A stretch of 64,000 bases of DNA from Acidobacteriaceae bacterium (lineage in GTDB: Bacteria; Acidobacteriota; Terriglobia; Terriglobales; Acidobacteriaceae), in contig PLDC01000019.1 in NCBI GenBank assembly GCA_003134995.1, positions 335,920 through 399,919 of the forward strand, given 5' to 3'. Of this stretch, positions 1 through 64,000 are shown piece after piece. Position 1 is the first letter of the stretch. Every line of letters starts with the position of its first letter. The translations under genes were made by a program, and so were the position numbers. A model generated the notes under the pieces. That model was not told the DNA's origin, did not search any database, and saw nothing but the letters and a program-made list of their open reading frames with translations.

Positions 1-701
1 GGTTGGGCCGAGCGCCTGGCGGCGACGCGCAAACAATGCGGGCGCTGCGACGGGATTTGGGGCAACGTGGAGATGACTTCCCAGATCTCCTCGACGAATT
101 GCGCGGTTACCTTGGTCCCGAAAAACCGGGGCGAGTGGTCAGAGCGATTCCCGGGCAGGGGAGCAATGTGCCGATCACGTTGCTAGGGTCGAGCGGTTTC
201 AGCGCGCATCTGGCGGGCGTTCTGGGGTTGCCATTTGCCTTCGCGGCGCACTTCGCTCCGGAGTATCTCTATGCGGCAGCAGAGTTGTACCGCGAGCAGT
301 TCCGGCCGAGCGAGGCACTGCGGAGTCCATACTTCATGGTCGCGGTGCAGGTGATTGCGGCCGAGACGGATGCGGCAGCGAGGCGGTTGTTCACGACGCC
401 GCAGCAGCGCTTTCTGCGACTGATCCGAGACCAGCCGGTTGAATTGATGCCTCCAGTGGATTCCATGGAAGGGATGTGGCAAGACTGGGAGAGAGCGGCG
501 GTAGACAGCAAATTGGGTGCGGCGATTGTGGGATCGAACGCAACGGTGAAGGCGGGGCTGGAGAAGCTGGTGGGTGATACATCTGCCAACGAAGTAATCG
601 TTGTGACTGACACCTTTGAACACGCGGACCGGATCGAGTCGTATCGCCGCGTGGCGGACGTTGCCGCGATGATCGCGACGAAGTCAATCGTTACTGCATG
701 A
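1..701 (+). CDS. LLM class flavin-dependent oxidoreductase, C-terminal part (5' end outside window)
   Basis: The reading frame is open from the first bases of the window, so the N-terminal part of the protein lies upstream. The visible part (about 232 residues) opens with LGRAPGGDAQTMRALRRD, the substrate-loop region typical of the MsnO8-like branch of the bacterial-luciferase-like (LLM) family. It then shows GSSGFSAHLAGVLGLPFAFAAHF, which fits the phosphate-binding part of the TIM barrel. Such proteins use FMNH2 or F420 to oxidise small organic molecules; the substrate cannot be told from sequence. The C-terminus (EVIVVTDTFEHADRIESYRRVADV) is complete. A second LLM-family gene follows 196 bp downstream on the same strand, so the two may be co-regulated. 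Confidence 0.85.
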   Translation, partial: LGRAPGGDAQTMRALRRDLGQRGDDFPDLLDELRGYLGPEKPGRVVRAIPGQGSNVPITLLGSSGFSAHLAGVLGLPFAFAAHFAPEYLYAAAELYREQFRPSEALRSPYFMVAVQVIAAETDAAARRLFTTPQQRFLRLIRDQPVELMPPVDSMEGMWQDWERAAVDSKLGAAIVGSNATVKAGLEKLVGDTSANEVIVVTDTFEHADRIESYRRVADVAAMIATKSIVTA

Positions 702-837
702 GCCTGCCTCGCGCGCGCTCTGTTTGGGCCGGCGATCACAAAACGGATGATTGGCTGAATGCGATTGACTCGAGCGGCTACTCAGCAGCACTCGTAACCG
801 TCGCGTGCGACTCACAGCCGATCATCCCTTTTCGTTG

Positions 838-863
838 AATCGACTTAAGTTTAATCGACTTAA
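838..863. promoter_or_regulatory. Repeated AATCGACTTAA motif upstream of the second oxidoreductase gene
   Basis: AATCGACTTAA occurs twice (838-848 and 853-863), and TTAAGT (845-850) is inverted as ACTTAA (858-863). The motif lies 35-60 bp before the chosen ATG at 898, where an operator would be expected. No regulator gene is adjacent, so operator function is inference. Confidence 0.35.
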
Positions 864-897
864 ATTACATCTCCAGGATACGGGGGACTTATATTGC

Positions 898-1920
898 ATG
901 AAGAAAATTGGCTTCCTTTCATTCGGTCATTGGGCACCTTCACCGCAGTCAGGAACACAGTCGGCGGCTGACGCGCTCTTGCAGTCCATTGACCTTGCCG
1001 TGGAGGCCGAGCGCCTGGGAATGGATGGAGCTTACTTCCGGGTTCATCACTTCGCGCAGCAATTGGCATCGCCGTTTCCACTCCTTGCGGCGGTTGGCGC
1101 TAAAACGCGAAAGATTGAAATTGGCACCGCCGTGATCGACATGCGGTATGAGAATCCTCATTACATGGCAGAGGACGCTGGGGCCGCGGATCTAATTTCT
1201 GGCGGCCGGCTGCAGTTGGGAATCAGCCGTGGTTCTCCCGAGCAGGTCATCGATGGTTGGCGCTATTTTGGTTACAGCCCAAAGAAAGGCGAGGACGATG
1301 CAGAGATGGGTCGCCGGCACACCGAAGAATTTCTCGAGTTGCTGCGCGGCAAGGGCTTCGCTCAGCCGAACCCGCGCCCTATGTTTCCCAATCCTCCGGG
1401 ACTGCTGCGTCTTGAGCCGTACTCGGCAGGGTTGCGTGATCGAATCTGGTGGGGGTCTGCTTCCAACGCGACAGCAGAATGGGCCGCGAAGCTAGGCATG
1501 AACATGCAGACCTCAACCCTCAAATTCGACGAGACGGGCGAGCCACTCCACATCCAGCAGGCCGCTCAGATTCGCGCCTTTCGCGCAGCCTGGAAGCAAG
1601 CTGGGCATACGCGCACTCCGCGCGTTTCTGTTAGCCGCAGTATTTTTCCGTTGATCGACGACCGAGATCGTATGTACTTCGGACACGGCTCTGACGAAGA
1701 GGACAAAATCGGATTCCTCGACGAAAACACACGGGCGGTCTTCGGACGCAGCTACTCTGCTGAGCCAGATGTTCTCATCGAGCGACTTAAGAAAGACACG
1801 GCGATCGCGGAGGCCGACACACTTTTGCTGACCATTCCAAATCAACTGGGCGTTGCCTACAATGCGCATGTCATGGAAGCGATTCTGACTATGATCGCTC
1901 CGGCTCTTGGTTGGCGCTAA
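898..1920 (+). CDS. LLM class flavin-dependent oxidoreductase
   Basis: 340 residues. The chosen start gives MKKIGFLSFGHW, the usual first beta strand of luciferase-like monooxygenases; the frame is open 31 codons further upstream, but that stretch is unlike the family and overlaps the repeated AATCGACTTAA motif. Family features seen: AVEAERLGMDGAYFRVHHFA near residues 32-51, GTAVIDMRYENPHYMAEDAG, and SGGRLQLGISRGSPEQVIDG, the flavin phosphate-binding segment. The protein probably oxidises a small molecule with reduced flavin in the cytoplasm; the substrate is unknown. It is in the same family as the partial gene at 1-701 but belongs to a different branch. Confidence 0.85.
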   Translation: MKKIGFLSFGHWAPSPQSGTQSAADALLQSIDLAVEAERLGMDGAYFRVHHFAQQLASPFPLLAAVGAKTRKIEIGTAVIDMRYENPHYMAEDAGAADLISGGRLQLGISRGSPEQVIDGWRYFGYSPKKGEDDAEMGRRHTEEFLELLRGKGFAQPNPRPMFPNPPGLLRLEPYSAGLRDRIWWGSASNATAEWAAKLGMNMQTSTLKFDETGEPLHIQQAAQIRAFRAAWKQAGHTRTPRVSVSRSIFPLIDDRDRMYFGHGSDEEDKIGFLDENTRAVFGRSYSAEPDVLIERLKKDTAIAEADTLLLTIPNQLGVAYNAHVMEAILTMIAPALGWR

Positions 1921-2357
1921 GTCGTCGCCACTCATGGAAAGCATATCGTCAGCTTTTACCGGAGCGGATTCATTATCGTTTTCCTGCGGCCGCAGTTCTG
2001 TTATATCGGCAAGAAGGTCCAGTGCGCTGAATGCCGTGTGCGCTCGCTATGCGGTGGCGTCTACACAGCGCTTCAACGAGCTTGAATCATGCTCTGCCCG
2101 TCTTTGCAATCTAAGGCTGCTATCCACTTTGAAACCGCAAAGAATGTTCTTGTCGAGTTGCAGGAAAAAGGCTGCTCGTGCTGGGAGGTTCGGCCGCAGC
2201 AGTTGCGACCCTGTTGTGATAGAGTTCCGATAGCCGCGTGACGTCGCACCAATAATCACCTCTCCCCCGCGCGGGCACACCACATCGGTCCCGTCGAACC
2301 ACCTGAAAGCTACCGGGATCGCGATAACTCGATCTGGTTAAGAAGTAGGAGTCTCCC
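1921..2357. other. 437-bp intergenic region, no convincing gene
   Basis: Short open frames exist on both strands (for example plus 1907-2233 and minus 2047-2283), but they are Ser/Arg-rich, lack a ribosome site and resemble no family I know. The last 12 bases contain AGGAG, the ribosome site of the next gene. Confidence 0.5.
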
Positions 2358-5300
2358 ATGAAGTACACTGCGTGGCTATTAGCCCTGGTGAGCGCGTTAT
2401 CGACCTCCGCAATTTCCCAAAATTCGACGCCGCTCATTACCGAAGCCATCAACGAAGGAACGCTCGTCACCCTTCACGGCAACGTTCATCCTCTGGCGCA
2501 GCCCCGCTACGATCTGGGCACCGTTCCCGATTCATTCCCCGCGTCGAGAATGGTGCTTCTGTTACGGCGTTCGCCGGAGCGCGAAGCGGCTCTGCAGCAA
2601 TTTCTGCAAGAGGCACACCGGCCGGGCTCTTCTACCTTTCACAAATGGATCACGCCCGATCAATTTGGCGAAATGTATGGAGTTGCCGATTCAGATATCG
2701 CTACGGTCTCGGGCTGGCTGCAAGGGCATGGATTCGCGGTCGGCCGAATCAATCGAGCCAAGACAGCGATCGAGTTTTCGGGTACCGCCGGCGGAGTGCG
2801 CTCCGCGTTCCACACGCAAATCCACGCTTACCTCGTGAACGGCCAGGAGCATCACGCCAATAATGTCGATCCACAGATTCCGGCAGCGCTGGCGCCGGTG
2901 ATTGCGGGCATCACCCCGATCAACGACTTTCGCCCGAAGTCTTATATAAGAAATTCCGGCAAAGCGGCCTACGACAGCAAGACTAAGAAGTTTGTTGCGA
3001 ACTGGACTTTTCCTTCCAATCAGGACGTATTGATTCTGTCGCCTGGCGACTTCGCGATGCAATACGATCTTGGTCCGCTGTATACAGCAGGTATGACAGG
3101 CAGCGGCGTGACTATCGGACTCATTGGCGCATCGAACGTTGATCCAACGGTTGTGGCCACCTATCGCTCGTTCTTTGGATTGCCTGCGAACCCGCTCAAC
3201 GTTGTTATTGACGGAACTGATCCGGGAGAGACTTATGCTGTCGTGGAATCGTATCTGGATGTCGAACTGAGTGGCGCGGTCGCTCCGGCAGCTAACATCA
3301 ACCTATACACCGCAGCCGACACCTCCGTGCAATCGGGATTGCTGCTGGCCGCCCAGCGAGCGGTGGATGATGATCAAGCCTCGATCCTCAGCACGAGCTA
3401 CGGCACCTGTGAACAGAATCTGGGATCGGCGGGAAACCTGTTCTGGTATTCCTTGTGGGAGCAGGCGGCGGCGCAAGGGCAGACCTCGTTCGTCTCGGCC
3501 GGGGATGGCGGTCCAGCAGGCTGCGATGATTTCGATAACGACCAACCGGCGCAGTACGGGATTGCCATGAATGGATTCAGTTCCACTCCCTGGAACGTTT
3601 CTGTGGGTGGCACCGACTTCTATTACAGCAGCTACAACGGAACTTCGTCCGCACAGCAAACGCAACTGCAAACTTACTGGGACACGGTCGCCACCATTTA
3701 TCCCACGACATCTCTTCTGCAGCCCGTGCCGGAGCAACCGTGGAACGATCCGTTTGGACTGAACCTCGACGATGGAGGCGTCTACAACTCCGGCATTCCC
3801 GACATCGTTGCGGGCAGCGGCGGACCCAGCAATTGCGCGACCGGGGCTGAGGCTTCCAATGGCACTTACAGTTCGTGCTCGGCTGGATATCCCAAGCCTG
3901 CGTGGCAGACCGGACAAGGCGTTCCCAGCGACGGAGTGCGTGACCTTCCCGATGTATCGCTGTTTGCCGCGGCGGGGGAGAACGACACTGCTTATCCCAT
4001 CTGTGCGGAAGATGGGGATTGCGTGGTTTCTGATGGCGATTTGGCCATTGGAACCGTTGGAGGGACGTCGGCATCTTCGCCTGCGATGGCGGGCATTCTG
4101 GCGCTGATCGAACAGAAATATGGGCCGCAGGGGCAAGCGAACTACATCCTCTACTCCTTGGCAGCGCAGCACCCTTCCGCATTTCACGACATCACGACTG
4201 GGAGCAACATTGTGCCATGCCAGCCGGGCACACCGAATTGCAATCTGAGCACAGCCACAGACAATACAAAGGGCTATTACATCCTCGGGTACTATGCGGG
4301 TGCGGGATACGACCTGGCGACTGGATTGGGCAGTGTAGACGCGAATCAACTGTTCAATAACTGGAACGCGCTTAGTTTTAAGTCAACCTCGACGAACCTA
4401 AGCCTCAGTCAGACCAGCTTCACTCACGGCACTCCGGTTACCGTAAACGTCGGCGTAACTGGAAGTGACGGAACTCCTTCAGGGGGCGTGTCGCTGGTTA
4501 CGACGGCAACTCCACAGATTAATGAGGGAGTAAAGCTCTTGACCCTGCAGAGCGGGGCGGCAAGCGCCAACGTGAACAGCCTACCCGGAGGCCAATATAA
4601 CGTGAGCGCGCGCTACGGGGGCGATAGTGTTTTCGCTCCCAGCAGCTCGAATCCGGTATCCGTGAATATCGCGCCCGAAGCGAGCAATCTGTCGCTGTTT
4701 GGAACTTATTTTCTCTACACCAACGCAACCACTGGCGTTCTCACCAACGGAGCAAGCTATCCATTCGGCACTTCGCTCACGGTCGAGGCGCAAGCGGTGG
4801 GAGTAAATGCGCCTGCGGGGTCCACTGACGGCATTGCGACGGGCACCGTCACTTTTACCGATGCGGCGAGCGCAGGCACGGTGAGTTCCGGCCCGCTCAA
4901 TATGGGAACAAGCAGCACCGCGGAGTGGTTGTCGTCTACTTTTAGTGTGGGCAGTCACAGCATAAGTGCCAGCTATTCAGGAGATCCCAGCTTCAACGCT
5001 TCCTCGAGCTCCGCGCCGCTGACCTTCACCATCACTAAGGCGCCTCCTGCGGCTCAATTGTCGACTGGCACACCTTCTATAGTCGCGCGCGGGCAGATCA
5101 TCATGCTGCAGTTCATCGTCGGTGATAGTGTCGCTCCCGCGCCCACGGGTACGGCGACCTTCTATTCGGGAACGACCGTTCTAGGCAGCGCAACCGTCTC
5201 CCAGTCCACACTAACCTACCCCTACATCAATTCCGCGGCGATCTTGAACGTGACGAACTTGGCGGTGGGAACGGACTCCATCACCGCGAAGTATAGCGGC

Positions 5301-6239
5301 GATGCGAATTACCAGGCTGCCACCTCCAATGCAGTACAACTCACCGTGACGCAGCAGCAGGCGGGCGTTCTTACTGCCAGCGCGAATGCGTCCTCGCTCC
5401 TTCCGACCCAGGACCTGACTGTGACGGCCAGTGTCACCGGCGTCATCGGACAGCCGACTCCGACCGGATATGTCGGCTTGTATGCTTATGGGCCCGGCGG
5501 AAGCTACAGCGCTAGCTGCACATTGGCGAATGGGTCCTGCAGCTTTGACTTTGGGGCCGGCTATTGGAGTCCTGGCGCGGTGCTTGTGGACGTGAGCTAC
5601 GGCGGAGATTCCACATATGCCCCCAGCGGCCTTGTTCTGCCCGTCACGATGTTGAACATGTTCACCGTGACGGCGGCGAGTTCGGTGTCGTTTGCAGCGG
5701 GCGCGACCGCAGGCAACACTGCTGCACTCACGGTGACGCCGGCCAACGGATTTACCGGGCCAGTCTACTTTGCATGCACGATCGCATATTATCCGCCCGG
5801 AGCGCAGCATCTTCCCACGTGCTCGGTTCCGGCGTCGGTGAGTGTGACCGGCGCGAGCGTGGTGACCTCCGCCATGACGATTAGCTCGACGGGACCGACA
5901 ACGCTCGCGCGGTCTGAGCAAGTCAGAAGTCCTCGGTGGCTAGCGGCGCAATCTCTTATTTTCGTTGCCGGGATTCTCGTGGTTGGGTTCCCGCTGCGAA
6001 GACGCATTCGCCTGCATACGAATGCTCTGGGCTTGCTGATTGTATTGGCGGGAACCATGGCCCTGGTGAGCTGTGGCGGCGGCGCGAGCGGTGGAGGTAG
6101 CAAGACGGTTCCCGGTACAACCCCTGGGACCTACAAATTTATGGTCGATGGCGCGTATACGCAGAACGTCAGTCTCACCGCTGAGCCATTTTTTCAAAGT
6201 ACGCCGCAGGTGTTCGTGGTGACCGTGAATATTCAGTAA
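2358..6239 (+). CDS. Secreted S53 family peptidase (pro-kumamolisin) with Ig-like repeats and C-terminal membrane segment
   Basis: 1293 residues, preceded by AGGAG 7 bp before the ATG. Residues 1-20 form a signal peptide (MKYTAWLLALVSALSTSAIS). A pro-kumamolisin activation domain covers about 60-190 (SRMVLLLRRSPEREAALQQF, FHKWITPDQFGEMYG). The catalytic domain follows, with Glu297 and Asp301 four residues apart as in kumamolisin, SAGDGG carrying the oxyanion Asp, and Ser571 in GGTSASSPAMAG, so the sedolisin triad is complete. From about residue 690 there are several Ig-like repeats recurring as YSGDPSFNASSS or YSGDANYQAATS. The C-terminus has a hydrophobic helix (QSLIFVAGILVVGFPL), an Arg cluster, and a second helix ending LVSCGGG. 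It is probably an acid-active endopeptidase that stays surface-attached; attachment is inference. The ligase gene begins 5 bp after its stop. Confidence 0.92.
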   Translation: MKYTAWLLALVSALSTSAISQNSTPLITEAINEGTLVTLHGNVHPLAQPRYDLGTVPDSFPASRMVLLLRRSPEREAALQQFLQEAHRPGSSTFHKWITPDQFGEMYGVADSDIATVSGWLQGHGFAVGRINRAKTAIEFSGTAGGVRSAFHTQIHAYLVNGQEHHANNVDPQIPAALAPVIAGITPINDFRPKSYIRNSGKAAYDSKTKKFVANWTFPSNQDVLILSPGDFAMQYDLGPLYTAGMTGSGVTIGLIGASNVDPTVVATYRSFFGLPANPLNVVIDGTDPGETYAVVESYLDVELSGAVAPAANINLYTAADTSVQSGLLLAAQRAVDDDQASILSTSYGTCEQNLGSAGNLFWYSLWEQAAAQGQTSFVSAGDGGPAGCDDFDNDQPAQYGIAMNGFSSTPWNVSVGGTDFYYSSYNGTSSAQQTQLQTYWDTVATIYPTTSLLQPVPEQPWNDPFGLNLDDGGVYNSGIPDIVAGSGGPSNCATGAEASNGTYSSCSAGYPKPAWQTGQGVPSDGVRDLPDVSLFAAAGENDTAYPICAEDGDCVVSDGDLAIGTVGGTSASSPAMAGILALIEQKYGPQGQANYILYSLAAQHPSAFHDITTGSNIVPCQPGTPNCNLSTATDNTKGYYILGYYAGAGYDLATGLGSVDANQLFNNWNALSFKSTSTNLSLSQTSFTHGTPVTVNVGVTGSDGTPSGGVSLVTTATPQINEGVKLLTLQSGAASANVNSLPGGQYNVSARYGGDSVFAPSSSNPVSVNIAPEASNLSLFGTYFLYTNATTGVLTNGASYPFGTSLTVEAQAVGVNAPAGSTDGIATGTVTFTDAASAGTVSSGPLNMGTSSTAEWLSSTFSVGSHSISASYSGDPSFNASSSSAPLTFTITKAPPAAQLSTGTPSIVARGQIIMLQFIVGDSVAPAPTGTATFYSGTTVLGSATVSQSTLTYPYINSAAILNVTNLAVGTDSITAKYSGDANYQAATSNAVQLTVTQQQAGVLTASANASSLLPTQDLTVTASVTGVIGQPTPTGYVGLYAYGPGGSYSASCTLANGSCSFDFGAGYWSPGAVLVDVSYGGDSTYAPSGLVLPVTMLNMFTVTAASSVSFAAGATAGNTAALTVTPANGFTGPVYFACTIAYYPPGAQHLPTCSVPASVSVTGASVVTSAMTISSTGPTTLARSEQVRSPRWLAAQSLIFVAGILVVGFPLRRRIRLHTNALGLLIVLAGTMALVSCGGGASGGGSKTVPGTTPGTYKFMVDGAYTQNVSLTAEPFFQSTPQVFVVTVNIQ

Positions 6240-6243
6240 GCAG

Positions 6244-7371
6244 ATGGAGTGGATAAGAGCGAGCCCCGTTATACCATGGGGTGTGGACCTTCCGGTCAAT
6301 CCGCCGATCCTGCCGATGCTCGCGAAACGAGTAGATGAATTGCCCGCAGAGGGCGATTGGATTTTCGAGCCCAAGTGGGACGGTTTTCGCGCTCTGGTGT
6401 TTCGCGATGCGGATGAAATTTTCATTCAGAGCCGCGACGGAAAACCACTCAATCGTTACTTTCCTGAGTTGCTGGAACCATTGCGCGCAGCGCTCCCCGC
6501 CCGATGCGTGCTCGATGGAGAGATGGTCATCGTTAAAAATGACGGGCTCGATTTTGATGCGCTGCAATTACGTTTGCATCCCGCAGCGTCACGCGTAAAG
6601 CTTTTGTCCGGGCAGATTCCCGCCTCGTTTGTATTCTTCGATTTGCTTTGCCTTGGAGATCGAGATCTGCGAGGCGAGCCGTTTCAGAAGCGGCGACGCG
6701 ACTTGGAAGCGTTGCTCGCTTCATCTTCACCGCCAATTCATCTAACACCTGCAACTCATGATCGGAATATTGCCGCCGATTGGTTTCGCCGCTTTGAAGG
6801 CGCAGGCTTGGATGGTGTGATGGCCAAAGATCCTGCGGGAGCTTACGAGCCGAACAAGCGAGTGATGCTCAAAGTGAAACACGAGCGCGATTGCGATTGC
6901 GTGGTGGCTGGATTTCGCTGGCATAAAAAAGGCGAGCGCACAATGGTCGGCTCGCTATTGCTCGGTTTGTTCGACGATGCCGACGCTTTGCAACACGTGG
7001 GAGTCTGTGCGAGTTTCAGCACGGCAAAACGAAAAGAGTTAGTAGAGCTTCTGAAGCCTTATCGAAAAGATGCGCTGCTGAACCACCCGTGGAAGGCTTG
7101 GGCAGAGCACGCGACCGAGGGTGATGAAGGTGTCAAGCGAATGCCCGGCGGGCAGAGTCGCTGGAGCCAGGGCAAAGATTTGTCGTGGGAACCATTGCGG
7201 CCTGAATTGATCGTAGAAGTTGCTTACGATCACATGCAGGGAGATCGCTTCCGCCACACGGCACAATTCCGCAGATGGCGCACGGACAAAAAGCCCAGCG
7301 ATTGCACTTATGCCCAGCTCGAAGTTGTACCTCCGCAGGAACTGGCTGCGATTTTTCCGCAGGGAAGGTGA
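6244..7371 (+). CDS. ligC: ATP-dependent DNA ligase, LigC type
   Basis: 375 residues from the ATG, but a GTG at 6283 gives MDLPVNPPILPMLAKRV, which matches how stand-alone LigC proteins begin and is probably the true start. Motif I, EPKWDGFRAL, carries the adenylated lysine (Lys44 from the ATG, Lys31 from the GTG). Further nucleotidyltransferase motifs are LDGEMVI, FVFFDLLCL, DGVMAKDPAGAYEPNKRVMLKVKH, and an OB-fold region with VVAGFRWHKKGERTMVGSLLLG. It seals nicks with ATP. It converges on a LigD-like polymerase gene with 3 bp between stop codons, an association known from mycobacterial LigC and its polymerase partner in Ku-linked or alternative end joining and excision repair. No Ku gene lies in this window. 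Confidence 0.9.
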   Translation: MEWIRASPVIPWGVDLPVNPPILPMLAKRVDELPAEGDWIFEPKWDGFRALVFRDADEIFIQSRDGKPLNRYFPELLEPLRAALPARCVLDGEMVIVKNDGLDFDALQLRLHPAASRVKLLSGQIPASFVFFDLLCLGDRDLRGEPFQKRRRDLEALLASSSPPIHLTPATHDRNIAADWFRRFEGAGLDGVMAKDPAGAYEPNKRVMLKVKHERDCDCVVAGFRWHKKGERTMVGSLLLGLFDDADALQHVGVCASFSTAKRKELVELLKPYRKDALLNHPWKAWAEHATEGDEGVKRMPGGQSRWSQGKDLSWEPLRPELIVEVAYDHMQGDRFRHTAQFRRWRTDKKPSDCTYAQLEVVPPQELAAIFPQGR

Positions 7372-7374
7372 GTC

Positions 7375-8700
7375 TTACTCGTCTGCCTTTTTCTTCTTCC
7401 AGCGCTCGCGCCACTCACGCGTGGGATCATCGTCTGGATCTGGAGTTTCCTGCGCTGGCCGTTGTTCCTCAGGAATATGACGCAGATTGATACGGATGCG
7501 TGTCCATGTGGATGATCTCCCGCGCATCGAGTCGACCAATACATCGTCCACGGCGAGCAGACTTGCGATATCCGCGTGTTCGGCCTTCCATCGCTCAAGA
7601 CCCGCCAGCGCGGCCGCTTTATCGGGTGAGTTTGCAACCGTGATCAATGGCATCTTCACGCGCGGCTTCTTAGGTGCCGTCTTCTTCGCGGCAGATTTGG
7701 CTCGGGAGGGCATTACGCGCGCAGCCTCGCGTTCCATCTTGCGGAAGTGCGGAGGCCAGGGCGCATCGGCCATACCGGCCGCTTCGTCTCTATCGGCGAG
7801 TTCGAGTAGTTTTTCCAGCGAGCCCGGCGATGCATCCATATCGGCATGTCGATCGCCGATTTTCGCGAAGCGCTCCGGAACTGTGAAAATAGTAAAATCC
7901 GCCGGATCGCAATCGGGCACTTCGTCCCAAGAAAGAGGAGTCGAAACGCGAGCATCTGGGAGCGGGCGCACTGAATAGGCAGAGCATGTCGTGCGATCTT
8001 TTGCGTTCTGGTTGTAGTCGAGAAAGACGCCGTGGCGCTCTTCCTTCCACCATTTAGAACTGGCCAGTGTCGGGGCCCGGCGCTCGATCGCTCGCGATAA
8101 GGCAACCGCCGCACGGCGAACTTGCGTAAACGTCCAACGCGGTCCGATGCGCACATTCACGTGCATGCCGCGCGAGCCGCTGGTTTTCGGCCAGCCACGA
8201 AGGCCGACCTCATCGAGAAAACTCTGCACTTCAAGTGCGACGCGGCGAACATCCTCCCAACTAACGCCGGGGATTGGATCGAGATCGATGCGCAGCTCAT
8301 CCGGATGATCCAGATCGCTCGATCGCACCGGATGCGGGTGCAGTTCGATGCAGCCAAGGTTCACAATCCAGGCAAGTCCGGCCGCATCATCGACGACGAT
8401 TTCTTCGGCAGTTCGGCCGGAAGGGAACGACAAAGTGACCGTGCGTAACCAGGCTGGCCGCTTCTCTGGCGCGCGCTTCTGATAAAACGCCTCCGCCTCG
8501 GCCCCGTTGACGAAACGCTTCAGAACAATTGGCCGGTCGCGAATTCCAGCGAGCGCACCCGGCGCGACTGAGAGATAGTACTGAACAAGTTCGAGCTTGG
8601 TGACTTTCGCCTGCAAGGAAAAATAAAGCTTCTCAGGATTCGTGACCTGGACTTCGCGCCCCTCAATCGAGAGCACCTTATTGTCTGATTCCTTCGCCAC
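7375..8700 (-). CDS. LigD-type DNA polymerase/primase domain protein
   Basis: 441 residues. The N-terminal 300 residues match the archaeo-eukaryotic primase-like PolDom of LigD: VTNPEKLYFS at the start, DDAAGLAWIVNLGCIELHPHP, the metal-binding DLDP motif, the nucleotide-binding TSGSRGMHVNV, and TTCSAYSVRPLPDARVSTPL near the active site. The last 140 residues are Lys/Arg-rich (AKSAAKKTAPKKPRVKMP) with a charged tail, and carry no recognised nuclease or ligase domain. The enzyme would fill gaps with NTPs or dNTPs during break repair. It converges on the LigC gene, so the two LigD activities sit on separate polypeptides here. Confidence 0.9.
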   Translation of the reverse strand: MAKESDNKVLSIEGREVQVTNPEKLYFSLQAKVTKLELVQYYLSVAPGALAGIRDRPIVLKRFVNGAEAEAFYQKRAPEKRPAWLRTVTLSFPSGRTAEEIVVDDAAGLAWIVNLGCIELHPHPVRSSDLDHPDELRIDLDPIPGVSWEDVRRVALEVQSFLDEVGLRGWPKTSGSRGMHVNVRIGPRWTFTQVRRAAVALSRAIERRAPTLASSKWWKEERHGVFLDYNQNAKDRTTCSAYSVRPLPDARVSTPLSWDEVPDCDPADFTIFTVPERFAKIGDRHADMDASPGSLEKLLELADRDEAAGMADAPWPPHFRKMEREAARVMPSRAKSAAKKTAPKKPRVKMPLITVANSPDKAAALAGLERWKAEHADIASLLAVDDVLVDSMRGRSSTWTRIRINLRHIPEEQRPAQETPDPDDDPTREWRERWKKKKADE

Positions 8701-8793
8701 AAGACAAGGCTACCACTCCCGCGCGGGTTGGCGGCGACCTCTTCGAGGCGCACAAAAATATCTCGTCTTCCAGCTCAAACGTGCGTTGCGAAC

Positions 8794-10938
8794 CTAACGA
8801 ATGCCGCTTTTCTTGCTTCGACATAAAACCACAATCGATCTCGGAGCCAGCAGGTATTTGGTCTGCTCCAAAGGGATTCCGTCGTCCAAGAAATCATCTG
8901 GACTGGGCTGAGCAGTGTCCACAATTCTCTTCCATTCCTGCGCCGTTCCCTCTTGCACATTGAACTCCAACGCCTCCCAGTATCCATTGATCATCGCGTA
9001 GATATCGTCATCCCCTTGAGAAGCGCCGTGCAGGCAGAATGCCAGGCTGTGCGAGTCGTAGGATAAATCGACCGCGGCGCCGACGCCGTACCAGGTGACA
9101 TCCTCTCGCCAGAACCGGCTCCGGCTCAGCGAGGGATGATTTTTCCGGAACGCAATCATCTTCTTGAAGAACTGGAAAATATCTTTATTAGACTCAAGTT
9201 GGCTCCAGTCCAACCATCCAATTTCGTTATCCTGGTTGTAAGGATTGTTGTTGCCAAATTGCGTGTTCAGGAACTCGTCGCCGGCGCGAAACATCGGCGT
9301 ACCATTCGATAAGAAGAGCAGGCAACAGAAATTTTTTACCTGCTGCCGGCGCAGTGCGCGGACTGACGGCGCTAAGTCTGCGTCCCCTTCTTGTCCACAA
9401 TTCCAACTGAAGTTCGCGTCAGTCCCATCCTGATTATTATTTCCATTTTTCTCATTATGCTTGTGGTCATAAGAGACAAGATCGTAAAGCGTGAAGCCAT
9501 CATGCGACGTCACATAGTTCACGCTCTGATATGCATGATATGCATCGGCGCGGCTGTCTGGAAATAAATCGTCGCTGCCATAGATACGTCGCATCACTTC
9601 AGAAACCATCCCGTTGTCGCCTTTAACAAAACGACGAACATCATCGCGAAACCGGCCATTCCACTGCAGCCAGGTCAAGCCTGGAAATCCTCGCCCGAGC
9701 TGATAAGCGGCTGTGTCCCACGGTTCTGCGATCAGACGCACGCGGCCTAATTCCGGGTCCGCTGCAATTTCACTGAAGATGGGCGCTTCACCCCAGCTGA
9801 GCGATCCATCAGCGTTGCGGCTGAATACCGACGCCAGATCAAAACGAAATCCATCGACATGCATTCCTCGCTTCCAGTAACGCAAGCTGTCAATCACCAT
9901 CTTGCGCACGTGCGCCTGCCCGAAATTTAATGTATTGCCGGTGCCGGAGTAATTCGCGTAAGGATTCGCCGGGTCGGAAGACAACATGTAATAACCAGCG
10001 CTGTCGAGACCCTTGTAGCTGTAGATCGGCCCCTTGGAGTCGCCCTCGCAAGTATGGTTGTACACAACGTCCAGCACCATGCCGATGTCAGCCTGATGAA
10101 AAGCCTTCACCATATTCTTGAATTCAATACGCAGCTCATCATCACGCTGTGTACTCGCGTACTGTGCATGGGGCGCAAAAAAATTCAAAGGCATATAGCC
10201 CCAGTAATCGCCTTCTTGCGGATCACGCTGAAAAACCGGCATCAGCTCTACAACCGTCACCCCGAGTTCCTTTAAGTAAGGGATCTTTTCCACGAGACCG
10301 GCGTACGTGCCGGCGCGCGACGGGTCCACACCTGAGTTGGAGTTCTTCGTGAAACCGCGAACGTGAAGTTCGTAGATGACTGCATCCGATTCGTGATATG
10401 TAGACCGATCCCCCGACCAGTCAAAAGTCGATCGCTGATCAAACAGCACTCCCAAAGGCGCGCTGCCCGCATTGGATCCCTCTCGCATCGCCAGGTTCCG
10501 ATCAAAACCGGGCGGGAAGAAAATCGACTTCGCATACGGATCGAGCAGAACCTTCTGCGGGTCGAAGCTATGGAGTTGAGGAATGCTCTCTCCCGAGACG
10601 GAATACGCGTAATAGCGAGCCTCGCTAATCTTTGCGATTGGAACGCGGCAATGCCAAATCTGCCCCGACTTGTTGTGCAAAAAATCCAATTGAACCTGCA
10701 GAAGAGGATTCACCAGATCGGCTGGTGAATAGAGCAACAGAGTGACGCTGTCCGCGTGTTCCGAGTGAACCGCAAAATTGAACGCTTGCTCCTTTTCCAT
10801 CCAAGTAGCGCCAAGCGGCAACGGGCTGCCTTCAGACTGCTCCCAAGTAGGTCGTTTCGCGAGCGGGGCCACCACAGCGTTGGCAGGCTTGGACAAACCA
10901 TCCGTCTTGGCAGGCACGTCGGCGCTCGACACTTTCAC
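8794..10938 (-). CDS. glgX: Glycogen debranching enzyme (isoamylase type)
   Basis: 714 residues, normal for GlgX/TreX. An N-terminal CBM48-like domain (SPLPLGATWMEKEQAFNFAVHS) is followed by the GH13 barrel: DVVYNHTCEGD, then DGFRFDLAS with nucleophile Asp367, AEPWD with acid/base Glu405, and SHDGFTLYDLVSYDHKHNEKNGNNN with Asp480. It cleaves alpha-1,6 branches of glycogen limit dextrins in the cytoplasm. It is the last gene of the minus-strand operon read as glgP, pgm, malQ, marC, glgX, starting 34 bp after marC ends. Together these genes turn glycogen into glucose-1-phosphate, glucose-6-phosphate and maltodextrins. Confidence 0.95.
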   Translation of the reverse strand: MKVSSADVPAKTDGLSKPANAVVAPLAKRPTWEQSEGSPLPLGATWMEKEQAFNFAVHSEHADSVTLLLYSPADLVNPLLQVQLDFLHNKSGQIWHCRVPIAKISEARYYAYSVSGESIPQLHSFDPQKVLLDPYAKSIFFPPGFDRNLAMREGSNAGSAPLGVLFDQRSTFDWSGDRSTYHESDAVIYELHVRGFTKNSNSGVDPSRAGTYAGLVEKIPYLKELGVTVVELMPVFQRDPQEGDYWGYMPLNFFAPHAQYASTQRDDELRIEFKNMVKAFHQADIGMVLDVVYNHTCEGDSKGPIYSYKGLDSAGYYMLSSDPANPYANYSGTGNTLNFGQAHVRKMVIDSLRYWKRGMHVDGFRFDLASVFSRNADGSLSWGEAPIFSEIAADPELGRVRLIAEPWDTAAYQLGRGFPGLTWLQWNGRFRDDVRRFVKGDNGMVSEVMRRIYGSDDLFPDSRADAYHAYQSVNYVTSHDGFTLYDLVSYDHKHNEKNGNNNQDGTDANFSWNCGQEGDADLAPSVRALRRQQVKNFCCLLFLSNGTPMFRAGDEFLNTQFGNNNPYNQDNEIGWLDWSQLESNKDIFQFFKKMIAFRKNHPSLSRSRFWREDVTWYGVGAAVDLSYDSHSLAFCLHGASQGDDDIYAMINGYWEALEFNVQEGTAQEWKRIVDTAQPSPDDFLDDGIPLEQTKYLLAPRSIVVLCRSKKSGIR

Positions 10939-10972
10939 GGTCCCTCCCTTTCATCCACTCTCGCTTCGACAG

Positions 10973-11656
10973 TCAATGCGGCAGCGCGGCAACTCCGCCA
11001 AGCTGCGGCAACGAGCTGAGCAATTTGCTCGCGCCGTTCCACAAAATCTGCACTCCAATGCACACCAGCAGAAACGCGGAGAGTTTCAAAATTACGGTTG
11101 TCCCCGTGGCTCCGAGCTTGTTCGCGAGTCGATCGGCATACGCGTAGCAGAGATAAATAGTGACTCCCAGGAAAGCGGAACCAATCGCCGCCGCGAGAAT
11201 CGTCAGCAGGTTTGCGCCCAGGTGCTGCGGCGAATTCGCGCCCAAAGTGATCGCAATCGAGATGGAGCCAGGGCCCACTGTCAAGGGAAGCGTCAGCGGG
11301 TAGAACGCCTGGCTCAGAGCATCCGCGCAAGTGACCGTTCGCCGGGCTGAGCCTTGCTCGTTCGCGTCTTTCTGATTCAGCATCACCCACCCAGTTGAAA
11401 TCACGATCAGCCCACCGCCAACCTGCACGACCGGAAGCGAAATCCCAAAGAAAGAGAGCACGTGCGCGCCGAGGGTATAGGACGCGATCAGCAGTATGAA
11501 ACTATCCACCGCAATGCGCCGAGCCAGCACTCGCCGTGTCTCGGCCGCATAGTCTCGCGTGAGCAGCAGAAAGACCGGAGCGCCTCCGATCGGATCCACA
11601 ATCGGAAACAGCGCACTCACCACCAGGAGAATACTCTTGGCAACTTGAATCAGCAG
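10973..11656 (-). CDS. MarC family integral membrane protein
   Basis: About 227 residues with six hydrophobic segments. It carries the family signature SALFPIVDPIGGAPVFLLLT near the N-terminus and a repeat-like second half (PLTLPLTVGPGSISIAITLG). A GTG at 11623 would give only MVSALFPIV and cut the first helix short. Upstream in the same frame the first helix continues (LLIQVAKSILLVVSALF), and GAGGAG at 11663-11668 lies 6 bp before a CTG at 11656. I take the CTG as the likely, unusual, start. The gene begins just after the malQ stop and lies inside the glycogen operon. The family's transported substrate is unknown; the link to antibiotic resistance has been withdrawn for E. coli MarC. Confidence 0.8.
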   Translation of the reverse strand: MLIQVAKSILLVVSALFPIVDPIGGAPVFLLLTRDYAAETRRVLARRIAVDSFILLIASYTLGAHVLSFFGISLPVVQVGGGLIVISTGWVMLNQKDANEQGSARRTVTCADALSQAFYPLTLPLTVGPGSISIAITLGANSPQHLGANLLTILAAAIGSAFLGVTIYLCYAYADRLANKLGATGTTVILKLSAFLLVCIGVQILWNGASKLLSSLPQLGGVAALPH

Positions 11657-11673
11657 GCTAACCTCCTCTGTTT

Positions 11674-13276
11674 CTAAATCTGAGCGCTTGCCTCGCGGAC
11701 CACTTGCGTTTCGACGGATGTTTCATGCGCGACCAAGCGCTCGGAACTCTCCGTCAAATCCTGCAGCCGTTGAAAAGCCTCCGAGAATAACATGTCTTCT
11801 CGCACGCGCCAACGCCAGTTCCCATCGGCACGGCCCGGCACATTCATGCGAGCGTCGCTTCCCAGGTTGAGCAGATCCTGCAACGGAGCAATCGCAAGCG
11901 CGGCCGGCGATGACCATGCGAGCCGCAGCAACTCCGGAGCCGCATCGGCACTGGTTCCCGGCGCACGCTTAAGGTAGCTCCAAAAGTTTTGCCTCTGGTA
12001 ATCCGGCAATTCTTCATACCATTCTCGAGTTGTGGCATTGTCATGCGTGCCGGTATAGGCGACCGTATTGTGCACGAAATTATGCGGCAAGTATGGATTG
12101 TCCGCATGACCATCGAAAGCAAATTGGAGCACGCGCATCCCGGGCAGACGAAACTCGTCGCGCAGGGCATGCACGTCGGGAGTAATCAACCCCAAATCTT
12201 CCGCGATGAATGGTAGATGTCCCAGTTCAGTTTGCACTGCTTGAAAAAAACTCGCGCCCGGCCCCGCGACCCGCTGCCCCGACTGTGCCGTTAACGCTCC
12301 CGCTGGAACGTACCACGCAGCCGCGAACCCCCGAAAGTGGTCTAAGCGAATCACATCGACGTGAGCCAGCAGAGCGCGCAACCGATCGATGCACCACCGG
12401 TAACCCGTCGCGCGAGGCATCCCAGTTGTAAACAGGATTGCCCCACAACTGACCTTTTGCGCTGAAATAATCGGGAGGAACTCCGGCGACGAAGCGCGGC
12501 CGATGCTGCGCATCGAGCAGAAATAGCTCGGGGTTCGCCCAAACATCGCTGGAATCCGGAGAAACAAAAAAGGGCAGATCGCCGATCAACCCCACACCCT
12601 GGCCATGAGCATGCTCCTTGAGTTGATCGGTCTGGCGGAAGAACAGGAATTGCGCGAAGCGAACCTGATCAATCTGACTCGCTAACTCTCGCCGCGCCTC
12701 GGCGAGAACACTCGCGCTGCGCTGCACCAACTCCACAGGCCAATCCAGATAATAAGCGCCGCGATACTTTTCTTTCAGTGCAAAGAACAGTGCGTAGTCC
12801 TCAAGCCAATGCGCCTGCGTAGCGCAGAACTCGTCGTAGGCTGTCGCGAGATCTCTAGCGCTGCACCCAGCTTTGAAGTTTGCCCATGCCTTTTCGAGCA
12901 GCCGTCGTTTGAATGGGATAACAGAATCATAGTCAACCGCATCCGCCGGGAACTGAGACTGAGCGTCGCTCGCCTGCAGCAGCCCGTCCGCAATCAAAGA
13001 GTCGGGACTGATCAGCAATTCGTTGCCGGCAAACGATGACACCGCTTGGTACGGCGAATTTCCGTAACCAGTCGGACCCAGCGGAAGAGCCTGCCACCAT
13101 GCCTGGCCGGCCTGATGCAAACGATCGATCCAAGAGAACGCGGACGATCCCAGATCGCCGATGCCATACGGCGAAGGCAAAGACGTGACGTGCATCAGCA
13201 ACCCCGAAGCACGATATTCAGGCAGAAACGGCGGTGCAACTGGTGCGGTAAATATGAGCGCGCCATCGCCACTCAT
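11674..13276 (-). pseudogene. malQ: 4-alpha-glucanotransferase (amylomaltase), frameshifted
   Basis: GH77 amylomaltase spread over two reading frames. The N-terminal part (13276 to about 12414) reads from ASGLLMHVTSLPSPYGIGDLG to GQLWGNPVYNWDAS. The C-terminal part continues in another frame as RATGYRWCIDRLRALLAHVD, then VIRLDHFRGF (nucleophile Asp), FIAEDLGLITPDV (Glu) and GTHDNATTREW, ending at the TAG at 11674. The frames join at a CGCGCG run at 12409-12414. Restoring one CG unit gives WDASRATGYRW with the spacing normal for the family, so a 2-bp loss explains the break. The rest is well conserved, so this may be a very recent mutation or an assembly error. The start overlaps the pgm stop by 4 bp. 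The enzyme would rearrange maltodextrins released by GlgP and GlgX. Confidence 0.88.
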
Positions 13277-14988
13277 TTCCCGCCGCCCCGCTCAGAAACT
13301 CCGGACGAACCCAGCGCATTATTTACCATCTCCTGCGCCTCGCGAAGAATCGCGTTCAGATGGTTCTGACTCTTGAAACTCTCGGCGTAAATTTTATAAA
13401 TGTTCTCTGTGCCAGAAGGGCGAGCTGCAAACCAACCACTCTCCGCCACAACTTTCAAGCCGCCGATTGGAGCATCGTTTCCCGGCGCTCTGGTGAGCTT
13501 GGCGGTGATTGGCTCGCCCGCCAGGTCTGACTCCTCTACCGCGTCCGGCGTGAGTTTCGCCAACTTCGCTTTTTGCTCGGGAGTGGCGGGCGCGTCGACG
13601 CGCGTGTAATAAGGTGTTCCGAACTCCGCCGTCAGCTCGCGGTAATGTTCCCCAGGATTTTTACCCGTGCGCGCGGTAATCTCCGCCGCCAGCAAGTTCA
13701 AGATCAGCCCGTCCTTGTCGGTCGTCCACGCAGTGCCGTCTAGACGAAGAAAACTCGCTCCCGCACTTTCTTCTCCTCCGAAACAATAAGAGCCGTCGAC
13801 CAGGCCCGGCACAAACCACTTGAAACCCACCGGTACTTCGCTGAGCTTGCGGCCGAGGCTTTTGACGACCCGGTCAATCATGCTGCTGCTCACCAGCGTT
13901 TTTCCCACCGCAACCGTGCTACGCCACTGGGATCGATGCGTGAGCAAATACCGAATGGCAACGGCAAGGTAATGGTTCGGGTTCATCAAACCAGAAACCG
14001 GAGTTACGATCCCGTGCCGGTCAGCGTCGGTATCGTTTCCGAATGCCACCTGGTATTGATCTTTCAGGCCGACCAGCCTCGCCATCGCATAGGGACTCGA
14101 ACAGTCCATGCGAATTTTTCCGTCGTGGTCAACCGTCATAAACGAAAATGTCGGGTCGATGATTGGATTGGTAACAACGATGTCCAGCCCGTAAATCGAG
14201 TTGATCGGATCCCAATAAGGCAGGGAAGCGCCGCCCAACGGATCAACACCAAGCTTAAGGTGAGCGCCGCGAATCGCTTCCATGTCGACGACATTCTTGA
14301 GATCACGAACATACGGCAGAATGAAATCTTCCTCGTGAGTGGTCGCGGCCTTGATGGCTTTATCAAACGGAATCCGCTTCACACCGGCATTTCCCGCGCG
14401 CAATAATTCATTCGCGCGATTCTCAACCCAGCGAGTGACGTCCGTATCAGCCGGGCCGCCGTTGGGCGGGTTGTACTTGAAGCCTCCATCTTCCGGCGGA
14501 TTGTGCGACGGCGTAACGACAATGCCATCGGCGAGACCGTCCTTCTTTTCGCGGCCACGGTTGTAAACCAGAATCGCTCGCGAAATAACTGGCGTCGGAG
14601 TTATCCCGTCATCTTGCTGAATGATCGTCCCCACACCGTTCGCCGCCAGCACCTCGAGCGCGGTGCGCTGCGCGGGTTCCGAGGCGGCGTGCGTGTCTTT
14701 CCCCATGTAGAGTGGGCCGTCGATGCCCTGCCCAAGCCGGTATTCGCAGATCGCCTGCGTAATTGCGAGGATGTGCGCTTCATTAAATGTGCCGCGCAAC
14801 GGCGAACCACGGTGTCCGCTGGTGCCGAAGCTGACGAGTTGGTTCGGATCATCTACGTTGGGACGCCGCTCGAAATAATCCTTCTGCAAGCGAGCCACAT
14901 CGACCAGCAACTCCTTGGGCGCCGGTTTGCCTGCCAGCGGTGAAATAGTTTCACCGGTCAGCGATTGTGTTTCTACGCTACCGGGCAT
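13273..14988 (-). CDS. pgm: Alpha-D-glucose phosphate-specific phosphoglucomutase
   Basis: 571 residues from the ATG at 14988, which has GGAAGGTGG just upstream; an in-frame TTG at 15003 is a weaker alternative. Alpha-D-phosphohexomutase motifs are all present: FGTSGHRGS with phosphoserine Ser57, [12 protein letters not shown], the Mg-binding [10 protein letters not shown], the sugar-binding GGEESAG, and [15 protein letters not shown] for phosphate binding. It interconverts glucose-1-phosphate (from GlgP) and glucose-6-phosphate. The N-terminus overlaps the end of glgP by 16 bp and the C-terminus overlaps malQ by 4 bp, which suggests translational coupling in one operon. Confidence 0.95.
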
Positions 14989-17501
14989 GATTCCACCTTC
15001 CAAATTTCGCTTGCGTATTCCGCAATCGAGCGATCACTCGAAAACTTACCGGAGCTCGCCACATTCAAGATTGCTTTCTGCGCCCACGCTCCAGGTTCGG
15101 CATAGAGCGCGCCGAGCCGGTCTTGTGCATTGCAATACGAAGTCAGATCCGCCAGATTCATATAGTGATCGCCCTGCGTCAGAAGCGTATCGCGCAATGG
15201 AGCGAACACTCCCGGTTCGTCGCGGCTGAAGTGGTCAGAAAAAATCAGGTCCAGTGCGGCCTGAGTTTCCGGCTCATGTTCATAATGCCAGTTCGGGTTG
15301 TACCAGGCACGGCTGTTCTCGACTTGCTCCACGGTAAGCCCGAACAGGAACATATTTTCTTCTCCTGCTTCCTCCGCCATTTCGATGGTCGCACCGTCGC
15401 GGGTTCCAACCGTTAATGCTCCGTTCATCATAAATTTCATGTTACTCGTTCCGCTGGCCTCGTAGCCGGCAGTCGAGATCTGGTTGGAAACATCGCTCGC
15501 CGGAATCAGCCGCTCCGCCAGTGAAACGTTGTACTCCGGGAGAAAGACAACGTTAAGCCGGCCGCGCGCCGCCGGGTCGCTGTCAATCGCGTCCGCCAGG
15601 TTGTTGATGAATTTTATGATGAGCTTCGCCAGCTTGTAGGCGGGCGCCGCTTTGCCGGCGAAGAAAAATGTTCGAGGCACGATCTTCATCCCGGGATTTT
15701 CCCGCAGCCGGTTATAACAAATCACAATCCGCAGCGCATTCATCAACTGCCTTTTATATTCGTGAATACGCTTGATGTGGCAGTCGAAAATCGTATCCGG
15801 ATCCACAACACGCCCCGACGTTGACTTGAGCCAGTCGGCAAACTGCACTTTGGCCTCTCGCTTTGACTTGAGGAAGCGTTCGCGCGCATTCGAATCCTCC
15901 GCGAATGGCTTGAGCTGTTTGAGCAGGCTAAGATCCGTAATCCAGCCGTCTCCAATGACTTGCGTGATCTCGCGTGCCAGCGCGGGATTGGCCTCGCGCA
16001 ACCAGCGCCGCGGCGTCACTCCGTTTGTCTTGTTGCTGAAACGCTCGGGAAACATTTCCGCGAGATCCTTCACCGTCGTCGTTCGCAGTAGCTTGGAGTG
16101 GATAGCAGAAACTCCGTTCGTGCTATGCGACCCAACAATGGCAAGGTTCGCCATTCGGATTTTGCGCGTGCTGCCTTCTTCCACCAGGCTCACGCGCTGC
16201 ACGCGCCCTTCGTCGCCCGGAAACCGCACTTGAACATCATCAAGCAGTCGGCGATTAATCTCGTAGATAATTTGCAGATGACGCGGAAACAGTCTCTCAA
16301 ACCAAGCCACCGGCCATTTCTCCAGAGCCTCCGGCAGCAAAGTGTGATTTGTGTAACCAAGTGTCTTCTTCGTCAGGTCCCAGGCCTGGTCCCATCCCAG
16401 GTGCACATCGTCGAGCAAGATTCGCATCAGTTCAGGAACTGACATAGAAGGATGCGTGTCATTGAGTTGAATTGCAGCTTTCTCGGGAAATTTATTCCAA
16501 TCCGAATTGTGGCGCAGGAATCGCCGCACCAGATCCGCCATCGAACACGCGACCAGAAAATACTCCTGCAGAAAACGGAGCCCCTGCCCCTTCGTCGTAG
16601 AATCATCCGGATACAACACTCGCGTAAGCGACTCTGCTTGAAGAGTTTCTCCAAGTGCGCCCACGAAATCTCCAGTGCCAAACTTTTCGAAGTCAAAATA
16701 ATCCGGCGCCGCCGCGGCCCACAGCCGCAGCGTGTTGATCGTCTTTCCCCCATAACCCACCACCGGTCGATCAAACGGAATGCCGATCAGGCTCGACGGC
16801 CGATCAGGGATGATTTGAAAATTTCCATCTTGCAACTTGAATGAAACGTTCAGCTTGATCTCCACATTCTCGTGAAGCCGCGCAATCTCCCACGGATCGC
16901 CGTAGCGCAACCAGTTGTCCGGATTCTCTTTCTGCCAGCCATCCACAATCGTCTGCTTAAACATGCCGTACTCATAGCGAAGACCATAGCCCGTACCGGG
17001 GAGTTGCATGGTAGCCATCGAATCGAGAAAGCAAGCCGCGAGCCGGCCCAACCCTCCATTGCCCAGCCCAGCATCCGGCTCCTGCTCAATCAATTCCAGC
17101 CAGTCGATGCCATGTTCTCGCGCTGCATCCGCCAAAAGCGGATCGAGCAACAAATTCGTGACGTTATTCGCCAAAGAACGCCCGATGAGAAACTCCATCG
17201 ACAGGTAATAAATGCGTTTGGCATTCTCCCGCTCATAAGTGCTCTTGGTCAGCACCCAGCGCTGCGCGAGAATGTCTCGCACAGAACATGAGAACGCCTC
17301 AAAGCGTTCCCGCGCACTCGCAACCTTAGGGTCGATCGCTCGGTCAAAAACCAGGTGCCGTTCATAGAAAGCGTTCTCCGTCCCGATAAACGGCATCGTG
17401 CCGTATCCGTACCGTTGCAGAACATCTGAAATATTCGTTGCGCTGGCGGAGATGGTAGCAGCTTCCGCAGAGTTTGGGCGCGCCACGCGATTGGTGCCCA
17501 T
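14973..17501 (-). CDS. glgP: Glycogen/maltodextrin phosphorylase
   Basis: 842 residues, a full-length GT35 phosphorylase. It has [13 protein letters not shown] near the N-terminus, the glycine-rich [53 protein letters not shown], and [16 protein letters not shown] with the PLP lysine at Lys689. It releases glucose-1-phosphate from alpha-1,4 glucan ends with phosphate. GAGGACC lies 6-12 bp before the ATG. It is the first gene of the glgP-pgm-malQ-marC-glgX operon, so the promoter should lie in 17502-17580. The glycogen synthesis genes (glgA, glgB, glgC) are not in the window. Confidence 0.96.
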
Positions 17502-17618
17502 AAGACGGTCCTCAGTTTTTCCAGATTGTGAAACGGTCAGTGTGTATGTTAAGAGAAACGCCAGTCAAGAGTACAGATCCTCGTCAGGCCCGAGCGCAAT
17601 TCCTGAAAAACTAGTGTG

Positions 17619-17648
17619 GGTCGGACACTCCTGTCCGACGCCTTTGAC
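17619..17648. repeat. 30-bp palindromic dispersed repeat, copy 1
   Basis: A 30-bp unit beginning GGTCGGACACTCC, containing the perfect 8-bp inverted repeat GTCGGACA/TGTCCGAC around a CTCC loop, then GCCTTTGAC. An identical copy, also on the plus strand, is at 18528-18557. The two copies bracket the endonuclease gene. The rest of the 17502-17806 spacer shows no gene. Confidence 0.85.
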
Positions 17649-17806
17649 TTTGATGTTGCGCTTGATTGTGACCTTGCCTCTGCGTTTACCACGGACCCAT
17701 GCAGCACCGTGAAAGAGCGGACGCGCCAGCGCCGCGTAAAAGAAAGGGACCGGCAAGGGCACGAGGTTCACTCGTGCCACCTAAGCCGAAAACGAAGAAC
17801 CCGGCT

Positions 17807-18295
17807 TCAGCCGCCAATCCCCTCCACCAAACCCTCCTCCGCGCAAGCCTCAATCCGCTCCACAAACCCCGGAGTCCCTCCGCTCAGCAAATACCAGGCT
17901 TCCTTGTAGCAGTTATATTTCGACTTCTCCAGCTTCGGATAAAGCCCAATACTCCACATCCCCCGCACAACTTTCTCCGGCAAAATGTACCAAACATCCT
18001 CCGGAATCACATAAGCCGCCACAAAATCAAACGACCCTTTCTTATAGGGCCCGCGGCTATCCTTCAACGAGCAAGAATATCCCGACCCCTCCCGGAACAT
18101 CGTCGACTTCACCTGCACCCGCACAATCCTCCACCCCGAATCCACCGTAAAGTCATACCCTATCGACTCGCCCCAGGGCCGCCCCAGCGCCAGCCCCAGC
18201 CCAGTAGCCCGCACTGCAAACACCAACTCCACCCACTCCCCGCGCCGCTTCCCATTCCGAAGAAGCGCAGTCCCCAAAAACCGAATTTTTCGCAT
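17807..18295 (-). CDS. PD-(D/E)XK endonuclease-like protein (group I intron-associated type)
   Basis: 162 residues from the ATG at 18295, which has GGAGGAG 5 bp upstream; the frame could be extended to a TTG at 18310 but that start would sit inside the ribosome site. The motifs follow the PD-(D/E)XK order: Glu in KRRGEWVELVFA, Asp in SIGYDFTVD, and RVQVKST as the (E/Q)xK motif. Sequence and length resemble the intron-associated PD-(D/E)XK nuclease family often found as orphan genes in Acidobacteriota. The role may be homing or solo nuclease; no intron or methyltransferase is visible. It lies between two identical 30-bp repeats (17619-17648 and 18528-18557). Confidence 0.65.
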   Translation of the reverse strand: MRKIRFLGTALLRNGKRRGEWVELVFAVRATGLGLALGRPWGESIGYDFTVDSGWRIVRVQVKSTMFREGSGYSCSLKDSRGPYKKGSFDFVAAYVIPEDVWYILPEKVVRGMWSIGLYPKLEKSKYNCYKEAWYLLSGGTPGFVERIEACAEEGLVEGIGG

Positions 18296-18331
18296 CCCAC
18301 TCCTCCACAAAACGCACTTTTGGAAAACATT

Positions 18332-18396
18332 GTCATTCCGAGCCGCTCGCAGCCGCGCAAAGCGCGGAGAGAGCGAGCGAGGAATCTGCTGTCAGC
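18332..18396. repeat. Dispersed intergenic repeat (CATTCCGAGC ... GAGGAATCTGC type)
   Basis: The segment begins TCATTCCGAGC, has complementary GC-rich arms around AAAGCGC, and ends GCGAGGAATCTGC. A relative beginning TCATCCTGAGCGG and ending GGAGTCGAAGGACCCCTG is at 57931-57990, and a shorter inverted relative at 34676-34700. This is a style of intergenic palindrome I associate with Acidobacteriota. Confidence 0.5.
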
Positions 18397-18484
18397 TCCT
18401 TCGCCCCAAAATAAAAGCGCGGCCCGGTGGCCGCACAATTCTCGGAACCTACTCCACTCTCCCACGCAATTGAAGGGTCGTAAA

Positions 18485-18516
18485 GTCTACTAAAGTAGAC
18501 GTCTACTTTAGTAGAC
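18485..18516. promoter_or_regulatory. 32-bp perfect palindrome made of nested inverted repeats
   Basis: GTCTACTAAAGTAGAC (18485-18500) is followed directly by its exact reverse complement (18501-18516). Each half is itself an inverted repeat (GTCTACT around AA with AGTAGAC). No T-run follows, so it is not an obvious terminator. It lies 100 bp upstream of the three-gene cassette and could be a tandem operator; the half-site geometry recalls BlaI/MecI-type operators, but that is inference. Confidence 0.55.
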
Positions 18517-18527
18517 ACTCCCGTAGG

Positions 18528-18557
18528 GGTCGGACACTCCTGTCCGACGCCTTTGAC
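18528..18557. repeat. 30-bp palindromic dispersed repeat, copy 2
   Basis: Identical to the repeat at 17619-17648, with the GTCGGACA/TGTCCGAC stem. It lies between the 32-bp palindrome and the first gene of the three-gene cassette. Confidence 0.85.
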
Positions 18558-18615
18558 GCTGCTCTTGAAGGAAGCATACGTGCTAATATCTCCACGTCAA
18601 CTTTGGATCTAAGAT

Positions 18616-19323
18616 ATGCCTGTGCATCTGTCCGTTGCTGATTTCAAAGCGGCCAATGCTGTCTGCGAACTCCGATACGAGAACGCCTATTTGATCTACG
18701 ACCGTACGGGTCTAGTTTGCCGCGAAGCCCGTGGATTCTACACGAACTGCAACGTCGTAACAGCATCTCCCAATCAGACGATTTTTCAAGCCGACGAGGG
18801 AGCGTTTGCCTTGGAGCTGTCTCAGTGCCGTTTTTCGACAAATAGGCCCGACCCCTCCTTGGAGAAATTCGCGGGGCACTGCAAGACATTCTTCGACTCC
18901 GTTACGATTCACCTAGACGTAAGGGTGTTCACTCGCGTTGGGTTCAGGATCACTTTCCGGAAAGACTACAAGGACCTAGACGAGGCCAAAGCCGCTCTAA
19001 ACTCCCTTAAGCTTGTAAATCTGCGGCCGGAAGAGCGTTTCGGGGCGGCGCCAGAGCCGCACGAGATCTTCTTCCGATGGGAAGGGAACCAAGTGGGCGC
19101 GATGTTGCGCCTCAAGGCAGAAAGTGGCAAAATAGATATCACCCTTCCCCCGGAACTTGAAGCTGAAAAGTCCGAGATCCATAAATCCTTTAATGGTCTA
19201 ATTCTAGATGTCGACTACTATACTGTGGCGCCAGTCGAGCGGTCGCAATTGGATGCCTCTGCTTGGATTCTGCGGTCGGCAAGGACGATAAGGAAGAACC
19301 TCGACACAATCTTTGGCAACTGA
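18616..19323 (+). CDS. Uncharacterised protein, first gene of a three-gene cassette
   Basis: 235 residues, no signal peptide or membrane segment. It has two apparent halves. In the N-terminal half, FALELSQCRFSTN followed by SLEKFAGHCKTFFDSV and RVGFRITFRKDY loosely recalls the TIGR04255 family of sporadically distributed proteins found beside mobile or defence genes; this is a weak resemblance. The C-terminal half (GAMLRLKAESGKIDITLPPEL, LILDVDYYTVAPVERSQLD) looks like a second alpha/beta unit. The stop codon is followed with no gap by the ATG of the next gene, so the two are very likely co-translated. The region appears less GC-rich than the flanking housekeeping genes, consistent with transfer. 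Confidence 0.7.
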   Translation: MPVHLSVADFKAANAVCELRYENAYLIYDRTGLVCREARGFYTNCNVVTASPNQTIFQADEGAFALELSQCRFSTNRPDPSLEKFAGHCKTFFDSVTIHLDVRVFTRVGFRITFRKDYKDLDEAKAALNSLKLVNLRPEERFGAAPEPHEIFFRWEGNQVGAMLRLKAESGKIDITLPPELEAEKSEIHKSFNGLILDVDYYTVAPVERSQLDASAWILRSARTIRKNLDTIFGN

Positions 19324-19965
19324 ATGCCCGACACCAACACCATCGAGTTCCCCAAACCGGCCCTCGAGCCCCCTCCGGCCTCGGGTACTGGCGGGTATCG
19401 TTTGTCTGGTACGCAAGGCGGCGCTCCCGCAAGGATAGCCAGACACGCTGTCCGCGGCTCAACTGCGCTAGCGCCGATCGAAATAGACAAACTATATCCG
19501 GCTGACAAGAATTATGTGTCGGATCTGATTGCCGCGCTCAGCGTCCTCGCCGACGCCATTGGTCTGCTGGAAAAGGCGAGGGCGGCTGCACGGAACAAAG
19601 ACGCGTTTACGGCTGATCGATATTGGCAGCGTTTTCAGAGTCTCCTGCCGGGATTATTCACGCGCAGGAAAATAGGAGACGGCTACGGAGCGGTCATCAA
19701 TGCTCTCCACTTTGCGTGCGTCAACCAACATGGGGCACCGGTAAGCCTCGAACAACTTACCACTGTTTGGCGGGTCATTAAAGAACTTCGGAATGCGCCT
19801 GTTATCACCTTTGAGCAAGCGCTCAAGTATGTTCAGGAGCTTGAGGATTGCCATCTCCAAGTCTATCCCACCACGATTTCGGAGCTGATACAAGAAACAG
19901 AGGATGATGAAAGCATACGTGGAGACGACCGTTCTGACGAACGTTCTCTTGAAGCCCGGCTCTGA
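19324..19965 (+). CDS. Uncharacterised protein, middle gene of the cassette
   Basis: 213 residues that I do not recognise. The first 60 residues are low-complexity (PKPALEPPPASGTGGYRLSG) and probably disordered. The rest is predicted helical: DKNYVSDLIAALSVLADAIGLLEKARAAARNKDAFTADRYWQRFQSLLPGLF and EQALKYVQELEDCHLQVYP. The C-terminus is very acidic (QETEDDESIRGDDRSDERSLE) and is encoded where the gene overlaps the next one by 62 bp. A disordered or acidic small protein translationally coupled to a PIN-like protein would fit an antitoxin or regulator; that is inference only. Confidence 0.7.
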   Translation: MPDTNTIEFPKPALEPPPASGTGGYRLSGTQGGAPARIARHAVRGSTALAPIEIDKLYPADKNYVSDLIAALSVLADAIGLLEKARAAARNKDAFTADRYWQRFQSLLPGLFTRRKIGDGYGAVINALHFACVNQHGAPVSLEQLTTVWRVIKELRNAPVITFEQALKYVQELEDCHLQVYPTTISELIQETEDDESIRGDDRSDERSLEARL

Positions 19966-20716
19966 GAAAGAGGCGGAAGCGAAATCGGCGCTTAGTCGTT
20001 ACGAAGAGACTCTCCTGCCTGTGTACTCGATCAAGGAGTTCAAGGCCGGTCCCCTTGACCACTACGCTTACGTTCACGATAAGCTTGTTCAAACACGGTC
20101 ACTTGCGCACACGCTCGCTGCAGTAAACTCGCTGAACCCGATCACCGAGGCCCGAAGAAAGAGCACGTCGTTGGAGGCGCTCGCAGCGGCCGCCCAACTC
20201 GACTCGACCAAGCCCAGAACCATCCGTCCGGGTTCCCCTGCGGACGAGGAGATGGCAGACCGGTACCGCTACGCCCTAGCCAGCTTGATCATCCTCAGAT
20301 GGCAAAGACGTCGAAAGATGACCACTAAGACAATCCAGGATCTGGAGTGCTACACCGAGGCCCAGCCTGAGATTGGGAAAGACGGCTTCTTCGACTTAAC
20401 GCCGAAAGAATGCGCGCATGATCGTCCCTGTTGTCTTTGGGGCGAACTGAAACTAGATGAGAACAAAAGTATTTTGACAGCGCTGCGCAACGCAATCCCG
20501 GAAACTTCGCAAGGCTACGAGGACAAGAACAGAAGGAAGGTTCTAAAGCATCTTATAAACACCCCGAAGCTTCCCTTGGACCGCGAGCAATGCCGCTGGC
20601 TGGGGGATGCCGTGTTCGCTTTCTTTTGCCCAAAGGACGCGGTAATTCTTACGACCAACATCAGAGACCATCAGCGTCTGGCAAAGGCAATCGGAAAGCG
20701 GGCGCAACAGCCATAA
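19904..20716 (+). CDS. PIN-like domain protein, last gene of the cassette
   Basis: 270 residues (a second ATG follows immediately, and AGAGG precedes both). The two ends look like a PIN nuclease fold. AYVETTVLTNVLL at residues 4-16 resembles the DTNVLL strand with Glu7 in place of Asp. PVYSIKEFKAG supplies Glu45. The C-terminal GDAVFAFFCPKDAVILTTNIRDHQRL supplies Asp235 and Asp255 in the family order. Between them is a long insert of about 140 residues with a CAHDRPCC segment, unlike compact VapC toxins. A PIN-type RNase role is inference. Its start lies 62 bp inside the previous gene. Confidence 0.65.
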   Translation: MMKAYVETTVLTNVLLKPGSEKEAEAKSALSRYEETLLPVYSIKEFKAGPLDHYAYVHDKLVQTRSLAHTLAAVNSLNPITEARRKSTSLEALAAAAQLDSTKPRTIRPGSPADEEMADRYRYALASLIILRWQRRRKMTTKTIQDLECYTEAQPEIGKDGFFDLTPKECAHDRPCCLWGELKLDENKSILTALRNAIPETSQGYEDKNRRKVLKHLINTPKLPLDREQCRWLGDAVFAFFCPKDAVILTTNIRDHQRLAKAIGKRAQQP

Positions 20717-20779
20717 GGCGAGGCCTCGATCTAACGGCGCTATCAGCTTCCTCCCTGTCTCCGCAGTAAGGCCTTCAAG

Positions 20780-20815
20780 AAAAAACGGGGCGGCCCTCGC
20801 CGCCCCGCAAAAAAA
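20780..20815 (-). terminator. Rho-independent terminator of ahcY
   Basis: Stem CGGGGCGG (20786-20793) with CCGCCCCG (20800-20807) and a 6-nt loop. Read on the minus strand the hairpin is followed by a run of six T (20785-20780). It lies 27 bp beyond the ahcY stop. Confidence 0.8.
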
Positions 20816-20839
20816 CTGACCACTGACCACTAGCCACTG
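20808..20839. repeat. Short heptamer array (TGACCAC type)
   Basis: TGACCAC, TGACCAC and TAGCCAC follow each other between the ahcY terminator and its stop codon. This is one of the unit-of-seven arrays found in many spacers of the window. Confidence 0.6.
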
Positions 20840-20841
20840 CC

Positions 20842-22116
20842 CTAAGTCCCTTCCGACCACCCAGCCAAATACTCCTCCTGCTCCGGAGTCAGCCGGTCAA
20901 TCTTAATCCCCATCGATTCCAGCTTCAGCTTGGCCACGCGCTTGTCGAGTTCGTCCGGAACGCGATACACGCGCTTCTCGAGCGTCTTGAAATTCTTCAC
21001 CATATACTCGACCGAAAGCGCCTGGTCGGCAAAGCTCATATCCATCACCGACGCCGGATGTCCCTCAGCCGCCGAAAGATTAATCAGCCGACCCTCGCCG
21101 AGCAGATTGATCTTGCGCCCGTCTTTCAAAGAATATTCGTCAACGAAAGTGCGAGTAGTGCGCTTCGACGAAGACATTTTCTCCAGCGCCGGAATATCGA
21201 TCTCCACATTGAAGTGTCCGGAGTTCGAAATGATCGCGCCATCTTTCATTAACTCGAAGTGTTCGCGAGTCAGCACGCTCTTGTTGCCGGTGACGGTGCA
21301 GAAGACGTCGCCCAGCTTCGCCGCCTCCGTCATCGACATCACGCGGAAACCATCCATCACAGCTTCGAGCGCCTTGGTCGGATCGACTTCCGTAATAATC
21401 ACTTCCGCGCCATTGCCGCGTGCGCGGCTAGCCAGCCCGCGCCCGCACCAGCCGTAGCCGGCTACGACAAACTTCGACCCGGCCAGCAAAAAGTTGGTGG
21501 CGCGAATTATTCCATCGATGGTCGACTGCCCAGTCCCGTAACGATTATCAAAAAGATGCTTGGTGTCGGCGTCGTTCACCGCGACAATAGGAAATTTCAA
21601 CACGCCTTCCTTCGCCATCGCGCGTAGCCGAATCACGCCCGTAGTCGTCTCTTCCGTTCCGCCGATCACGCCTTCCAGAGCGTCAGTACGCTTGGTATGC
21701 AGAATCGTGACCAGGTCCGCGCCGTCGTCCATCGTGATGTGCGGCTTGTGATCGATCGCCGCCAGAATGTGATTGTAATAAGTGTCGTTGTCTTCACCCT
21801 TGATCGCGAAAACCGGAATACCCTGATCGCGCACCAGGCTCGCGGAAACATCGTCCTGCGTAGACAGCGGATTCGAGGCGCACAGCACGACGTCAGCGCC
21901 GCCGTCGCGCAGGCAGATGGCCAGGTTCGCCGTCTCCGCCGTGACGTGCAGGCAAGCCGAAATGCGAATGCCTTTCAGCGGCTGATTCTTAATAAACTCT
22001 TTGCGGATAATTTGCAGCACCTTCATGGACTGGTTCGCCCACTCGATGCGCTTCTTGCCCATTTCGGCCAGTTCCAGGCTCTTGATATCGCTATTGACCT
22101 GCGCTGCTGTCGACAT
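20842..22116 (-). CDS. ahcY: Adenosylhomocysteinase
   Basis: 424 residues, the length of the shorter bacterial/archaeal SAHases. N-terminal substrate domain: [50 protein letters not shown]-binding Rossmann segment: [31 protein letters not shown]-terminal dimerisation residues: [29 protein letters not shown]. It hydrolyses S-adenosylhomocysteine to homocysteine and adenosine. It lies 359 bp downstream of metK on the same strand, linking both sides of the methyl cycle, although the gap with a REP repeat suggests separate promoters. Confidence 0.97.
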
Positions 22117-22475
22117 ACGCCTCCTGTGGCGCTTTCAAATCCTAAGAATTGTTTTGGTTACCAGGTTACTTTTTGAGAGAGTAATTTTGATTGCTCAGTC
22201 AGAATACACGACAAAGCAGCAAATTCAGCACACCCATCCGGCTCTTTAGGGAGTGGCACCTTCGGCCCATCTCCCAAGTTGAACCTTGGGTTAGACGGAA
22301 AACAAAAACGCAAGGATCCATGGGATTTACCCCGTGAACCCCGTGCCCTCCGTGGTAAAAGATTCTTGTCGAGACTACTTGCGCGGAGGGTGCCCCATCC
22401 TTGCGCGTTCTTTGCGCAAGGGTGGGATTCCACCGCAGCGTCTATCTTGGTCTTCTAAAGCCGCCCTGACGCGGC
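22117..22475. other. 359-bp spacer between metK and ahcY with one REP-type palindrome
   Basis: No gene seen. Positions 22388-22426 form a REP-type hairpin (GGGTGCCCCATCCTTGCGCG, then GCGCAAGGGTGGG), related to the REP units of the RAYT region 2-5 kb away. I saw no clear SAM or SAH riboswitch core. Confidence 0.6.
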
Positions 22476-23732
22476 CTACTTGCGCCCCGCATGAGCCGGC
22501 TCCCGCACACCAGCATCGCTAGCCAGCGCACCTGCCTTGTCAGTTAACTCCCAAGTGAAGTCCGGATCATTTCGCCCGAAGTGTCCGTAAGCCGCCGTCT
22601 TCTTATAAATCGGACGCCGCAAATCCAGAGACTCGATAATCCCCCGCGGAGTCAGCTTGAAGTGCGCTCGAATCAAATCCGGAATGATCGCTGGATCCAC
22701 TTTCTCGGTCGCGAAAGTATCCACGCGCACGCTGACCGGATCAGCCACGCCGATCGCGTAAGCCAGTTGCACCTCGCAACGGTCGGCGAGCTTGGCCGCG
22801 ACAATGTTCTTCGCAATGTGCCGCGCCATATAAGCCGCCGAACGATCCACCTTGGTCGGATCCTTCCCGCTGAACGCTCCGCCGCCGTGACGTCCCATGC
22901 CACCGTAAGTATCGACAATAATCTTGCGCCCGGTCAGCCCGGTATCGCCCATTGGCCCGCCAATCACAAACCGTCCAGTAGGATTAATGTGGTACTTGGT
23001 GTACTCGTCGAGCAGATGCGGAGGAATCACCGCCTGAATCACATGCTTGAGAATTCCCGCCCGCAACTCTTCATTGCCCACGGTCTCCGAATGCTGCGTG
23101 GAAATCACAACCGCATCCACCCGCAGCACCTTACCCTGCGCATCATATTCAACTGTGACCTGTGATTTTCCATCCGGACGAAGAAAGGGAAGCGTCCCAT
23201 TCTTGCGCACCTGCGAAAGCCGCATAGTAAGCTTGTGCGCCAAAGAAATCGGAGTAGGCATCAACTCCTCATTTTCATTACACGCGTAACCAAACATCAT
23301 TCCCTGATCGCCGGCGCCGCCGGTGTCTACGCCCATGGCGATGTCGCCGGATTGTTTGTTGATGCTGGAGATTACGGCGCAGGTGTTGCAGTCGAAGCCG
23401 TGGAGGGCGTTGTCGTAGCCGATGGACTGGACGGTGCCGCGGACTACGTTTTGAAAATCGACGTAGGCTTTGGTGGTGATTTCTCCGGCGATGACTACGA
23501 GGCCGGTGGCGGTGAGGGTTTCGCAGGCCACGCGGCTGGCGGAATCTTCGGCGAGGCAGGCATCGAGGATGGCGTCGGAAATCTGATCGGCGATCTTATC
23601 GGGATGGCCTTCGGTGACGGATTCGGAGGTAAATAAAATGCGATTCTTTGATGTTGTGGTTGGGGGCAAAATTTTGTTCTCCTTAGAAACTGCTTTGGAC
23701 TTCAGTTGTGGCGAGGTCGGCGGATTGGGCAC
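22476..23732 (-). CDS. metK: S-adenosylmethionine synthetase
   Basis: 418 residues from the first ATG. The conserved part begins [20 protein letters not shown], about 29 residues in. AAGGAG lies 9 bp before a TTG at 23669 that would give [17 protein letters not shown], so the true start may be there and the first 21 residues may not be made. Signature motifs: [29 protein letters not shown] and [19 protein letters not shown]. It makes SAM from ATP and methionine. It pairs functionally with ahcY downstream. Confidence 0.96.
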
Positions 23733-24012
23733 GCGGTCGCTACGATCACGCTATGGAACGATGACTATAAAAAGGCTACCAGACGGCTCAGGGTCATGCA
23801 ATGGGTTTTGCCTCAAAGGCCGCGTGGTGAATTCAACTGCGGAATTGCCGGGGTGGATGGAGGGATTCGGGTGGCTAGCGGCGGCGCCGGAAAATGGAAA
23901 ACGTCCCGTCTGTATGAATGCATAAGTGAAATGAAGAAGGGTCCTCCGAGCGGCTACGATGCTGAGACCGGCGAAGAAAGCGCCGGCTCAGAAAGCTCAC
24001 CAGGAGAACCCC

Positions 24013-24373
24013 ATGAATACCCTTCACTATATCGGATTCGACGTTCACAAGAAAACCATCAGTTTTTGTGTCAAGACTGCCGCTGGCGAGATTGTGGAAG
24101 AAGGCAGTTTGCTGGCGCAGCGCGCGGTCTTGCGGCAATGGGCCTCGGCGCGACGGCAACCTTGGCGGGGAGCGCTGGAGGCGACGCTATTCAGCAGTTG
24201 GATCTACGACACGCTGAAACCTTACGGCGAGCAGTTGGAGATGGCGCATCCCGCCAAGATGAAAGCCATCAGCGCGGGCAAGAAGAAGAGCGATACCCTC
24301 GACGCCCGCACCATCGCCGACCTGGTGCGCTGCGATCTGTTGCCCGCCTGCTATGTGGCCGCGCCGCGCATTC
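24013..24373 (+). pseudogene. IS110-family transposase, N-terminal fragment
   Basis: From the ATG at 24013 (AGGAG 8-12 bp upstream) the frame reads MNTLHYIGFDVHKKTISFCV, the DEDD/RuvC-like start of IS110 transposases with the first Asp in GFDVHKK. It then gives GALEATLFSSWIYDTLKPYG and MAHPAKMKAISAGKKKSDTLDARTIADLVR. It stops matching after PRIRR, exactly where the 233-bp REP element begins at 24374. The C-terminal Tnp_20 domain is missing and I did not find it downstream of the element. Confidence 0.85.
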
Positions 24374-24606
24374 GGCGGGTGGCCCAGGCTTTTGATTTCG
24401 CTGACACAAACAAAACTGAGGGTGCCCCGTCCTTTGCGTAGTTTGCAAAGGGCGGGAACCACGAACACATGCGCAACCGGGTTTGTGCAGAGGGACAAAG
24501 GTCGCGCCGGCAGCATCACTACCCGCCCTTGCAAAAAACGCAAGGACGGGGCACCCCCTGCATAGATAGCGCACACGAACATCATCAGAAGGGCGGGCCA
24601 CCCGCC
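24374..24606. mobile_element. 233-bp REP/BIME-type element, copy A
   Basis: The ends are a perfect 12-bp inverted repeat, GGCGGGTGGCCC (24374-24385) and GGGCCACCCGCC (24595-24606). Inside are two REP palindromes in opposite orientation, 24420-24456 and 24522-24556, each pairing CCCGTCCTT with a complementary AAGGGCGGG-type arm. Copy B at 26908-27140 has the same length and differs at one position that I could find (G at 24577, A in copy B). No coding capacity. The structure is that of a BIME mobilised by a RAYT transposase, and a RAYT fragment lies next to copy B. Confidence 0.8.
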
Positions 24607-24726
24607 CTGTCAAGTTCTGAAAAATCACGAATAGCGCTATCGCCTGGTTTCAACAGTTCCCATGACGGCCGGATTCCTGCGTCGCAGCTTCGGAGGTTCG
24701 TGGCGAGATGTCGTAGACCTGCGTCT

Positions 24727-26298
24727 TCATTTTACCTGCTTGCAGACGCCTGTCGGGTGGGTGGCAGCGAAATCCTTGAGCGTGGGATCGGCCGATCTTT
24801 GGAACGCGGCGAAATAGGGGTGCAGCCCTTGGTTGTTACTGTTCAGCCCCATTACTGCCGAAATCAGCATGTTGGGTGCCGTGATGGGACCATTCAGACC
24901 GAGGTTCTTCCCGTCGTCGAAGCCGACGCCGACCTTCAGGCCCCACAAGGATTGGTCCCCCGCGACAGCCGGGGGAACCTCGCCCCTGAAGTCGTGGAGG
25001 CCCACCTCGAAGTCCGCTATGCCGGACAGTCCGACGGTGTAGGGGACGGTATCCGACGCGCCGTGTATGCCGGAGATCGTGACCTGCCCTTCGTTGAAGA
25101 CCAGACGGAACGGAAAGCTGTACGTAGCGCTGCGGAAATCGTAGCCCTCGCCCACGCAAAGCGTGCCGTCCCACGTCCCTTGGAGGGAGGCTATGCCGTG
25201 CCAAGTGTAGACCGCGGGCGAGCCGTCGCGCTGGAACACCAATTGCGAGCCGGGCTGCATTACCGTGAGCTTGGTGTCCGGGGATACATAATCGACGATC
25301 CCTTCCCTAAGAGCGACGACTATATCGTCGCCCGCGCTGACGGAAAAATCCGTCCCCCGGACTCCGAGGGAGACAACGCAGAGGCTCCCACTCAAAACCT
25401 CGTAGTAGGACTTGTTCTCGTAGTAGCAGGGGTTTCCCGTGGGGACTGCGCCATTGGGGGGCACTAAGTTCAGACGAATCAGCAGGTGCGTCGACTCGGC
25501 TTTTGAGTAGCCTGTCAAAAACCGGAACGTTCCCGTTGTGACCTGCCAGACAAAATCCCATACATCGACTTTTGTGTTGAACACGAAATCGTCCATGACC
25601 ATGTCGCTGTTGGGTCCCACGGTGAATCTCGTATCGTCTGGGAGGTGGAATTCTGCCCTCGCCCCAGGCCCGGTCTTCAGGCGGGCGCCCCTGAAATTCG
25701 CCTGCGTAAAGTTGCCGTGCCATTCGCGGCCGTCTGCGGTAATGATCGTCACGTTACCCCTGACATCGAACGCTTTTGGCGACCATGGATGGCTGTTCCA
25801 CTCGACGAGCGCCCCCCCGCGCACCGACCAGTCATGGAAGGCTTGCCAAGTTTTGAAAGCGACGTCTTCTAGTCCGCACCGGGAATAGCTATCGGCGGCG
25901 GCGTCCAGTTTACCCAGCTTGAGCAGAATATCCCCGCGCTCGCACTCGTCCCAAGCCCACTGGTCTTGCTTTGCCGTGCTCCCCGCTACCCGGCGCAAGG
26001 CAAGCGCTTGGTCGATGTACTGTAGGCCTTGTTCCAGGTTGTTGCTTTTCTCCGCTTTTTCTGCTTTTCCTGCCAAGCCGACCGCTTTCCAGAAGTTCTT
26101 GTACTCCCGGCGTGCCTCTGCCGCCCCCGCCGCCTCGGCCCTCTGTTGGCGGCAGTCGGCGTCGCATCCGGTCCAGTCGGGCTGCGGGTGGTCGGGGTGG
26201 GAGCAATCGACGCCAAGCTGGGCGCAGGCGGACTGCCCCCAGCACACCGAGGTGCAGCATCCTGGAACAAGTAGCAGCATCGCCAGCAGTCGTTTCAT
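24727..26298 (-). CDS. Secreted FecR-domain protein
   Basis: 523 residues from the ATG at 26298, which follows a GGGGGGA ribosome site and gives a signal peptide (MKRLLAMLLLVPGCCTSVCWG). The frame is open much further upstream but that part crosses a REP repeat. Residues about 30-180 are helical and TPR-like (KAEKSNNLEQGLQYIDQALALRR, GDILLKLGKLDAAADSYSRCG). A FecR-type domain follows: LKTGPGARAEFHLPDDTRFTVGPNSDMVMDDF, GVRGTDFSVSAGDD, VVALREGIVDYVSPD and LTVMQPGSQLVF. The C-terminal 150 residues are unrecognised. It is probably periplasmic or surface-located with a structural or sensing role; no sigma factor or TonB receptor is adjacent. It lies between the two 233-bp REP elements. Confidence 0.75.
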   Translation of the reverse strand: MKRLLAMLLLVPGCCTSVCWGQSACAQLGVDCSHPDHPQPDWTGCDADCRQQRAEAAGAAEARREYKNFWKAVGLAGKAEKAEKSNNLEQGLQYIDQALALRRVAGSTAKQDQWAWDECERGDILLKLGKLDAAADSYSRCGLEDVAFKTWQAFHDWSVRGGALVEWNSHPWSPKAFDVRGNVTIITADGREWHGNFTQANFRGARLKTGPGARAEFHLPDDTRFTVGPNSDMVMDDFVFNTKVDVWDFVWQVTTGTFRFLTGYSKAESTHLLIRLNLVPPNGAVPTGNPCYYENKSYYEVLSGSLCVVSLGVRGTDFSVSAGDDIVVALREGIVDYVSPDTKLTVMQPGSQLVFQRDGSPAVYTWHGIASLQGTWDGTLCVGEGYDFRSATYSFPFRLVFNEGQVTISGIHGASDTVPYTVGLSGIADFEVGLHDFRGEVPPAVAGDQSLWGLKVGVGFDDGKNLGLNGPITAPNMLISAVMGLNSNNQGLHPYFAAFQRSADPTLKDFAATHPTGVCKQVK

Positions 26299-26549
26299 TG
26301 TCCCCCCTGGAGTCGGCATGATTTCGCTTCGTGCTGGAGCGTGGCGCTGATGCGCTTGGCCCCGTCCACTGCGACCTCCCCGCTTCGAGGCGGCGCTTCG
26401 TCTCGCGAAGCTGCCCGGCGGACGCCCCAATCTTGGAACGCATGGTTTCGCCGCAGCCAGGTTGGTCAAATTACATTTGTAACCCGTCCAGCCGGCCAGT
26501 GCCGTGGAAATTGGAGTTTTACTACAGTGTTCGAACGAAAGAAACCCTC

Positions 26550-26638
26550 GGCGGGTGGCCCACCCTTTCTGCCTCGGCTTTTTCTTTCCCGTTCCGAAAC
26601 TCTGGGTGCCCCGTCCTTGCGTTTTTTGCAAGGGCGGG
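26550..26638. repeat. Half-BIME / REP unit upstream of the RAYT fragment
   Basis: It begins with the same GGCGGGTGGCCC terminus as the 233-bp elements (26550-26561) and ends with the REP hairpin 26604-26638 (GGGTGCCCCGTCCTTGCG, TTTT, GCAAGGGCGGG). The other half of a full element is absent. REPs flanking a RAYT gene are the normal arrangement for this transposase family. Confidence 0.7.
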
Positions 26639-26668
26639 TACGATGCTGCCGATATCATGTGGTTTGTC

Positions 26669-26907
26669 ATGCCCAGCGGATTGCATCGCACTTATGGCGC
26701 GCATCCCCTGCACTTTATCACTTGCTCGTGCTACCGGCGATTGCCTTTTCTCAATACCGCTCGCGGGCGCGGCTATTTCCTTACGATTCTGGAGCAGACA
26801 CGGCAGCGATACCGCTTCGTGGTCGTCGGGTATGTTGTGATGCCGGAGCACATTCATCTGCTGTTGACGGAGCCAGAGGTCGGAACTCTCTCGACCGTGA
26901 TGCAGGT
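26669..26907 (+). pseudogene. REP-associated tyrosine transposase (RAYT), N-terminal fragment
   Basis: Translation from the ATG at 26669 gives MPSGLHRTYGAHPLHFITCS, then CYRRLPFLNTARGRGYFLTI and RFVVVGYVVMPEHIHLLLTE. This is the N-terminal half of a Y1 (HUH) transposase with the His-x-His metal motif. After STVMQV the coding sequence ends exactly at the left terminus of the 233-bp element (26908). The catalytic tyrosine helix is missing. An intact relative elsewhere in the genome would be needed to move REPs. Confidence 0.85.
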
Positions 26908-27140
26908 GGCGGGTGGCCCAGGCTTTTGATTTCGCTGACACAAACAAAACTGAGGGTGCCCCGTCCTTTGCGTAGTTTGCAAAGGGCGGGAACCACGAAC
27001 ACATGCGCAACCGGGTTTGTGCAGAGGGACAAAGGTCGCGCCGGCAGCATCACTACCCGCCCTTGCAAAAAACGCAAGGACGGGGCACCCCCTGCATAGA
27101 TAGCGCACACAAACATCATCAGAAGGGCGGGCCACCCGCC
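26908..27140. mobile_element. 233-bp REP/BIME-type element, copy B
   Basis: Same structure and orientation as copy A, with terminal inverted repeats GGCGGGTGGCCC (26908-26919) and GGGCCACCCGCC (27129-27140), and one difference (A at 27111). Copies A and B are direct repeats 2.3 kb apart enclosing the FecR gene and the RAYT fragment. No target-site duplication is obvious at either copy. Confidence 0.8.
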
Positions 27141-27269
27141 TGTTGTAGTGCAAAGATGGGCCAGCCCCCATTCTCCTGTCCCCGCATTCTCCCCCGCCTT
27201 TCCTTCCGGCGGAATGCGCGCTCGCTTCGCTCGCGGGGCGGACGAATGCGTCCGTCCCTCCATTTCCGT

Positions 27270-29885
27270 TTACGGTTCTTCCCAGTCTAGGGCGTAGACG
27301 TCGGAGGTTCCGGCGTCGCGGAAGAGTAGTGGGGAATCGTCGGGTGCTAGAGATAGCCACCCGTCAATGAAGTGGCCGGTATAGACAAAGTCCTTCAGGT
27401 CGGCGACGCGCTCGGTTTTGCCGTCGCTTAGGTGAATCTTCAGGACGGCACTCGCGCCGTGGGCGCTCAGGACGTAGAGGTACCGGCTGTCTTGAGAAAA
27501 ATTCGGCCAGGTGAGAAAGCCTTTCGCGAGCGCAGTCCATTTCTGGGATTGGAAGTTGAACAAGGAAAGTTCTGTCTCGTCGGCGGACAGTCCCACGAGA
27601 TATTTGCCGTCTGGCGACCACCGGGGCGAGTAGAGGCCTTGGGATCCGGGCACGGTTGAGACTTGGTGAGTGGTTAGATCAAGAATGTACATCCCCGGTT
27701 CGGTGTTTGCGGGACCGCTGCCAAAGACAATCTTGGTCCCATCCGGCGACCAGTTTGGATCCCATTGAGGACGTGGATCGTCGGGCACAAGTTCTCGAGC
27801 GTTTCCTCCATCGGGGGAAATTTCGAGGATTCTGGCAGGCTTCTCCGGCAGAGCTTGAGAAAAAATGATTTGCCGGCCGTCGGGTGACCAGCGCGGGTTT
27901 ACAGCGTAGGCAGGCGGGTAGGTCAGTTGGAGACGCTCGCTTCCATCCGCTTTGCTGCGCCACAGAATCCCCTCTGGAAATGTAACGTAGGCGACCCACT
28001 GGCGATCTTTGGAGAAGTCAAGGAACTCCGCCGAGATGCCTCCGAGAAATGGGGAGAACTGGCTGGACTTCGGATCGTATCGCACCATCTCGCCGCGGAA
28101 TGTCCGACCAATTACGAACAGCTTCTTGCCGTCCTTTGCTGGTAAGGGAAAACCCAACGACATTGGGCTGGAAGTCAATTGGACCGGTTTTAGTTCGGAG
28201 CGAAACAGGCTGTGCTTTTCGGAGTGCGCCCAGATTTGCCCGCCCGACGCGAAGAGGAAGTACTTTCCGTCGGCGGTCCAATTGTTGCTGCCCTCTCGGA
28301 ACGCGCGTTTGCTCCAGTCGAGGAGAATGGGGCGCAACTCGGTCCCGTTCGCGGAAACCTCCGAGATGGAACTCCTGTGGAGAGATTCCTCCCAAAGATC
28401 AAAGCGGAGATGACCGCTGTCTGGCGACCACACCAGAGAGGAGATTTGAGCAGCCTCTTTTATTGTGATCAGCTTGTGGGGTTCGCTGCCGTCGGCCTTG
28501 GCCAGGAATAAATCTTTCCCCTTGCTGTAGGCAAGCATTTTGCCGTCGCGCGACCATGCGGCGGAGTTTCCGGCTGTATCGCCCAATCTTCGCGGGGAAC
28601 CGCCCAGTACCGGCAGGGTCAACAGCGGGCCGGCGAGCGGATCGCCGTTGGCATCGATCAGCAGAAACTCCGAGCCATTCGGCGAAAGCGCGGCGGGCAC
28701 CATGTTGGCGGAGGGCATCGCTATTCGGATCGGCTCGCCGCCAGCGGTGGAAATCACACCAATGCTATGAGACAGCTCTGTACCCAGGGCGAGATACAGT
28801 CTGGAACCGTCGGTGGCAATGATCTGCTTGGGCTGCCCGTCGTGAGTAAGCTGGACGTAATTGGAAACTTTGGGGGCCGGTTCTGGCCGCGTCAAGAAAA
28901 ATGCGATCAGAGCTGCGCACAGGACTACTGCCGCTGCGGCCCCTGCAATTATGGTTGGCCGGCTGCCGGACTTTTTCTTTTCGGGCTGAATGGTGTGAGT
29001 GCTGGCGGAGATTGCTGAGTCCGACAACGTTTCGAGCGCAAAGGCTAAATCGTGCGCGGAGTGGAAACGCTGCTCTGCATTTTTCTCCAGGCAGCGATGC
29101 ACCACGCGCTGCAGGCCTGGCGGCGCGTTCGGCACGAGTTGCGAAATCGCCGGAGGATCCTCATTCAAAATCGCGGTCATAGTTTCCGCGGAGGTCGGCT
29201 TGCTGAACGTGCGCTTGCCCGTGACCATCTCGTACAGAATGGTGCCGAAGGCAAAGATGTCGGAGCGATGATCGGCCACGTGTCCGCGTACCTGCTCGGG
29301 CGACATATAGCCGACGGTTCCCATCACCGCGCCAGGTTCGGTGACTGCAGCGAGTGTCTGGGTTTTTTCATTCTCGGATGAGGCTGGCCCGGATGAGGCT
29401 GAAGGCGGCGTGAGTTTGGCCAAGCCGAAGTCGAGGATCTTGATCCGCCCATCTTTGGTGAGGAACAGGTTGTCGGGTTTGAGATCGCGATGGACGATGC
29501 CTTTGTCGTGCGCTGCGGCGAGGCCGTGGGCGATCTGCACCGCGTAGTCGATCGCGTTACGCGCAGGGATGGCTCCGCGAATCAGACGCGTGCCCAGCGT
29601 TTCGCCGACCAATAATTCCGTAACCATGTAAGACACACCTTGGTGCGTCGCCATCTGGTATACGGCAAGAATGTTGGGATGATTCAAGGCCGCCGCAGCT
29701 CGCGCTTCCTGCTCAAAACGGCGCAGCCGGTCCGGATTGGAGCTGACTGACTCTGGCAGGACTTTGATCGCGACCTCGCGATCGAGACGCGTATCGTGAG
29801 CGCTGTAAACTTCGCCCATTCCGCCCGCACCTAAGGGTGCGCGGATTTCATAGTCGCCGAGAATGGTTCCGGCAGCAAGGGCCAT
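27270..29885 (-). CDS. Serine/threonine protein kinase with PD40/TolB-like beta-propeller sensor
   Basis: 871 residues from the ATG at 29885, giving MALAAGTILGDYEIRAPLG; an upstream extension to 29954 has no family support. Kinase domain about 10-275: glycine loop GAGGMGEVY, VAIKVLP lysine, HRDLKPDNLF catalytic loop, DFGLAK, and GYMSPEQVRG activation segment. A transmembrane helix (TIIAGAAAAVVLCAALIAFF) follows near residue 330. The outside part is a propeller of WSPDG repeats (LVWSPDSGHL, PRWSPDGRQI, PNWSPDGTKI, PRWSPDGKYL). It probably transmits an extracytoplasmic signal by Ser/Thr phosphorylation; the ligand is unknown. Confidence 0.93.
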   Translation of the reverse strand: MALAAGTILGDYEIRAPLGAGGMGEVYSAHDTRLDREVAIKVLPESVSSNPDRLRRFEQEARAAAALNHPNILAVYQMATHQGVSYMVTELLVGETLGTRLIRGAIPARNAIDYAVQIAHGLAAAHDKGIVHRDLKPDNLFLTKDGRIKILDFGLAKLTPPSASSGPASSENEKTQTLAAVTEPGAVMGTVGYMSPEQVRGHVADHRSDIFAFGTILYEMVTGKRTFSKPTSAETMTAILNEDPPAISQLVPNAPPGLQRVVHRCLEKNAEQRFHSAHDLAFALETLSDSAISASTHTIQPEKKKSGSRPTIIAGAAAAVVLCAALIAFFLTRPEPAPKVSNYVQLTHDGQPKQIIATDGSRLYLALGTELSHSIGVISTAGGEPIRIAMPSANMVPAALSPNGSEFLLIDANGDPLAGPLLTLPVLGGSPRRLGDTAGNSAAWSRDGKMLAYSKGKDLFLAKADGSEPHKLITIKEAAQISSLVWSPDSGHLRFDLWEESLHRSSISEVSANGTELRPILLDWSKRAFREGSNNWTADGKYFLFASGGQIWAHSEKHSLFRSELKPVQLTSSPMSLGFPLPAKDGKKLFVIGRTFRGEMVRYDPKSSQFSPFLGGISAEFLDFSKDRQWVAYVTFPEGILWRSKADGSERLQLTYPPAYAVNPRWSPDGRQIIFSQALPEKPARILEISPDGGNARELVPDDPRPQWDPNWSPDGTKIVFGSGPANTEPGMYILDLTTHQVSTVPGSQGLYSPRWSPDGKYLVGLSADETELSLFNFQSQKWTALAKGFLTWPNFSQDSRYLYVLSAHGASAVLKIHLSDGKTERVADLKDFVYTGHFIDGWLSLAPDDSPLLFRDAGTSDVYALDWEEP

Positions 29886-30003
29886 GGTTGGCGATAAGTA
29901 TATCTTTACTGGCTGCAGGCTCTTGCAAAAACCGCAAGAGGCAGAGCCCCTCATTTATGATGGTGCCGGAAAGGTGCTTACACCTTATTTCTCAGGAATC
30001 GTT

Positions 30004-30744
30004 ATGGGTGACGATAGCTTTATTTCGGTGGCGACTGATGGCCGGTTGCGTGGCGAACTGGTGGAGCGGGGGTTTAGCCGGGGGCTTCGAGTTGATTTGG
30101 ACATTGCTCGGGCGATGGATGAGTTGGCGCGTGCGGCTTGGTCCATGCCTCGGGACAAGTATTACGACGGGGGCGATCGGTATCGTTCTTTGAATCGTGC
30201 TGGGGCTGAGATTGTTGAGGGCGGGGTGAAAGTTTGGTTTACGGAAGAGAGCACTCCTTATGTGCAGTTGAAGAAATACAACACGACCATCGGCGGGCAG
30301 CCGCGGGAGTACGCTCCGCTGGCGGCGGAGGTTGCTGGTTCCGTCGGGGTTCGCAAAATGATTGCTCAGCAGCTTTATTCGCTGCCGCTGTCGACTGTGG
30401 GGACGAAGTATCTGGTGAACGTCCACTTAATAAGGTTTACGGCTACGCCGGGACGGCCTTGCGACACTAGTCCGCCGGGGCTGCATAAGGACGGAGAGAA
30501 ATATATTGCTACGCATCTGGTGGGGCGATGCGGCGCTGATGGCGGGGAAGTCGTCATCACCGACAATGAGAAACGCGAAATGGATCGCTTCACGATGCGC
30601 GAGATGGGTGAGTCTTATGTGTTCGACGATGACCGCATCTGGCATATGTTGACGCCGCTGGCAGTGATGGAAGGCAATCAGTTTGCCTACCGCGACACGC
30701 TGGCATTCGATATGCTGCCCGAAGGTTGGGAGCCGGTGGGGTGA
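30004..30744 (+). CDS. 2OG-Fe(II) dioxygenase family protein
   Basis: 246 residues from the ATG at 30004 (AGGA upstream). The core matches the 2OG-Fe_Oxy_2 family that includes free amino-acid hydroxylases such as L-isoleucine dioxygenase. The iron facial triad is visible as His161-x-Asp163 in GLHKDGEKYIATHLVGR and His214 in DRIWHMLTPL, with YRDTLAFDML supplying an Arg for 2-oxoglutarate. The substrate cannot be told. It is divergent from the kinase gene, with 118 bp between starts. Confidence 0.75.
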   Translation: MGDDSFISVATDGRLRGELVERGFSRGLRVDLDIARAMDELARAAWSMPRDKYYDGGDRYRSLNRAGAEIVEGGVKVWFTEESTPYVQLKKYNTTIGGQPREYAPLAAEVAGSVGVRKMIAQQLYSLPLSTVGTKYLVNVHLIRFTATPGRPCDTSPPGLHKDGEKYIATHLVGRCGADGGEVVITDNEKREMDRFTMREMGESYVFDDDRIWHMLTPLAVMEGNQFAYRDTLAFDMLPEGWEPVG

Positions 30745-30776
30745 TGCGGGGCCGATCACCGCGCTCGATTATATTC

Positions 30777-31196
30777 TTAAGCTTTTATTTCTTGGGCCGA
30801 CTGGGTGCGGGCGCTGGCTGTGCGGCTGGCGGCTGTGCGGCTGGCGAGGCGGCGGGAGTGGTTGCGGGCTGAGTTTTGCCTCCGGCGGCTGGCGCGGGGG
30901 CCTGTGCCTTCCATTACGTCTTTGTGATTGCCGATCATGTTGCCGCTGTGGGTGGTTGTGGAGCCCTGGTTCTTGTCAGCTGCGACGCCCATCATCATGT
31001 CTTTGTGATTTCCCGACATGGTGCTTGGATGGGAGCCTTTGGCGGCTGCGTCCTTCTGGTTCTTCCCGTTCTGTGAGGTTGCGGGGTTGGCCGCGGGCTT
31101 GGATGAATTCGTCTGGGTCTTGCTGGGTGCGCCTTGCGACAGAGCAAAGGCGGAGAGAATTAAGGTTATGAGGAAAGTCTTCGAGAGGGTCGTCAT
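30777..31196 (-). CDS. Small secreted low-complexity protein, probably frameshifted near its C-terminus
   Basis: 139 residues as read, with a signal peptide (MTTLSKTFLITLILSAFALSQ) and a Lys/Asn/Ser-rich body with repeated GNHKDMM/GNHKDVM motifs. After MEGTGP the open frame becomes Arg/Ser-rich. The alternative frame reads APAAGGKTQPATTPAASPAA followed by a run of PPAAQPAPAP type, ending KK at a stop at 30785. That is typical for such proteins here, so a one-base insertion in the five-G run at 30896-30900 is likely. Function unknown. Confidence 0.6.
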   Translation of the reverse strand: MTTLSKTFLITLILSAFALSQGAPSKTQTNSSKPAANPATSQNGKNQKDAAAKGSHPSTMSGNHKDMMMGVAADKNQGSTTTHSGNMIGNHKDVMEGTGPRASRRRQNSARNHSRRLASRTAASRTASARTQSAQEIKA

Positions 31197-31305
31197 GCGG
31201 GCAAGAGTAGCCGTCTGAGAAGATTGGCCGCAAGAACTTTCTGACGTGGCTGGTGCCTTTGGTAACCAAGGTTAGGCGGCGCGACGGTTTGCGATTGGGG
31301 TGAGC

Positions 31306-31866
31306 CTACGCGGCTTTGTTCGCGGGATCGCCGGGTTCGTTGTTTGTATTATCTTTTTGTTTTTTAGCTTCCTTTTCAGCGCTTGGTGCCGGGGTCGGGT
31401 TCTCTTTCGGTTGCTGGTTTCCTTTGTCTTGCTGCGTGCCCGAACTTTGTTTTGTATCCGCACTTTCTTCGGCGGATGGCGCTTTGGCTCCAGATGTTTC
31501 GGGATTCTTCTTTTTCTGATTCTCTTTTGCTTCTCCTTCTTTACTTGCCTGAGAGGCCGGTTCGCTGGTGTCTGCGGGCTCAGTCGATTTCTTCTCAGCG
31601 GCTTCCTCTTTCTTTCCAGCTTTCTTTTCCGCCGCTTCTTCTTGCGGTTTGGCGGCGGAGGAGAGCAGATACTCCAACCGGACGCGGGCTGCGAGCCACC
31701 TTACGTTGCTGCCGTTTGCGGCCTGATCGAGATGGGCCGTGATTTCTTCGGGCGTGGCGATTCCTTTGTCTTTCAGCAACTGCAGGAGAGCTGAGGCTTT
31801 GGTGTCCAGGGCTTCGAGGGAGGGAAGCAGGTCGTCGAGTATTTGGCGGGAGGTGTTTTCGTCCAT
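31306..31866 (-). CDS. Hypothetical protein with charged low-complexity tail
   Basis: 186 residues from the ATG at 31866 (CGAGGAA upstream); the frame extends upstream to 31980 without support. The first 70 residues are helical (DENTSRQILDDLLPSLEALDTKASALLQLLKDKGIATPEEI). From about residue 75 the sequence is an Ala/Glu/Lys/Pro-rich disordered tail (EEAAEKKAGKKEEAAEKKST). No signal peptide. Not recognised; a cytoplasmic scaffold or nucleoid-type protein is possible but unsupported. Confidence 0.6.
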   Translation of the reverse strand: MDENTSRQILDDLLPSLEALDTKASALLQLLKDKGIATPEEITAHLDQAANGSNVRWLAARVRLEYLLSSAAKPQEEAAEKKAGKKEEAAEKKSTEPADTSEPASQASKEGEAKENQKKKNPETSGAKAPSAEESADTKQSSGTQQDKGNQQPKENPTPAPSAEKEAKKQKDNTNNEPGDPANKAA

Positions 31867-32021
31867 GATGGTTCCTCGCTGGAGTCGTCTGCGTTGGTAT
31901 TGGATGCGGGCGACGAGACAATGGTTCGCGGGGATCGCGTCCGGCGAAAGATTACTGCAACTCTTTCGGACGGCTGGCACTCTTAAGTCTAGGCGAAGCT
32001 GACTTTGCCTCAGGAGGACTT

Positions 32022-32591
32022 ATGGAAAGCGTGGTGGGAATTTTTCATTCAGTGGCTTCGGCGCAGCAGGCGGTTGAGGGGTTGTTAAGCGTGGGCGTGA
32101 AGAAGGGATCCATCATCTTTCTTAGCAGCGAGTCGCCGGAGCATAGCGCGGTGCTGGTGTCGACGGAGGAAAAGCTGGATAGCGTCCGTACGACCGACGC
32201 TGAAGATGATGGTATGGGGAAGGCGGTGGGTGCGCTGATGGGCGGAGCGGTGGGCGCGAGTGCGGGATTGGCGGGCGGGGCAGCAATTGCTAGCTTGTTG
32301 GTTCCGGGAGTGGGTCCGATATTTGCCATTGGTTTGGGTGCGGCCGCAGTTTTGGGATTGGGCGGCGCGGCGGCTGGCGCGAAGGCTGGCGACGTGGTTG
32401 AGCATGAGATGGAGGATGGCATTCCGAAAGATGATGTGCAGTTCTATCACGCGGCTTTGCGGCGCGGGCATTCGCTGGTGATTGCGAATGTGGACAGCGA
32501 GGAGCATTTGGAGAAGGCACGAAAAGTATTCAAGCAGAATGGCAGCGAGGATGTGGATACGCTGCGCAAGGAATTGCGGACGGCGGCTTAG
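32022..32591 (+). CDS. General-stress-type protein with glycine-zipper hydrophobic core
   Basis: 189 residues with a strong ribosome site (AGGAGGA, 5 bp before ATG). The N-terminal 45 residues (ESVVGIFHSVASAQQAVEGL, GVKKGSIIFLSS) resemble the YflT/GSP17M heat-induced stress domain. A long Gly/Ala-rich hydrophobic stretch follows (GKAVGALMGGAVGASAGLAG through GAAAVLGLGGAAAGAKAG), of glycine-zipper type and possibly membrane-inserting. The C-terminus (DDVQFYHAALRRGHSLVIAN, EEHLEKARKVF) is a second alpha/beta unit. The same domain order occurs at the N-terminus of the STAS protein at 41386-42264. Function unknown; a stress role is inference from the family name. Confidence 0.75.
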   Translation: MESVVGIFHSVASAQQAVEGLLSVGVKKGSIIFLSSESPEHSAVLVSTEEKLDSVRTTDAEDDGMGKAVGALMGGAVGASAGLAGGAAIASLLVPGVGPIFAIGLGAAAVLGLGGAAAGAKAGDVVEHEMEDGIPKDDVQFYHAALRRGHSLVIANVDSEEHLEKARKVFKQNGSEDVDTLRKELRTAA

Positions 32592-32600
32592 GGCTGGTTT

Positions 32601-32711
32601 CAGTTCTCAGTTCTCAGTTCTCAGTTCTCAGTTCTCAGTTCTCAGTCTCAGTTCTCAGTTCTCAGTTCTCAGTTCTCAGTTCTCAGTTCTCAGTTCTCAG
32701 TTCTCAGTTCT
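32601..32711. repeat. CAGTTCT heptamer tandem array
   Basis: Fifteen CAGTTCT units plus one shortened CAGTCT (32643-32648), just after the stop of the stress-type gene. It is the longest of the intergenic unit-of-seven arrays in the window. Confidence 0.95.
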
Positions 32712-32762
32712 GACTCACTCGTGGAGGGTTTGGCTTCGCCGACGACTTTCCGGATGCCAGTG

Positions 32763-34004
32763 TCAGCGATTGGCGGCGGGTGGTTGCTGCTGCGTTGTTG
32801 TTTGGATTGTTTGCAGACCGGTGGCGTCGAACGTGTAGGTTCTTACTTCGCCTTCATTGCCTTGGGCGGGGATTTCTTTTCCATTCAGAACGAAACTGAT
32901 GCCGGCGGAGTTGCCGGCTCTCACCACGATCTCATGCGTGGCGCGGATCGAGGTGTGCGCGGGCGCAATCAGGTTTTCGTGGGCGATGGGTTTGCCATCG
33001 GCCGCTAGCGAGACCCATGTTGTTTCGTTGGCGCGAATTAGCAGGGTGAAAGGAGGGGGCGGTTTTACCGTAGCGACCCGAGCCTTCGCGTGGACCGCTG
33101 GCGGTTTGGTTTCTGGCCGGGGCGAGGCTGGTAGCTTGGCGTCCAGTCTTGCGGCAGGTGTGGGTGCGGGCGTGGGTGCGGCTGGCGCGGGCGACGTTGG
33201 CGATTCGCGGTTTGTGGGCGGTACGGTGGGCGATGAGATCGGTGATGTAGATACTGTCTTTGCAGACGAACTGCTCTCGGGCGAGGCAGATCCGGCCGTG
33301 TGGGAATTGGTGGAAGCTGAGGTCTGAGTTGAGGGTTGAGCCGGGGCTGAAGCTCGCGGAGATTGAGTCGAGGCTACGGGTTGCGAAGCTGGCGCCGATT
33401 GGGCGTGGCGGCGAAAATTCCAGATGGCCAGAGCCGCGGTTATGACTAGCAAAGTTATCGCTAGCTTTCCCCATGGCACTGGGGCGGAAGATTGAACGGC
33501 TTGGTCGCCCGGGCTTCCGGCGGGATACTTCTGGGGGAAGCGCTCGCGCGGCTGAGGCGGGGAAATGATTGACGGGGGAAGATCTTTGTCCTGCGCCCGG
33601 GTGCCACGATCTTCGTGGTGAGCCTCGTCGACGGGGGCGTCGTCGATGTCGTCACTGCGAAGGCTATTCGCGGCGACGACATTTTCGCGAAGTTGGGGCG
33701 CGACCGGCGCACTGGGTCTACTCGCTGACGATCGGAAATCCGGCAGGATGGATTGCTGCTGGATCTGACTTTCGCGCAGGGCGGTGAGGTAATCGGCTAC
33801 GGCTTCTTCTTCGTTGAGTCCGATCTGGCGGGCGAAGGCGCGGACGAAACCTTTGTTGAAGACGCCGCCAGGAAGCTGGTCGAAGTGTTCATCCTCTAGC
33901 GCGCGCAGCATGCGGGTGCTGATCTTTGTGGTATTGGAGATGGCGTCGAGCTCGAGCCCGCGTTGCTCGCGCTGCTTGCGAAGTTTTTCTCCGAAGACTC
34001 CCAC
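32763..34004 (-). CDS. RodZ-like helix-turn-helix membrane protein
   Basis: 413 residues from a GTG at 34004, preceded by CAGGGAG at good spacing and giving VGVFGEKLRKQREQRGLELD, as RodZ proteins start; an ATG at 34037 is less likely. Order of parts: HTH_25 domain to about residue 75 (ISNTTKISTRMLRALEDEHF, GFVRAFARQIGL), linker, transmembrane helix near 190 (WGKLAITLLVITAALAIWNF), a Ser/Pro/Thr-rich periplasmic linker, and a C-terminal DUF4115 beta domain (FTLLIRANETTWVSLAADGK). It probably ties MreB to the membrane and helps set cell shape. The rest of the Mre cluster is not here. Confidence 0.85.
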   Translation of the reverse strand: MGVFGEKLRKQREQRGLELDAISNTTKISTRMLRALEDEHFDQLPGGVFNKGFVRAFARQIGLNEEEAVADYLTALRESQIQQQSILPDFRSSASRPSAPVAPQLRENVVAANSLRSDDIDDAPVDEAHHEDRGTRAQDKDLPPSIISPPQPRERFPQKYPAGSPGDQAVQSSAPVPWGKLAITLLVITAALAIWNFRRHAQSAPASQPVASTQSPRASAPAQPSTQTSASTNSHTAGSASPESSSSAKTVSTSPISSPTVPPTNRESPTSPAPAAPTPAPTPAARLDAKLPASPRPETKPPAVHAKARVATVKPPPPFTLLIRANETTWVSLAADGKPIAHENLIAPAHTSIRATHEIVVRAGNSAGISFVLNGKEIPAQGNEGEVRTYTFDATGLQTIQTTTQQQPPAANR

Positions 34005-34156
34005 TTTCGGCTCCCTGTTTGCGGACACAATAATCATAGGCGAAGGTTTGGGTGTACGCCATATCTGGCTTTGTTGGCTACGTTACTGTTGGTTAGCTAG
34101 AGACAACCAAAATCTTTAACACAGGGGACACAGAGGCGCACAGGGTAAACCTAAAT

Positions 34157-34552
34157 TCATCTTGCTAGCGTTATCGTGAGGTTTGCCTTGCAGGTTTTTG
34201 CGGGGTTGTCGAAGGCTGAACCTTGGCGGGTGCCTTCGAAGGCGCGGAAGAATAGTCCCTGGTTGGGTTTGTCGGGGAGTCCGATGAAACGGGCTTTGCC
34301 GGCGGCGTTGGTGCCGGCCTCTAGGTCCATTTTGTGGAGGTTCATGAATCCGTAGGTGAGGTGGACCTGGATTTTCGCGGCATAGACGGGCGCGCCGTCG
34401 GCATCGTTAACCGTGAAATCGGCGGTGCAGGCGCCGATGCCTGCGTCGATAACGGTGACGCTTTTGGGATCTGCGGGCGGGTTGTTTTGGTCTGGCAGCG
34501 TGGGCGCGAAAAGCGTCAGTAGGAGCATCGTGGCGGAAACTGGGAGTTTCAT
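34157..34552 (-). CDS. Small secreted protein, unknown function
   Basis: 131 residues with a signal peptide (MKLPVSATMLLLTLFAPTLP). The mature part reads as a small beta domain like carboxypeptidase-regulatory or transthyretin-type folds (CTADFTVNDADGAPVYAAKIQVHL, GTNAAGKARFIGLPDK) with a Cys near each end that could pair. No close family is recognised and no operon partner is evident. Confidence 0.65.
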   Translation of the reverse strand: MKLPVSATMLLLTLFAPTLPDQNNPPADPKSVTVIDAGIGACTADFTVNDADGAPVYAAKIQVHLTYGFMNLHKMDLEAGTNAAGKARFIGLPDKPNQGLFFRAFEGTRQGSAFDNPAKTCKANLTITLAR

Positions 34553-34860
34553 GTGTATTAAGGATACGCCTTGGATGAGAAATTCTTAGCCTTGGACTTG
34601 CTCGGATGCCATGGATTGAGGGCTTCGGGTTTCGGCTCTCGGGCTGCGGCAGAGCGCCTCGCTGCGCTTGGCTGGACCCTTCGACTCCGCTCAGGGTAGG
34701 CTGCCGAGGCGGTCGTCCCCACAGATTGTGATGATGGCTAACATCCCTGTGGCATTGGCTTTAGGGGTTCTGGTTACCAAGGTTCATTGCTCCTGCGGCG
34801 CTGCGCTCTTATACTTTTTGGAACTGCCACTCCGTCCAAACTGAGGTCAAGGGATCAGGA
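34553..34860. other. 308-bp spacer before the diguanylate cyclase gene
   Basis: No gene seen. Around 34676-34700 it contains an inverted form of the dispersed CTGAGCGGAGTCGAAGG-type repeat (CCCTTCGACTCCGCTCAGGG). Confidence 0.5.
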
Positions 34861-35913
34861 ATGTCCGAGGCCACCGGCACGCAACTAACCCGCCAGAGCC
34901 AGGAACTGACGATTTTCCACGATGTGGCCAAGGCGCTCACGTCTTCGCTGGATCTCGACTCCATTCTGCAGACGATCATGGAAAAGATGGGGGAATATTT
35001 CCGTCCGGACACGTGGTCGTTGCTGATGGTGGATGAGCAGCACGACGAACTGTACTTTGCCATTGCGGTGGGCGATGCGGCGGAGGCGCTGAAGAATGTC
35101 CGGTTGAAGGTGGGCGAGGGCATCGCGGGATGGGTCGCGAAGAATGGCGAGCAGGTGATCTCGACTGATGTGGAGCACGACCCGCGGTACGCGCGGCGGG
35201 TGGATGAGGTTACGCGGTGGGAGACGCGGTCGGTGATTTGCATGCCGCTGCGGTCGAGGCTGCGAGTGCTGGGCGTGATCCAACTCGTGAATGTGGACAT
35301 GGCGCACTTTAACGAGCAGGAAGTTTTTTTTCTGCGGGCGCTGTGCGACTATGCGGCGATTGCCATTGAAAACGCGCGCTGGGTGGAAAAAATTCAGGAG
35401 TTGACGATCACCGACGACTGCACCGGACTTTACAACGCGCGGCATTTGTATAAGACGCTCGATACCGAGGTCTACCGCTCGTCGCGTTTTGGATATGAGT
35501 TCAGCGTGCTGTTCATCGATCTCGACCATTTCAAAACGGTCAACGATACGCACGGGCATCTGGTGGGCAGCCGGTTGCTCGCGGAGATTGGCAACCTGGT
35601 GAAAGCGCAACTGCGCTTGATCGACTTTGCCTTTCGCTACGGAGGCGATGAGTTCGTGGTGTTGTTGCCGCAGACTGGGAAGGATTCGGCGCTGGTGGTG
35701 GCGAAGCGGTTGCGCGACGCGCTGCGTGCCACGACTTTCTGCCGCGACGAAGGAATCCGTTTGAATGTGAGCGCTTCGATTGGGCTGGCGACGTATCCGC
35801 ACGACGCGCGCGATGCGCACGACATCATCCGGCAGGCCGACGAGATGATGTATCTGGTGAAGAACACTACGCGGGATAATATTGGGATCGCTCAACGGGG
35901 AGTGATGAAGTAG
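34861..35913 (+). CDS. GAF-GGDEF diguanylate cyclase
   Basis: 350 residues, no membrane segment. An N-terminal GAF domain about 15-170 (IFHDVAKALTSSLDLDSILQ, GEGIAGWVAKNGEQVISTDV, RSVICMPLRSRLRVLGVIQL) senses an unknown small ligand. The GGDEF domain about 185-345 has DDCTGLYNARHL, DLDHFKTVNDTHGH, an intact GGDEF at 261-265, and an RxxD inhibitory site (RLID, 252-255) exactly five residues before it. It therefore should make c-di-GMP with product feedback. No c-di-GMP phosphodiesterase is nearby. Confidence 0.95.
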   Translation: MSEATGTQLTRQSQELTIFHDVAKALTSSLDLDSILQTIMEKMGEYFRPDTWSLLMVDEQHDELYFAIAVGDAAEALKNVRLKVGEGIAGWVAKNGEQVISTDVEHDPRYARRVDEVTRWETRSVICMPLRSRLRVLGVIQLVNVDMAHFNEQEVFFLRALCDYAAIAIENARWVEKIQELTITDDCTGLYNARHLYKTLDTEVYRSSRFGYEFSVLFIDLDHFKTVNDTHGHLVGSRLLAEIGNLVKAQLRLIDFAFRYGGDEFVVLLPQTGKDSALVVAKRLRDALRATTFCRDEGIRLNVSASIGLATYPHDARDAHDIIRQADEMMYLVKNTTRDNIGIAQRGVMK

Positions 35914-35951
35914 AAGGGCAGCTTCTAGCTTCTAGCTCCTGGCTTCTAGCT
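35914..35951. repeat. Heptamer array (GCTTCTA type)
   Basis: AGCTTCTAGCTTCTAGCTCC followed by TGGCTTCTAGCTT, directly after the diguanylate cyclase stop. A near-inverse array occurs at 60424-60463. Confidence 0.75.
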
Positions 35952-36050
35952 TGGGGCCCTCAGCGCCACGCTCTGCTTGAACAATCAATTTAAGAACAGT
36001 CTCTGTCTCTTCGAGCGCAACAGGGCACACAAATCGACATCATCTGATGC

Positions 36051-36056
36051 TATAAT
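36051..36056 (+). promoter_or_regulatory. TATAAT -10 box before vapBC
   Basis: A consensus TATAAT 17 bp before the VapB ATG. No good -35 box at the right spacing was seen. Confidence 0.35.
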
Positions 36057-36073
36057 CTGTGCTTGGAGTTCTT

Positions 36074-36271
36074 ATGCGAACTACCCTTGCGCTGGATGAT
36101 GATCTTGTACGCATCGCCCAGGAGTTCACCGGCGTCGAAGAGAAGACGGCCTTGGTGCGGGAAGCGCTCAAGGCGCTGATCGAGCGGGAGAGCGCCCGTA
36201 GGTTGGCGTCTCTGGGAGGCACGATGCCCGGGTTGAGGACCATTCCACGGCGCAGGGCGGGATCGCATTGA
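36074..36271 (+). CDS. vapB: VapB-type antitoxin
   Basis: 65 residues from the ATG at 36074 (GGAG 7-10 bp upstream), giving MRTTLALDDDLVRIAQEFTG. It is the ribbon-helix-helix type of antitoxin (TALVREALKALIERESARRL), with a basic tail (GLRTIPRRRAGSH) that would occupy the toxin. The stop codon overlaps the TTG start of the VapC gene. It probably represses its own operon and neutralises the toxin. Confidence 0.85.
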   Translation: MRTTLALDDDLVRIAQEFTGVEEKTALVREALKALIERESARRLASLGGTMPGLRTIPRRRAGSH

Positions 36272-36636
36272 TTCTCGCGGATACTTCAATCTGGGTCGAC
36301 CACCTTCGTTCTGGAAACAATGAAATGCGGAGGCATCTGGGCGAGGGGCGCATCGTGATTCATCCGTTTATCATTGCGGAACTTGCTCTTGGATCTCTGC
36401 GGAAACGCACGAAGACGCTTGCGCTGCTGGATTTTTTGCCCCAGGTGCGCGTGGCGCAGATGAGCGAAGTGCGACTACTGGTTGAGACGCGTCGTTTGTA
36501 CAGCCTTGGCATCGGGCTGACCGACGCACACGTGATAGCGTCTGTTTTTCTCAATTCGCCCACGCTCTTGTGGACGAAAGATAAGCGGCTGCGCAAGGCC
36601 GCCGAGGTTCTGGGCATTCACGCCAGCCTGGCGTAG
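36268..36636 (+). CDS. vapC: VapC-type PIN-domain ribonuclease toxin
   Basis: 122 residues starting at a TTG (36268) that overlaps the vapB stop. It has the PIN order of acidic residues: Asp5 in ILADTSIWVDHL, Glu in FIIAELALGSL, Asp in GLTDAHVIASV and Asp in LLWTKDKRLRKAAE. It probably cleaves a tRNA or other RNA when free of VapB. The pair looks intact. Confidence 0.9.
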   Translation: MILADTSIWVDHLRSGNNEMRRHLGEGRIVIHPFIIAELALGSLRKRTKTLALLDFLPQVRVAQMSEVRLLVETRRLYSLGIGLTDAHVIASVFLNSPTLLWTKDKRLRKAAEVLGIHASLA

Positions 36637-36660
36637 GAAACCCCGAAGCGCGAACAAGTA

Positions 36661-36963
36661 TCACTCAGCGTGTAGTGCTTCAGACACATACTGACGGCGG
36701 ACCTTGATCTTGCTTTCTTCTTTTCGCGCCTGGGAGAGATCGTAGGCAAGCTGCATCCGTAGCCACGTTTCCGGCGTGCTGCCAAAGGCCTTCGAGAGGC
36801 GAATCGCCATCTGAGGACTGATTCCGGACTTGCCGTGAATGACGTTGTTGAGCGTTTGCCGGCTGACGCCGAGAATCTCGGCTCCCTCTGTGACGGAGAG
36901 ACCGAGAGGTTCGAGACATGCGTTCCTTACACTACGGCCAGGGTGGGCGGGATTTTTCATCAT
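36661..36963 (-). CDS. higA: HigA-family antitoxin (XRE type), orphan
   Basis: 100 residues with AGGAG before a double ATG. The start NPAHPGRSVRNACLEPLGLSVTEGAEILGVSRQTLNNVIHGKSGIS and ETWLRMQLAYDLSQAR are characteristic of the HigA addiction-module antitoxins. A HigB toxin gene normally lies just upstream, but the upstream neighbour, 11 bp away, is an unrelated secreted protein. It lies next to vapBC in convergent orientation. It may act as a solo regulator or be a remnant. Confidence 0.85.
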   Translation of the reverse strand: MMKNPAHPGRSVRNACLEPLGLSVTEGAEILGVSRQTLNNVIHGKSGISPQMAIRLSKAFGSTPETWLRMQLAYDLSQARKEESKIKVRRQYVSEALHAE

Positions 36964-36974
36964 CGCAAATTCTC

Positions 36975-38054
36975 CTACGGCTTCTGTGGATCAGACGCGG
37001 TCTTATCAGTCGCTCCGTCTTTACTCTTTTCCTTCACATCGGGCTTCCACGGGTTTGCGTTAGGCGGGGCTTTGGGGTCTATGCCGAAGTCCCAGAGGTA
37101 GAGGTTCATGCCTTCGTTGCCTTGGATTTCTACCAGCGCGTATTCGCCGGGTTCGAGGGCGTGGGTGGGGGCTAGCTTGAACCAACCGCCGGCTACGCGG
37201 TCGATGGTGGTGTTTACGAAATCCTGGTCCTGAGTGATTTTGCCTGTGGGGCTGCGTTTGAGATCGCTCACCTGGCGCTTGCCGCTTTTTACCTTTACGC
37301 GCACAATGCGGAAACGATTGAACGGAATGATGGGACCCTCGGCCTGTTGCGGCTGCTGAGGCTGTTGCCGCTCGGCGCGGGGAGCGTCGAGGCTGGGCTG
37401 TGACATTTGAGCGGATGCGGTTTCGCCGCTGGGCGGAGTTTTGCGTTGCCGTTCTTCTTCGTCGATGTTGATGTAGATGGCCGGTGCTCCGATGTGCGCG
37501 TGCAGCAATGCGTGCTCGCCTTCGAGTTCAATGGTCTGCCTGCCGTTGCCGACGGGGATCGGTCCACGAAGAATGTTGGGGATGGCGCGGTGCGTGACGT
37601 CACCTTCGGTCTGCTCCATTTCGACGAGTTGCGGCTGGCCTTGAAAATTGTCGAGCAGGAAGACGCCGGAGGCTTCGGGAAGGCGCAGTCCGGGCGCGAC
37701 TTGCGGAAGGTGAGAGATTTCGGCTTCGGTCTCCGCGTCTTTCTCTTTGTCGAGGGCGGCGGCCTCGGGAATGGAGGCGGTGGCGCGCTCCTTCGCATAT
37801 TTTTCAGTAGCTGGCCAATCCACGAGATTGGATGGAAGTTCTTCCCACTCGTTGCGCTCGGCGCTCTGGTAGCGGACGCGGTCGCCTTTCACTTCATACC
37901 GCGTGACTAATTGATAGGAGCCGTCTTTCAGGATGAGGCGCTTGGCGAGATCCTGGGCCGGAGCGTGGAGAGCGAGTCCAAGCGCTGCTAGGGTGACGGC
38001 GGCGAACAGCAGCGTGCGACGGAGGCTCGGAGATGTCGTGGTTGCGCGAAACAT
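36975..38054 (-). CDS. Secreted protein of unknown function
   Basis: 359 residues with a signal peptide (TLLFAAVTLAALGLALHAPAQ). The N-terminal mature part (LILKDGSYQLVTRYEVKGDRVRYQSAERNEWEELPSNLVDW) is a short beta domain of a type common in acidobacterial secreted proteins. The middle part (GVFLLDNFQGQPQLVEMEQT) and a Gln/Pro-rich linker lead to a C-terminal beta domain (FVNTTIDRVAGGWFKLAPTHALEPGEYALVEI). No catalytic motif is seen. It directly precedes the orphan higA on the same strand. Confidence 0.7.
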   Translation of the reverse strand: MFRATTTSPSLRRTLLFAAVTLAALGLALHAPAQDLAKRLILKDGSYQLVTRYEVKGDRVRYQSAERNEWEELPSNLVDWPATEKYAKERATASIPEAAALDKEKDAETEAEISHLPQVAPGLRLPEASGVFLLDNFQGQPQLVEMEQTEGDVTHRAIPNILRGPIPVGNGRQTIELEGEHALLHAHIGAPAIYINIDEEERQRKTPPSGETASAQMSQPSLDAPRAERQQPQQPQQAEGPIIPFNRFRIVRVKVKSGKRQVSDLKRSPTGKITQDQDFVNTTIDRVAGGWFKLAPTHALEPGEYALVEIQGNEGMNLYLWDFGIDPKAPPNANPWKPDVKEKSKDGATDKTASDPQKP

Positions 38055-38155
38055 ATCTCTTGTGATGCGGCTGCAGTAACTCTCATTTGTATTATCGTCG
38101 ATTTGTGGTTCAAGGGTGGGTCCGGGTCACGCAGGGTTGGAAGATTGCCACGCCG

Positions 38156-41137
38156 CTATTGCAACTTCGCGAACTCCGCTTTGGCTTCCTTGAGGATGGG
38201 GATCTCCGGATCGGCATCTTTCCAGAGGGTGAAGAAGTCCTGATAGGCCGTCCTGGCTTTGGCGGTGTCGCCGGAGAGCGCATAGGCGCGGGCCAGACCC
38301 AGATGAGCCAGCGACGCCAGCGGGTAGTTCACAACAAGTCCGCGATGGTCGAGGAACTTCTGGAATTCGCGGGCGGCAGCGGCTCCGTTGCGGTTCGCGA
38401 GATAGGCTTCGCCTCGGATGTAGGGCGCGTACATGGTGCCGATCTGGAATGGAGGAGGCTCGCCGAATTCGTAGGGGGCGACCGCTTCCAGAGCTACCAT
38501 GGCATCGTCGGGCTTCTGACTGCCCAGAGCTATTGAGGCGCGGACGATCGGGAACCAGTAGAGCTTCAAAGTGGTGTTGGTCGGATAGGCCTTCTCCAGT
38601 TCGTCGGCGAGAGCGCGGGCGTGAGGGATGTCGCCGGCGCGGGCGAAAGCGACTGCGGCGAGGACTTTGACATCGCGTCCCGGCGAGAGGCTGACAGCTG
38701 CGCTGGCTGCCTGGCGCGCCTGGGAGCTGTTGCCGAACTCGGCCTCGCGAAGAGCGCCGATGGCTTGCCAGAGCGCAGCCGTTTCCTTGGAGTCCGCGCG
38801 AACCGCAGAATCGACCGCGCGGCGGGCGAAGTCGCGCGCAGCCGCCAAACGGCCGTAGTATCCCTCGGTATCGGATTGTGTCGCCAGTAGAGGATCTTCA
38901 TCGCCCGGTTTGCCCGCGCCCCAAGCCACGTGTTGCGCCATGGCCGCGGTGTCGTTCTGAAGAAAGGCGAGGTAATAGCTCGTCAGATGCAGGGAGCCGG
39001 CGTCAAGCTTAAGGGCGGCAGCGCTGTCGAGTGCGGCCTTGGCCTTATCGAGTTGGCCAAGCGCGAGGTAGACCAGGCTGATGTTCTGATAGCCAACCAC
39101 CGTGTCGGGAGCCAGCGCAATGCCCTTCTTGAGCTCAGGCAGAGCCTGGTCGTACTGGCCGAGCGCGGAGTAGTTTGCGCCGAGGTTGCCGTGTGGAACT
39201 GAGTCGTTGGGATAGCTTTGTACCCAGAGCTGGTAGGTCTGTGCTTCTTTTTCGAGTTCGCCTGTAACGATGTAGTAGTAGTTGGCCGAGATGCGCAATT
39301 TCTCCCGCTCGCTCACGCGATCACGCAGCTGATAGGCCTTTTCCAGGTCCTCCGCGGCGCGGGTGGGTTGCCCGAGGTTCGCGTAGTTCAAGCCACGCAA
39401 CGCATAAGCGGTCGCAAAATTGGGATCGAGCTCGATGGCGCGCTTGTAAAACGAAATGCCCTCAGCTGGCCCCTTTTCACGCGCGACGCGAACCCCCATG
39501 CTGAAGGCCTTGAGGGCTTCCAGCGAGTTGGTGGTGGCTTCGATGGGAACATCGAACTTCTGCACCGAGGCAAGAGATTCTCCCAGCTTGGTGCGCATGG
39601 AGGTCGCGACCTGATCCAGGGTCTTCAGCACACTCTCCTTGGCGGAGGCTTCGCCTTGCTCCTTGGCGAGAACATCCCCGGTATTGCAGTTGACCGCTTC
39701 GAGACCGATGACGTATTGCGTGCCCAGCCGCGAGATAGATCCGTTGAGCAGAGCCTTGGTTCCGGTGCGGAGACAGATTTCGCGGGCCACGTCGAGCGTG
39801 ATCTTGTCGCCGGGCTTGCGGCCCATGAGCTGCATGGTTTCGCCGACGCGGCGCTCCGAAAGGATGTTGAGAAATGGCGACTGTCCCAGATCGACGGCCA
39901 GAGCTTGCTTGAGTGCATCATCGAAGACGGTGTCTCCGGTTTTGTTGTCAAAGTCGGCGAGGACGACGGTGTCTTTTTCCGTGAGCGGCGTAGTGACAAC
40001 AGGGGAGGTCGAATGCGAGCGCCAATAAACGCCGCCGGCGATCAGAGCCACAACTACGACGGCGGTGGGAACCAGAACCTTCCACAACTTTCCGCCCGCG
40101 ACGGGACCTTCTGCAGCTCTCACCGCCGATGAGCTTGAAGGAGCAACTGCAGGCGCGGAACCAGAGACTGGCTGCGTCTGCCCCGATGGCGCCTGACTCG
40201 ATGGTGTTTGAGTCAATGAAGAGCCGCTGTCTCGTGCAGTGGGCATCGTTCCCGAGGTAGCTGTCACAGGCCGTCCGCTGGCAGTGTCCCGCATCAGCCG
40301 CTTGAGTTCAGAGCGCATCTCTGCCGCGCTCTGGTAGCGCAGCTCGCGGTCTTTCTCCAGCGCCCGGTTGATGATGTCTTCCAGTTTCGGCGGGAGGTCA
40401 GGGTTCAGCCGTATCGCGGGAACCGGGTCGTGATCCAGAATTTCGCGGAAGATGAGCGCGGTGCTGTCGCCGCGGAAAGGCAACTGCCCGGTTGCCATCT
40501 CATAAAGGACGGCCCCAAACGAGAACAGGTCGCTGCGGCCATCCAGCTCTTTCGCTCGCGCCTGTTCTGGGGACATATAGGCGACGGTGCCTAGGGTCGA
40601 ACCGGGGCTGGTCAGCTGCGCCCCGGCGATTTCGGTTCGCGTATCCTCGGCCTGCCCATTCGCATCCGCCATGACCTTGGCCAGTCCGAAATCGAGCACT
40701 TTGGCGTGTCCACGCTTGGTCACAAAAATGTTGGCGGGCTTGATGTCGCGGTGCACGATTCCTTCGGCGTGGGCTGCGTCGAGCGCATCCGCTATCTCAA
40801 TCGCCAGCGACAGAATCAAATCGATTTCCAAGGGACGGCCGGAAATGCGGTGCTTCAGCGTCAGCCCGTCCAGAAACTCCATCGCGATGAAGGACTGCCC
40901 ATCGTGCTGCGCGATTTCATAGATGGTGCAGATGTTCGGATGGTTCAGAGCCGACGCGGCCTGCGCCTCACGCTGGAACCGCGCCAACGTCTGGGGATCT
41001 TGGGCGAGCGCATCGGGCAGAAACTTCAGCGCTACGAATCGGTGCAGGGTTAAGTCTTCAGCCTTATAGACCACGCCCATTCCCCCGCCGCCGAGCTTCT
41101 CCACGATGCGATAGTGCGAGATGGTCTGGCCGATCAT
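38156..41137 (-). CDS. Serine/threonine protein kinase with TPR sensor region
   Basis: 993 residues from the ATG at 41137 ([29 protein letters not shown]); an in-frame TTG lies three codons upstream. Kinase domain about 8-275: [32 protein letters not shown] and [21 protein letters not shown] Ser/Pro linker and one membrane helix ([20 protein letters not shown]) follow. The extracytoplasmic part begins with a domain like those of eukaryote-type kinases with FlgO-like or adenylate-cyclase-like segments ([20 protein letters not shown]). It ends in at least seven TPR-like repeats ([40 protein letters not shown]). Ligand unknown. Confidence 0.93.
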
Positions 41138-41333
41138 CAGGGGCAAATCTTACGTGGGCGAAACTGGCAAGTCAATGAAAGTGCGGATACGCTAACTTTT
41201 GGTTGCACGGGCAATACTTCTGTTGGATGCGCGTATACTCACCGCTCTTGGATCTTATCGTCGATTTGTGCTCGATGTGGATCTAAACCAAAAACCTATG
41301 CCGGTTCATGGGTACATACGAAAAGAGGTGTCG

Positions 41334-41364
41334 GAAAAAAGAAAGCCGCCCAACATTGGGCGGC
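41334..41364 (-). terminator. Rho-independent terminator of the STAS gene
   Basis: Perfect 9-bp stem GCCGCCCAA (41345-41353) with TTGGGCGGC (41356-41364). On the minus strand it is followed by TTTCTTTTTT. It lies 22 bp after the STAS gene stop. Confidence 0.85.
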
Positions 41365-41385
41365 TCACGAAACAAATGTTTGAGC

Positions 41386-42264
41386 TCAGGCCACAGCTTG
41401 CGTAGTGTCGTCTCCGCTCAGAGCCTGGAGTGCGCCGGCCTCGTCCTTGTCAATATCAAACACCGACGACAACTTTGTCATCTGCAGCAGGTCGTTCACG
41501 CGCTGGTTCAGGTTTACCAGCCTCAACTGCCCACCCTGGTTTCGCATGGTGGTGTGAGTCTTAACCAGTTCACCCACGCCGGAGCTATCGATGTACTGAA
41601 CCTCACTCAGGTTGAGAACGATCTTCTTGTTGCCCTTATCCGCCAGTTCGCGAACGATCTCGCGGAGCATCACATTGCCCTCGCCCAGCGTAATCCTTCC
41701 GCTGATATCCAGAACCTCAACATCGCCTAGCTGGCGTGTGGCGATTTGCATTCTGACGGGAGTTCTGTTTTGCAGGCCGAGGCCCAGCCGGTCCAGAACC
41801 TCGCACGCCGAAGCCGCCAGTTCCTGGGACTCGGTTCGCACTACGATCAGCGAACGCCCTTCTTTGAGCACTTCACGGAAGAAGGCGACATCCTCGGAGG
41901 ATTTTTCGTCCGTCGTCGGCTTCGCCGCATTGGCCTCGCGGGTTGCCGCCGTACCGAGAACAGAGCCCGCACCCGCGCCCGCACCGGCGCCCGTGAGCAG
42001 CGCGGCCGCCCCAATGCCTAGCGCGAATACTGTGCCGATGCCGGGAAGAAGCAACGACGCAGCCACAATTCCGGTGGTCACGCCAGCGGCTCCGCCAACG
42101 AAGCCTCCTACAAATGTGCCGAGTTCCTTCGCGATGGTATTGGCCTCGCCTTCTGAGCGAGTCAGAAAAACGATGGATTCCTCCGGCACATTCCGCTTCC
42201 GCAACTCCTTGACAGCCTGTTGCGCCTGATCGCGCGAAGCAAATACTCCGATTGCAGTTTCCAT
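41386..42264 (-). CDS. STAS-domain anti-sigma factor antagonist fused to a stress-type glycine-zipper domain
   Basis: 292 residues from the ATG at 42264, preceded by GAGGAGG. The N-terminal half (METAIGVFASRDQAQQAVKE, VPEESIVFLTRS, then GTFVGGFVGGAAGVTTGIVA and GIGAAALLTGAGAGAGAGS, then DVAFFREVLKEGRSLIVVRT) has the same layout as the protein at 32022-32591. Residues about 185-292 form a STAS domain with the phospho-acceptor motif YIDSSGVGELVKTH, as in SpoIIAA/RsbV. Partner-switching control of a sigma factor or output protein is likely from the family. No anti-sigma kinase or phosphatase lies beside it. The fusion itself is unusual. Confidence 0.85.
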   Translation of the reverse strand: METAIGVFASRDQAQQAVKELRKRNVPEESIVFLTRSEGEANTIAKELGTFVGGFVGGAAGVTTGIVAASLLLPGIGTVFALGIGAAALLTGAGAGAGAGSVLGTAATREANAAKPTTDEKSSEDVAFFREVLKEGRSLIVVRTESQELAASACEVLDRLGLGLQNRTPVRMQIATRQLGDVEVLDISGRITLGEGNVMLREIVRELADKGNKKIVLNLSEVQYIDSSGVGELVKTHTTMRNQGGQLRLVNLNQRVNDLLQMTKLSSVFDIDKDEAGALQALSGDDTTQAVA

Positions 42265-42551
42265 TGAGCCTCCTCGACAACCGCGACTATTCGACGCCCT
42301 ATCCATCCTCCATACGCGCAGGGCGTCCGGCGTAGGCCGGAAAGCATAGCAAAGTAACCTCGCCGAGCCAAGCACAAACTTGAGTTTTTCAATCTTTCAA
42401 ACGTGCGCGGGCGCCCATTACCCAGTCTGGGGTTGCAAAATCCTTCATCTTGACACCTCGGATAACCCATGTTTAAGTGGCAATGCGCTGTCCGCCCGTC
42501 CGCGCCGGGGTAAGTCTGCGGACAGGCATTCGCCTAAAAATGAGGGATACC

Positions 42552-44144
42552 ATGTTGCAGTTTCTTGCCGCTTCAAAAAGCCATTCCAATATCCGCAGAG
42601 GGTTCGCCACACGTTCCATGTGGGGATTTGTGCTGGTCGCCATGCTTTTCTGTGCTTGCGCGGCGCCCATAGCCGCATTGGGTCAGGCGAAGGCTGCGGA
42701 GAAAGTTGCGGCGAAGGCGCCTGCGAAGGTCTCCACGGCTGCCGAAACCCAGGGAGAATGGGCTGCGCCGGTGAATTTCTGCACCTATCCCTGCCTGGTT
42801 GGGGCGAACGCGGCCGTGCTGAATAATGGAAATGTACTGTTCTATTACTACCCGGCGAGCGGCACGTACAACTCGCAGGCGATGGTGCTGAATCCGATCA
42901 CGGGCGCTCTCACCAATGTGGCGTTGCCGTTCTCGGACGACATTTTCTGCTCCGGTATCACGATTCTGCAGAACGGAACCGTGATGGCGACGGGCGGAAA
43001 CATTGAAGGCGTCAAATGTTCGCACGACGCCAGCGGATGCGGAACCACCAACACGTTGCTGTTTAATCCCAGCACATCCACCTGGACAACGGGCACGAAT
43101 ATGATCGACGCACGCTGGTATCCGAGCACGGTGGAACTGGCGAGCGGTACGGAGCTTGAACTCTCTGGCACCAGCGAAACCGGTGCGTACGTGCAAACGC
43201 AGATGGAGACCTACAGCTATTCGAGTAACTGGTGGACGGCTCTGCCGACCTCGGCTAATCTGCCCAGCGCTGTCGCGCAGGTCTATCCGCGCCTGACGCT
43301 ATTGCCCACCGGCAATGTGTTTCTGTCCTCGCCAGCGGCAAAGACTTATCAGTTCAACCCCACCACGAATGAGTGGTCATTCGTGGCCGACGTTAATTAT
43401 GGTTACCGCTATTTTGCTCCTCACGTGTTGTTGCCAGGAGGAGACATCATGGTCGCAGGCGGTTCGTCGAGCAAGTTGAACGGCGGCGACATTGCGACTA
43501 ATACCGCCGAGATCATCAACATGTCGGCGAAGAAACCGACATGGACCTATACCGGCTCGATGAACTATGCCCGCTATAACGAAAACCTGGTGCTGCTGGC
43601 GGATGGAACGGTGCTGGCGGTTGGCGGCGGCGGCGGCGGCGGCCGTTACGACAATCCGGTGCTTACCGCCGAGTTGTACACTCCCTCGACCGGACTGTGG
43701 TCGGTGATGGCCGCGCAGACGATTCAGCGCACTTATCATTCGACTGCCGTGCTGTTACCGGATGGGCGCGTGGTTTCCGCAGGGTCTGACAATGGCGCGT
43801 CCACGCAAGTCACCTACGAAATCTACAGCCCGCCTTATCTTTTCAACGGAACGCGCCCGGTAATATCAGCGGCGCCGACGACTCTGACCTACGGGAAAAG
43901 TTTCAGCATCACCACTTCGAACGCTTCCACTATCGCGAGCGTCGCCCTGGTGCGGCCGGGAGCAACCACTCACGCCGACGACTTTGACCAACGCTACGTG
44001 AACTTGAAATTCACTGTCGGCAACGGAACGCTCACGGCCACGGCTCCTGCGAGCGGCAACATCGCTCCGCCGGGATATTACATGCTGGTGATCGTGAACA
44101 CGAGCGGCATACCTTCGGTGATGCCGTTCCTGAGTTTGAATTAG
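42552..44144 (+). CDS. Galactose-oxidase-like (copper radical oxidase family) secreted protein, paralogue 1
   Basis: 530 residues from the ATG at 42552 (GAGGGA 5 bp upstream); the frame runs further upstream. A signal or anchor segment (MWGFVLVAMLFCACAAPIAALG) precedes a kelch beta-propeller (NTLLFNPSTSTWTTGTNMID, GGDIMVAGGSS). The C-terminal part is an Ig-like DUF1929 domain (APTTLTYGKSFSITTSNAST, PPGYYMLVIVNTSGIPSVMP). The five residues expected for a Tyr-Cys copper radical site are all present: Cys133 (DIFCSG), Tyr190 (ARWYPS), Tyr395-His396 (TYHST) and His474 (TTHADDFDQRYV). It probably oxidises primary alcohols or aldehydes of carbohydrates outside the cell, making H2O2. A close paralogue follows 157 bp downstream. 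Confidence 0.85.
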   Translation: MLQFLAASKSHSNIRRGFATRSMWGFVLVAMLFCACAAPIAALGQAKAAEKVAAKAPAKVSTAAETQGEWAAPVNFCTYPCLVGANAAVLNNGNVLFYYYPASGTYNSQAMVLNPITGALTNVALPFSDDIFCSGITILQNGTVMATGGNIEGVKCSHDASGCGTTNTLLFNPSTSTWTTGTNMIDARWYPSTVELASGTELELSGTSETGAYVQTQMETYSYSSNWWTALPTSANLPSAVAQVYPRLTLLPTGNVFLSSPAAKTYQFNPTTNEWSFVADVNYGYRYFAPHVLLPGGDIMVAGGSSSKLNGGDIATNTAEIINMSAKKPTWTYTGSMNYARYNENLVLLADGTVLAVGGGGGGGRYDNPVLTAELYTPSTGLWSVMAAQTIQRTYHSTAVLLPDGRVVSAGSDNGASTQVTYEIYSPPYLFNGTRPVISAAPTTLTYGKSFSITTSNASTIASVALVRPGATTHADDFDQRYVNLKFTVGNGTLTATAPASGNIAPPGYYMLVIVNTSGIPSVMPFLSLN

Positions 44145-44301
44145 TCCGGCTGTAAGCTGAAAACTCGGAAGCGAAGTTAAAGTCATAAAAACTACTTTAG
44201 CGATTGAGCTGGGCCGAACACAGGGGAGAAGTCGATCCGATAAGCGCGAAGGGGTAACGGTTCCAGCTCAGAAGAAGCGCAAAGTAAGAAAGTTGAGAGC
44301 C

Positions 44302-45771
44302 ATGATGAAAGCTTTGCTCTCTGCGGTTCTGCTGGTCGTTCCCACTCTCGCCCTATCGCAGTCTTCCAGCCCACAGGGGCAGTGGGCATCCCCGGTTTAT
44401 TTCTGTTTAGCAACTCCTTGCGTCGTGGGAGCCAATGCCGCAGTGCTTAACACCGGCAGCGTTCTCTTCTACTACTATCCATCAAAGCCCGGATTAGGCT
44501 CCCAGGCCCTGCTCCTGAATCCGATTACCGGCGCCATCACCTCCGTCTCTCTCACCGTCGACGAAGATATCTTCTGTTCCGGCTTGACGATTCTCGAAAA
44601 CGGCAACGTGATGGTGACAGGCGGAGTGGTGGAGGGCGTGCACAGCGGAGACATGGACAACGACGGCACCTACACCACCATGCTCTTCAATCCCAGCACG
44701 TCCACATGGACGCAGGGCAACGACATGAACTACGCCCGCTGGTATCCGAGCAGCATCGAGATTACAGACGGATCGGTGCTGGAACTCTCAGGCTCGAATG
44801 AGACCGGCGCGTGGGTGCAGAATGTTTTGGAGTCCTACGACTACACAACCGGCGACTGGACGGTTTTGCCGAGTTCAGCCAACATGCCGAACGCCGTGCT
44901 TCAAACCTATCCGCGCCTGTCGCTGTTGCCCACCGGCAATGTGCTGCTCTCAGCACCAGCCTCGAAAAGTTATCAGTTCAATCCCAGCACCAACGAGTGG
45001 TCGTTCGTTGCCGCCATGAATTTTGGCTACCGCTATTTCGCTCCTCACGTGTTGCTGCCGGGCCAGGAGGAGGTGATGGTCGCCGGCGGTTCGCCGACCC
45101 ACTTCGGTGGAGGAAGCACTGCAACCAACACCGCAGAGATCATCAACATGTCCGTGCATCATCCCGTGTGGACTTACACCGGCTCCATGAACTACGCGCG
45201 CTACAACGAGAACCTGGTGTTGCTGGCGGATGGAACAGTCCTAGCCGTCGGCGGCGGCGGAGGTGGCGGCGAATACACAAATCCAGTGTATGCCGCCGAG
45301 ATATACAACCCAACCACCGCGCAATGGACCGTGATGGCCTCGCAGCAGATTCAGCGCAGCTATCATTCGACCGCGGTCCTGCTGCCGGATGGGCGCGTGG
45401 TTTCTTCCGGCTCGGATAACAGAGCGACCACCGAGATGACCTACGAAATCTACAGCCCGCCGTACTTGTTCAATGGAGCGCAGCCGGTGATCTCGTCGGC
45501 ACCGACCACGCTAACCTATGGACAAAGTTTCAGCATCACAACCGCGAACGCATCGAGCATCGCGAGCGTAGCCCTTGTGCGGCCGGGCGCAACCACTCAC
45601 GCCGACGACTTCGATCAGCGTTACGTGAACTTGAGCTTCACCATCGGTACCGGAACGCTCACGGCCACGGCTCCGGAGAACGGCAGCATCGCGCCGCCGG
45701 GATATTACATGCTGGTGATCGTGAATACGAGCGGCGTGCCCTCAGTCATGCCGTTCCTGCAGTTGGATTAG
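44302..45771 (+). CDS. Galactose-oxidase-like (copper radical oxidase family) secreted protein, paralogue 2
   Basis: 489 residues from the ATG at 44302, with a clear signal peptide (MMKALLSAVLLVVPTLALSQ). It aligns along its whole length with the preceding gene: NGNVLFYYYP/TGSVLFYYYP, NYARYNENLVLLADGTVLAV identical, and STAVLLPDGRVVS identical. The copper-radical residues are Cys92, Tyr148, Tyr354, His355 and His433. Differences lie mainly in loops (EGVHSGDMDNDGTYTT against EGVKCSHDASGCGTTNT), so substrate range may differ. The pair arose by tandem duplication. Confidence 0.85.
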   Translation: MMKALLSAVLLVVPTLALSQSSSPQGQWASPVYFCLATPCVVGANAAVLNTGSVLFYYYPSKPGLGSQALLLNPITGAITSVSLTVDEDIFCSGLTILENGNVMVTGGVVEGVHSGDMDNDGTYTTMLFNPSTSTWTQGNDMNYARWYPSSIEITDGSVLELSGSNETGAWVQNVLESYDYTTGDWTVLPSSANMPNAVLQTYPRLSLLPTGNVLLSAPASKSYQFNPSTNEWSFVAAMNFGYRYFAPHVLLPGQEEVMVAGGSPTHFGGGSTATNTAEIINMSVHHPVWTYTGSMNYARYNENLVLLADGTVLAVGGGGGGGEYTNPVYAAEIYNPTTAQWTVMASQQIQRSYHSTAVLLPDGRVVSSGSDNRATTEMTYEIYSPPYLFNGAQPVISSAPTTLTYGQSFSITTANASSIASVALVRPGATTHADDFDQRYVNLSFTIGTGTLTATAPENGSIAPPGYYMLVIVNTSGVPSVMPFLQLD

Positions 45772-46050
45772 CTGGCCGAAGGGAATGTGTGTAACTGGCG
45801 TTTCATTACTGTTGATCTCCTCATCGAACCGCACCCCTTCCGCCTTTGGGCAGCCGTTATTCAAGGGTTTTAGTACTTCTGAGTCCCGGCAAAGCCCGCC
45901 TTTCCATTGCAACTTGTTTCGCATTCCTTTAAAACAGAACCAATCCACTAAGTCTGTTTCACCCTGTGATTTCGATTAGCCGCTCCTGATCAATTCCACA
46001 GCACCATTCTCTGGCCATTCCTAAAGATCCATTTCTGGGAGGGTTTTATC

Positions 46051-47304
46051 GTGAGGAAGTTCTACGCCATTGTGTGCGCGCTCATCGTAGTTGCGTGCAG
46101 TCCTTGTCCGTCACTGGGTCAGGCGCATAGCGCAAACTCAAGCGGGACCACAATTGAAAAATCTTTTTTCGCAACCGACTTCAGCGTGGGCTTCATCTGG
46201 CCGCCCACTGATGGAGAAGGAAAGACCGCAGTCCTCGGAGGCATCCGCCTTTGGTCCGACGGCGTGACCTGGGCCAATATCAATACCGCCTCGGGCGTTT
46301 ACGACTGGACCAATATGGATACCTGGATCGGCAAAGCTCAATCCGAAGGGGTGGATGTGCTCTACACCATCGCGGATACGCCCCAGTGGGCGGGCTCGAT
46401 TCCGAAGGGGACTCCGTGTCTTGCCTCACAAGGATTGTATAGCTGCTCGGCTCCCAAGGACGTGAACTCCGACGGCACCGGAACCGATGCCGACTTCTCG
46501 AATTTCATTACCGCGCTCGTCACGCGCTACAAAGGCGAGATCGCCTACTACGAACTCTGGAACGAGCCGGATTGCACGTGTTACTGGTCCGGCACCACGG
46601 CTCAAATCGTGCGCATGGGCGCGGACGCCTCGTCCATCATCCACTCTATTGATCCCGATGCGACGATCCTAAGTCCTTCCGCTCACGGTCCCACGATGCG
46701 AACCTGGTTTGACGGGTATGTTGCAGCGGGCGGTGCGGCAAACTTTCAAATCGTAAACTTCCACGGGCGCGGCGAAGGCACTACCAATGCCGATCCCGAA
46801 GAATTTCTCACGATGTACGACGATGTCGTTACAGAGGTGCAGAAACGCAATCTCACCAGCATGCCGATCTGGGATGACGAACATGGAATCAGAGTAGGCC
46901 AGCTCACCGATCCCGACGAACTCGCTGGATACGTCGCCAGGTCGGCAATTCTGCGCGCAGGCGTCGCCCTGCAGCGCCAATACGTTTTTACCTGGGACGG
47001 CTCCACTCCCTATGCTCTGCAAGGTAGTGAGTCAGGCACGGCGTGGGATGTCGTCGCGGGCTGGCTGATCGGCCACACCATCAGCGCGTGCGTAGCCAGC
47101 GGCACGGTTTATTCTTGCGCTCTCGATGATGGCCAAATCGTTTGGGACACGGCGCAATCCTGCAGCAACGGCATCTGCACGACCTCAAAATATACCTATC
47201 CCACAGGGTACAAATGGCAAACCAGTCTGTACGGAACCAAGACTGAGCTAAGCGGCAAAACTGTTCCGATCGGATATAAACCAATCCTGCTGACGACGAA
47301 TTAG
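46051..47304 (+). CDS. Secreted clan-A glycoside hydrolase (GH39/GH5-like)
   Basis: 417 residues from a GTG start with GGGAGG upstream, and a signal peptide (MRKFYAIVCALIVVACSPCP). TIM-barrel features of clan A: GIRLWSDGVTWANINTASGVYDWTNMD, LYTIADTPQWAG, YYELWNEPDC with acid/base Glu172, and PIWDDEHGIR with the likely nucleophile Glu277. The polysaccharide attacked is not clear; family resemblance suggests a xylosidase or arabinosidase-like activity. It follows two carbohydrate-oxidase-like genes in the same direction, so a joint role in polymer breakdown is plausible. Confidence 0.75.
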   Translation: MRKFYAIVCALIVVACSPCPSLGQAHSANSSGTTIEKSFFATDFSVGFIWPPTDGEGKTAVLGGIRLWSDGVTWANINTASGVYDWTNMDTWIGKAQSEGVDVLYTIADTPQWAGSIPKGTPCLASQGLYSCSAPKDVNSDGTGTDADFSNFITALVTRYKGEIAYYELWNEPDCTCYWSGTTAQIVRMGADASSIIHSIDPDATILSPSAHGPTMRTWFDGYVAAGGAANFQIVNFHGRGEGTTNADPEEFLTMYDDVVTEVQKRNLTSMPIWDDEHGIRVGQLTDPDELAGYVARSAILRAGVALQRQYVFTWDGSTPYALQGSESGTAWDVVAGWLIGHTISACVASGTVYSCALDDGQIVWDTAQSCSNGICTTSKYTYPTGYKWQTSLYGTKTELSGKTVPIGYKPILLTTN

Positions 47305-47338
47305 GCGGCAACGTATGGCGCAGTTTGAGTTTGAAAGG

Positions 47339-47359
47339 GCGCGGCTTCAAGCCGCGCCG
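47339..47359. repeat. REP-like hairpin after the glycoside hydrolase
   Basis: GGCGCGGCTT and AGCCGCGCC pair across a 2-nt loop, 35 bp after the stop. No T-run follows, so it is better read as a palindromic repeat than a standard terminator. Confidence 0.5.
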
Positions 47360-47496
47360 CAAACTCATCCTCTTCGTTAACCTTGCGCACGATCTCGAAG
47401 AACGGGCGGAAACAATTGGGTTTGTAGTATCCTCGGCTTGTCGATATTCTGTTGAACATAATTCTGTTAGGCACGGCACGCCACCGTCCACAAACC

Positions 47497-48264
47497 ATGA
47501 ACCCCAAACTCATCCTCTCGTATTCTCTTGGATTGTCTTTGCTGTTATGGACTGGTGCAGCGTTGAGCCAATCGGCGGCAACAACGGCGCCAGCCGCGCA
47601 CGCAAGTCCGCAGTATTCATCGCAGGGAAGCGCTGCTTCCGCTGCACCTGCTCAGGGCGGAGCGGTTTCTTACGCGTCGGTGACGCAGTTGAACGCACTG
47701 CTGGCGCAACTGGAAGCTACATCAAAGACCACTCAGGCCGACCTGGCAAAATTGCGGATTGAACGCTGGAAGGCCGACGGCAACTCGAAGAAGCAGGCGC
47801 TCTCTAATGTCGATTCGATTCAGCGCAACCTGCAGAATGCGCTCCCTGAAATCATTGGGCAGTTGCGCAATTCGCCGGAGGACCTGACCACGACCTTCAA
47901 GCTTTACCGCAACCTGGACACGCTAGATTACGTGCTTAGCAGCGTTGTGGAATCGACCGGCGCATTCGGGCCGAAGGACGATTTGCAGGCGCTCTCAAAC
48001 GATTTGGATGGTCTGGATAAAAGCCTGAAGGCACTGGCAGATCGCATGCAAGCCCTGGCCGCGTCGAAGGAGCAAGAAATCGTGCGCCTGCGCGCAGATC
48101 TGAAAACGGCGCAGGCGGCAATTCCCGCCGCGCCTCCAAAGAAAACCGTGGTGGACGACAACGAGCCGGCAAAGAAGCCGGTGGCGAAGAAGAAGCCGGT
48201 GGCGAAGAAGCCGGCAGCCACCACGACTCCGGCGACTACGCCGGCGCAGACTCCGCCGCAGTGA
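47497..48264 (+). CDS. Secreted coiled-coil protein with Lys/Pro/Ala-rich tail
   Basis: 255 residues from the ATG at 47497, which gives a signal peptide (MNPKLILSYSLGLSLLLWTG); the upstream extension lacks family support. The middle 150 residues are predicted helical coiled coil (YASVTQLNALLAQLEATSKT, NDLDGLDKSLKALADRMQAL). The C-terminus is a repetitive KKPVAKKKPVAKKPAATTTP tail that may bind cell wall or nucleic acid. No enzymatic motif. Function unknown. Confidence 0.7.
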   Translation: MNPKLILSYSLGLSLLLWTGAALSQSAATTAPAAHASPQYSSQGSAASAAPAQGGAVSYASVTQLNALLAQLEATSKTTQADLAKLRIERWKADGNSKKQALSNVDSIQRNLQNALPEIIGQLRNSPEDLTTTFKLYRNLDTLDYVLSSVVESTGAFGPKDDLQALSNDLDGLDKSLKALADRMQALAASKEQEIVRLRADLKTAQAAIPAAPPKKTVVDDNEPAKKPVAKKKPVAKKPAATTTPATTPAQTPPQ

Positions 48265-48271
48265 TGAAATC

Positions 48272-48356
48272 GGCTTCCGGCTTCCGGCGTCCGGAAGATT
48301 CGAAATAGTTTTTGTCCCGGAAGCCGGAAGCCCGGAGCCGGACGCCGGCTCCCGAA
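48272..48356. repeat. Paired inverted heptamer arrays (GGCTTCC type)
   Basis: The left array reads GGCTTCC, GGCTTCC, GGCGTCC, GG. After about 30 bp the complementary array reads CCGGAAGCCGGAAGCCCGG followed by AGCCGGACGCCGG. Together they could form one long imperfect hairpin. The arrays lie just before the start of the channel gene. Confidence 0.8.
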
Positions 48357-48380
48357 TCTGTTAATCTTCCTTCCGCATCC

Positions 48381-49592
48381 ATGCAGGTAGAGAATCTAGT
48401 CATCAACGATCACGGCAGCGTTCCCGCGGTCATCTTCGGCATCGTCATCATTGGCGTTGTGCTGCTCGACGCGTTTGAAACCGTGGTGCTGCCGCGGCGC
48501 GTGACCCGTCACTTCCGGCTAACCGCGTGGTTCTACCGCCGCACCTGGATTCCTTGGAAAAAGATTGCCGCCCACATTCGGACCTCTTCGCGACAGCAAA
48601 GCTTTCTGGGATACTTCGGACCGCTGTCGCTGATTTTCTTGCTCGCGTTTTGGGCTGCCAGTCTGATCTTGGGTTTTGCTCTTCTGCAATATGGCATCGG
48701 CGGGCACGAGCAGCTCAGCCATGAGCCGATTACGTTTGGCCGCATCATGTACCACAGCGGCCAGACGTTCTTTACACTGGGTTATGGCGACATCCTGCCG
48801 ACCTCGAGTTTGGCCCGCATGCTGTCGGTCATCGAAGCCGGGATGGGATTCGCGTTTCTCGGCGTGGTAATCGGCTACCTGCCGGTGGTGTACGCTTCGT
48901 TTTCGCGGCGCGAGATTCAGATCTCCATGCTGGACGCGCGCGCGGGATCGCCTCCAACGGCGACTGAGTTGCTGGTGCGGCTGGCGGGGAGTTCGGAGAA
49001 TCCGGTGATCGAACAGACGGTTCTCGATGAAGTCTTGCGCGACTGGGAGCGATGGTCCGGCGAATTGCTGGAGAGCCATCTTTCGTATCCCGTGCTGGGT
49101 TTTTTTCGTTCGCAGCACAGCAACCAATCGTGGCTCGGAGCGCTGATGACCATGCTGGACGTGACTTCGCTCCTGATAACCGGGATCGAGGGCATTCATC
49201 CCGGGCAGGCGCGGCTGACTTTCGCCATGGCACGGCACGCCGCCGTGGACCTGGCGCAGGTGGTGAATGCGCGCTACGATCCGCAGGCTCCAGAACGGCT
49301 GGCCGACGCCGATTACCAGGCGCTGCGGGAAACGTTGGCGGCCGCAGGATTGAAATTGCGGACGGGCGATGAAGCGCGTGCAAAACTGGACAAGCTGCGA
49401 TCGATGTACGAACCTTATCTGCATTCGATGGGAAAGAATCTGATGTTGTCGCTGCCGCCGTGGAAGCCACCAACGAAGGCCCGTGACAATTGGCAGGCGG
49501 GGCCGTGGGACCGGATGATCCAGGCCAAGGGACTCGCGGTGCTTGGGCAGAAGCCGGTGACGACGCAGGGCAGCAACGAAGATCACTTCTAG
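48381..49592 (+). CDS. Two-TM potassium-channel-like protein
   Basis: 403 residues from the ATG at 48381; the frame extends to 48312 but those codons read through the inverted array and are unlikely to be protein. Hydrophobic helices: VPAVIFGIVIIGVVLLDAFE, FGPLSLIFLLAFWAASLILGFALLQ, and SVIEAGMGFAFLGVVIGYLPVVYASF. Before the last helix is the pore motif QTFFTLGYGDILP, a TxGYGD selectivity filter. The C-terminal 230 residues are cytoplasmic and helical, without a recognisable RCK/TrkA-N domain. It is likely a K+ channel; gating signal unknown. Confidence 0.8.
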   Translation: MQVENLVINDHGSVPAVIFGIVIIGVVLLDAFETVVLPRRVTRHFRLTAWFYRRTWIPWKKIAAHIRTSSRQQSFLGYFGPLSLIFLLAFWAASLILGFALLQYGIGGHEQLSHEPITFGRIMYHSGQTFFTLGYGDILPTSSLARMLSVIEAGMGFAFLGVVIGYLPVVYASFSRREIQISMLDARAGSPPTATELLVRLAGSSENPVIEQTVLDEVLRDWERWSGELLESHLSYPVLGFFRSQHSNQSWLGALMTMLDVTSLLITGIEGIHPGQARLTFAMARHAAVDLAQVVNARYDPQAPERLADADYQALRETLAAAGLKLRTGDEARAKLDKLRSMYEPYLHSMGKNLMLSLPPWKPPTKARDNWQAGPWDRMIQAKGLAVLGQKPVTTQGSNEDHF

Positions 49593-49596
49593 GGGA

Positions 49597-49702
49597 TTTG
49601 GTAATTTGGTAATTGCGTAATTGAGTAATTTGAAAACCAAACTCTACGGGCCAGTGGTTTTAAAAATTACCCGATTACTAAATTACTCAATTACTAAATC
49701 GC
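49597..49702. repeat. Paired inverted arrays (GTAATTTG, 8-bp unit)
   Basis: The left array is GGTAATTTGGTAATTGCGTA followed by ATTGAGTAATTT. The right array, beginning about 49665, is the complement (AAAATTACCCGATTACTAAA and TTACTCAATTACTAAATCG). About 30 bp separate them. They fill the gap between the channel gene and kdsD. Confidence 0.8.
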
Positions 49703-49712
49703 AGTTCGTCTC

Positions 49713-50750
49713 ATGAAAAACATTGGCGAGAACGTGGTGCGTATCGAGGCTGAAGCGCTGCGCGCGCTCGCAGACCGCATTGGCGGGCCCATGGCGGCAT
49801 CGTTTCAGCACGCTGTGGACTTAATGTTTTCCTGCGCGGGGCGCGTGGTAGTGACGGGCATGGGGAAGAGCGGGCTGATCGCGCGCAAGATCGCTGCAAC
49901 GCTAAGTTCGACAGGAACTCCCGCTTTGTATTTGCATCCCGTCGACGCGCTGCACGGCGATTTAGGAATGGTGGTGCGCGGCGATGTGGTGTTGGCGCTT
50001 TCTGCTTCCGGAGAGACCGAAGAGATTCTGTCGTTGCTGGCAACGATTAAGCGTCTGCAGGTGCCGCTGATTGCGATGACGGGAGATGAGAGTTTTGGGA
50101 CGATCACATCCGCGGGGAAGGAAAAGTCAAACGCAGCGTACAAGAGTGCCCGCTCCACACACACTTCAACCTTGGCCGCAGCCGCCGACGTGGCTCTTGA
50201 TTGCTCGATTGCCGAGGAGGCGTGTGCGCTAGGGCTGGCGCCCACAGCTTCGACCACCACGATGCTAGCGCTAGGCGATGCGCTCGCGGTCACGCTCAGC
50301 GAGAAACGCGGATTCAAGGAAGAAGATTTTGCCAACCTGCATCCCGGAGGAAAGCTGGGAAAAAAGTTGGCTCGCGTGGAGTCGCTCATGCACTCAGGCG
50401 AAGCGCTGCCGCGCGTGACTCCGCAAACGAAGATGCCGGATGTGATCTATGAAATGTCGCGCAAGAAACTGGGCGTGACAGCGGTCGTGGAAGGCGATCG
50501 ACTCGTGGGCTTAATCAGCGACGGCGACTTGCGCCGTCTGCTCGAAAAACGCGGCAAAGATGTTCTCGATCTGACGGCGGCCGAAGCCATGACAAAGAAT
50601 CCGAAGACGATCGCGGCAGCAAAATTTGCCGCGACCGCACTGGCACTGATGGAAGAAAAAAAAATTACCTCGCTGATGGTGGTCGACGAAAGTGGCAAAC
50701 TGGAAGGCATAGTGCATCTGCACGATCTGTGGACCACGGAGCTAGTTTAG
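49713..50750 (+). CDS. kdsD: KpsF/GutQ family arabinose-5-phosphate isomerase
   Basis: 345 residues. SIS domain about 30-205: GRVVVTGMGKSGLIARKIAATLSSTGTPALYLHP, HGDLGMVVRGDVVLALSASGETEEIL, CALGLAPTASTTTMLALGDALAV. It is followed by the linker EEDFANLHPGGKLGKKL and two CBS domains (MPDVIYEMSRKKLGVTAVVE, AEAMTKNPKTIAAAKFAATA). It makes arabinose-5-phosphate for Kdo of lipopolysaccharide. A segment after MTGDESFG (TITSAGKEKSNAAYKSARST, about 15-20 residues) is longer than usual in the SIS domain. The msbA-type gene at 62653 also belongs to LPS assembly but is not linked. Confidence 0.93.
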   Translation: MKNIGENVVRIEAEALRALADRIGGPMAASFQHAVDLMFSCAGRVVVTGMGKSGLIARKIAATLSSTGTPALYLHPVDALHGDLGMVVRGDVVLALSASGETEEILSLLATIKRLQVPLIAMTGDESFGTITSAGKEKSNAAYKSARSTHTSTLAAAADVALDCSIAEEACALGLAPTASTTTMLALGDALAVTLSEKRGFKEEDFANLHPGGKLGKKLARVESLMHSGEALPRVTPQTKMPDVIYEMSRKKLGVTAVVEGDRLVGLISDGDLRRLLEKRGKDVLDLTAAEAMTKNPKTIAAAKFAATALALMEEKKITSLMVVDESGKLEGIVHLHDLWTTELV

Positions 50751-50858
50751 GAATCGAGTCATCGGGTGATCGGGCCATCGGGCGATTGAAAGCATAAGAG
50801 CATTTGGATTACTTTTGACTTCAATCGCACAATCACCCGATCGCACAATCGCTCAATG
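50751..50858. repeat. Paired inverted arrays (ATCGGGTG type, 8-bp unit)
   Basis: The left array ATCGGGTGATCGGGCCATCG, GGCGATTG follows the kdsD stop. The complementary array CAATCGCACAATCACCCGAT, CGCACAATCGCTCAAT lies at about 50822-50857. Spacer about 45 bp, no gene in it. Confidence 0.75.
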
Positions 50859-50871
50859 ATTTGAGGTATTT

Positions 50872-51081
50872 ATGTATCACTACGATCCCACTACCGCGCT
50901 GGAAGAACTAACCGAAGACGCAACGTTACCCAACCCGGTGCATGTGCGCGACATGATCCTGCGCAAGCATCCCTCAACGGATAAGGCTCTTGAGCTAAAC
51001 CGGCTGTTCGTCGAGTATCAAAAGTTTTTCGGCGAAACGCAGAAGCTGGGCAAAGAAATTTTGAAGCAGTTGACTTCTTAG
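50872..51081 (+). CDS. Small hypothetical protein
   Basis: 69 residues, acidic to neutral, with GAGGT upstream of the ATG. It is predicted mostly helical (NPVHVRDMILRKHPSTDKALELNRLFVEYQKFFGETQKLGKEIL). No signal peptide, membrane segment or known motif. Clean codon use and a ribosome site support a real gene. Function unknown. Confidence 0.6.
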   Translation: MYHYDPTTALEELTEDATLPNPVHVRDMILRKHPSTDKALELNRLFVEYQKFFGETQKLGKEILKQLTS

Positions 51082-51303
51082 TACCGAGTACCCAGTACCA
51101 AGCTAGGTCGAGGCTGGGACCAACTCCCCGTGCTCTTCAGGCTCTCGATGTAGCCCGTAATCGCGTCGTTGGCCATCTTTCTAGCTTCAGATGGCGTGCG
51201 ACCAATAGGTGACGCAGCCGGGCAGGGCAGGAACGCGTGCCGTATAGCCGCCCTCGGGTTCAGAGCGGAGCATGATGTTGAAATGCTGGCAAGCCTTGGC
51301 CAT
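51078..51303 (-). pseudogene. hicB: HicB-type antitoxin, frameshifted
   Basis: On the minus strand from the ATG at 51303 the frame reads MAKACQHFNIMLRSEPEGGY, then TARVPALPGCVTY, the start of HicB antitoxins (EGGY-VPALPGCVT). It then runs into a stop after a shift. In the next frame it continues GRTPSEARKMANDAITGYIE, SLKSTGSW, the rest of the HicB fold. Removing one A from the pair at 51203-51204 (T on the coding strand) joins them as GCVTYGRTPSEA. No HicA toxin gene was found in the flanks. The remnant lies between inverted AGTACC arrays. Confidence 0.75.
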
Positions 51304-51430
51304 AAGACTGTGACGATTCTACCGTGGGCTGAGAGTCAGTCAAAGAAAACTCACTGCTACAATAATAAATTCCACCAGCGACCTCAGGCCGCCTTCACTA
51401 GGTACTCGCAACCAGGTACTAGGTACTAAA
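51081..51430. repeat. Inverted AGTACC heptamer arrays flanking the hicB remnant
   Basis: The left array is TAGTACCGAGTACCCAGTAC C at 51079-51099. The right array, inverted, is CTAGGTACTCGCAACCAGGT, ACTAGGTACTA at about 51397-51428. The two arms are about 300 bp apart, further than in the other paired arrays, and enclose the decayed hicB. Confidence 0.7.
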
Positions 51431-51435
51431 ACTCT

Positions 51436-53229
51436 ATGCATAAATGGTCAGAACTATTCATACCCACCTTGCGCGAAGCTCCGGCCGACGCTGAAGTCGC
51501 CAGCCACAAGTTTCTGGTGCGGGCGGGCTACATTCGGCAGTTGATGGCCGGCGTGTACTCGTTTCTTTTTCTGGGCAATCGCTCGTTCAACAAGATCATG
51601 GGCATTGTCCGCGAGGAGATGGACAAGATCGGGCAGGAGTTTTTTCTGCCGGCGCTGCATCCGCGCGAGCTGTGGGAGGCCAGCGGACGCTTCGCTTTGA
51701 TGGGCGAAAATCTGTTCAAGCTGAAAGATCGCAAGGGCGCCGAACTTGTGCTGGGCATGACCGAAGAAGAGGTGATGACCTCCATCGCGCTGAAAGAATT
51801 GCGCAGCTATAAGCAGTTGCCGCAGATCTGGTACCAGATCGCTCTGAAATTTCGGGACGAGCCGCGGCCCAAGTCCGGCCTCCTGCGCGTGCGCCAGTTC
51901 ATGATGAAAGATGCGTACTCGTTCGACATTGACGCCGCCGGCCTCGATGTTTCCTACAAGAAACATTACGACACCTATTGCCGCATCTTCGATCGTTGCG
52001 GACTGAAGTACATGGTGGTCGAGGCCGATTCCGGCGCGATGGGCGGCAAAGAGTCGCACGAGTTCATGGTGCGCACTCCGGCGGGAGAAGATCACATCGT
52101 GAGCTGCGACGGATGCAATTACGCGGCGAACCTGGAGAGAGCTACATCCAAGCTCGAGACATGGGGAGATCTTGCGCCGGAAGGGGACGGCAAGCCACTC
52201 GAGGTCCACACTCCGGGCCAGAAGACGATTGAAGAGGTGGCGCGGTTTCTCGGCGTCTCGCCGAAGAACAAGATCAAGACGCTCGCTTTAATGGCCGAAG
52301 CGCCGCCCGATAAAAAATCAGACAAGAAAGCCGACAATGCCGGCAAGCCTCGCTCGCGGGCGATCGTCGTGCTGATGCGCGGCGATCATCAGTTGAACGA
52401 GGCGAAGCTCAACGCCGTGATCGGCGGCGCGGCGCGTCCCATGGACGAAGCCGAGATCAAGGCGCTCTTCAAATCTCCAGCAGGATATTTGGGACCGTTC
52501 GGGATTGAATGGGCCAAAGACGCGAAGAAAGATGCGGCGCTTCCAGTTCTTTTAGTCGATAAGGCTCTCGAAGGCCGCAGCAACCTGATTGCGGGCGCGA
52601 ACAAAGAGGACTATCACCTGAAGAATCTCACGCCCGGCAAGGATTTTCATCCCACGGCTTACGCCGACCTGCGCGCGGTCACAGCGGGTGAAGGTTGTCC
52701 AAACTGCGGCAACTCCCTGCGCATCGATACCGCGGTCGAGATCGGGCACATCTTCAAGCTCGGCTACCGCTATACCAAAATGATGGGCGCACGCGTGCTC
52801 GATAAGAACGGCAAAGAAGTTACGCCGATCATGGGTTGCTACGGAATCGGAATCGAGCGCATTCTGACCGCGGCGATTGAGCAGAGCAACGACGAGAACG
52901 GCTTCTGGCTGCCGCCGTCAATTGCCCCGTTCCAGATCGTGGTCACTCCGGTCAATGTGAAAGACGAGAGCCTGCTCAAGGCCGCCACTGACATCGCGAC
53001 GCGCCTGGAAGCCGCGGGATTCGATGTGCTCCTCGATGATCGCAACGAGCGCCCCGGAGTCAAGTTCAAGGACGCCGATTTAGTTGGTATCCCCTTTAGA
53101 ATCACCGTCGGAAACAAAGTTACCGAAGGTACTGTGGAAGTGGTTCTACGCTCGACTCGCGAAGTGCGCGATGTTATGATCGCGACACTAGTTGAATATT
53201 TTCAAGGAGTGCTTCCAGCCAAGGCCTGA
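51436..53229 (+). CDS. proS: Prolyl-tRNA synthetase, bacterial type with editing domain
   Basis: 597 residues. N-terminal class II region: [42 protein letters not shown], motif 2 [26 protein letters not shown]. An insertion (YbaK-like) editing domain covers about 240-395 ([20 protein letters not shown]), with a short Lys-rich extra loop ([17 protein letters not shown]). Motif 3 is [13 protein letters not shown]-like ([20 protein letters not shown]). The anticodon-binding domain ends the protein. It charges tRNA-Pro and clears misacylated Ala-tRNA-Pro. Confidence 0.97.
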
Positions 53230-53266
53230 AGTTTGCGCCGCTGGCGGGCGGCGTAGTTTCGAGCCT

Positions 53267-53617
53267 ATGGGAACCTTTAAGCTACTGATTGGATTTCTCG
53301 CGATTATCCTGGTTGTGGTGTGCGCCTTTCGAGTCGTCCCGCCCATGATGGCCAATTACAGTTTTGCCGACGACCTCAAGAATGTCTCGTTGATGGATAG
53401 CCAGAACTTCCAGAAGACAGACGAAGACGTTCGCAACGATGTAATGCGAAAGGTCCGCGAGCAGAACCTGCCCATCGAACCCAAGCAGGTGACGGTGCAG
53501 CGCATCAACACGCCCGGTATGTCGGCCCTCTACATCTCAGCGGATTATTCCGTGCCAATCAGCCTTCCCGGCTATTCCTTCGACATGCACTTCAATCCCG
53601 ACACCGGAAACAAGTAA
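53267..53617 (+). CDS. Small membrane-anchored protein (DUF4845-like)
   Basis: 116 residues from the ATG at 53267; the open frame begins earlier inside proS, but this start gives a clean N-terminal helix (LLIGFLAIILVVVCAFRVVP). The rest is a small alpha/beta domain outside the membrane (DEDVRNDVMRKVREQNLPIE, ISADYSVPISLPGYSFDMHF). It resembles the DUF4845 type of small pilus/secretion-like proteins but I am not sure. It lies 37 bp after proS. Confidence 0.65.
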   Translation: MGTFKLLIGFLAIILVVVCAFRVVPPMMANYSFADDLKNVSLMDSQNFQKTDEDVRNDVMRKVREQNLPIEPKQVTVQRINTPGMSALYISADYSVPISLPGYSFDMHFNPDTGNK

Positions 53618-53920
53618 AACCAGTTGCCTGTTGCCGGTTGCCGGTTGCCAGAGCCCAGTGAAACCCTTGTCCTGGATTACTAACGATTGGGCACTGCCCA
53701 TTTCGCAATGGGCGCTTTTCCGCCCGGCCGATTCTGCCAGTGACATTCGTAACCTTGTCGTTGCGTTACCTTCCTCCTAATATCGCTCTCAGGTGAGAAT
53801 TTTCTTAGGGCCGCTGCAGGCAGCGAGCCGCTAAATGGCCGGTCCCAGGGAGTTTCAACCAGAATCCAGAGTCGGAACGTTTTCGACAACATCCTCGGAA
53901 AGCTCAGGCGGAGGCAGTTC
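53618..53920. other. 303-bp spacer with a short heptamer array and a hairpin
   Basis: A GTTGCCG-type array lies at 53622-53650 (TTGCCTGTTGCCGGTTGCCG, GTTGCC). A possible weak terminator is at 53696-53719 (stem GCCCATT/AATGGGC, then GCTTTT). No gene seen. Confidence 0.5.
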
Positions 53921-55099
53921 ATGAAAATGCAAATTCGAGCAGGTTTAACGGCGGTGGCGCTAACGCTGGCGATGGGGCTGGCCGGTTGCGGTCATTACAC
54001 TTGCAGCGCCGGATTTGGCGCTTCCACCTGCAACACTTCAGGCGGCGGCACTGGCACTACCGGCAACGGAATCGTTTACACCTATCTCCTGGCTGAGACT
54101 GGCGCCGCAGATGGCATGGCGGCCGACTCCCTGAACCTAAGTGCGAACAGTTTCGATCAGGAAAACAGTTTTGTCGCTCCGCCGCTGCCCTCAGGTTTAC
54201 CAGCCGATGGTGGCACCGTGGTGGTAAATCTGCCGGGCCAAACCTACTTCTACGCCCCGTTCGACAACGGCAGTCTCTATGGGTGGGCGATCAATGGCAC
54301 AACCGGCGCGCTGACCGCGGTGGCAGGCAGTCCGTACGCTGTGTCAGGCGGGAACGCCATTGCAGCCACCCCTTCTGGGACATATCTTTTTGTAAGCGAT
54401 TTCGCCACCGGAGAGATCTCCGCGTTCAGCATTAACGCCAGCACTGGCGCCTTAACCGCAGTTGCCGGATCGCCCTTCCCCTCGGGGATCGCTGCGGCCC
54501 AAATGACCACCGACGGCCAAAGCAAATATCTCTATATAACGACGGGATTCGGCGGCGGTGCTCAAATCGCAGCGCTTAGCATCGACTCCGGCGTCCTGTC
54601 CACGGTTGCAGGCAGTCCCTTCAATTTCGGCGTGAGCATCGGAAAGATTCTGGGAGAGAACTCGGGCGAATACCTGGTCGGAATTTCCGGTGTCGATAGC
54701 AACATCTACGTGTTCGGCATCACCGCGGGAACGGGCGTACTCGCGTCCGGTACGGCGTTTGCCACCGCGTCAATTCCAATAAACATTGCCGTGAATCCGA
54801 CCGGAACGTTTGTGTATGCGTTCGACGGACTCAGCACGCCTATGGAAGGCTATGGCATCTCAGCCTCTGGCGTTTTAACGGCGGTGGCGGGTTCTCCGTT
54901 TACCGGCGTGAACCTGAATGCCGGTCAATTCGATCAAAGCGGCCTATACCTCTTCGGCACCGCGCAGGGCGAAGCGGCCATCGACTTCGGTCCCTACGGT
55001 GTTGACACCAGCACCGGACAGATCACAGCTCTGACATACGAGCTAGGCGGATTCCCCGGCGGCAGCTTTGCAGTCAGCGACCTGACCGACGCCCCGTAA
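53921..55099 (+). CDS. Lipoprotein beta-propeller (lactonase-like)
   Basis: 392 residues with GGAGG before the ATG. A lipoprotein signal ends in LAGC near residue 24. The mature protein has repeated blades of the type NGTTGALTAVAGSPYAVSG, NASTGALTAVAGSPFPSG, ISASGVLTAVAGSPFTG, as in 6-phosphogluconolactonase-like/YVTN propellers that are very numerous in Acidobacteriota. No catalytic residue is clear. It is probably on the outer side of a membrane; function unknown. A strong terminator follows. Confidence 0.8.
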   Translation: MKMQIRAGLTAVALTLAMGLAGCGHYTCSAGFGASTCNTSGGGTGTTGNGIVYTYLLAETGAADGMAADSLNLSANSFDQENSFVAPPLPSGLPADGGTVVVNLPGQTYFYAPFDNGSLYGWAINGTTGALTAVAGSPYAVSGGNAIAATPSGTYLFVSDFATGEISAFSINASTGALTAVAGSPFPSGIAAAQMTTDGQSKYLYITTGFGGGAQIAALSIDSGVLSTVAGSPFNFGVSIGKILGENSGEYLVGISGVDSNIYVFGITAGTGVLASGTAFATASIPINIAVNPTGTFVYAFDGLSTPMEGYGISASGVLTAVAGSPFTGVNLNAGQFDQSGLYLFGTAQGEAAIDFGPYGVDTSTGQITALTYELGGFPGGSFAVSDLTDAP

Positions 55100-55135
55100 A
55101 ACGATGATCGGTAACTTACCCCTGTTGTCAGCTTA

Positions 55136-55165
55136 GAGACCCGCATGAACTGCGGGTCTCTTTTT
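55136..55165 (+). terminator. Rho-independent terminator
   Basis: A 10-bp perfect stem GAGACCCGCA (55136-55145) with TGCGGGTCTC (55151-55160) and a 5-nt loop, followed directly by TTTTT. It ends the propeller transcript 36 bp after its stop. Confidence 0.93.
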
Positions 55166-55366
55166 GTTTGCGCGCGGGGCGTTACAATAGAAGGAATCGC
55201 ACCCTGACACGCAGATCGTTGAAAAAAGATTGTTGAAAGAAGATCGTTGGAAACGAGAGCTGTCGGCAGAAATAGCCGCGGTCAAACCTTTTGAGGCATC
55301 TCAACGTCTGACCTTTCGGAATCTTTTTACGTGTGCCTGCGACTCTCGGACCTGCGACTCTAAAAC

Positions 55367-57919
55367 GTGGCCATCAAGATCAAAATCCCGAAAAGCGGCG
55401 GCAAAAGCAGCAAAGGAATCCGCGGCTTACCCCGCGATCCCGTAATTCGCGCCGCATTGATCGTCTTCCTGGTCGTGGCCATCGGCGTCGGCGGATTTCT
55501 CTGCTACTTCTACATCAAGTACGACCGCATTATCGAGCAGCGCTTCCGCACCCCGGTCTTCAGCAATTCCGCCAAAATCTACGCTCTGCCCCGCACCGTG
55601 CACGACGGCGAAAAGGTGGACGTCAAGGAAATTGCCGCCTCCCTGCGCCGAGCCGGATATTCCGAGAAAGACGGCCAGTCGCAACTCGGCACCTTTCACC
55701 TTATAAAAGACGGCATCGAGATCACGCCCGGCCCGGAAAGCTACCACAGCCCGGAAGAAGCCCATATCTCTATTCACGGCGGCCAGATCGAGCACATTAC
55801 CAGCAAAGGCAACGAACTAGCCGCCTACGAGTTGGAGCCGCAACTCGTCACCGCGCTGTTCGACGCTGAGCAACGCTCCAAGCGCCAGGTCGTAAAGTAC
55901 ACCGACATTCCCAAAGTCATGGTCGATGCAGTGCTCGCCATCGAAGACCGCCGCTTTTTCGAGCACAGCGGCGTGAACTTCATCCGCATGGCAGAAGCCG
56001 GATGGATCGATCTCACCCGTCAACGCCACGAGCAAGGCGGATCGACCATTACCATGCAGCTTTCGCGCGGCTTTTTCCTCACGCCGGAAAAAACCATCCG
56101 GCGCAAGCTCACCGAAATGCTGATCGCCGAAGAACTCGAGCAGAAATTCAGCAAGCAGCAGATTTTCGAGTTCTACGGCAACTGGGTCAACCTCGGCCAG
56201 CGCGGATCGTTCGCCATCAGCGGCTTCGGCGAAGCCTCGCGCACCTATTTCAACAAAGACCTGAAAGACATCAGTCTGCCGGAAGCCGCGTTGCTCGCGG
56301 GCATCATCCAGGGACCGAGCCGCCTGTCGCCCTACCGCCATCCCGAGCGCGCCCTCGAGCGCCGCAACCTCGTCCTAGATTCAATGGTAGAAACCCACGC
56401 TATCACCCGCGAGCAAGCCGAGAAGGCAAAAGCCTCGCCGCTGAAGCTCGCGCCTCCAAACGTGGAAGCCGCCGACGCTCCGTATTTCGTCGACATGGTG
56501 CGCGACACGCTGATCAACAAGTTCAGCGAACACGATCTCAACGATCAGTCCTACCGCATCTACACCACGCTCGATCCCGATCTGCAAAAGGCTGCCGCGC
56601 AAGCCGTCGAAACCGGAATCAAGCTGGTCGACGATCAAGTCACCAAGATGCGCACCAAGAAAATTAAAACGGGCAAGAAAGTAGAGACGAAGATCTTACC
56701 CGGCCCGCAAGCGCAGGTAGCGATGGTAGTGCTCGATCCTCACACCGGCGCGGTCCTAGCGCTGGTCGGAGGAAGAGACTACGGCTGGAGCCAGTTAAAC
56801 CACGCCATATCGAAACGCCCGACGGGCTCCATCTTCAAGCCCTTCGTCTACGCCGCCGCCATGAACACTGCGCTAGACGGCTCAGCAACGGTAATCACGC
56901 CAGCCTCGGTCGTAACCGACGCGCCCACCAGCTTCGCCTACGGAGATCAGATCTACGAGCCCCGCAACTACAAAGAGGAATACAAGGGCGACGTAACCCT
57001 GCGTTACGCGCTAGCCATGTCGCTGAATAACGCCACCGTGAAAGTCGCCGAAGAAGTAGGCTACGACAAAGTAGCCGACCTCGCGAAGTCTGCAGGCATC
57101 ACCTCGGTAAAGGCAACTCCAGCCATGGCGCTTGGTTCCTACGACGCTCCTCCCATCGACATGGCCGCAGCCTACACGTCGTTCTCGAACGGTGGCATGC
57201 GCCTTTCCCCAATCCTGGTGAACTCCGTGCGTAACGCCCAGGGCGACGTGATCGCGAACTACAAGACCGACCAGCGCCAGGTCCTCGACCCGCGCATAGC
57301 CTACGTCATGACCAAAATGATGGAAGGCGTAATTAACAACGGCTTGGGCTACACTGCGGTTCGCCTCCGCGGATTCACCTTGCCCGCAGCCGGCAAGACC
57401 GGCAGCTCCCACGACGGCTGGTTCGCCGGATACACCTCCAACTTACTCTGCGTGGTCTGGGTAGGCTACGACGACTACAGCGATCTTCGCCTCAGCGGAG
57501 CCATGACCGCCGCTCCCATCTGGACCGAGTTCATGAAGAAAGCCTCGGCGCTGCCACAGTATTCCGACATGAAAGCCTTCTCCCAGCCCACCGGAGTGGT
57601 CGACGTGCAACTCGACAAAGCCACCAACCGCCTGGCCACGCCAACCTGTCCCGACGATTACGTAGCCGCCTTCGTAGCCGGCACCGAGCCCCGCGACACC
57701 TGCGATCAACCCGCCGGAGTAGCCGGATTCTTCAACCGAGTCTTCGGCGGCGGCGGAGACAAAGCCCTACCGCCTCCAGACTCAGCCAACGCCCAAGACC
57801 CCAACGCCGACCCGCAAAAGAAAAAAGGTTTCTTCGGCAAAATCGCCGGCATCTTCAAAGACGACAAATCCACCCCACCCCCCAAGCCCCCAGACACCAC
57901 CCAAACCTCGCCCCACTAA
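55367..57919 (+). CDS. Class A penicillin-binding protein (PBP1B-like)
   Basis: 850 residues from a GTG start. Short cytoplasmic part, one membrane helix (AALIVFLVVAIGVGGFLCYFYI), and a small PBP1B-type domain (SAKIYALPRTVHDGEKVDVK). The glycosyltransferase domain has AIEDRRFFEHSGVN with catalytic Glu193, GGSTITMQLSRGFFL and RKLTEMLIAEELEQ. The transpeptidase domain has KRPTGSIFKPF with Ser488 and Lys491, SMSLNNATVKV, and AGKTGSSHDGWFAGYT. The tail is Pro/Lys-rich. It polymerises and cross-links peptidoglycan. No MreB or LpoB partner gene adjoins it. Confidence 0.95.
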   Translation: MAIKIKIPKSGGKSSKGIRGLPRDPVIRAALIVFLVVAIGVGGFLCYFYIKYDRIIEQRFRTPVFSNSAKIYALPRTVHDGEKVDVKEIAASLRRAGYSEKDGQSQLGTFHLIKDGIEITPGPESYHSPEEAHISIHGGQIEHITSKGNELAAYELEPQLVTALFDAEQRSKRQVVKYTDIPKVMVDAVLAIEDRRFFEHSGVNFIRMAEAGWIDLTRQRHEQGGSTITMQLSRGFFLTPEKTIRRKLTEMLIAEELEQKFSKQQIFEFYGNWVNLGQRGSFAISGFGEASRTYFNKDLKDISLPEAALLAGIIQGPSRLSPYRHPERALERRNLVLDSMVETHAITREQAEKAKASPLKLAPPNVEAADAPYFVDMVRDTLINKFSEHDLNDQSYRIYTTLDPDLQKAAAQAVETGIKLVDDQVTKMRTKKIKTGKKVETKILPGPQAQVAMVVLDPHTGAVLALVGGRDYGWSQLNHAISKRPTGSIFKPFVYAAAMNTALDGSATVITPASVVTDAPTSFAYGDQIYEPRNYKEEYKGDVTLRYALAMSLNNATVKVAEEVGYDKVADLAKSAGITSVKATPAMALGSYDAPPIDMAAAYTSFSNGGMRLSPILVNSVRNAQGDVIANYKTDQRQVLDPRIAYVMTKMMEGVINNGLGYTAVRLRGFTLPAAGKTGSSHDGWFAGYTSNLLCVVWVGYDDYSDLRLSGAMTAAPIWTEFMKKASALPQYSDMKAFSQPTGVVDVQLDKATNRLATPTCPDDYVAAFVAGTEPRDTCDQPAGVAGFFNRVFGGGGDKALPPPDSANAQDPNADPQKKKGFFGKIAGIFKDDKSTPPPKPPDTTQTSPH

Positions 57920-57930
57920 CTCCACTTTGT

Positions 57931-57990
57931 CATCCTGAGCGGAATTTGTCGCGCGCAAAGCGCACGACAAATGGAGTCGAAGGACCCCTG
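57931..57990. repeat. Dispersed intergenic repeat (TCATCCTGAGCGG ... GGAGTCGAAGGACCCCTG)
   Basis: It contains an internal palindrome, ATTTGTCG and CGACAAAT around a GC-rich loop, and its ends resemble those of the 18332-18396 repeat. It lies just after the PBP gene. Confidence 0.5.
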
Positions 57991-58064
57991 TTGCGCTGGC
58001 AGTATGACGAGCGACCAGAGGCATCCGGAACCGGGTACCGAGCCCGTTTCGCAAGAAACACGCT

Positions 58065-58250
58065 CTAGGATTTCCCGCGGCACGCCAGGCACCAGGATTG
58101 CTTGTGCCAAATGTCTTGACCAGGATAGATGTCATCCCGTTTCCTAGTGCCAAATTCGTCTAGGATCTTGCTCTGCCCACAGCTGGGACACTTGAACACG
58201 CGCTTCCCCTTGGAATTTAATCCATCGTCTCCCCTATGCGATACAAGCAT
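58065..58250 (-). CDS. Small zinc-ribbon protein downstream of the DpnI-like gene
   Basis: 61 residues with two CxxC pairs, CPSCGQ near residue 21 and CLACRG near residue 54, which together could hold one Zn. The rest is charged (SKILDEFGTRKRDDIYPGQD). It starts 103 bp beyond the DpnI-like gene on the same strand. It may be a real accessory gene or a remnant of an HNH-type nuclease; I cannot tell. Confidence 0.45.
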   Translation of the reverse strand: MLVSHRGDDGLNSKGKRVFKCPSCGQSKILDEFGTRKRDDIYPGQDIWHKQSWCLACRGKS

Positions 58251-58353
58251 GCTCCGCCGCAGGGCGGCGCGTCAGGGCGTTATCGGCATAGCAGCGCTCA
58301 GAGTTGCGATAGGGCGGCCAAGTCGGTGAGGCCCCATCCGCTGAGGGTTCCGC

Positions 58354-59124
58354 CTATGGGGACAGCAAGGTATACCGGCCTTGCCCGTCGAACCGGAGTA
58401 GCTGCATGTCACGAAGGATTTGGAGTTGCTGACGGATTTTCGGACGAATATTTTGGTTTCGAGGGTGTCTTCCCTGCAATTCCGCCTCGAAACCGTAGAC
58501 TTCATCCAACGAAAACTGCCGCTTGCCCAACCGTCGCACGGACGCAAGAACATCGACCGTCCATTCCCTCATCGCAGGTGCTACGGACGCGAGTTCACGT
58601 ATCCGGAAGAATTCCTTTCGCACTCGGCTTGCGGGAACTATAGCCCCTCCAGAAACCAAAGCTATCTTCCCGTCCTGAGGGATGCGCTCTAGCAGGATGT
58701 TGCAGCCCACCCATCCTGCTCTGCGCGCCCCTAAATTCAATGGCTTCCGCTTCTCGATTACACTCTCGACGAAGAAAGCTCGTGGAATAAGCAAGAGTTC
58801 TCTCACCAACCACTGCGCTGAGTATTGAAGTATTAGTAGATTGGGCGTGCGATCTTGTCGGATCGCCTCAATCATGGCCGAATACCCGGCGTCTGGGATT
58901 TTCCTTAGATTCCAGCGGTCGGAACTCTTCAACTCAAAAAACTGATTGCACGAGGGACAGATGAAATCCTGGACGCGACTGTTTGGTCGCGCTGGCGCAA
59001 GACCGTCAGAATCGCACGCGGGACAGTACAGCTCACGGCGGCACCAGTCCTCGCTCAGCACCCGGGCGATCTGAGAGCGGGACCTGTAGGCAGCGGCCAG
59101 TCGAACATCACATTGTAGATCCAT
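58354..59124 (-). CDS. DpnI-like methyl-directed (type IIM) restriction endonuclease
   Basis: 256 residues, against 254 in DpnI of Streptococcus pneumoniae. The catalytic residues fall at the same numbers: Asp53, Glu64 and Lys66 in VQDFICPSCNQFFELKS. The zinc-binding cysteines are CPAC (34, 37) and CPSC (56, 59). Other shared parts are SQIARVLSEDWCRRELYCPA, RKPLNLGARRAGWVGCNI and the C-terminal winged-helix segment KIRQQLQILRDMQLLRF. Such enzymes cut GATC only when adenine is methylated, so the host should lack Dam methylation at GATC. No methyltransferase gene adjoins it. It is divergent from the gene at 59215, with 90 bp between starts. Confidence 0.93.
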   Translation of the reverse strand: MDLQCDVRLAAAYRSRSQIARVLSEDWCRRELYCPACDSDGLAPARPNSRVQDFICPSCNQFFELKSSDRWNLRKIPDAGYSAMIEAIRQDRTPNLLILQYSAQWLVRELLLIPRAFFVESVIEKRKPLNLGARRAGWVGCNILLERIPQDGKIALVSGGAIVPASRVRKEFFRIRELASVAPAMREWTVDVLASVRRLGKRQFSLDEVYGFEAELQGRHPRNQNIRPKIRQQLQILRDMQLLRFDGQGRYTLLSP

Positions 59125-59214
59125 GTCCTTACCCGTATGCGGGGACTAAAAGCATTCGTCGAGGAGTTCCGGCCCAAAGAGGTGCGAGTGCAATAATATT
59201 CTAAGGGTAGCCCA

Positions 59215-59571
59215 ATGCGACAAGAGCAATCAAAGCGAAACCCGTCCGTCCGTCAAAATGTCCGAGGCGCTCCATTTCTCATCAACGACAATGTGACGGT
59301 TTGCCGATTAGCAGACGAAACCGCAAACAGTTCATACTTGCGTAAGCGAGGAGTTGTCGAATATTTCAACTACTCGTGTGGCTGCGGTCAAACCTACCCT
59401 AGAGACCCCATGATCGGTGTGCGTTTTGCCAACGGAGAAATAGAGGAGTTCTGGCGCGAGGAACTGAAGACCGTAAAGACTCTTCCGCGCCGAAATTTCA
59501 GCAGCTCGAGCAACCGTCGAGTACGACACCCCGGAGGAGCCGCTGTTTCCCAAGAAATACGACCTGGGTGA
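59215..59571 (+). CDS. Hypothetical protein, probably the N-terminal part of a frameshifted PD-(D/E)XK protein
   Basis: 118 residues as read. Residues 1-85 look like a small beta-barrel of SH3/nitrile-hydratase-beta type (GAPFLINDNVTVCRLADETA, PMIGVRFANGEIEEFWREEL). Past about residue 87 the sequence turns Arg/Ser-rich (RRNFSSSSNRRVRHPGG) and unlike a protein. At that point the +2 frame becomes coding in character and runs into the downstream nuclease-like sequence without its own start. I read this as one gene broken near 59476-59490. Confidence 0.6.
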   Translation: MRQEQSKRNPSVRQNVRGAPFLINDNVTVCRLADETANSSYLRKRGVVEYFNYSCGCGQTYPRDPMIGVRFANGEIEEFWREELKTVKTLPRRNFSSSSNRRVRHPGGAAVSQEIRPG

Positions 59572-60034
59572 ATACAAAAGCGTAGCCAGAAAGGCCCGAG
59601 AAGCGAAGGGCTACCTCAACGTTCTTATTGACGACGCGGCCCGCGAGCGCGCAGACAGCGCCCATCAGATGCTCACAGAATTGGTCGCATCCAAAATTCG
59701 CAGAACAGGTTCGATACCCAAGAACAACAAGTATATTGACCTCTCAGCAGCAATCCGAGACGAACTCTACCTCTTCGAAATGAAGTCCACGACAGACGGA
59801 AACGTACACGGACAAATACGGCGAGCGATCTCGCAGCTTTACGAATACAGATACCTACAGCAACTTCCCGACGCCAAGCTTGTCATCGTAATAGAGAATC
59901 CCCCACCCCGAGAAAAGAAATGGATCGTTGACTATGTGGTTAAAGACCGAAAGCTGCTAATTGCTTGGGACGGTGATCGCAAAACGCTGAAATTCCCACC
60001 GCAGAATGGCGCCGAACTGGAATTTCTCGCATAA
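59477..60034 (+). CDS. PD-(D/E)XK nuclease-like protein, C-terminal part
   Basis: The frame is open from 59477 (after a TAA) to 60034, about 185 residues, but has no ATG, GTG or TTG before the ATG at 59669; a CTG at 59543 has GGAGGAG upstream. The protein reads KKYDLGEYKSVARKAREAKG, then GSIPKNNKYIDLSAAIRDEL, YLFEMKST, and QIRRAISQLYEYRYLQQLPD. The Asp in YIDL followed by Glu-Met-Lys (FEMK) and Gln in HGQIRRAISQL fits the PD-(D/E)XK fold, as in DUF3883-like restriction proteins. It is probably the second half of the gene that begins at 59215. Function: likely DNA restriction partner of the DpnI-like enzyme, by context. Confidence 0.6.
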   Translation, partial: RLFRAEISAARATVEYDTPEEPLFPKKYDLGEYKSVARKAREAKGYLNVLIDDAARERADSAHQMLTELVASKIRRTGSIPKNNKYIDLSAAIRDELYLFEMKSTTDGNVHGQIRRAISQLYEYRYLQQLPDAKLVIVIENPPPREKKWIVDYVVKDRKLLIAWDGDRKTLKFPPQNGAELEFLA

Positions 60035-60468
60035 GAAGCTGAGGCCCGAGCGTCGAGAGAACCCGAAACGACTTTAGAGTTTTCCACAGGCCCATTGTGA
60101 CATCTGACCTTGCGCCGCACATCGAACCTGCGCAATCATGGCTGAGGCAGCGACTATCGGGAAAACACCCAGGCGTCAGCCGCTAAGTCCTTTGCTGTCT
60201 AATTTTAGCATCTAAGTCCTTTAGGCCCTGGATTTTGCGGGCCAAAACATGCCTAACCCGATGATTCCAGATATCGAGGGGGTGGGGAGGGGTACCCAGT
60301 GGGTGGTGCAGACCGGGAGCATCCCTGACAAAACAGACCGGGCGGATTACCCGACACTGTGATCGACCAGCGAGGCGCGTACCGAAAATCGGGAACTGAA
60401 GGCTGAGAGCTGAAAGCTGAGAGCTGAGAGCTGAGCTAGAAGCTAGGAGCCAGAAGCTGGAAGCTAAA
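60035..60468. other. 434-bp spacer with heptamer arrays
   Basis: Arrays at 60396-60434 (GCTGAGA, GCTGAAA, GCTGAGA, GCTGAGA, GCTGAGC) and 60432-60465 (GCTAGAAGCTAGGAGCCAGA, AGCTGGAAGCTA). The middle part (60270-60360) is G-rich with GGGGGTGGGGAGGGG but shows no gene. The second array resembles the inverse of that at 35914-35951. Confidence 0.55.
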
Positions 60469-61425
60469 TCACGAACTCCCAATCAGCCAGCCCGTGATGA
60501 AAACCAAAACGCCACCCAACCCGACCTGCAGCGCCGCCGAAACCCAAGGACTGTCCATGAAACGATGTCGAACCCAGGTAATCGCAGCCAATTCGGCAAC
60601 CACAACCGCACCAGCCGCCCACAGCGCCTGGTGGAAGTCGCGCAGCAGAAACGGCAGAGTATGACCAATTCCGCCCACAGCAGTCATCGCCCCGCAAATT
60701 ACGCCCCGAACCCAGGGATGACCGCGACCAGTCAAGCTGCCATCATCGGAAAGCGCCTCAGCGAAGCCCATGCTGATGCCCGCTCCCGCCGATGCGGCCA
60801 GGCCCACGCGAAAGGCATCCCAACTGTTGGTTGTGGCGAACGCGGCGGCGAAAACGGGCGCGAGCGTGGACACGGAACCATCCATCAGGCCCGCAAGGCC
60901 GGGTTGCACGATCTGCAGAACGAAGAGCCGGCGTTGCGCCCGCTCTTCATCTTCCTTCACGTTTTCGGGAAGTTTTTCTTTGTCGAGTTCTTGCGCGCGC
61001 TCTTCGTGCTCGCGTTCTTCATTGATCAGGTCGTCGAGCAATTGCCGGATGCTGGCGTCCTGCGTGCGCGCCGCGGCTTTTTCGTAAAATCTCCGCGTCT
61101 CCACTTCCATTGTGCTGGCTTCCTTGCGCACCGCTTCAATGCGCAACGGACGAATCAGCCACAGCGCAGGACGTTCCACAAATCCACGCACATCCTGCCG
61201 TCGAATCAATGGAATGTGTTCGCCAAACTTCAGCCGGTACATTTCAATCAGTTTTCTACGATGGGTTGACTCTTCTTCGCGCATGCCTTCGAACATCGCC
61301 GCCGATGCTGGATAATCCTGCCGCAATCCTTCGGCGAAATCGGAATACACACGCTCGTCTTCCTCTTCCAGGGAAATAGCCAGAGCCAGCACTTCGCGTT
61401 CGCTGAGTTCCTGAAACTTCTTCAT
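60469..61425 (-). CDS. mbfA: Membrane-bound ferritin MbfA (rubrerythrin-VIT1 fusion)
   Basis: 318 residues. The N-terminal 150 residues are a rubrerythrin-like four-helix diiron domain with the expected Glu ligands ([63 protein letters not shown]). The C-terminal half is a VIT1/CCC1-type iron and manganese exporter ([54 protein letters not shown]). The MbfA family exports iron and protects against H2O2. Any iron-response operator upstream was not identified. Confidence 0.93.
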
Positions 61426-61534
61426 GGCCGATTAGCTTACCTGTTGATTGTCATTCCGAACAAGCGTTCTTTGCGCCGACTCATAAACTGCCATTTCTCG
61501 CGCGTGCAGCGCTGGCAATGCTACTATCCATTTC

Positions 61535-62482
61535 ATGCCGCCACGGAAATCGTCTGCAACGCGGAAGCGCGCGAAACCGCCTCGCCGCGGGAAGACAAAA
61601 GCGCAGGCCATCGCGCACGAAGCTCCGCATGCTCCGGAACTTGTCATCATCACGGGGATGAGCGGATCCGGCAAAGCGTCTGTGCTGAAAGCCTTTGAGG
61701 ATCTCGGTTATTACTGCGTCGATAACCTTCCCGTCGAACTGATCCCGCGCTTCGCGGAGATGGCGTTGCAATCGAGCGAAATTCGCCGCACTGCGTTGGT
61801 CGTGGATGTGCGCGAAGGTTCTAAGCTCGAGAAACTGCCGGGAATCCTGAAGGCAGTTCGGCGTTTGATTCCGACCAAGGTCGCATTCCTCGAAGCCTCC
61901 GACGCAGTGTTACTGCGGCGCTTCAGCGAGACGCGCCGTCCTCATCCGTTGGGCACAGACGCGCCTGTGAATGCATCGCTCAAGACTGAGAGACGGCATT
62001 TGGCAGCGATTCGCGCACTGGCTGACATCGTCATCGATACGTCGAAGTTCAACGTGCACGAGTTGCGTGCCCACATCACCGAGCGTTTCCGCGAGCAGGC
62101 GACGGAGAAAAGCATTCTGGTTTCGAGCGTAAGCTTCGGATTTCGCCACGGTGTTCCGGAAGACGCTGATTTAGTCTTCGACGTTCGCTTTCTGCCGAAC
62201 CCTCATTTCGTTCCTGAATTCCGGCCGCTTACAGGCCGTCATCCGCGCGTGGCAAAATATATCCGTTCGTTCCCGCAAACGCAGGAGTTCATCCACCGCA
62301 TTTCCGATCTGTTGATTTACCTGCTTCCGCACTACGTTCATGAAGGCAAGAGCTATCTCACAATTGGCTTCGGTTGCACTGGCGGTCAGCACCGTTCCGT
62401 GATGATCGCCGAAGAAGTAGGCAAACGCCTGCACCAAGCTGGATACCGCGTTAAGGTCGTGCATCGGGATATGCCGAAATAG
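61535..62482 (+). CDS. rapZ: RNase adapter protein RapZ
   Basis: 315 residues with a basic N-terminal extension (PPRKSSATRKRAKPPRRGKT). The P-loop part (VIITGMSGSGKASVLKAFED, YYCVDNLPVELIP) is followed by LRRFSETRRPHPLG, the C-terminal ligand-binding domain with SFGFRHGVPEDADLVFDVRF, LPNPHFVPEFRPLTG and TIGFGCTGGQHRSVMIAEEV. In E. coli RapZ senses glucosamine-6-phosphate and steers RNase E; the role here is inferred. The Walker A ends GKA rather than the usual GKS/T. Confidence 0.95.
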   Translation: MPPRKSSATRKRAKPPRRGKTKAQAIAHEAPHAPELVIITGMSGSGKASVLKAFEDLGYYCVDNLPVELIPRFAEMALQSSEIRRTALVVDVREGSKLEKLPGILKAVRRLIPTKVAFLEASDAVLLRRFSETRRPHPLGTDAPVNASLKTERRHLAAIRALADIVIDTSKFNVHELRAHITERFREQATEKSILVSSVSFGFRHGVPEDADLVFDVRFLPNPHFVPEFRPLTGRHPRVAKYIRSFPQTQEFIHRISDLLIYLLPHYVHEGKSYLTIGFGCTGGQHRSVMIAEEVGKRLHQAGYRVKVVHRDMPK

Positions 62483-62483
62483 G

Positions 62484-62582
62484 TGAACCGTGTTGGTCGT
62501 TGGTCGTGCGTCGTTGGCCCGTCAAATCCTGACTTCCAAATTCGCCTCCGGCAAACGGCCAACGACAAACGACCAACGACGC
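62484..62582. repeat. Paired inverted heptamer arrays (GTTGGTC type)
   Basis: The left array reads GTTGGTC, GTTGGTC, GTGCGTC, GTTGGCC (62489-62520). The right array, about 35 bp on, is the complement (GGCCAACGACAAACGACCAA, CGACGC at 62553-62582). They fill the gap between rapZ and the ABC gene. Confidence 0.8.
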
Positions 62583-62652
62583 AGTAAAATAGGCGCTTGC
62601 ACCCAATGTTCATGCCATCGTTCGCAAGCGGCTGCGGTTTGCACGGAGCGGT

Positions 62653-64000
62653 ATGCGCCAACTGACGCGACTTGTGCGCTACGTGTTTCCGTTTCTGTTG
62701 CAGTTGTTGCCGGGTGTGTTGTTGTTGGCTGGCGTAGGTTTTCTGGAAGCGTTTCGGTTGGTGCTGTTGAAGCCTGTGCTGGATCGCGTGTTGAATCCCT
62801 CATCAGGGTCTGAAAATATTCTGCTGTTCACCGTTCCCCGTTCTGGGCACGCGATCTATTTGCAACGTTTTGTTCCCACTCATTTTCACAATGCCTGGAC
62901 GATTGTGGCCTACGCGCTGGTGGCCTCGACCGTGCTCAAGGGGGTTTTCGATTATTGCGGAACTTACCTGGTGAACCACGCCGGCTTCGCCATGATTACG
63001 AGCTTGCGCAACGATCTTTACAACTCGGTGTTGCGGCGATCGGCCGCGTTTTTTCAAAAGCACGCGACTGGAACGCTGGTATCGACGATCATCAATGACA
63101 TTGAGCGCGTGCAGTATGCGATGTCGAGCGTGCTCGCAGAATTCTTGCAGCAGTTCTTCAGCTTTATCTTTATTGCGGCTGCCGTGATTGTGTTGGGCAA
63201 AGGGCTAGCTTGGGTGCTGCTCTTGTTCGTGCCCATTATTATTTTGTCCGCGGTGCGGATTGGACGGCGCGTCCGCACGACCACGCGGAGCGGACAGGAT
63301 CAGTTGGCTGACGTGCAGAACCTTTTGCACGAGACCATCACCGGCAATCGGATCGTCAAAGCGTTTGGAATGGAGTCGTGGGAAGTCGCGCGATTTCGTG
63401 CGGCCGCGAACCGCTTGTTTCGCGCCAACCTGCGTTCCGTGGCTGCCGCCGCGATCAGTTCTCCACTGATGGACGTGTTTGGCTCGATTGCCCTCGCGCT
63501 GCTGTTGCTTTTGGGCCGCGGCAAGATTGCTCACAACCAGTTCACATTAGGCGACTTTGTCGCATTTTTTGCTGCGGTCTTTGCTTTGTATAATCCGGTG
63601 CGCAAGTTTGCTCTCTTCAATAATAATTTTCAGCAGGCCCTAGGCGCATCGAGCGAAATCTTCAAGTTCATGGACATCGAAGATGACGTCCGCGAAAAGC
63701 CACACGCCAGGCGCTTGCCGGCATTCGCCAAGTCGGTGCAATTCGAACATGTGAGCTTCACCTATGGCAGCGAGGGAGAAGATGCGCAGGTGCTGCACGA
63801 CATTAACCTCGAAGTTCGCCGTGGAGAGGTGATCGCGATCGTTGGGTCGAGCGGTTCGGGCAAGAGCACACTGGTTCACCTGATCCCACGTTTCTTCGAT
63901 GCTACTCAGGGACGCCTGCTGATCGACGGCTACGACGTGCGCGATGTAACGCTGGCTTCTTTGCGGCAGCAAGTTGGAATCGTCACCCAGGAAACCGTCT
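62653..64000 (+). CDS. ABC exporter, MsbA-like (3' end outside window)
   Basis: 449 residues seen; the gene runs off the window. GGAG lies 6-9 bp before the ATG. The membrane domain covers about 10-320 with six helices (FLLQLLPGVLLLAGVGFLEA, FSFIFIAAAVIVLG, LDVFGSIALALLLLLGRG-like). The ATPase starts near 355 (VQFEHVSFTYGSEG) with Walker A GSSGSGKST and a Q-loop at VGIVTQET, where the window ends. It is probably a lipid A or lipid-linked flippase of the MsbA type. The signature LSGGQ, Walker B and H-loop are not in the window. Confidence 0.9.
   Translation, partial: MRQLTRLVRYVFPFLLQLLPGVLLLAGVGFLEAFRLVLLKPVLDRVLNPSSGSENILLFTVPRSGHAIYLQRFVPTHFHNAWTIVAYALVASTVLKGVFDYCGTYLVNHAGFAMITSLRNDLYNSVLRRSAAFFQKHATGTLVSTIINDIERVQYAMSSVLAEFLQQFFSFIFIAAAVIVLGKGLAWVLLLFVPIIILSAVRIGRRVRTTTRSGQDQLADVQNLLHETITGNRIVKAFGMESWEVARFRAAANRLFRANLRSVAAAAISSPLMDVFGSIALALLLLLGRGKIAHNQFTLGDFVAFFAAVFALYNPVRKFALFNNNFQQALGASSEIFKFMDIEDDVREKPHARRLPAFAKSVQFEHVSFTYGSEGEDAQVLHDINLEVRRGEVIAIVGSSGSGKSTLVHLIPRFFDATQGRLLIDGYDVRDVTLASLRQQVGIVTQETV

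Follow-up and report, generated by a model that had tools for sequence, protein, structure and literature searches.

A DpnI-type restriction endonuclease gene in an acidobacterial genome adjoins a CarS-like SH3 gene and a remnant of a restriction-modification operon

Does a dpnI-like gene in an acidobacterial genome, with no methyltransferase gene beside it, encode a methyl-directed restriction enzyme, how would the DNA of its host escape such an enzyme, and do the adjoining genes have anything to do with it? The gene lies in a window of 64,000 nucleotides, the whole stretch of DNA analysed here (contig C23:335920-399919), which belongs to an assembly of 5.62 Mb in 29 contigs with a completeness score of 100 and a contamination score of 0.03. 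We consider it very probable that the product of the gene is a methyl-directed restriction endonuclease of the DpnI type (type IIM) that stands alone. The computations that bear on this cover homology, the residues of the active site, base reading, methyl pocket and winged helix, the fold, the patchy spread of the gene and the absence of Dam-family matches in the host. An earlier note on this DNA had described the gene as a DpnI homologue, and had overlooked the CarS-like gene and the restriction-modification remnant that adjoin it; the value added here lies in the recurrence of such a CarS-like neighbour and in the restriction-modification remnants found at the borders of dpnI genes.

The open reading frame at 58354-59124 (minus strand) starts with ATG and encodes a protein of 256 amino acids, within 2 residues of the length of DpnI, as had been stated. 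Against Pfam it matches DpnI (PF06044, 4e-56, residues 1-179) and DpnI_C (PF17726, 2.8e-24, residues 186-251), the endonuclease domain and the winged helix thus being joined in one chain of ~255 residues. The PADLOC model mREase_II matches the same frame at 8.4e-71, and a search of the PDB returned DpnI (4esj, 1.9e-57, aligned over 1-252) as the sole sequence at E ≤0.001; NCBIfam gave nothing above cut-off. In a pairwise BLAST alignment 96 of 251 positions (38%) are identical to DpnI with no gaps, so that DpnI numbering can be applied to the window protein. Asp53, Glu64, Lys66 and the four cysteines (34, 37, 56 and 59), which we take to be zinc ligands, are identical in the two proteins, as the earlier note had read them. 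An AlphaFold model of the window protein (pLDDT 91.6) retrieved DpnI chains from the PDB at Foldseek ranks 1-3, with TM scores of 0.88/0.94 for 4esj_B. Chance can be ruled out for the match, and the DpnI-type identity of the protein encoded at exactly these coordinates is supported by Pfam, PADLOC, PDB, alignment and modelled fold alike.

The predicted catalytic PD-(D/E)XK domain (residues 1-182, limits from PMC4117772) occupies 58579-59124 on the minus strand, as judged from PF06044 and the residue comparison, and contains Asp53, Glu64, Lys66, Arg126, Leu129, Arg135 and Trp138; within it, Cys34, Cys37, Asp53, Cys56, Cys59, Glu64 and Lys66 span 58927-59025 on the same strand, the first cysteine and the catalytic lysine marking the two ends. 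The DpnI_C or winged-helix part follows at 58372-58578 (minus strand; PF17726 and pairwise alignment). For the comparison we took 20 positions: the functional residues given in PMC4117772, the four cysteines and Asn77. In the sections of that account that deal with them, catalysis is assigned to Asp53, Glu64, Leu65 (through its main chain) and Lys66, reading of the G:C pairs to Asn48, Arg126, Arg135, Asp78 and Ser17, together with Gln18, the methyl pocket to Leu129, Arg135 and Trp138 with Gly140, and winged-helix contacts to Lys229 and Arg231 (PMC4117772). Besides the catalytic triad and the cysteines, the window protein shares Ser17, Gln18, Asn48, Leu65, Asp78, Arg126, Leu129, Arg135, Trp138, Gly140, Lys229 and Arg231 with DpnI, so that the GATC-reading set (Ser17, Gln18, Asn48, Asp78, Arg126, Arg135) and the methyl-pocket set (Leu129, Arg135, Trp138, Gly140) are both kept whole. 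The sole exception among the 20 is Asn77, which is replaced by Pro and whose contact in DpnI is said to contribute nothing to specificity (PMC4117772). Across 118 aligned rows of the dpnI family, position 64 holds Glu in 68 rows and Gln in 49 (for example in L016), with a gap in 1.

As such the window enzyme is ordinary, one more member of the DpnI family. It resembles DpnI of Streptococcus pneumoniae (dpnC), a type IIM/IIE Gm6ATC endonuclease, in length, in its gap-free alignment, in its two-domain fold and in 19 of the 20 positions compared, and differs in its setting: the gene is acidobacterial, a divergent CarS-like gene and a restriction-modification remnant adjoin it, and no dpnD lies next to it in the list of open reading frames, inspected by eye. 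FcyTI and Psp4BI, PD-(D/E)XK-wH enzymes that are likewise DpnI homologues, are 58-59% identical to DpnI, against 38% for the window protein, which is known here from its sequence; FcyTI cuts within Gm6ATC and is toxic in Dam+ E. coli (PMC11037411).

By analogy, a DpnI-type enzyme would cut incoming Gm6ATC DNA, such as that of Dam+ bacteria and of phages grown in them, and would leave alone the DNA of a host that, as predicted here, lacks a GATC adenine methylase. We infer that the window enzyme cuts, that GATC in its host is unmethylated and that the system serves in defence. The genome-wide check for Dam-like methyltransferases that the earlier note had proposed gave no D12 (Dam/DpnM class) match in the host assembly, where 4 of 14 control genomes matched, and no match to the phage Dam family PF05869, which an E. 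coli control did match. To our knowledge, the methylases that place m6A on both strands of GATC are of the D12 or the DpnA-like kind. MT-A70 was also without a match in the host, but as it had none in any control genome either, this search shows nothing. The host's methylase matches all lie off the window's stretch of contig C23, in agreement with the statement that no methyltransferase is beside the gene.

Other methylases are present. Four host matches belong to the N6_N4 (beta) class: two have a nuclease next to them, of the SmaI family in one case (1.6e-76) and of the HindIII family in the other (4.8e-101), and we take the sites to be CCCGGG and AAGCTT, respectively, not GATC; a third (L014, G000:C15:100264-100425) is apparently broken, only the first 53 model positions being matched; and the fourth, L015, is unassigned. 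N6_Mtase (type I) matches were found on contigs C1, C4 and C21, of which the one on C21 presumably resembles PrmC, and the Eco57I matches coincide with the places on C1 and C21. None of these matches speaks for methylation of GATC, but since type I methylases and L015 remain, an unmethylated-GATC genome is a supported prediction and not a fact.

These remaining methylases bear on another explanation, in which the window protein has drifted to a different methylated target or become inactive and the host methylates GATC with an enzyme that the family searches missed. Conflicts of this sort do exist, fewer than 100 potential genomic conflicts being reported among more than 1,000 wH fusion enzymes in the portion of PMC11037411 that treats them, and the host shows no strong avoidance of GATC, with 697 sites observed against 785 expected in a 126-kb sample (0.89). 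A count so near expectation does not discriminate between the readings. Against this explanation stand the conservation of 19 of 20 residues for G:C reading, methyl holding, cutting and winged-helix binding, and the zero D12 and zero PF05869 matches in an assembly scored as 100% complete; we regard it as very unlikely, and the prediction of unmethylated GATC made in the earlier note as supported by the sequence searches.

Within the Acidobacteriota (phylum sample) dpnI was found in 11 of 396 genomes, and in the family sample in 48 of 398, 46 of them above the curated cut-off; stretches around dpnI were examined for 45 of these 48, G637, G439 and G520 being left out as weak or fragmentary matches. 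The acidobacterial context claimed for the gene holds, as a genome of the same genus (G660) has the same dpnI stretch as the Acidobacteriaceae bacterium contig L052. Outside these samples dpnI is very common: a wider scan gave at least 549 confirmed stretches, and the best 80 of these at least 549 include archaea. Because the best 80 were taken, the locus set leans towards close relatives. It comprises 121 unique loci out of 129 (1.29 Mb), after removal of L024 and L025, which had no dpnI above threshold, and of 6 duplicates; a quick tree was built from 117 of them plus DpnI, leaving out L021, L037, L183 and L185, which have too little dpnI in one frame. Stand-alone genes are the rule in such families, 87% of more than 1,000 wH endonucleases having no methylase gene within three genes in either direction (PMC11037411, in part). 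Where excerpts of the open-licence literature join Acidobacteri-, DpnI, GATC and methylation, they concern DpnII digestion of sediment DNA and not DpnI genes.

The window dpnI was probably gained horizontally, and we regard this as the likeliest origin. Beyond the adjoining genes, the locus is flanked at 60469-61425 (minus strand) and 61535-62482 (plus strand) by conserved neighbours, which we take to be a rubrerythrin/VIT-like and a RapZ-like gene, respectively. All 11 members of the genus searched have the VIT-like gene, with the RapZ-like gene beside it in 10 of the 11 stretches, and dpnI, the CarS-like gene and the nuclease were absent from all 11 over the ~4.5 kb on that side of the VIT-like gene. 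As the window's other flank (55367-57919) is missing from the same 11 stretches, the spot beside the VIT-like gene is itself variable. In G518, dpnI lies ~54 kb from the shared VIT-like flank on the same contig. A search of plasmid records gave two matches, both from Neisseria gonorrhoeae and, being longer than 2 Mb, probably chromosomes; phage records gave none at 1e-10, and in a viral scan five loci matched, residues 184-254 being the most that was covered among the matches listed. The idea that dpnI excludes D12 genes genome-wide was rejected in the phylum sample, where D12 genes occur in 5 of 11 dpnI-positive genomes and in 172 of 385 others; D12 is a broad family, so this comparison is no test of GATC methylases as such.

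On its 5' side, dpnI is followed first by a small divergent gene, whose relatives recur beside dpnI in unrelated genomes, and then by the broken nuclease of a restriction-modification operon; the locus looks like a site of restriction exchange. The small gene occupies the plus-strand frame 59215-59571, with its conserved part at ~59230-59478; beyond the conserved part the frame continues, out of frame, into the nuclease remnant. The 90 bp between the divergent start codons of the two genes (59125-59214) hold no repeat pair, and a consensus scan of 58100-60200 found no sigma-70-type promoter site.

By profile and predicted fold, the protein of 59215-59571 is related to the myxobacterial antirepressor CarS and has an SH3 fold. 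On its own it scores 24.0 bits against PF18354, just below the cut-off of 25 (E 3.8e-5), and in a PF18354 scan with an E limit of 1 all four CarS-like members scanned matched, the best at 5e-10. A profile of four relatives retrieved CarS from the PDB (2kss) at 6.4e-10, and one of seven did so at 5.5e-12 with nearly the whole domain aligned. The AlphaFold model is small and all-beta (pLDDT 81); Foldseek placed 2kss third (E 0.018, probability 1.00, TM 0.58/0.62), outranked by two PetP chains, with no match under E 0.001. The likeness to CarS of Myxococcus xanthus (PF18354, PDB 2KSS) thus covers profile and SH3-like fold, and the differences are a CGCGQ motif in the window protein that is missing from CarS in the profile alignment, the place beside dpnI, and charge, CarS being described as highly acidic (PMC8156234, in part) and the window protein being basic.

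CarS-like genes adjoin dpnI in 5 of the 121 unique dpnI loci listed, in four arrangements and three phyla, the conserved part lying 3, 16, 16, 100 or 105 bp from the dpnI match. In another genus of the window's own family (G539, locus L160) the gene is divergent from dpnI, as in the window; in an Acidobacteriales locus (L038) it lies upstream on the same strand with overlapping frames; in Zixibacteria (L082) it lies downstream, again with overlapping frames, and is cut by the contig end; and in Spirosoma (L067) it is convergent with dpnI, the frames overlapping once more. Three of these relatives came from comparing the window frame with the open reading frames of the first 90 dpnI loci, and the fourth, in G539, from 38 further dpnI stretches searched with a profile; as the profile was built from the other four dpnI-linked copies, only the G539 copy was found afresh by it. 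The frame is open and conserved in all five loci (L082 being cut by the contig end), and no further CarS-like gene was found elsewhere in the 1.29 Mb of dpnI loci scanned. On the quick tree of 118 dpnI proteins the association takes five changes, and well-supported branches force at least three (group table, 105 rows left out). In the phylum sample the profile matched 1 of 396 Acidobacteriota genomes, the window's own. The other 116 of the 121 loci listed are without a CarS-like neighbour, which means that DpnI does not need one; at least 400 bp of 5' flank was available in 112 of the 121 and at least 400 bp of 3' flank likewise in 112.

What might such a neighbour do? CarS is SH3-like in fold and mimics operator DNA by means of an acid-lined pocket, with which it sequesters the winged-helix domain of CarA; it acts on CarA and CarH (PMC8156234, in part). 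DpnI, for its part, ends in a Gm6ATC-specific winged helix, in which mutations also weaken DNA binding by the catalytic domain, according to the section of PMC4117772 that reports them. Because CarS sequesters a winged helix and DpnI ends in one, the CarS-like protein is a natural candidate for a DpnI modulator: by analogy, it may bind DpnI and modulate it, for example through the winged helix, as CarS does with that of CarA. We hold such a DpnI-binding role to be possible, though on the improbable side. The fuller proposal is offered just as tentatively, and would have CarS-like SH3 proteins as dedicated partners of some DpnI-type enzymes, restraining or tuning them through their DNA-binding face, with CarS itself an offshoot of an older family linked to phages and defence. 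If this were true, a modification-dependent restriction enzyme would come with a control protein of its own, the CarS-like protein, and CarS would not have been born in the myxobacteria. In the parts of two accounts that address its origin, CarS homologues are stated to be confined to myxobacteria (PMC9304148, PMC8156234), and CarS is described as small and taxonomically restricted, with traits attributed to the products of de novo genes (PMC9304148). The matches reported here widen the CarS family to Acidobacteriota, Bacteroidota, Zixibacteria and viral contigs. In the open-licence literature we found no report that links CarS or SH3 proteins with DpnI; where SH3 is mentioned alongside DpnI in the excerpts concerned, it is an endolysin domain.

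The same enzyme could equally well have no functional link to what lies beside it, the CarS-like gene and the nuclease remnant being passive debris or cargo of a variable restriction spot. We judge this reading to be as probable as its negation. The nuclease part is clearly debris, half of it being gone and with it a start of its own, and members of the genus differ at the spot beside the VIT-like gene. Gene order and strand vary between the loci that join CarS-like genes and dpnI. CarS-like genes also occur in three viral contigs with no dpnI match in the sequence examined there, so the gene can travel alone. Charge speaks for passivity too: the window copy, with a net charge of +4 by residue count, lacks the highly acidic character of CarS, and among its relatives the charge is +3 in G539, -1 in L038, -9 in L067 and 0 in L082, whose gene breaks off at the contig end. 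Mere cargo is harder to reconcile with a frame that stays open and conserved in five of five dpnI loci although the gene is rare (1 of 396 genomes), with a conserved part that is always within 105 bp of dpnI and frames that overlap it in L038, L082 and L067, and with an association that takes five changes on the dpnI tree. A recurrent small companion gene would make the control of potentially suicidal, mostly stand-alone modification-dependent enzymes directly testable in E. coli.

The viral CarS-like SH3 proteins are encoded at L115:3603-3827, L116:5974-6198 and L117:6013-6237; two are short and very acidic (-11 and -12), and the third makes up the C-terminal portion of a larger protein. A possible role for these proteins is DNA mimicry against restriction. 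The L067 protein, used as query at 1e-3, found no match among plasmid records (72,556) or phage records (50,697).

The second neighbour, at 59495-60034 on the plus strand, is the last half of the nuclease of a D12-D12-nuclease restriction-modification operon, and is 63% identical over 172 amino acids to the copy in G720. Its first in-frame start is the ATG at 59669, which corresponds to about residue 222 of the intact protein. That protein in G720 has 344 amino acids, with a DUF7226 domain at the N-terminus and a C-terminal half that carries a conserved FEMKS motif and that we read from its sequence as PD-(D/E)XK-like; it gave no PDB or PADLOC match. A single fused SH3-nuclease gene over 59215-60034 was considered and rejected, since the SH3 protein stands alone in G539 and L038 and the nuclease has another N-terminal half, without SH3, in G720, G105 and G283. 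In these last three genomes the nuclease gene closes a row of three adjacent genes that opens with two D12 methylases (assigned by Pfam on the G720 copies), of which the first in G720 has DpnM as its closest PDB match (5.9e-62); the two G720 methylases match one half each of a fused PADLOC type II methylase model. Intact operons also lie at L197:2705-5632 and L198:2900-5833. As a query the nuclease found two plasmid records at 34-35% identity and one viral contig.

Matches to the nuclease occur in 9 of 396 genomes of the phylum sample, four of them strong (<1e-60): two are intact operons in genomes with no dpnI match (G105 and G283), and two are remnants beside dpnI (G307 and the window). In G307, dpnI and dpnD (PF14207) lie between an N-terminal D12 remnant and a C-terminal nuclease remnant, and in G720 the converse is seen, a whole operon (L183:4415-8451) standing downstream of a dpnI that is broken off near residue 138. 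In G539 a nuclease scrap lies behind the SH3 gene, separated from it by an open reading frame that we take to be transposase-like. Weaker nuclease matches flank dpnI in L075, L079 and L170, and L075 also has a C-truncated D12 gene at dpnI. Five of the 121 loci listed, in Acidobacteriota, Zixibacteria and Bacteroidota, have an N-terminal D12 remnant directly upstream of dpnI, at its 5' end (L022:7521-7739, L023:8559-8699, L083:599-817, L108:6828-6986 and L110:6820-6963); these remnants are DpnM-like, cover model positions 9-86 of 280, and lie on the same strand as dpnI at gaps of 2-37 bp.

By analogy, such border remnants resemble the Neisseria drg gene at dam and the DpnI/DpnII alternatives of pneumococcus (PMC3573125, in part). 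Drg/NmeBII, the dam-replacing gene, is likewise a DpnI-like endonuclease at a site where a methylase-bearing locus has been lost, with the difference that in Neisseria the insertion is in dam (PMC516771, in part) and the window remnant is the nuclease of a D12-D12-nuclease operon. With the broken methylase and nuclease genes found at the borders of dpnI, this dam-replacing pattern reaches into several phyla. Such broken genes invite a third explanation, that dpnI replaced a restriction-modification operon through incompatibility, the operon's D12 marking GATC, as in DpnI/DpnII and drg/dam. The arrangement in G307, the reciprocal states in G720, G105 and G283, the closeness of the G720 D12 to DpnM and the five D12 remnants at dpnI 5' ends all favour it, as does the report that drg, inserted at dam, and dam are mutually exclusive genotypes (PMC516771, in part). 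Yet two D12 methylases with one nuclease would point away from GATC and towards a type IIS-like, asymmetric site; the window's own locus gave no D12 remnant; and the seven dpnI loci that bear D12 genes group together on the tree, so that their borders may partly have been inherited together. Nor is GATC depleted around the intact operons of G105 (46 observed against 37 expected) and G283 (58 against 53), although it is in the G720 operon stretch (22 against 36), each a sample of 8-9 kb. Plain GATC as the operon's target is accordingly not supported, with G105 and G283 against it and G720 for it in these small samples, and we consider replacement through incompatibility rather unlikely.

Two further D12-bearing cases may be added. 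In a Flavobacterium MAG (L063:5997-6998) a nearly whole D12 gene with a DPPY motif lies immediately upstream of a dpnI that seems to be whole; if the methylase marks GATC, the two could be in genomic conflict. The genome G009 carries dpnI together with six D12 matches, and in its stretches, which include L023, GATC occurs 19 times against 129 expected in 26.6 kb, with GGCC depleted too.
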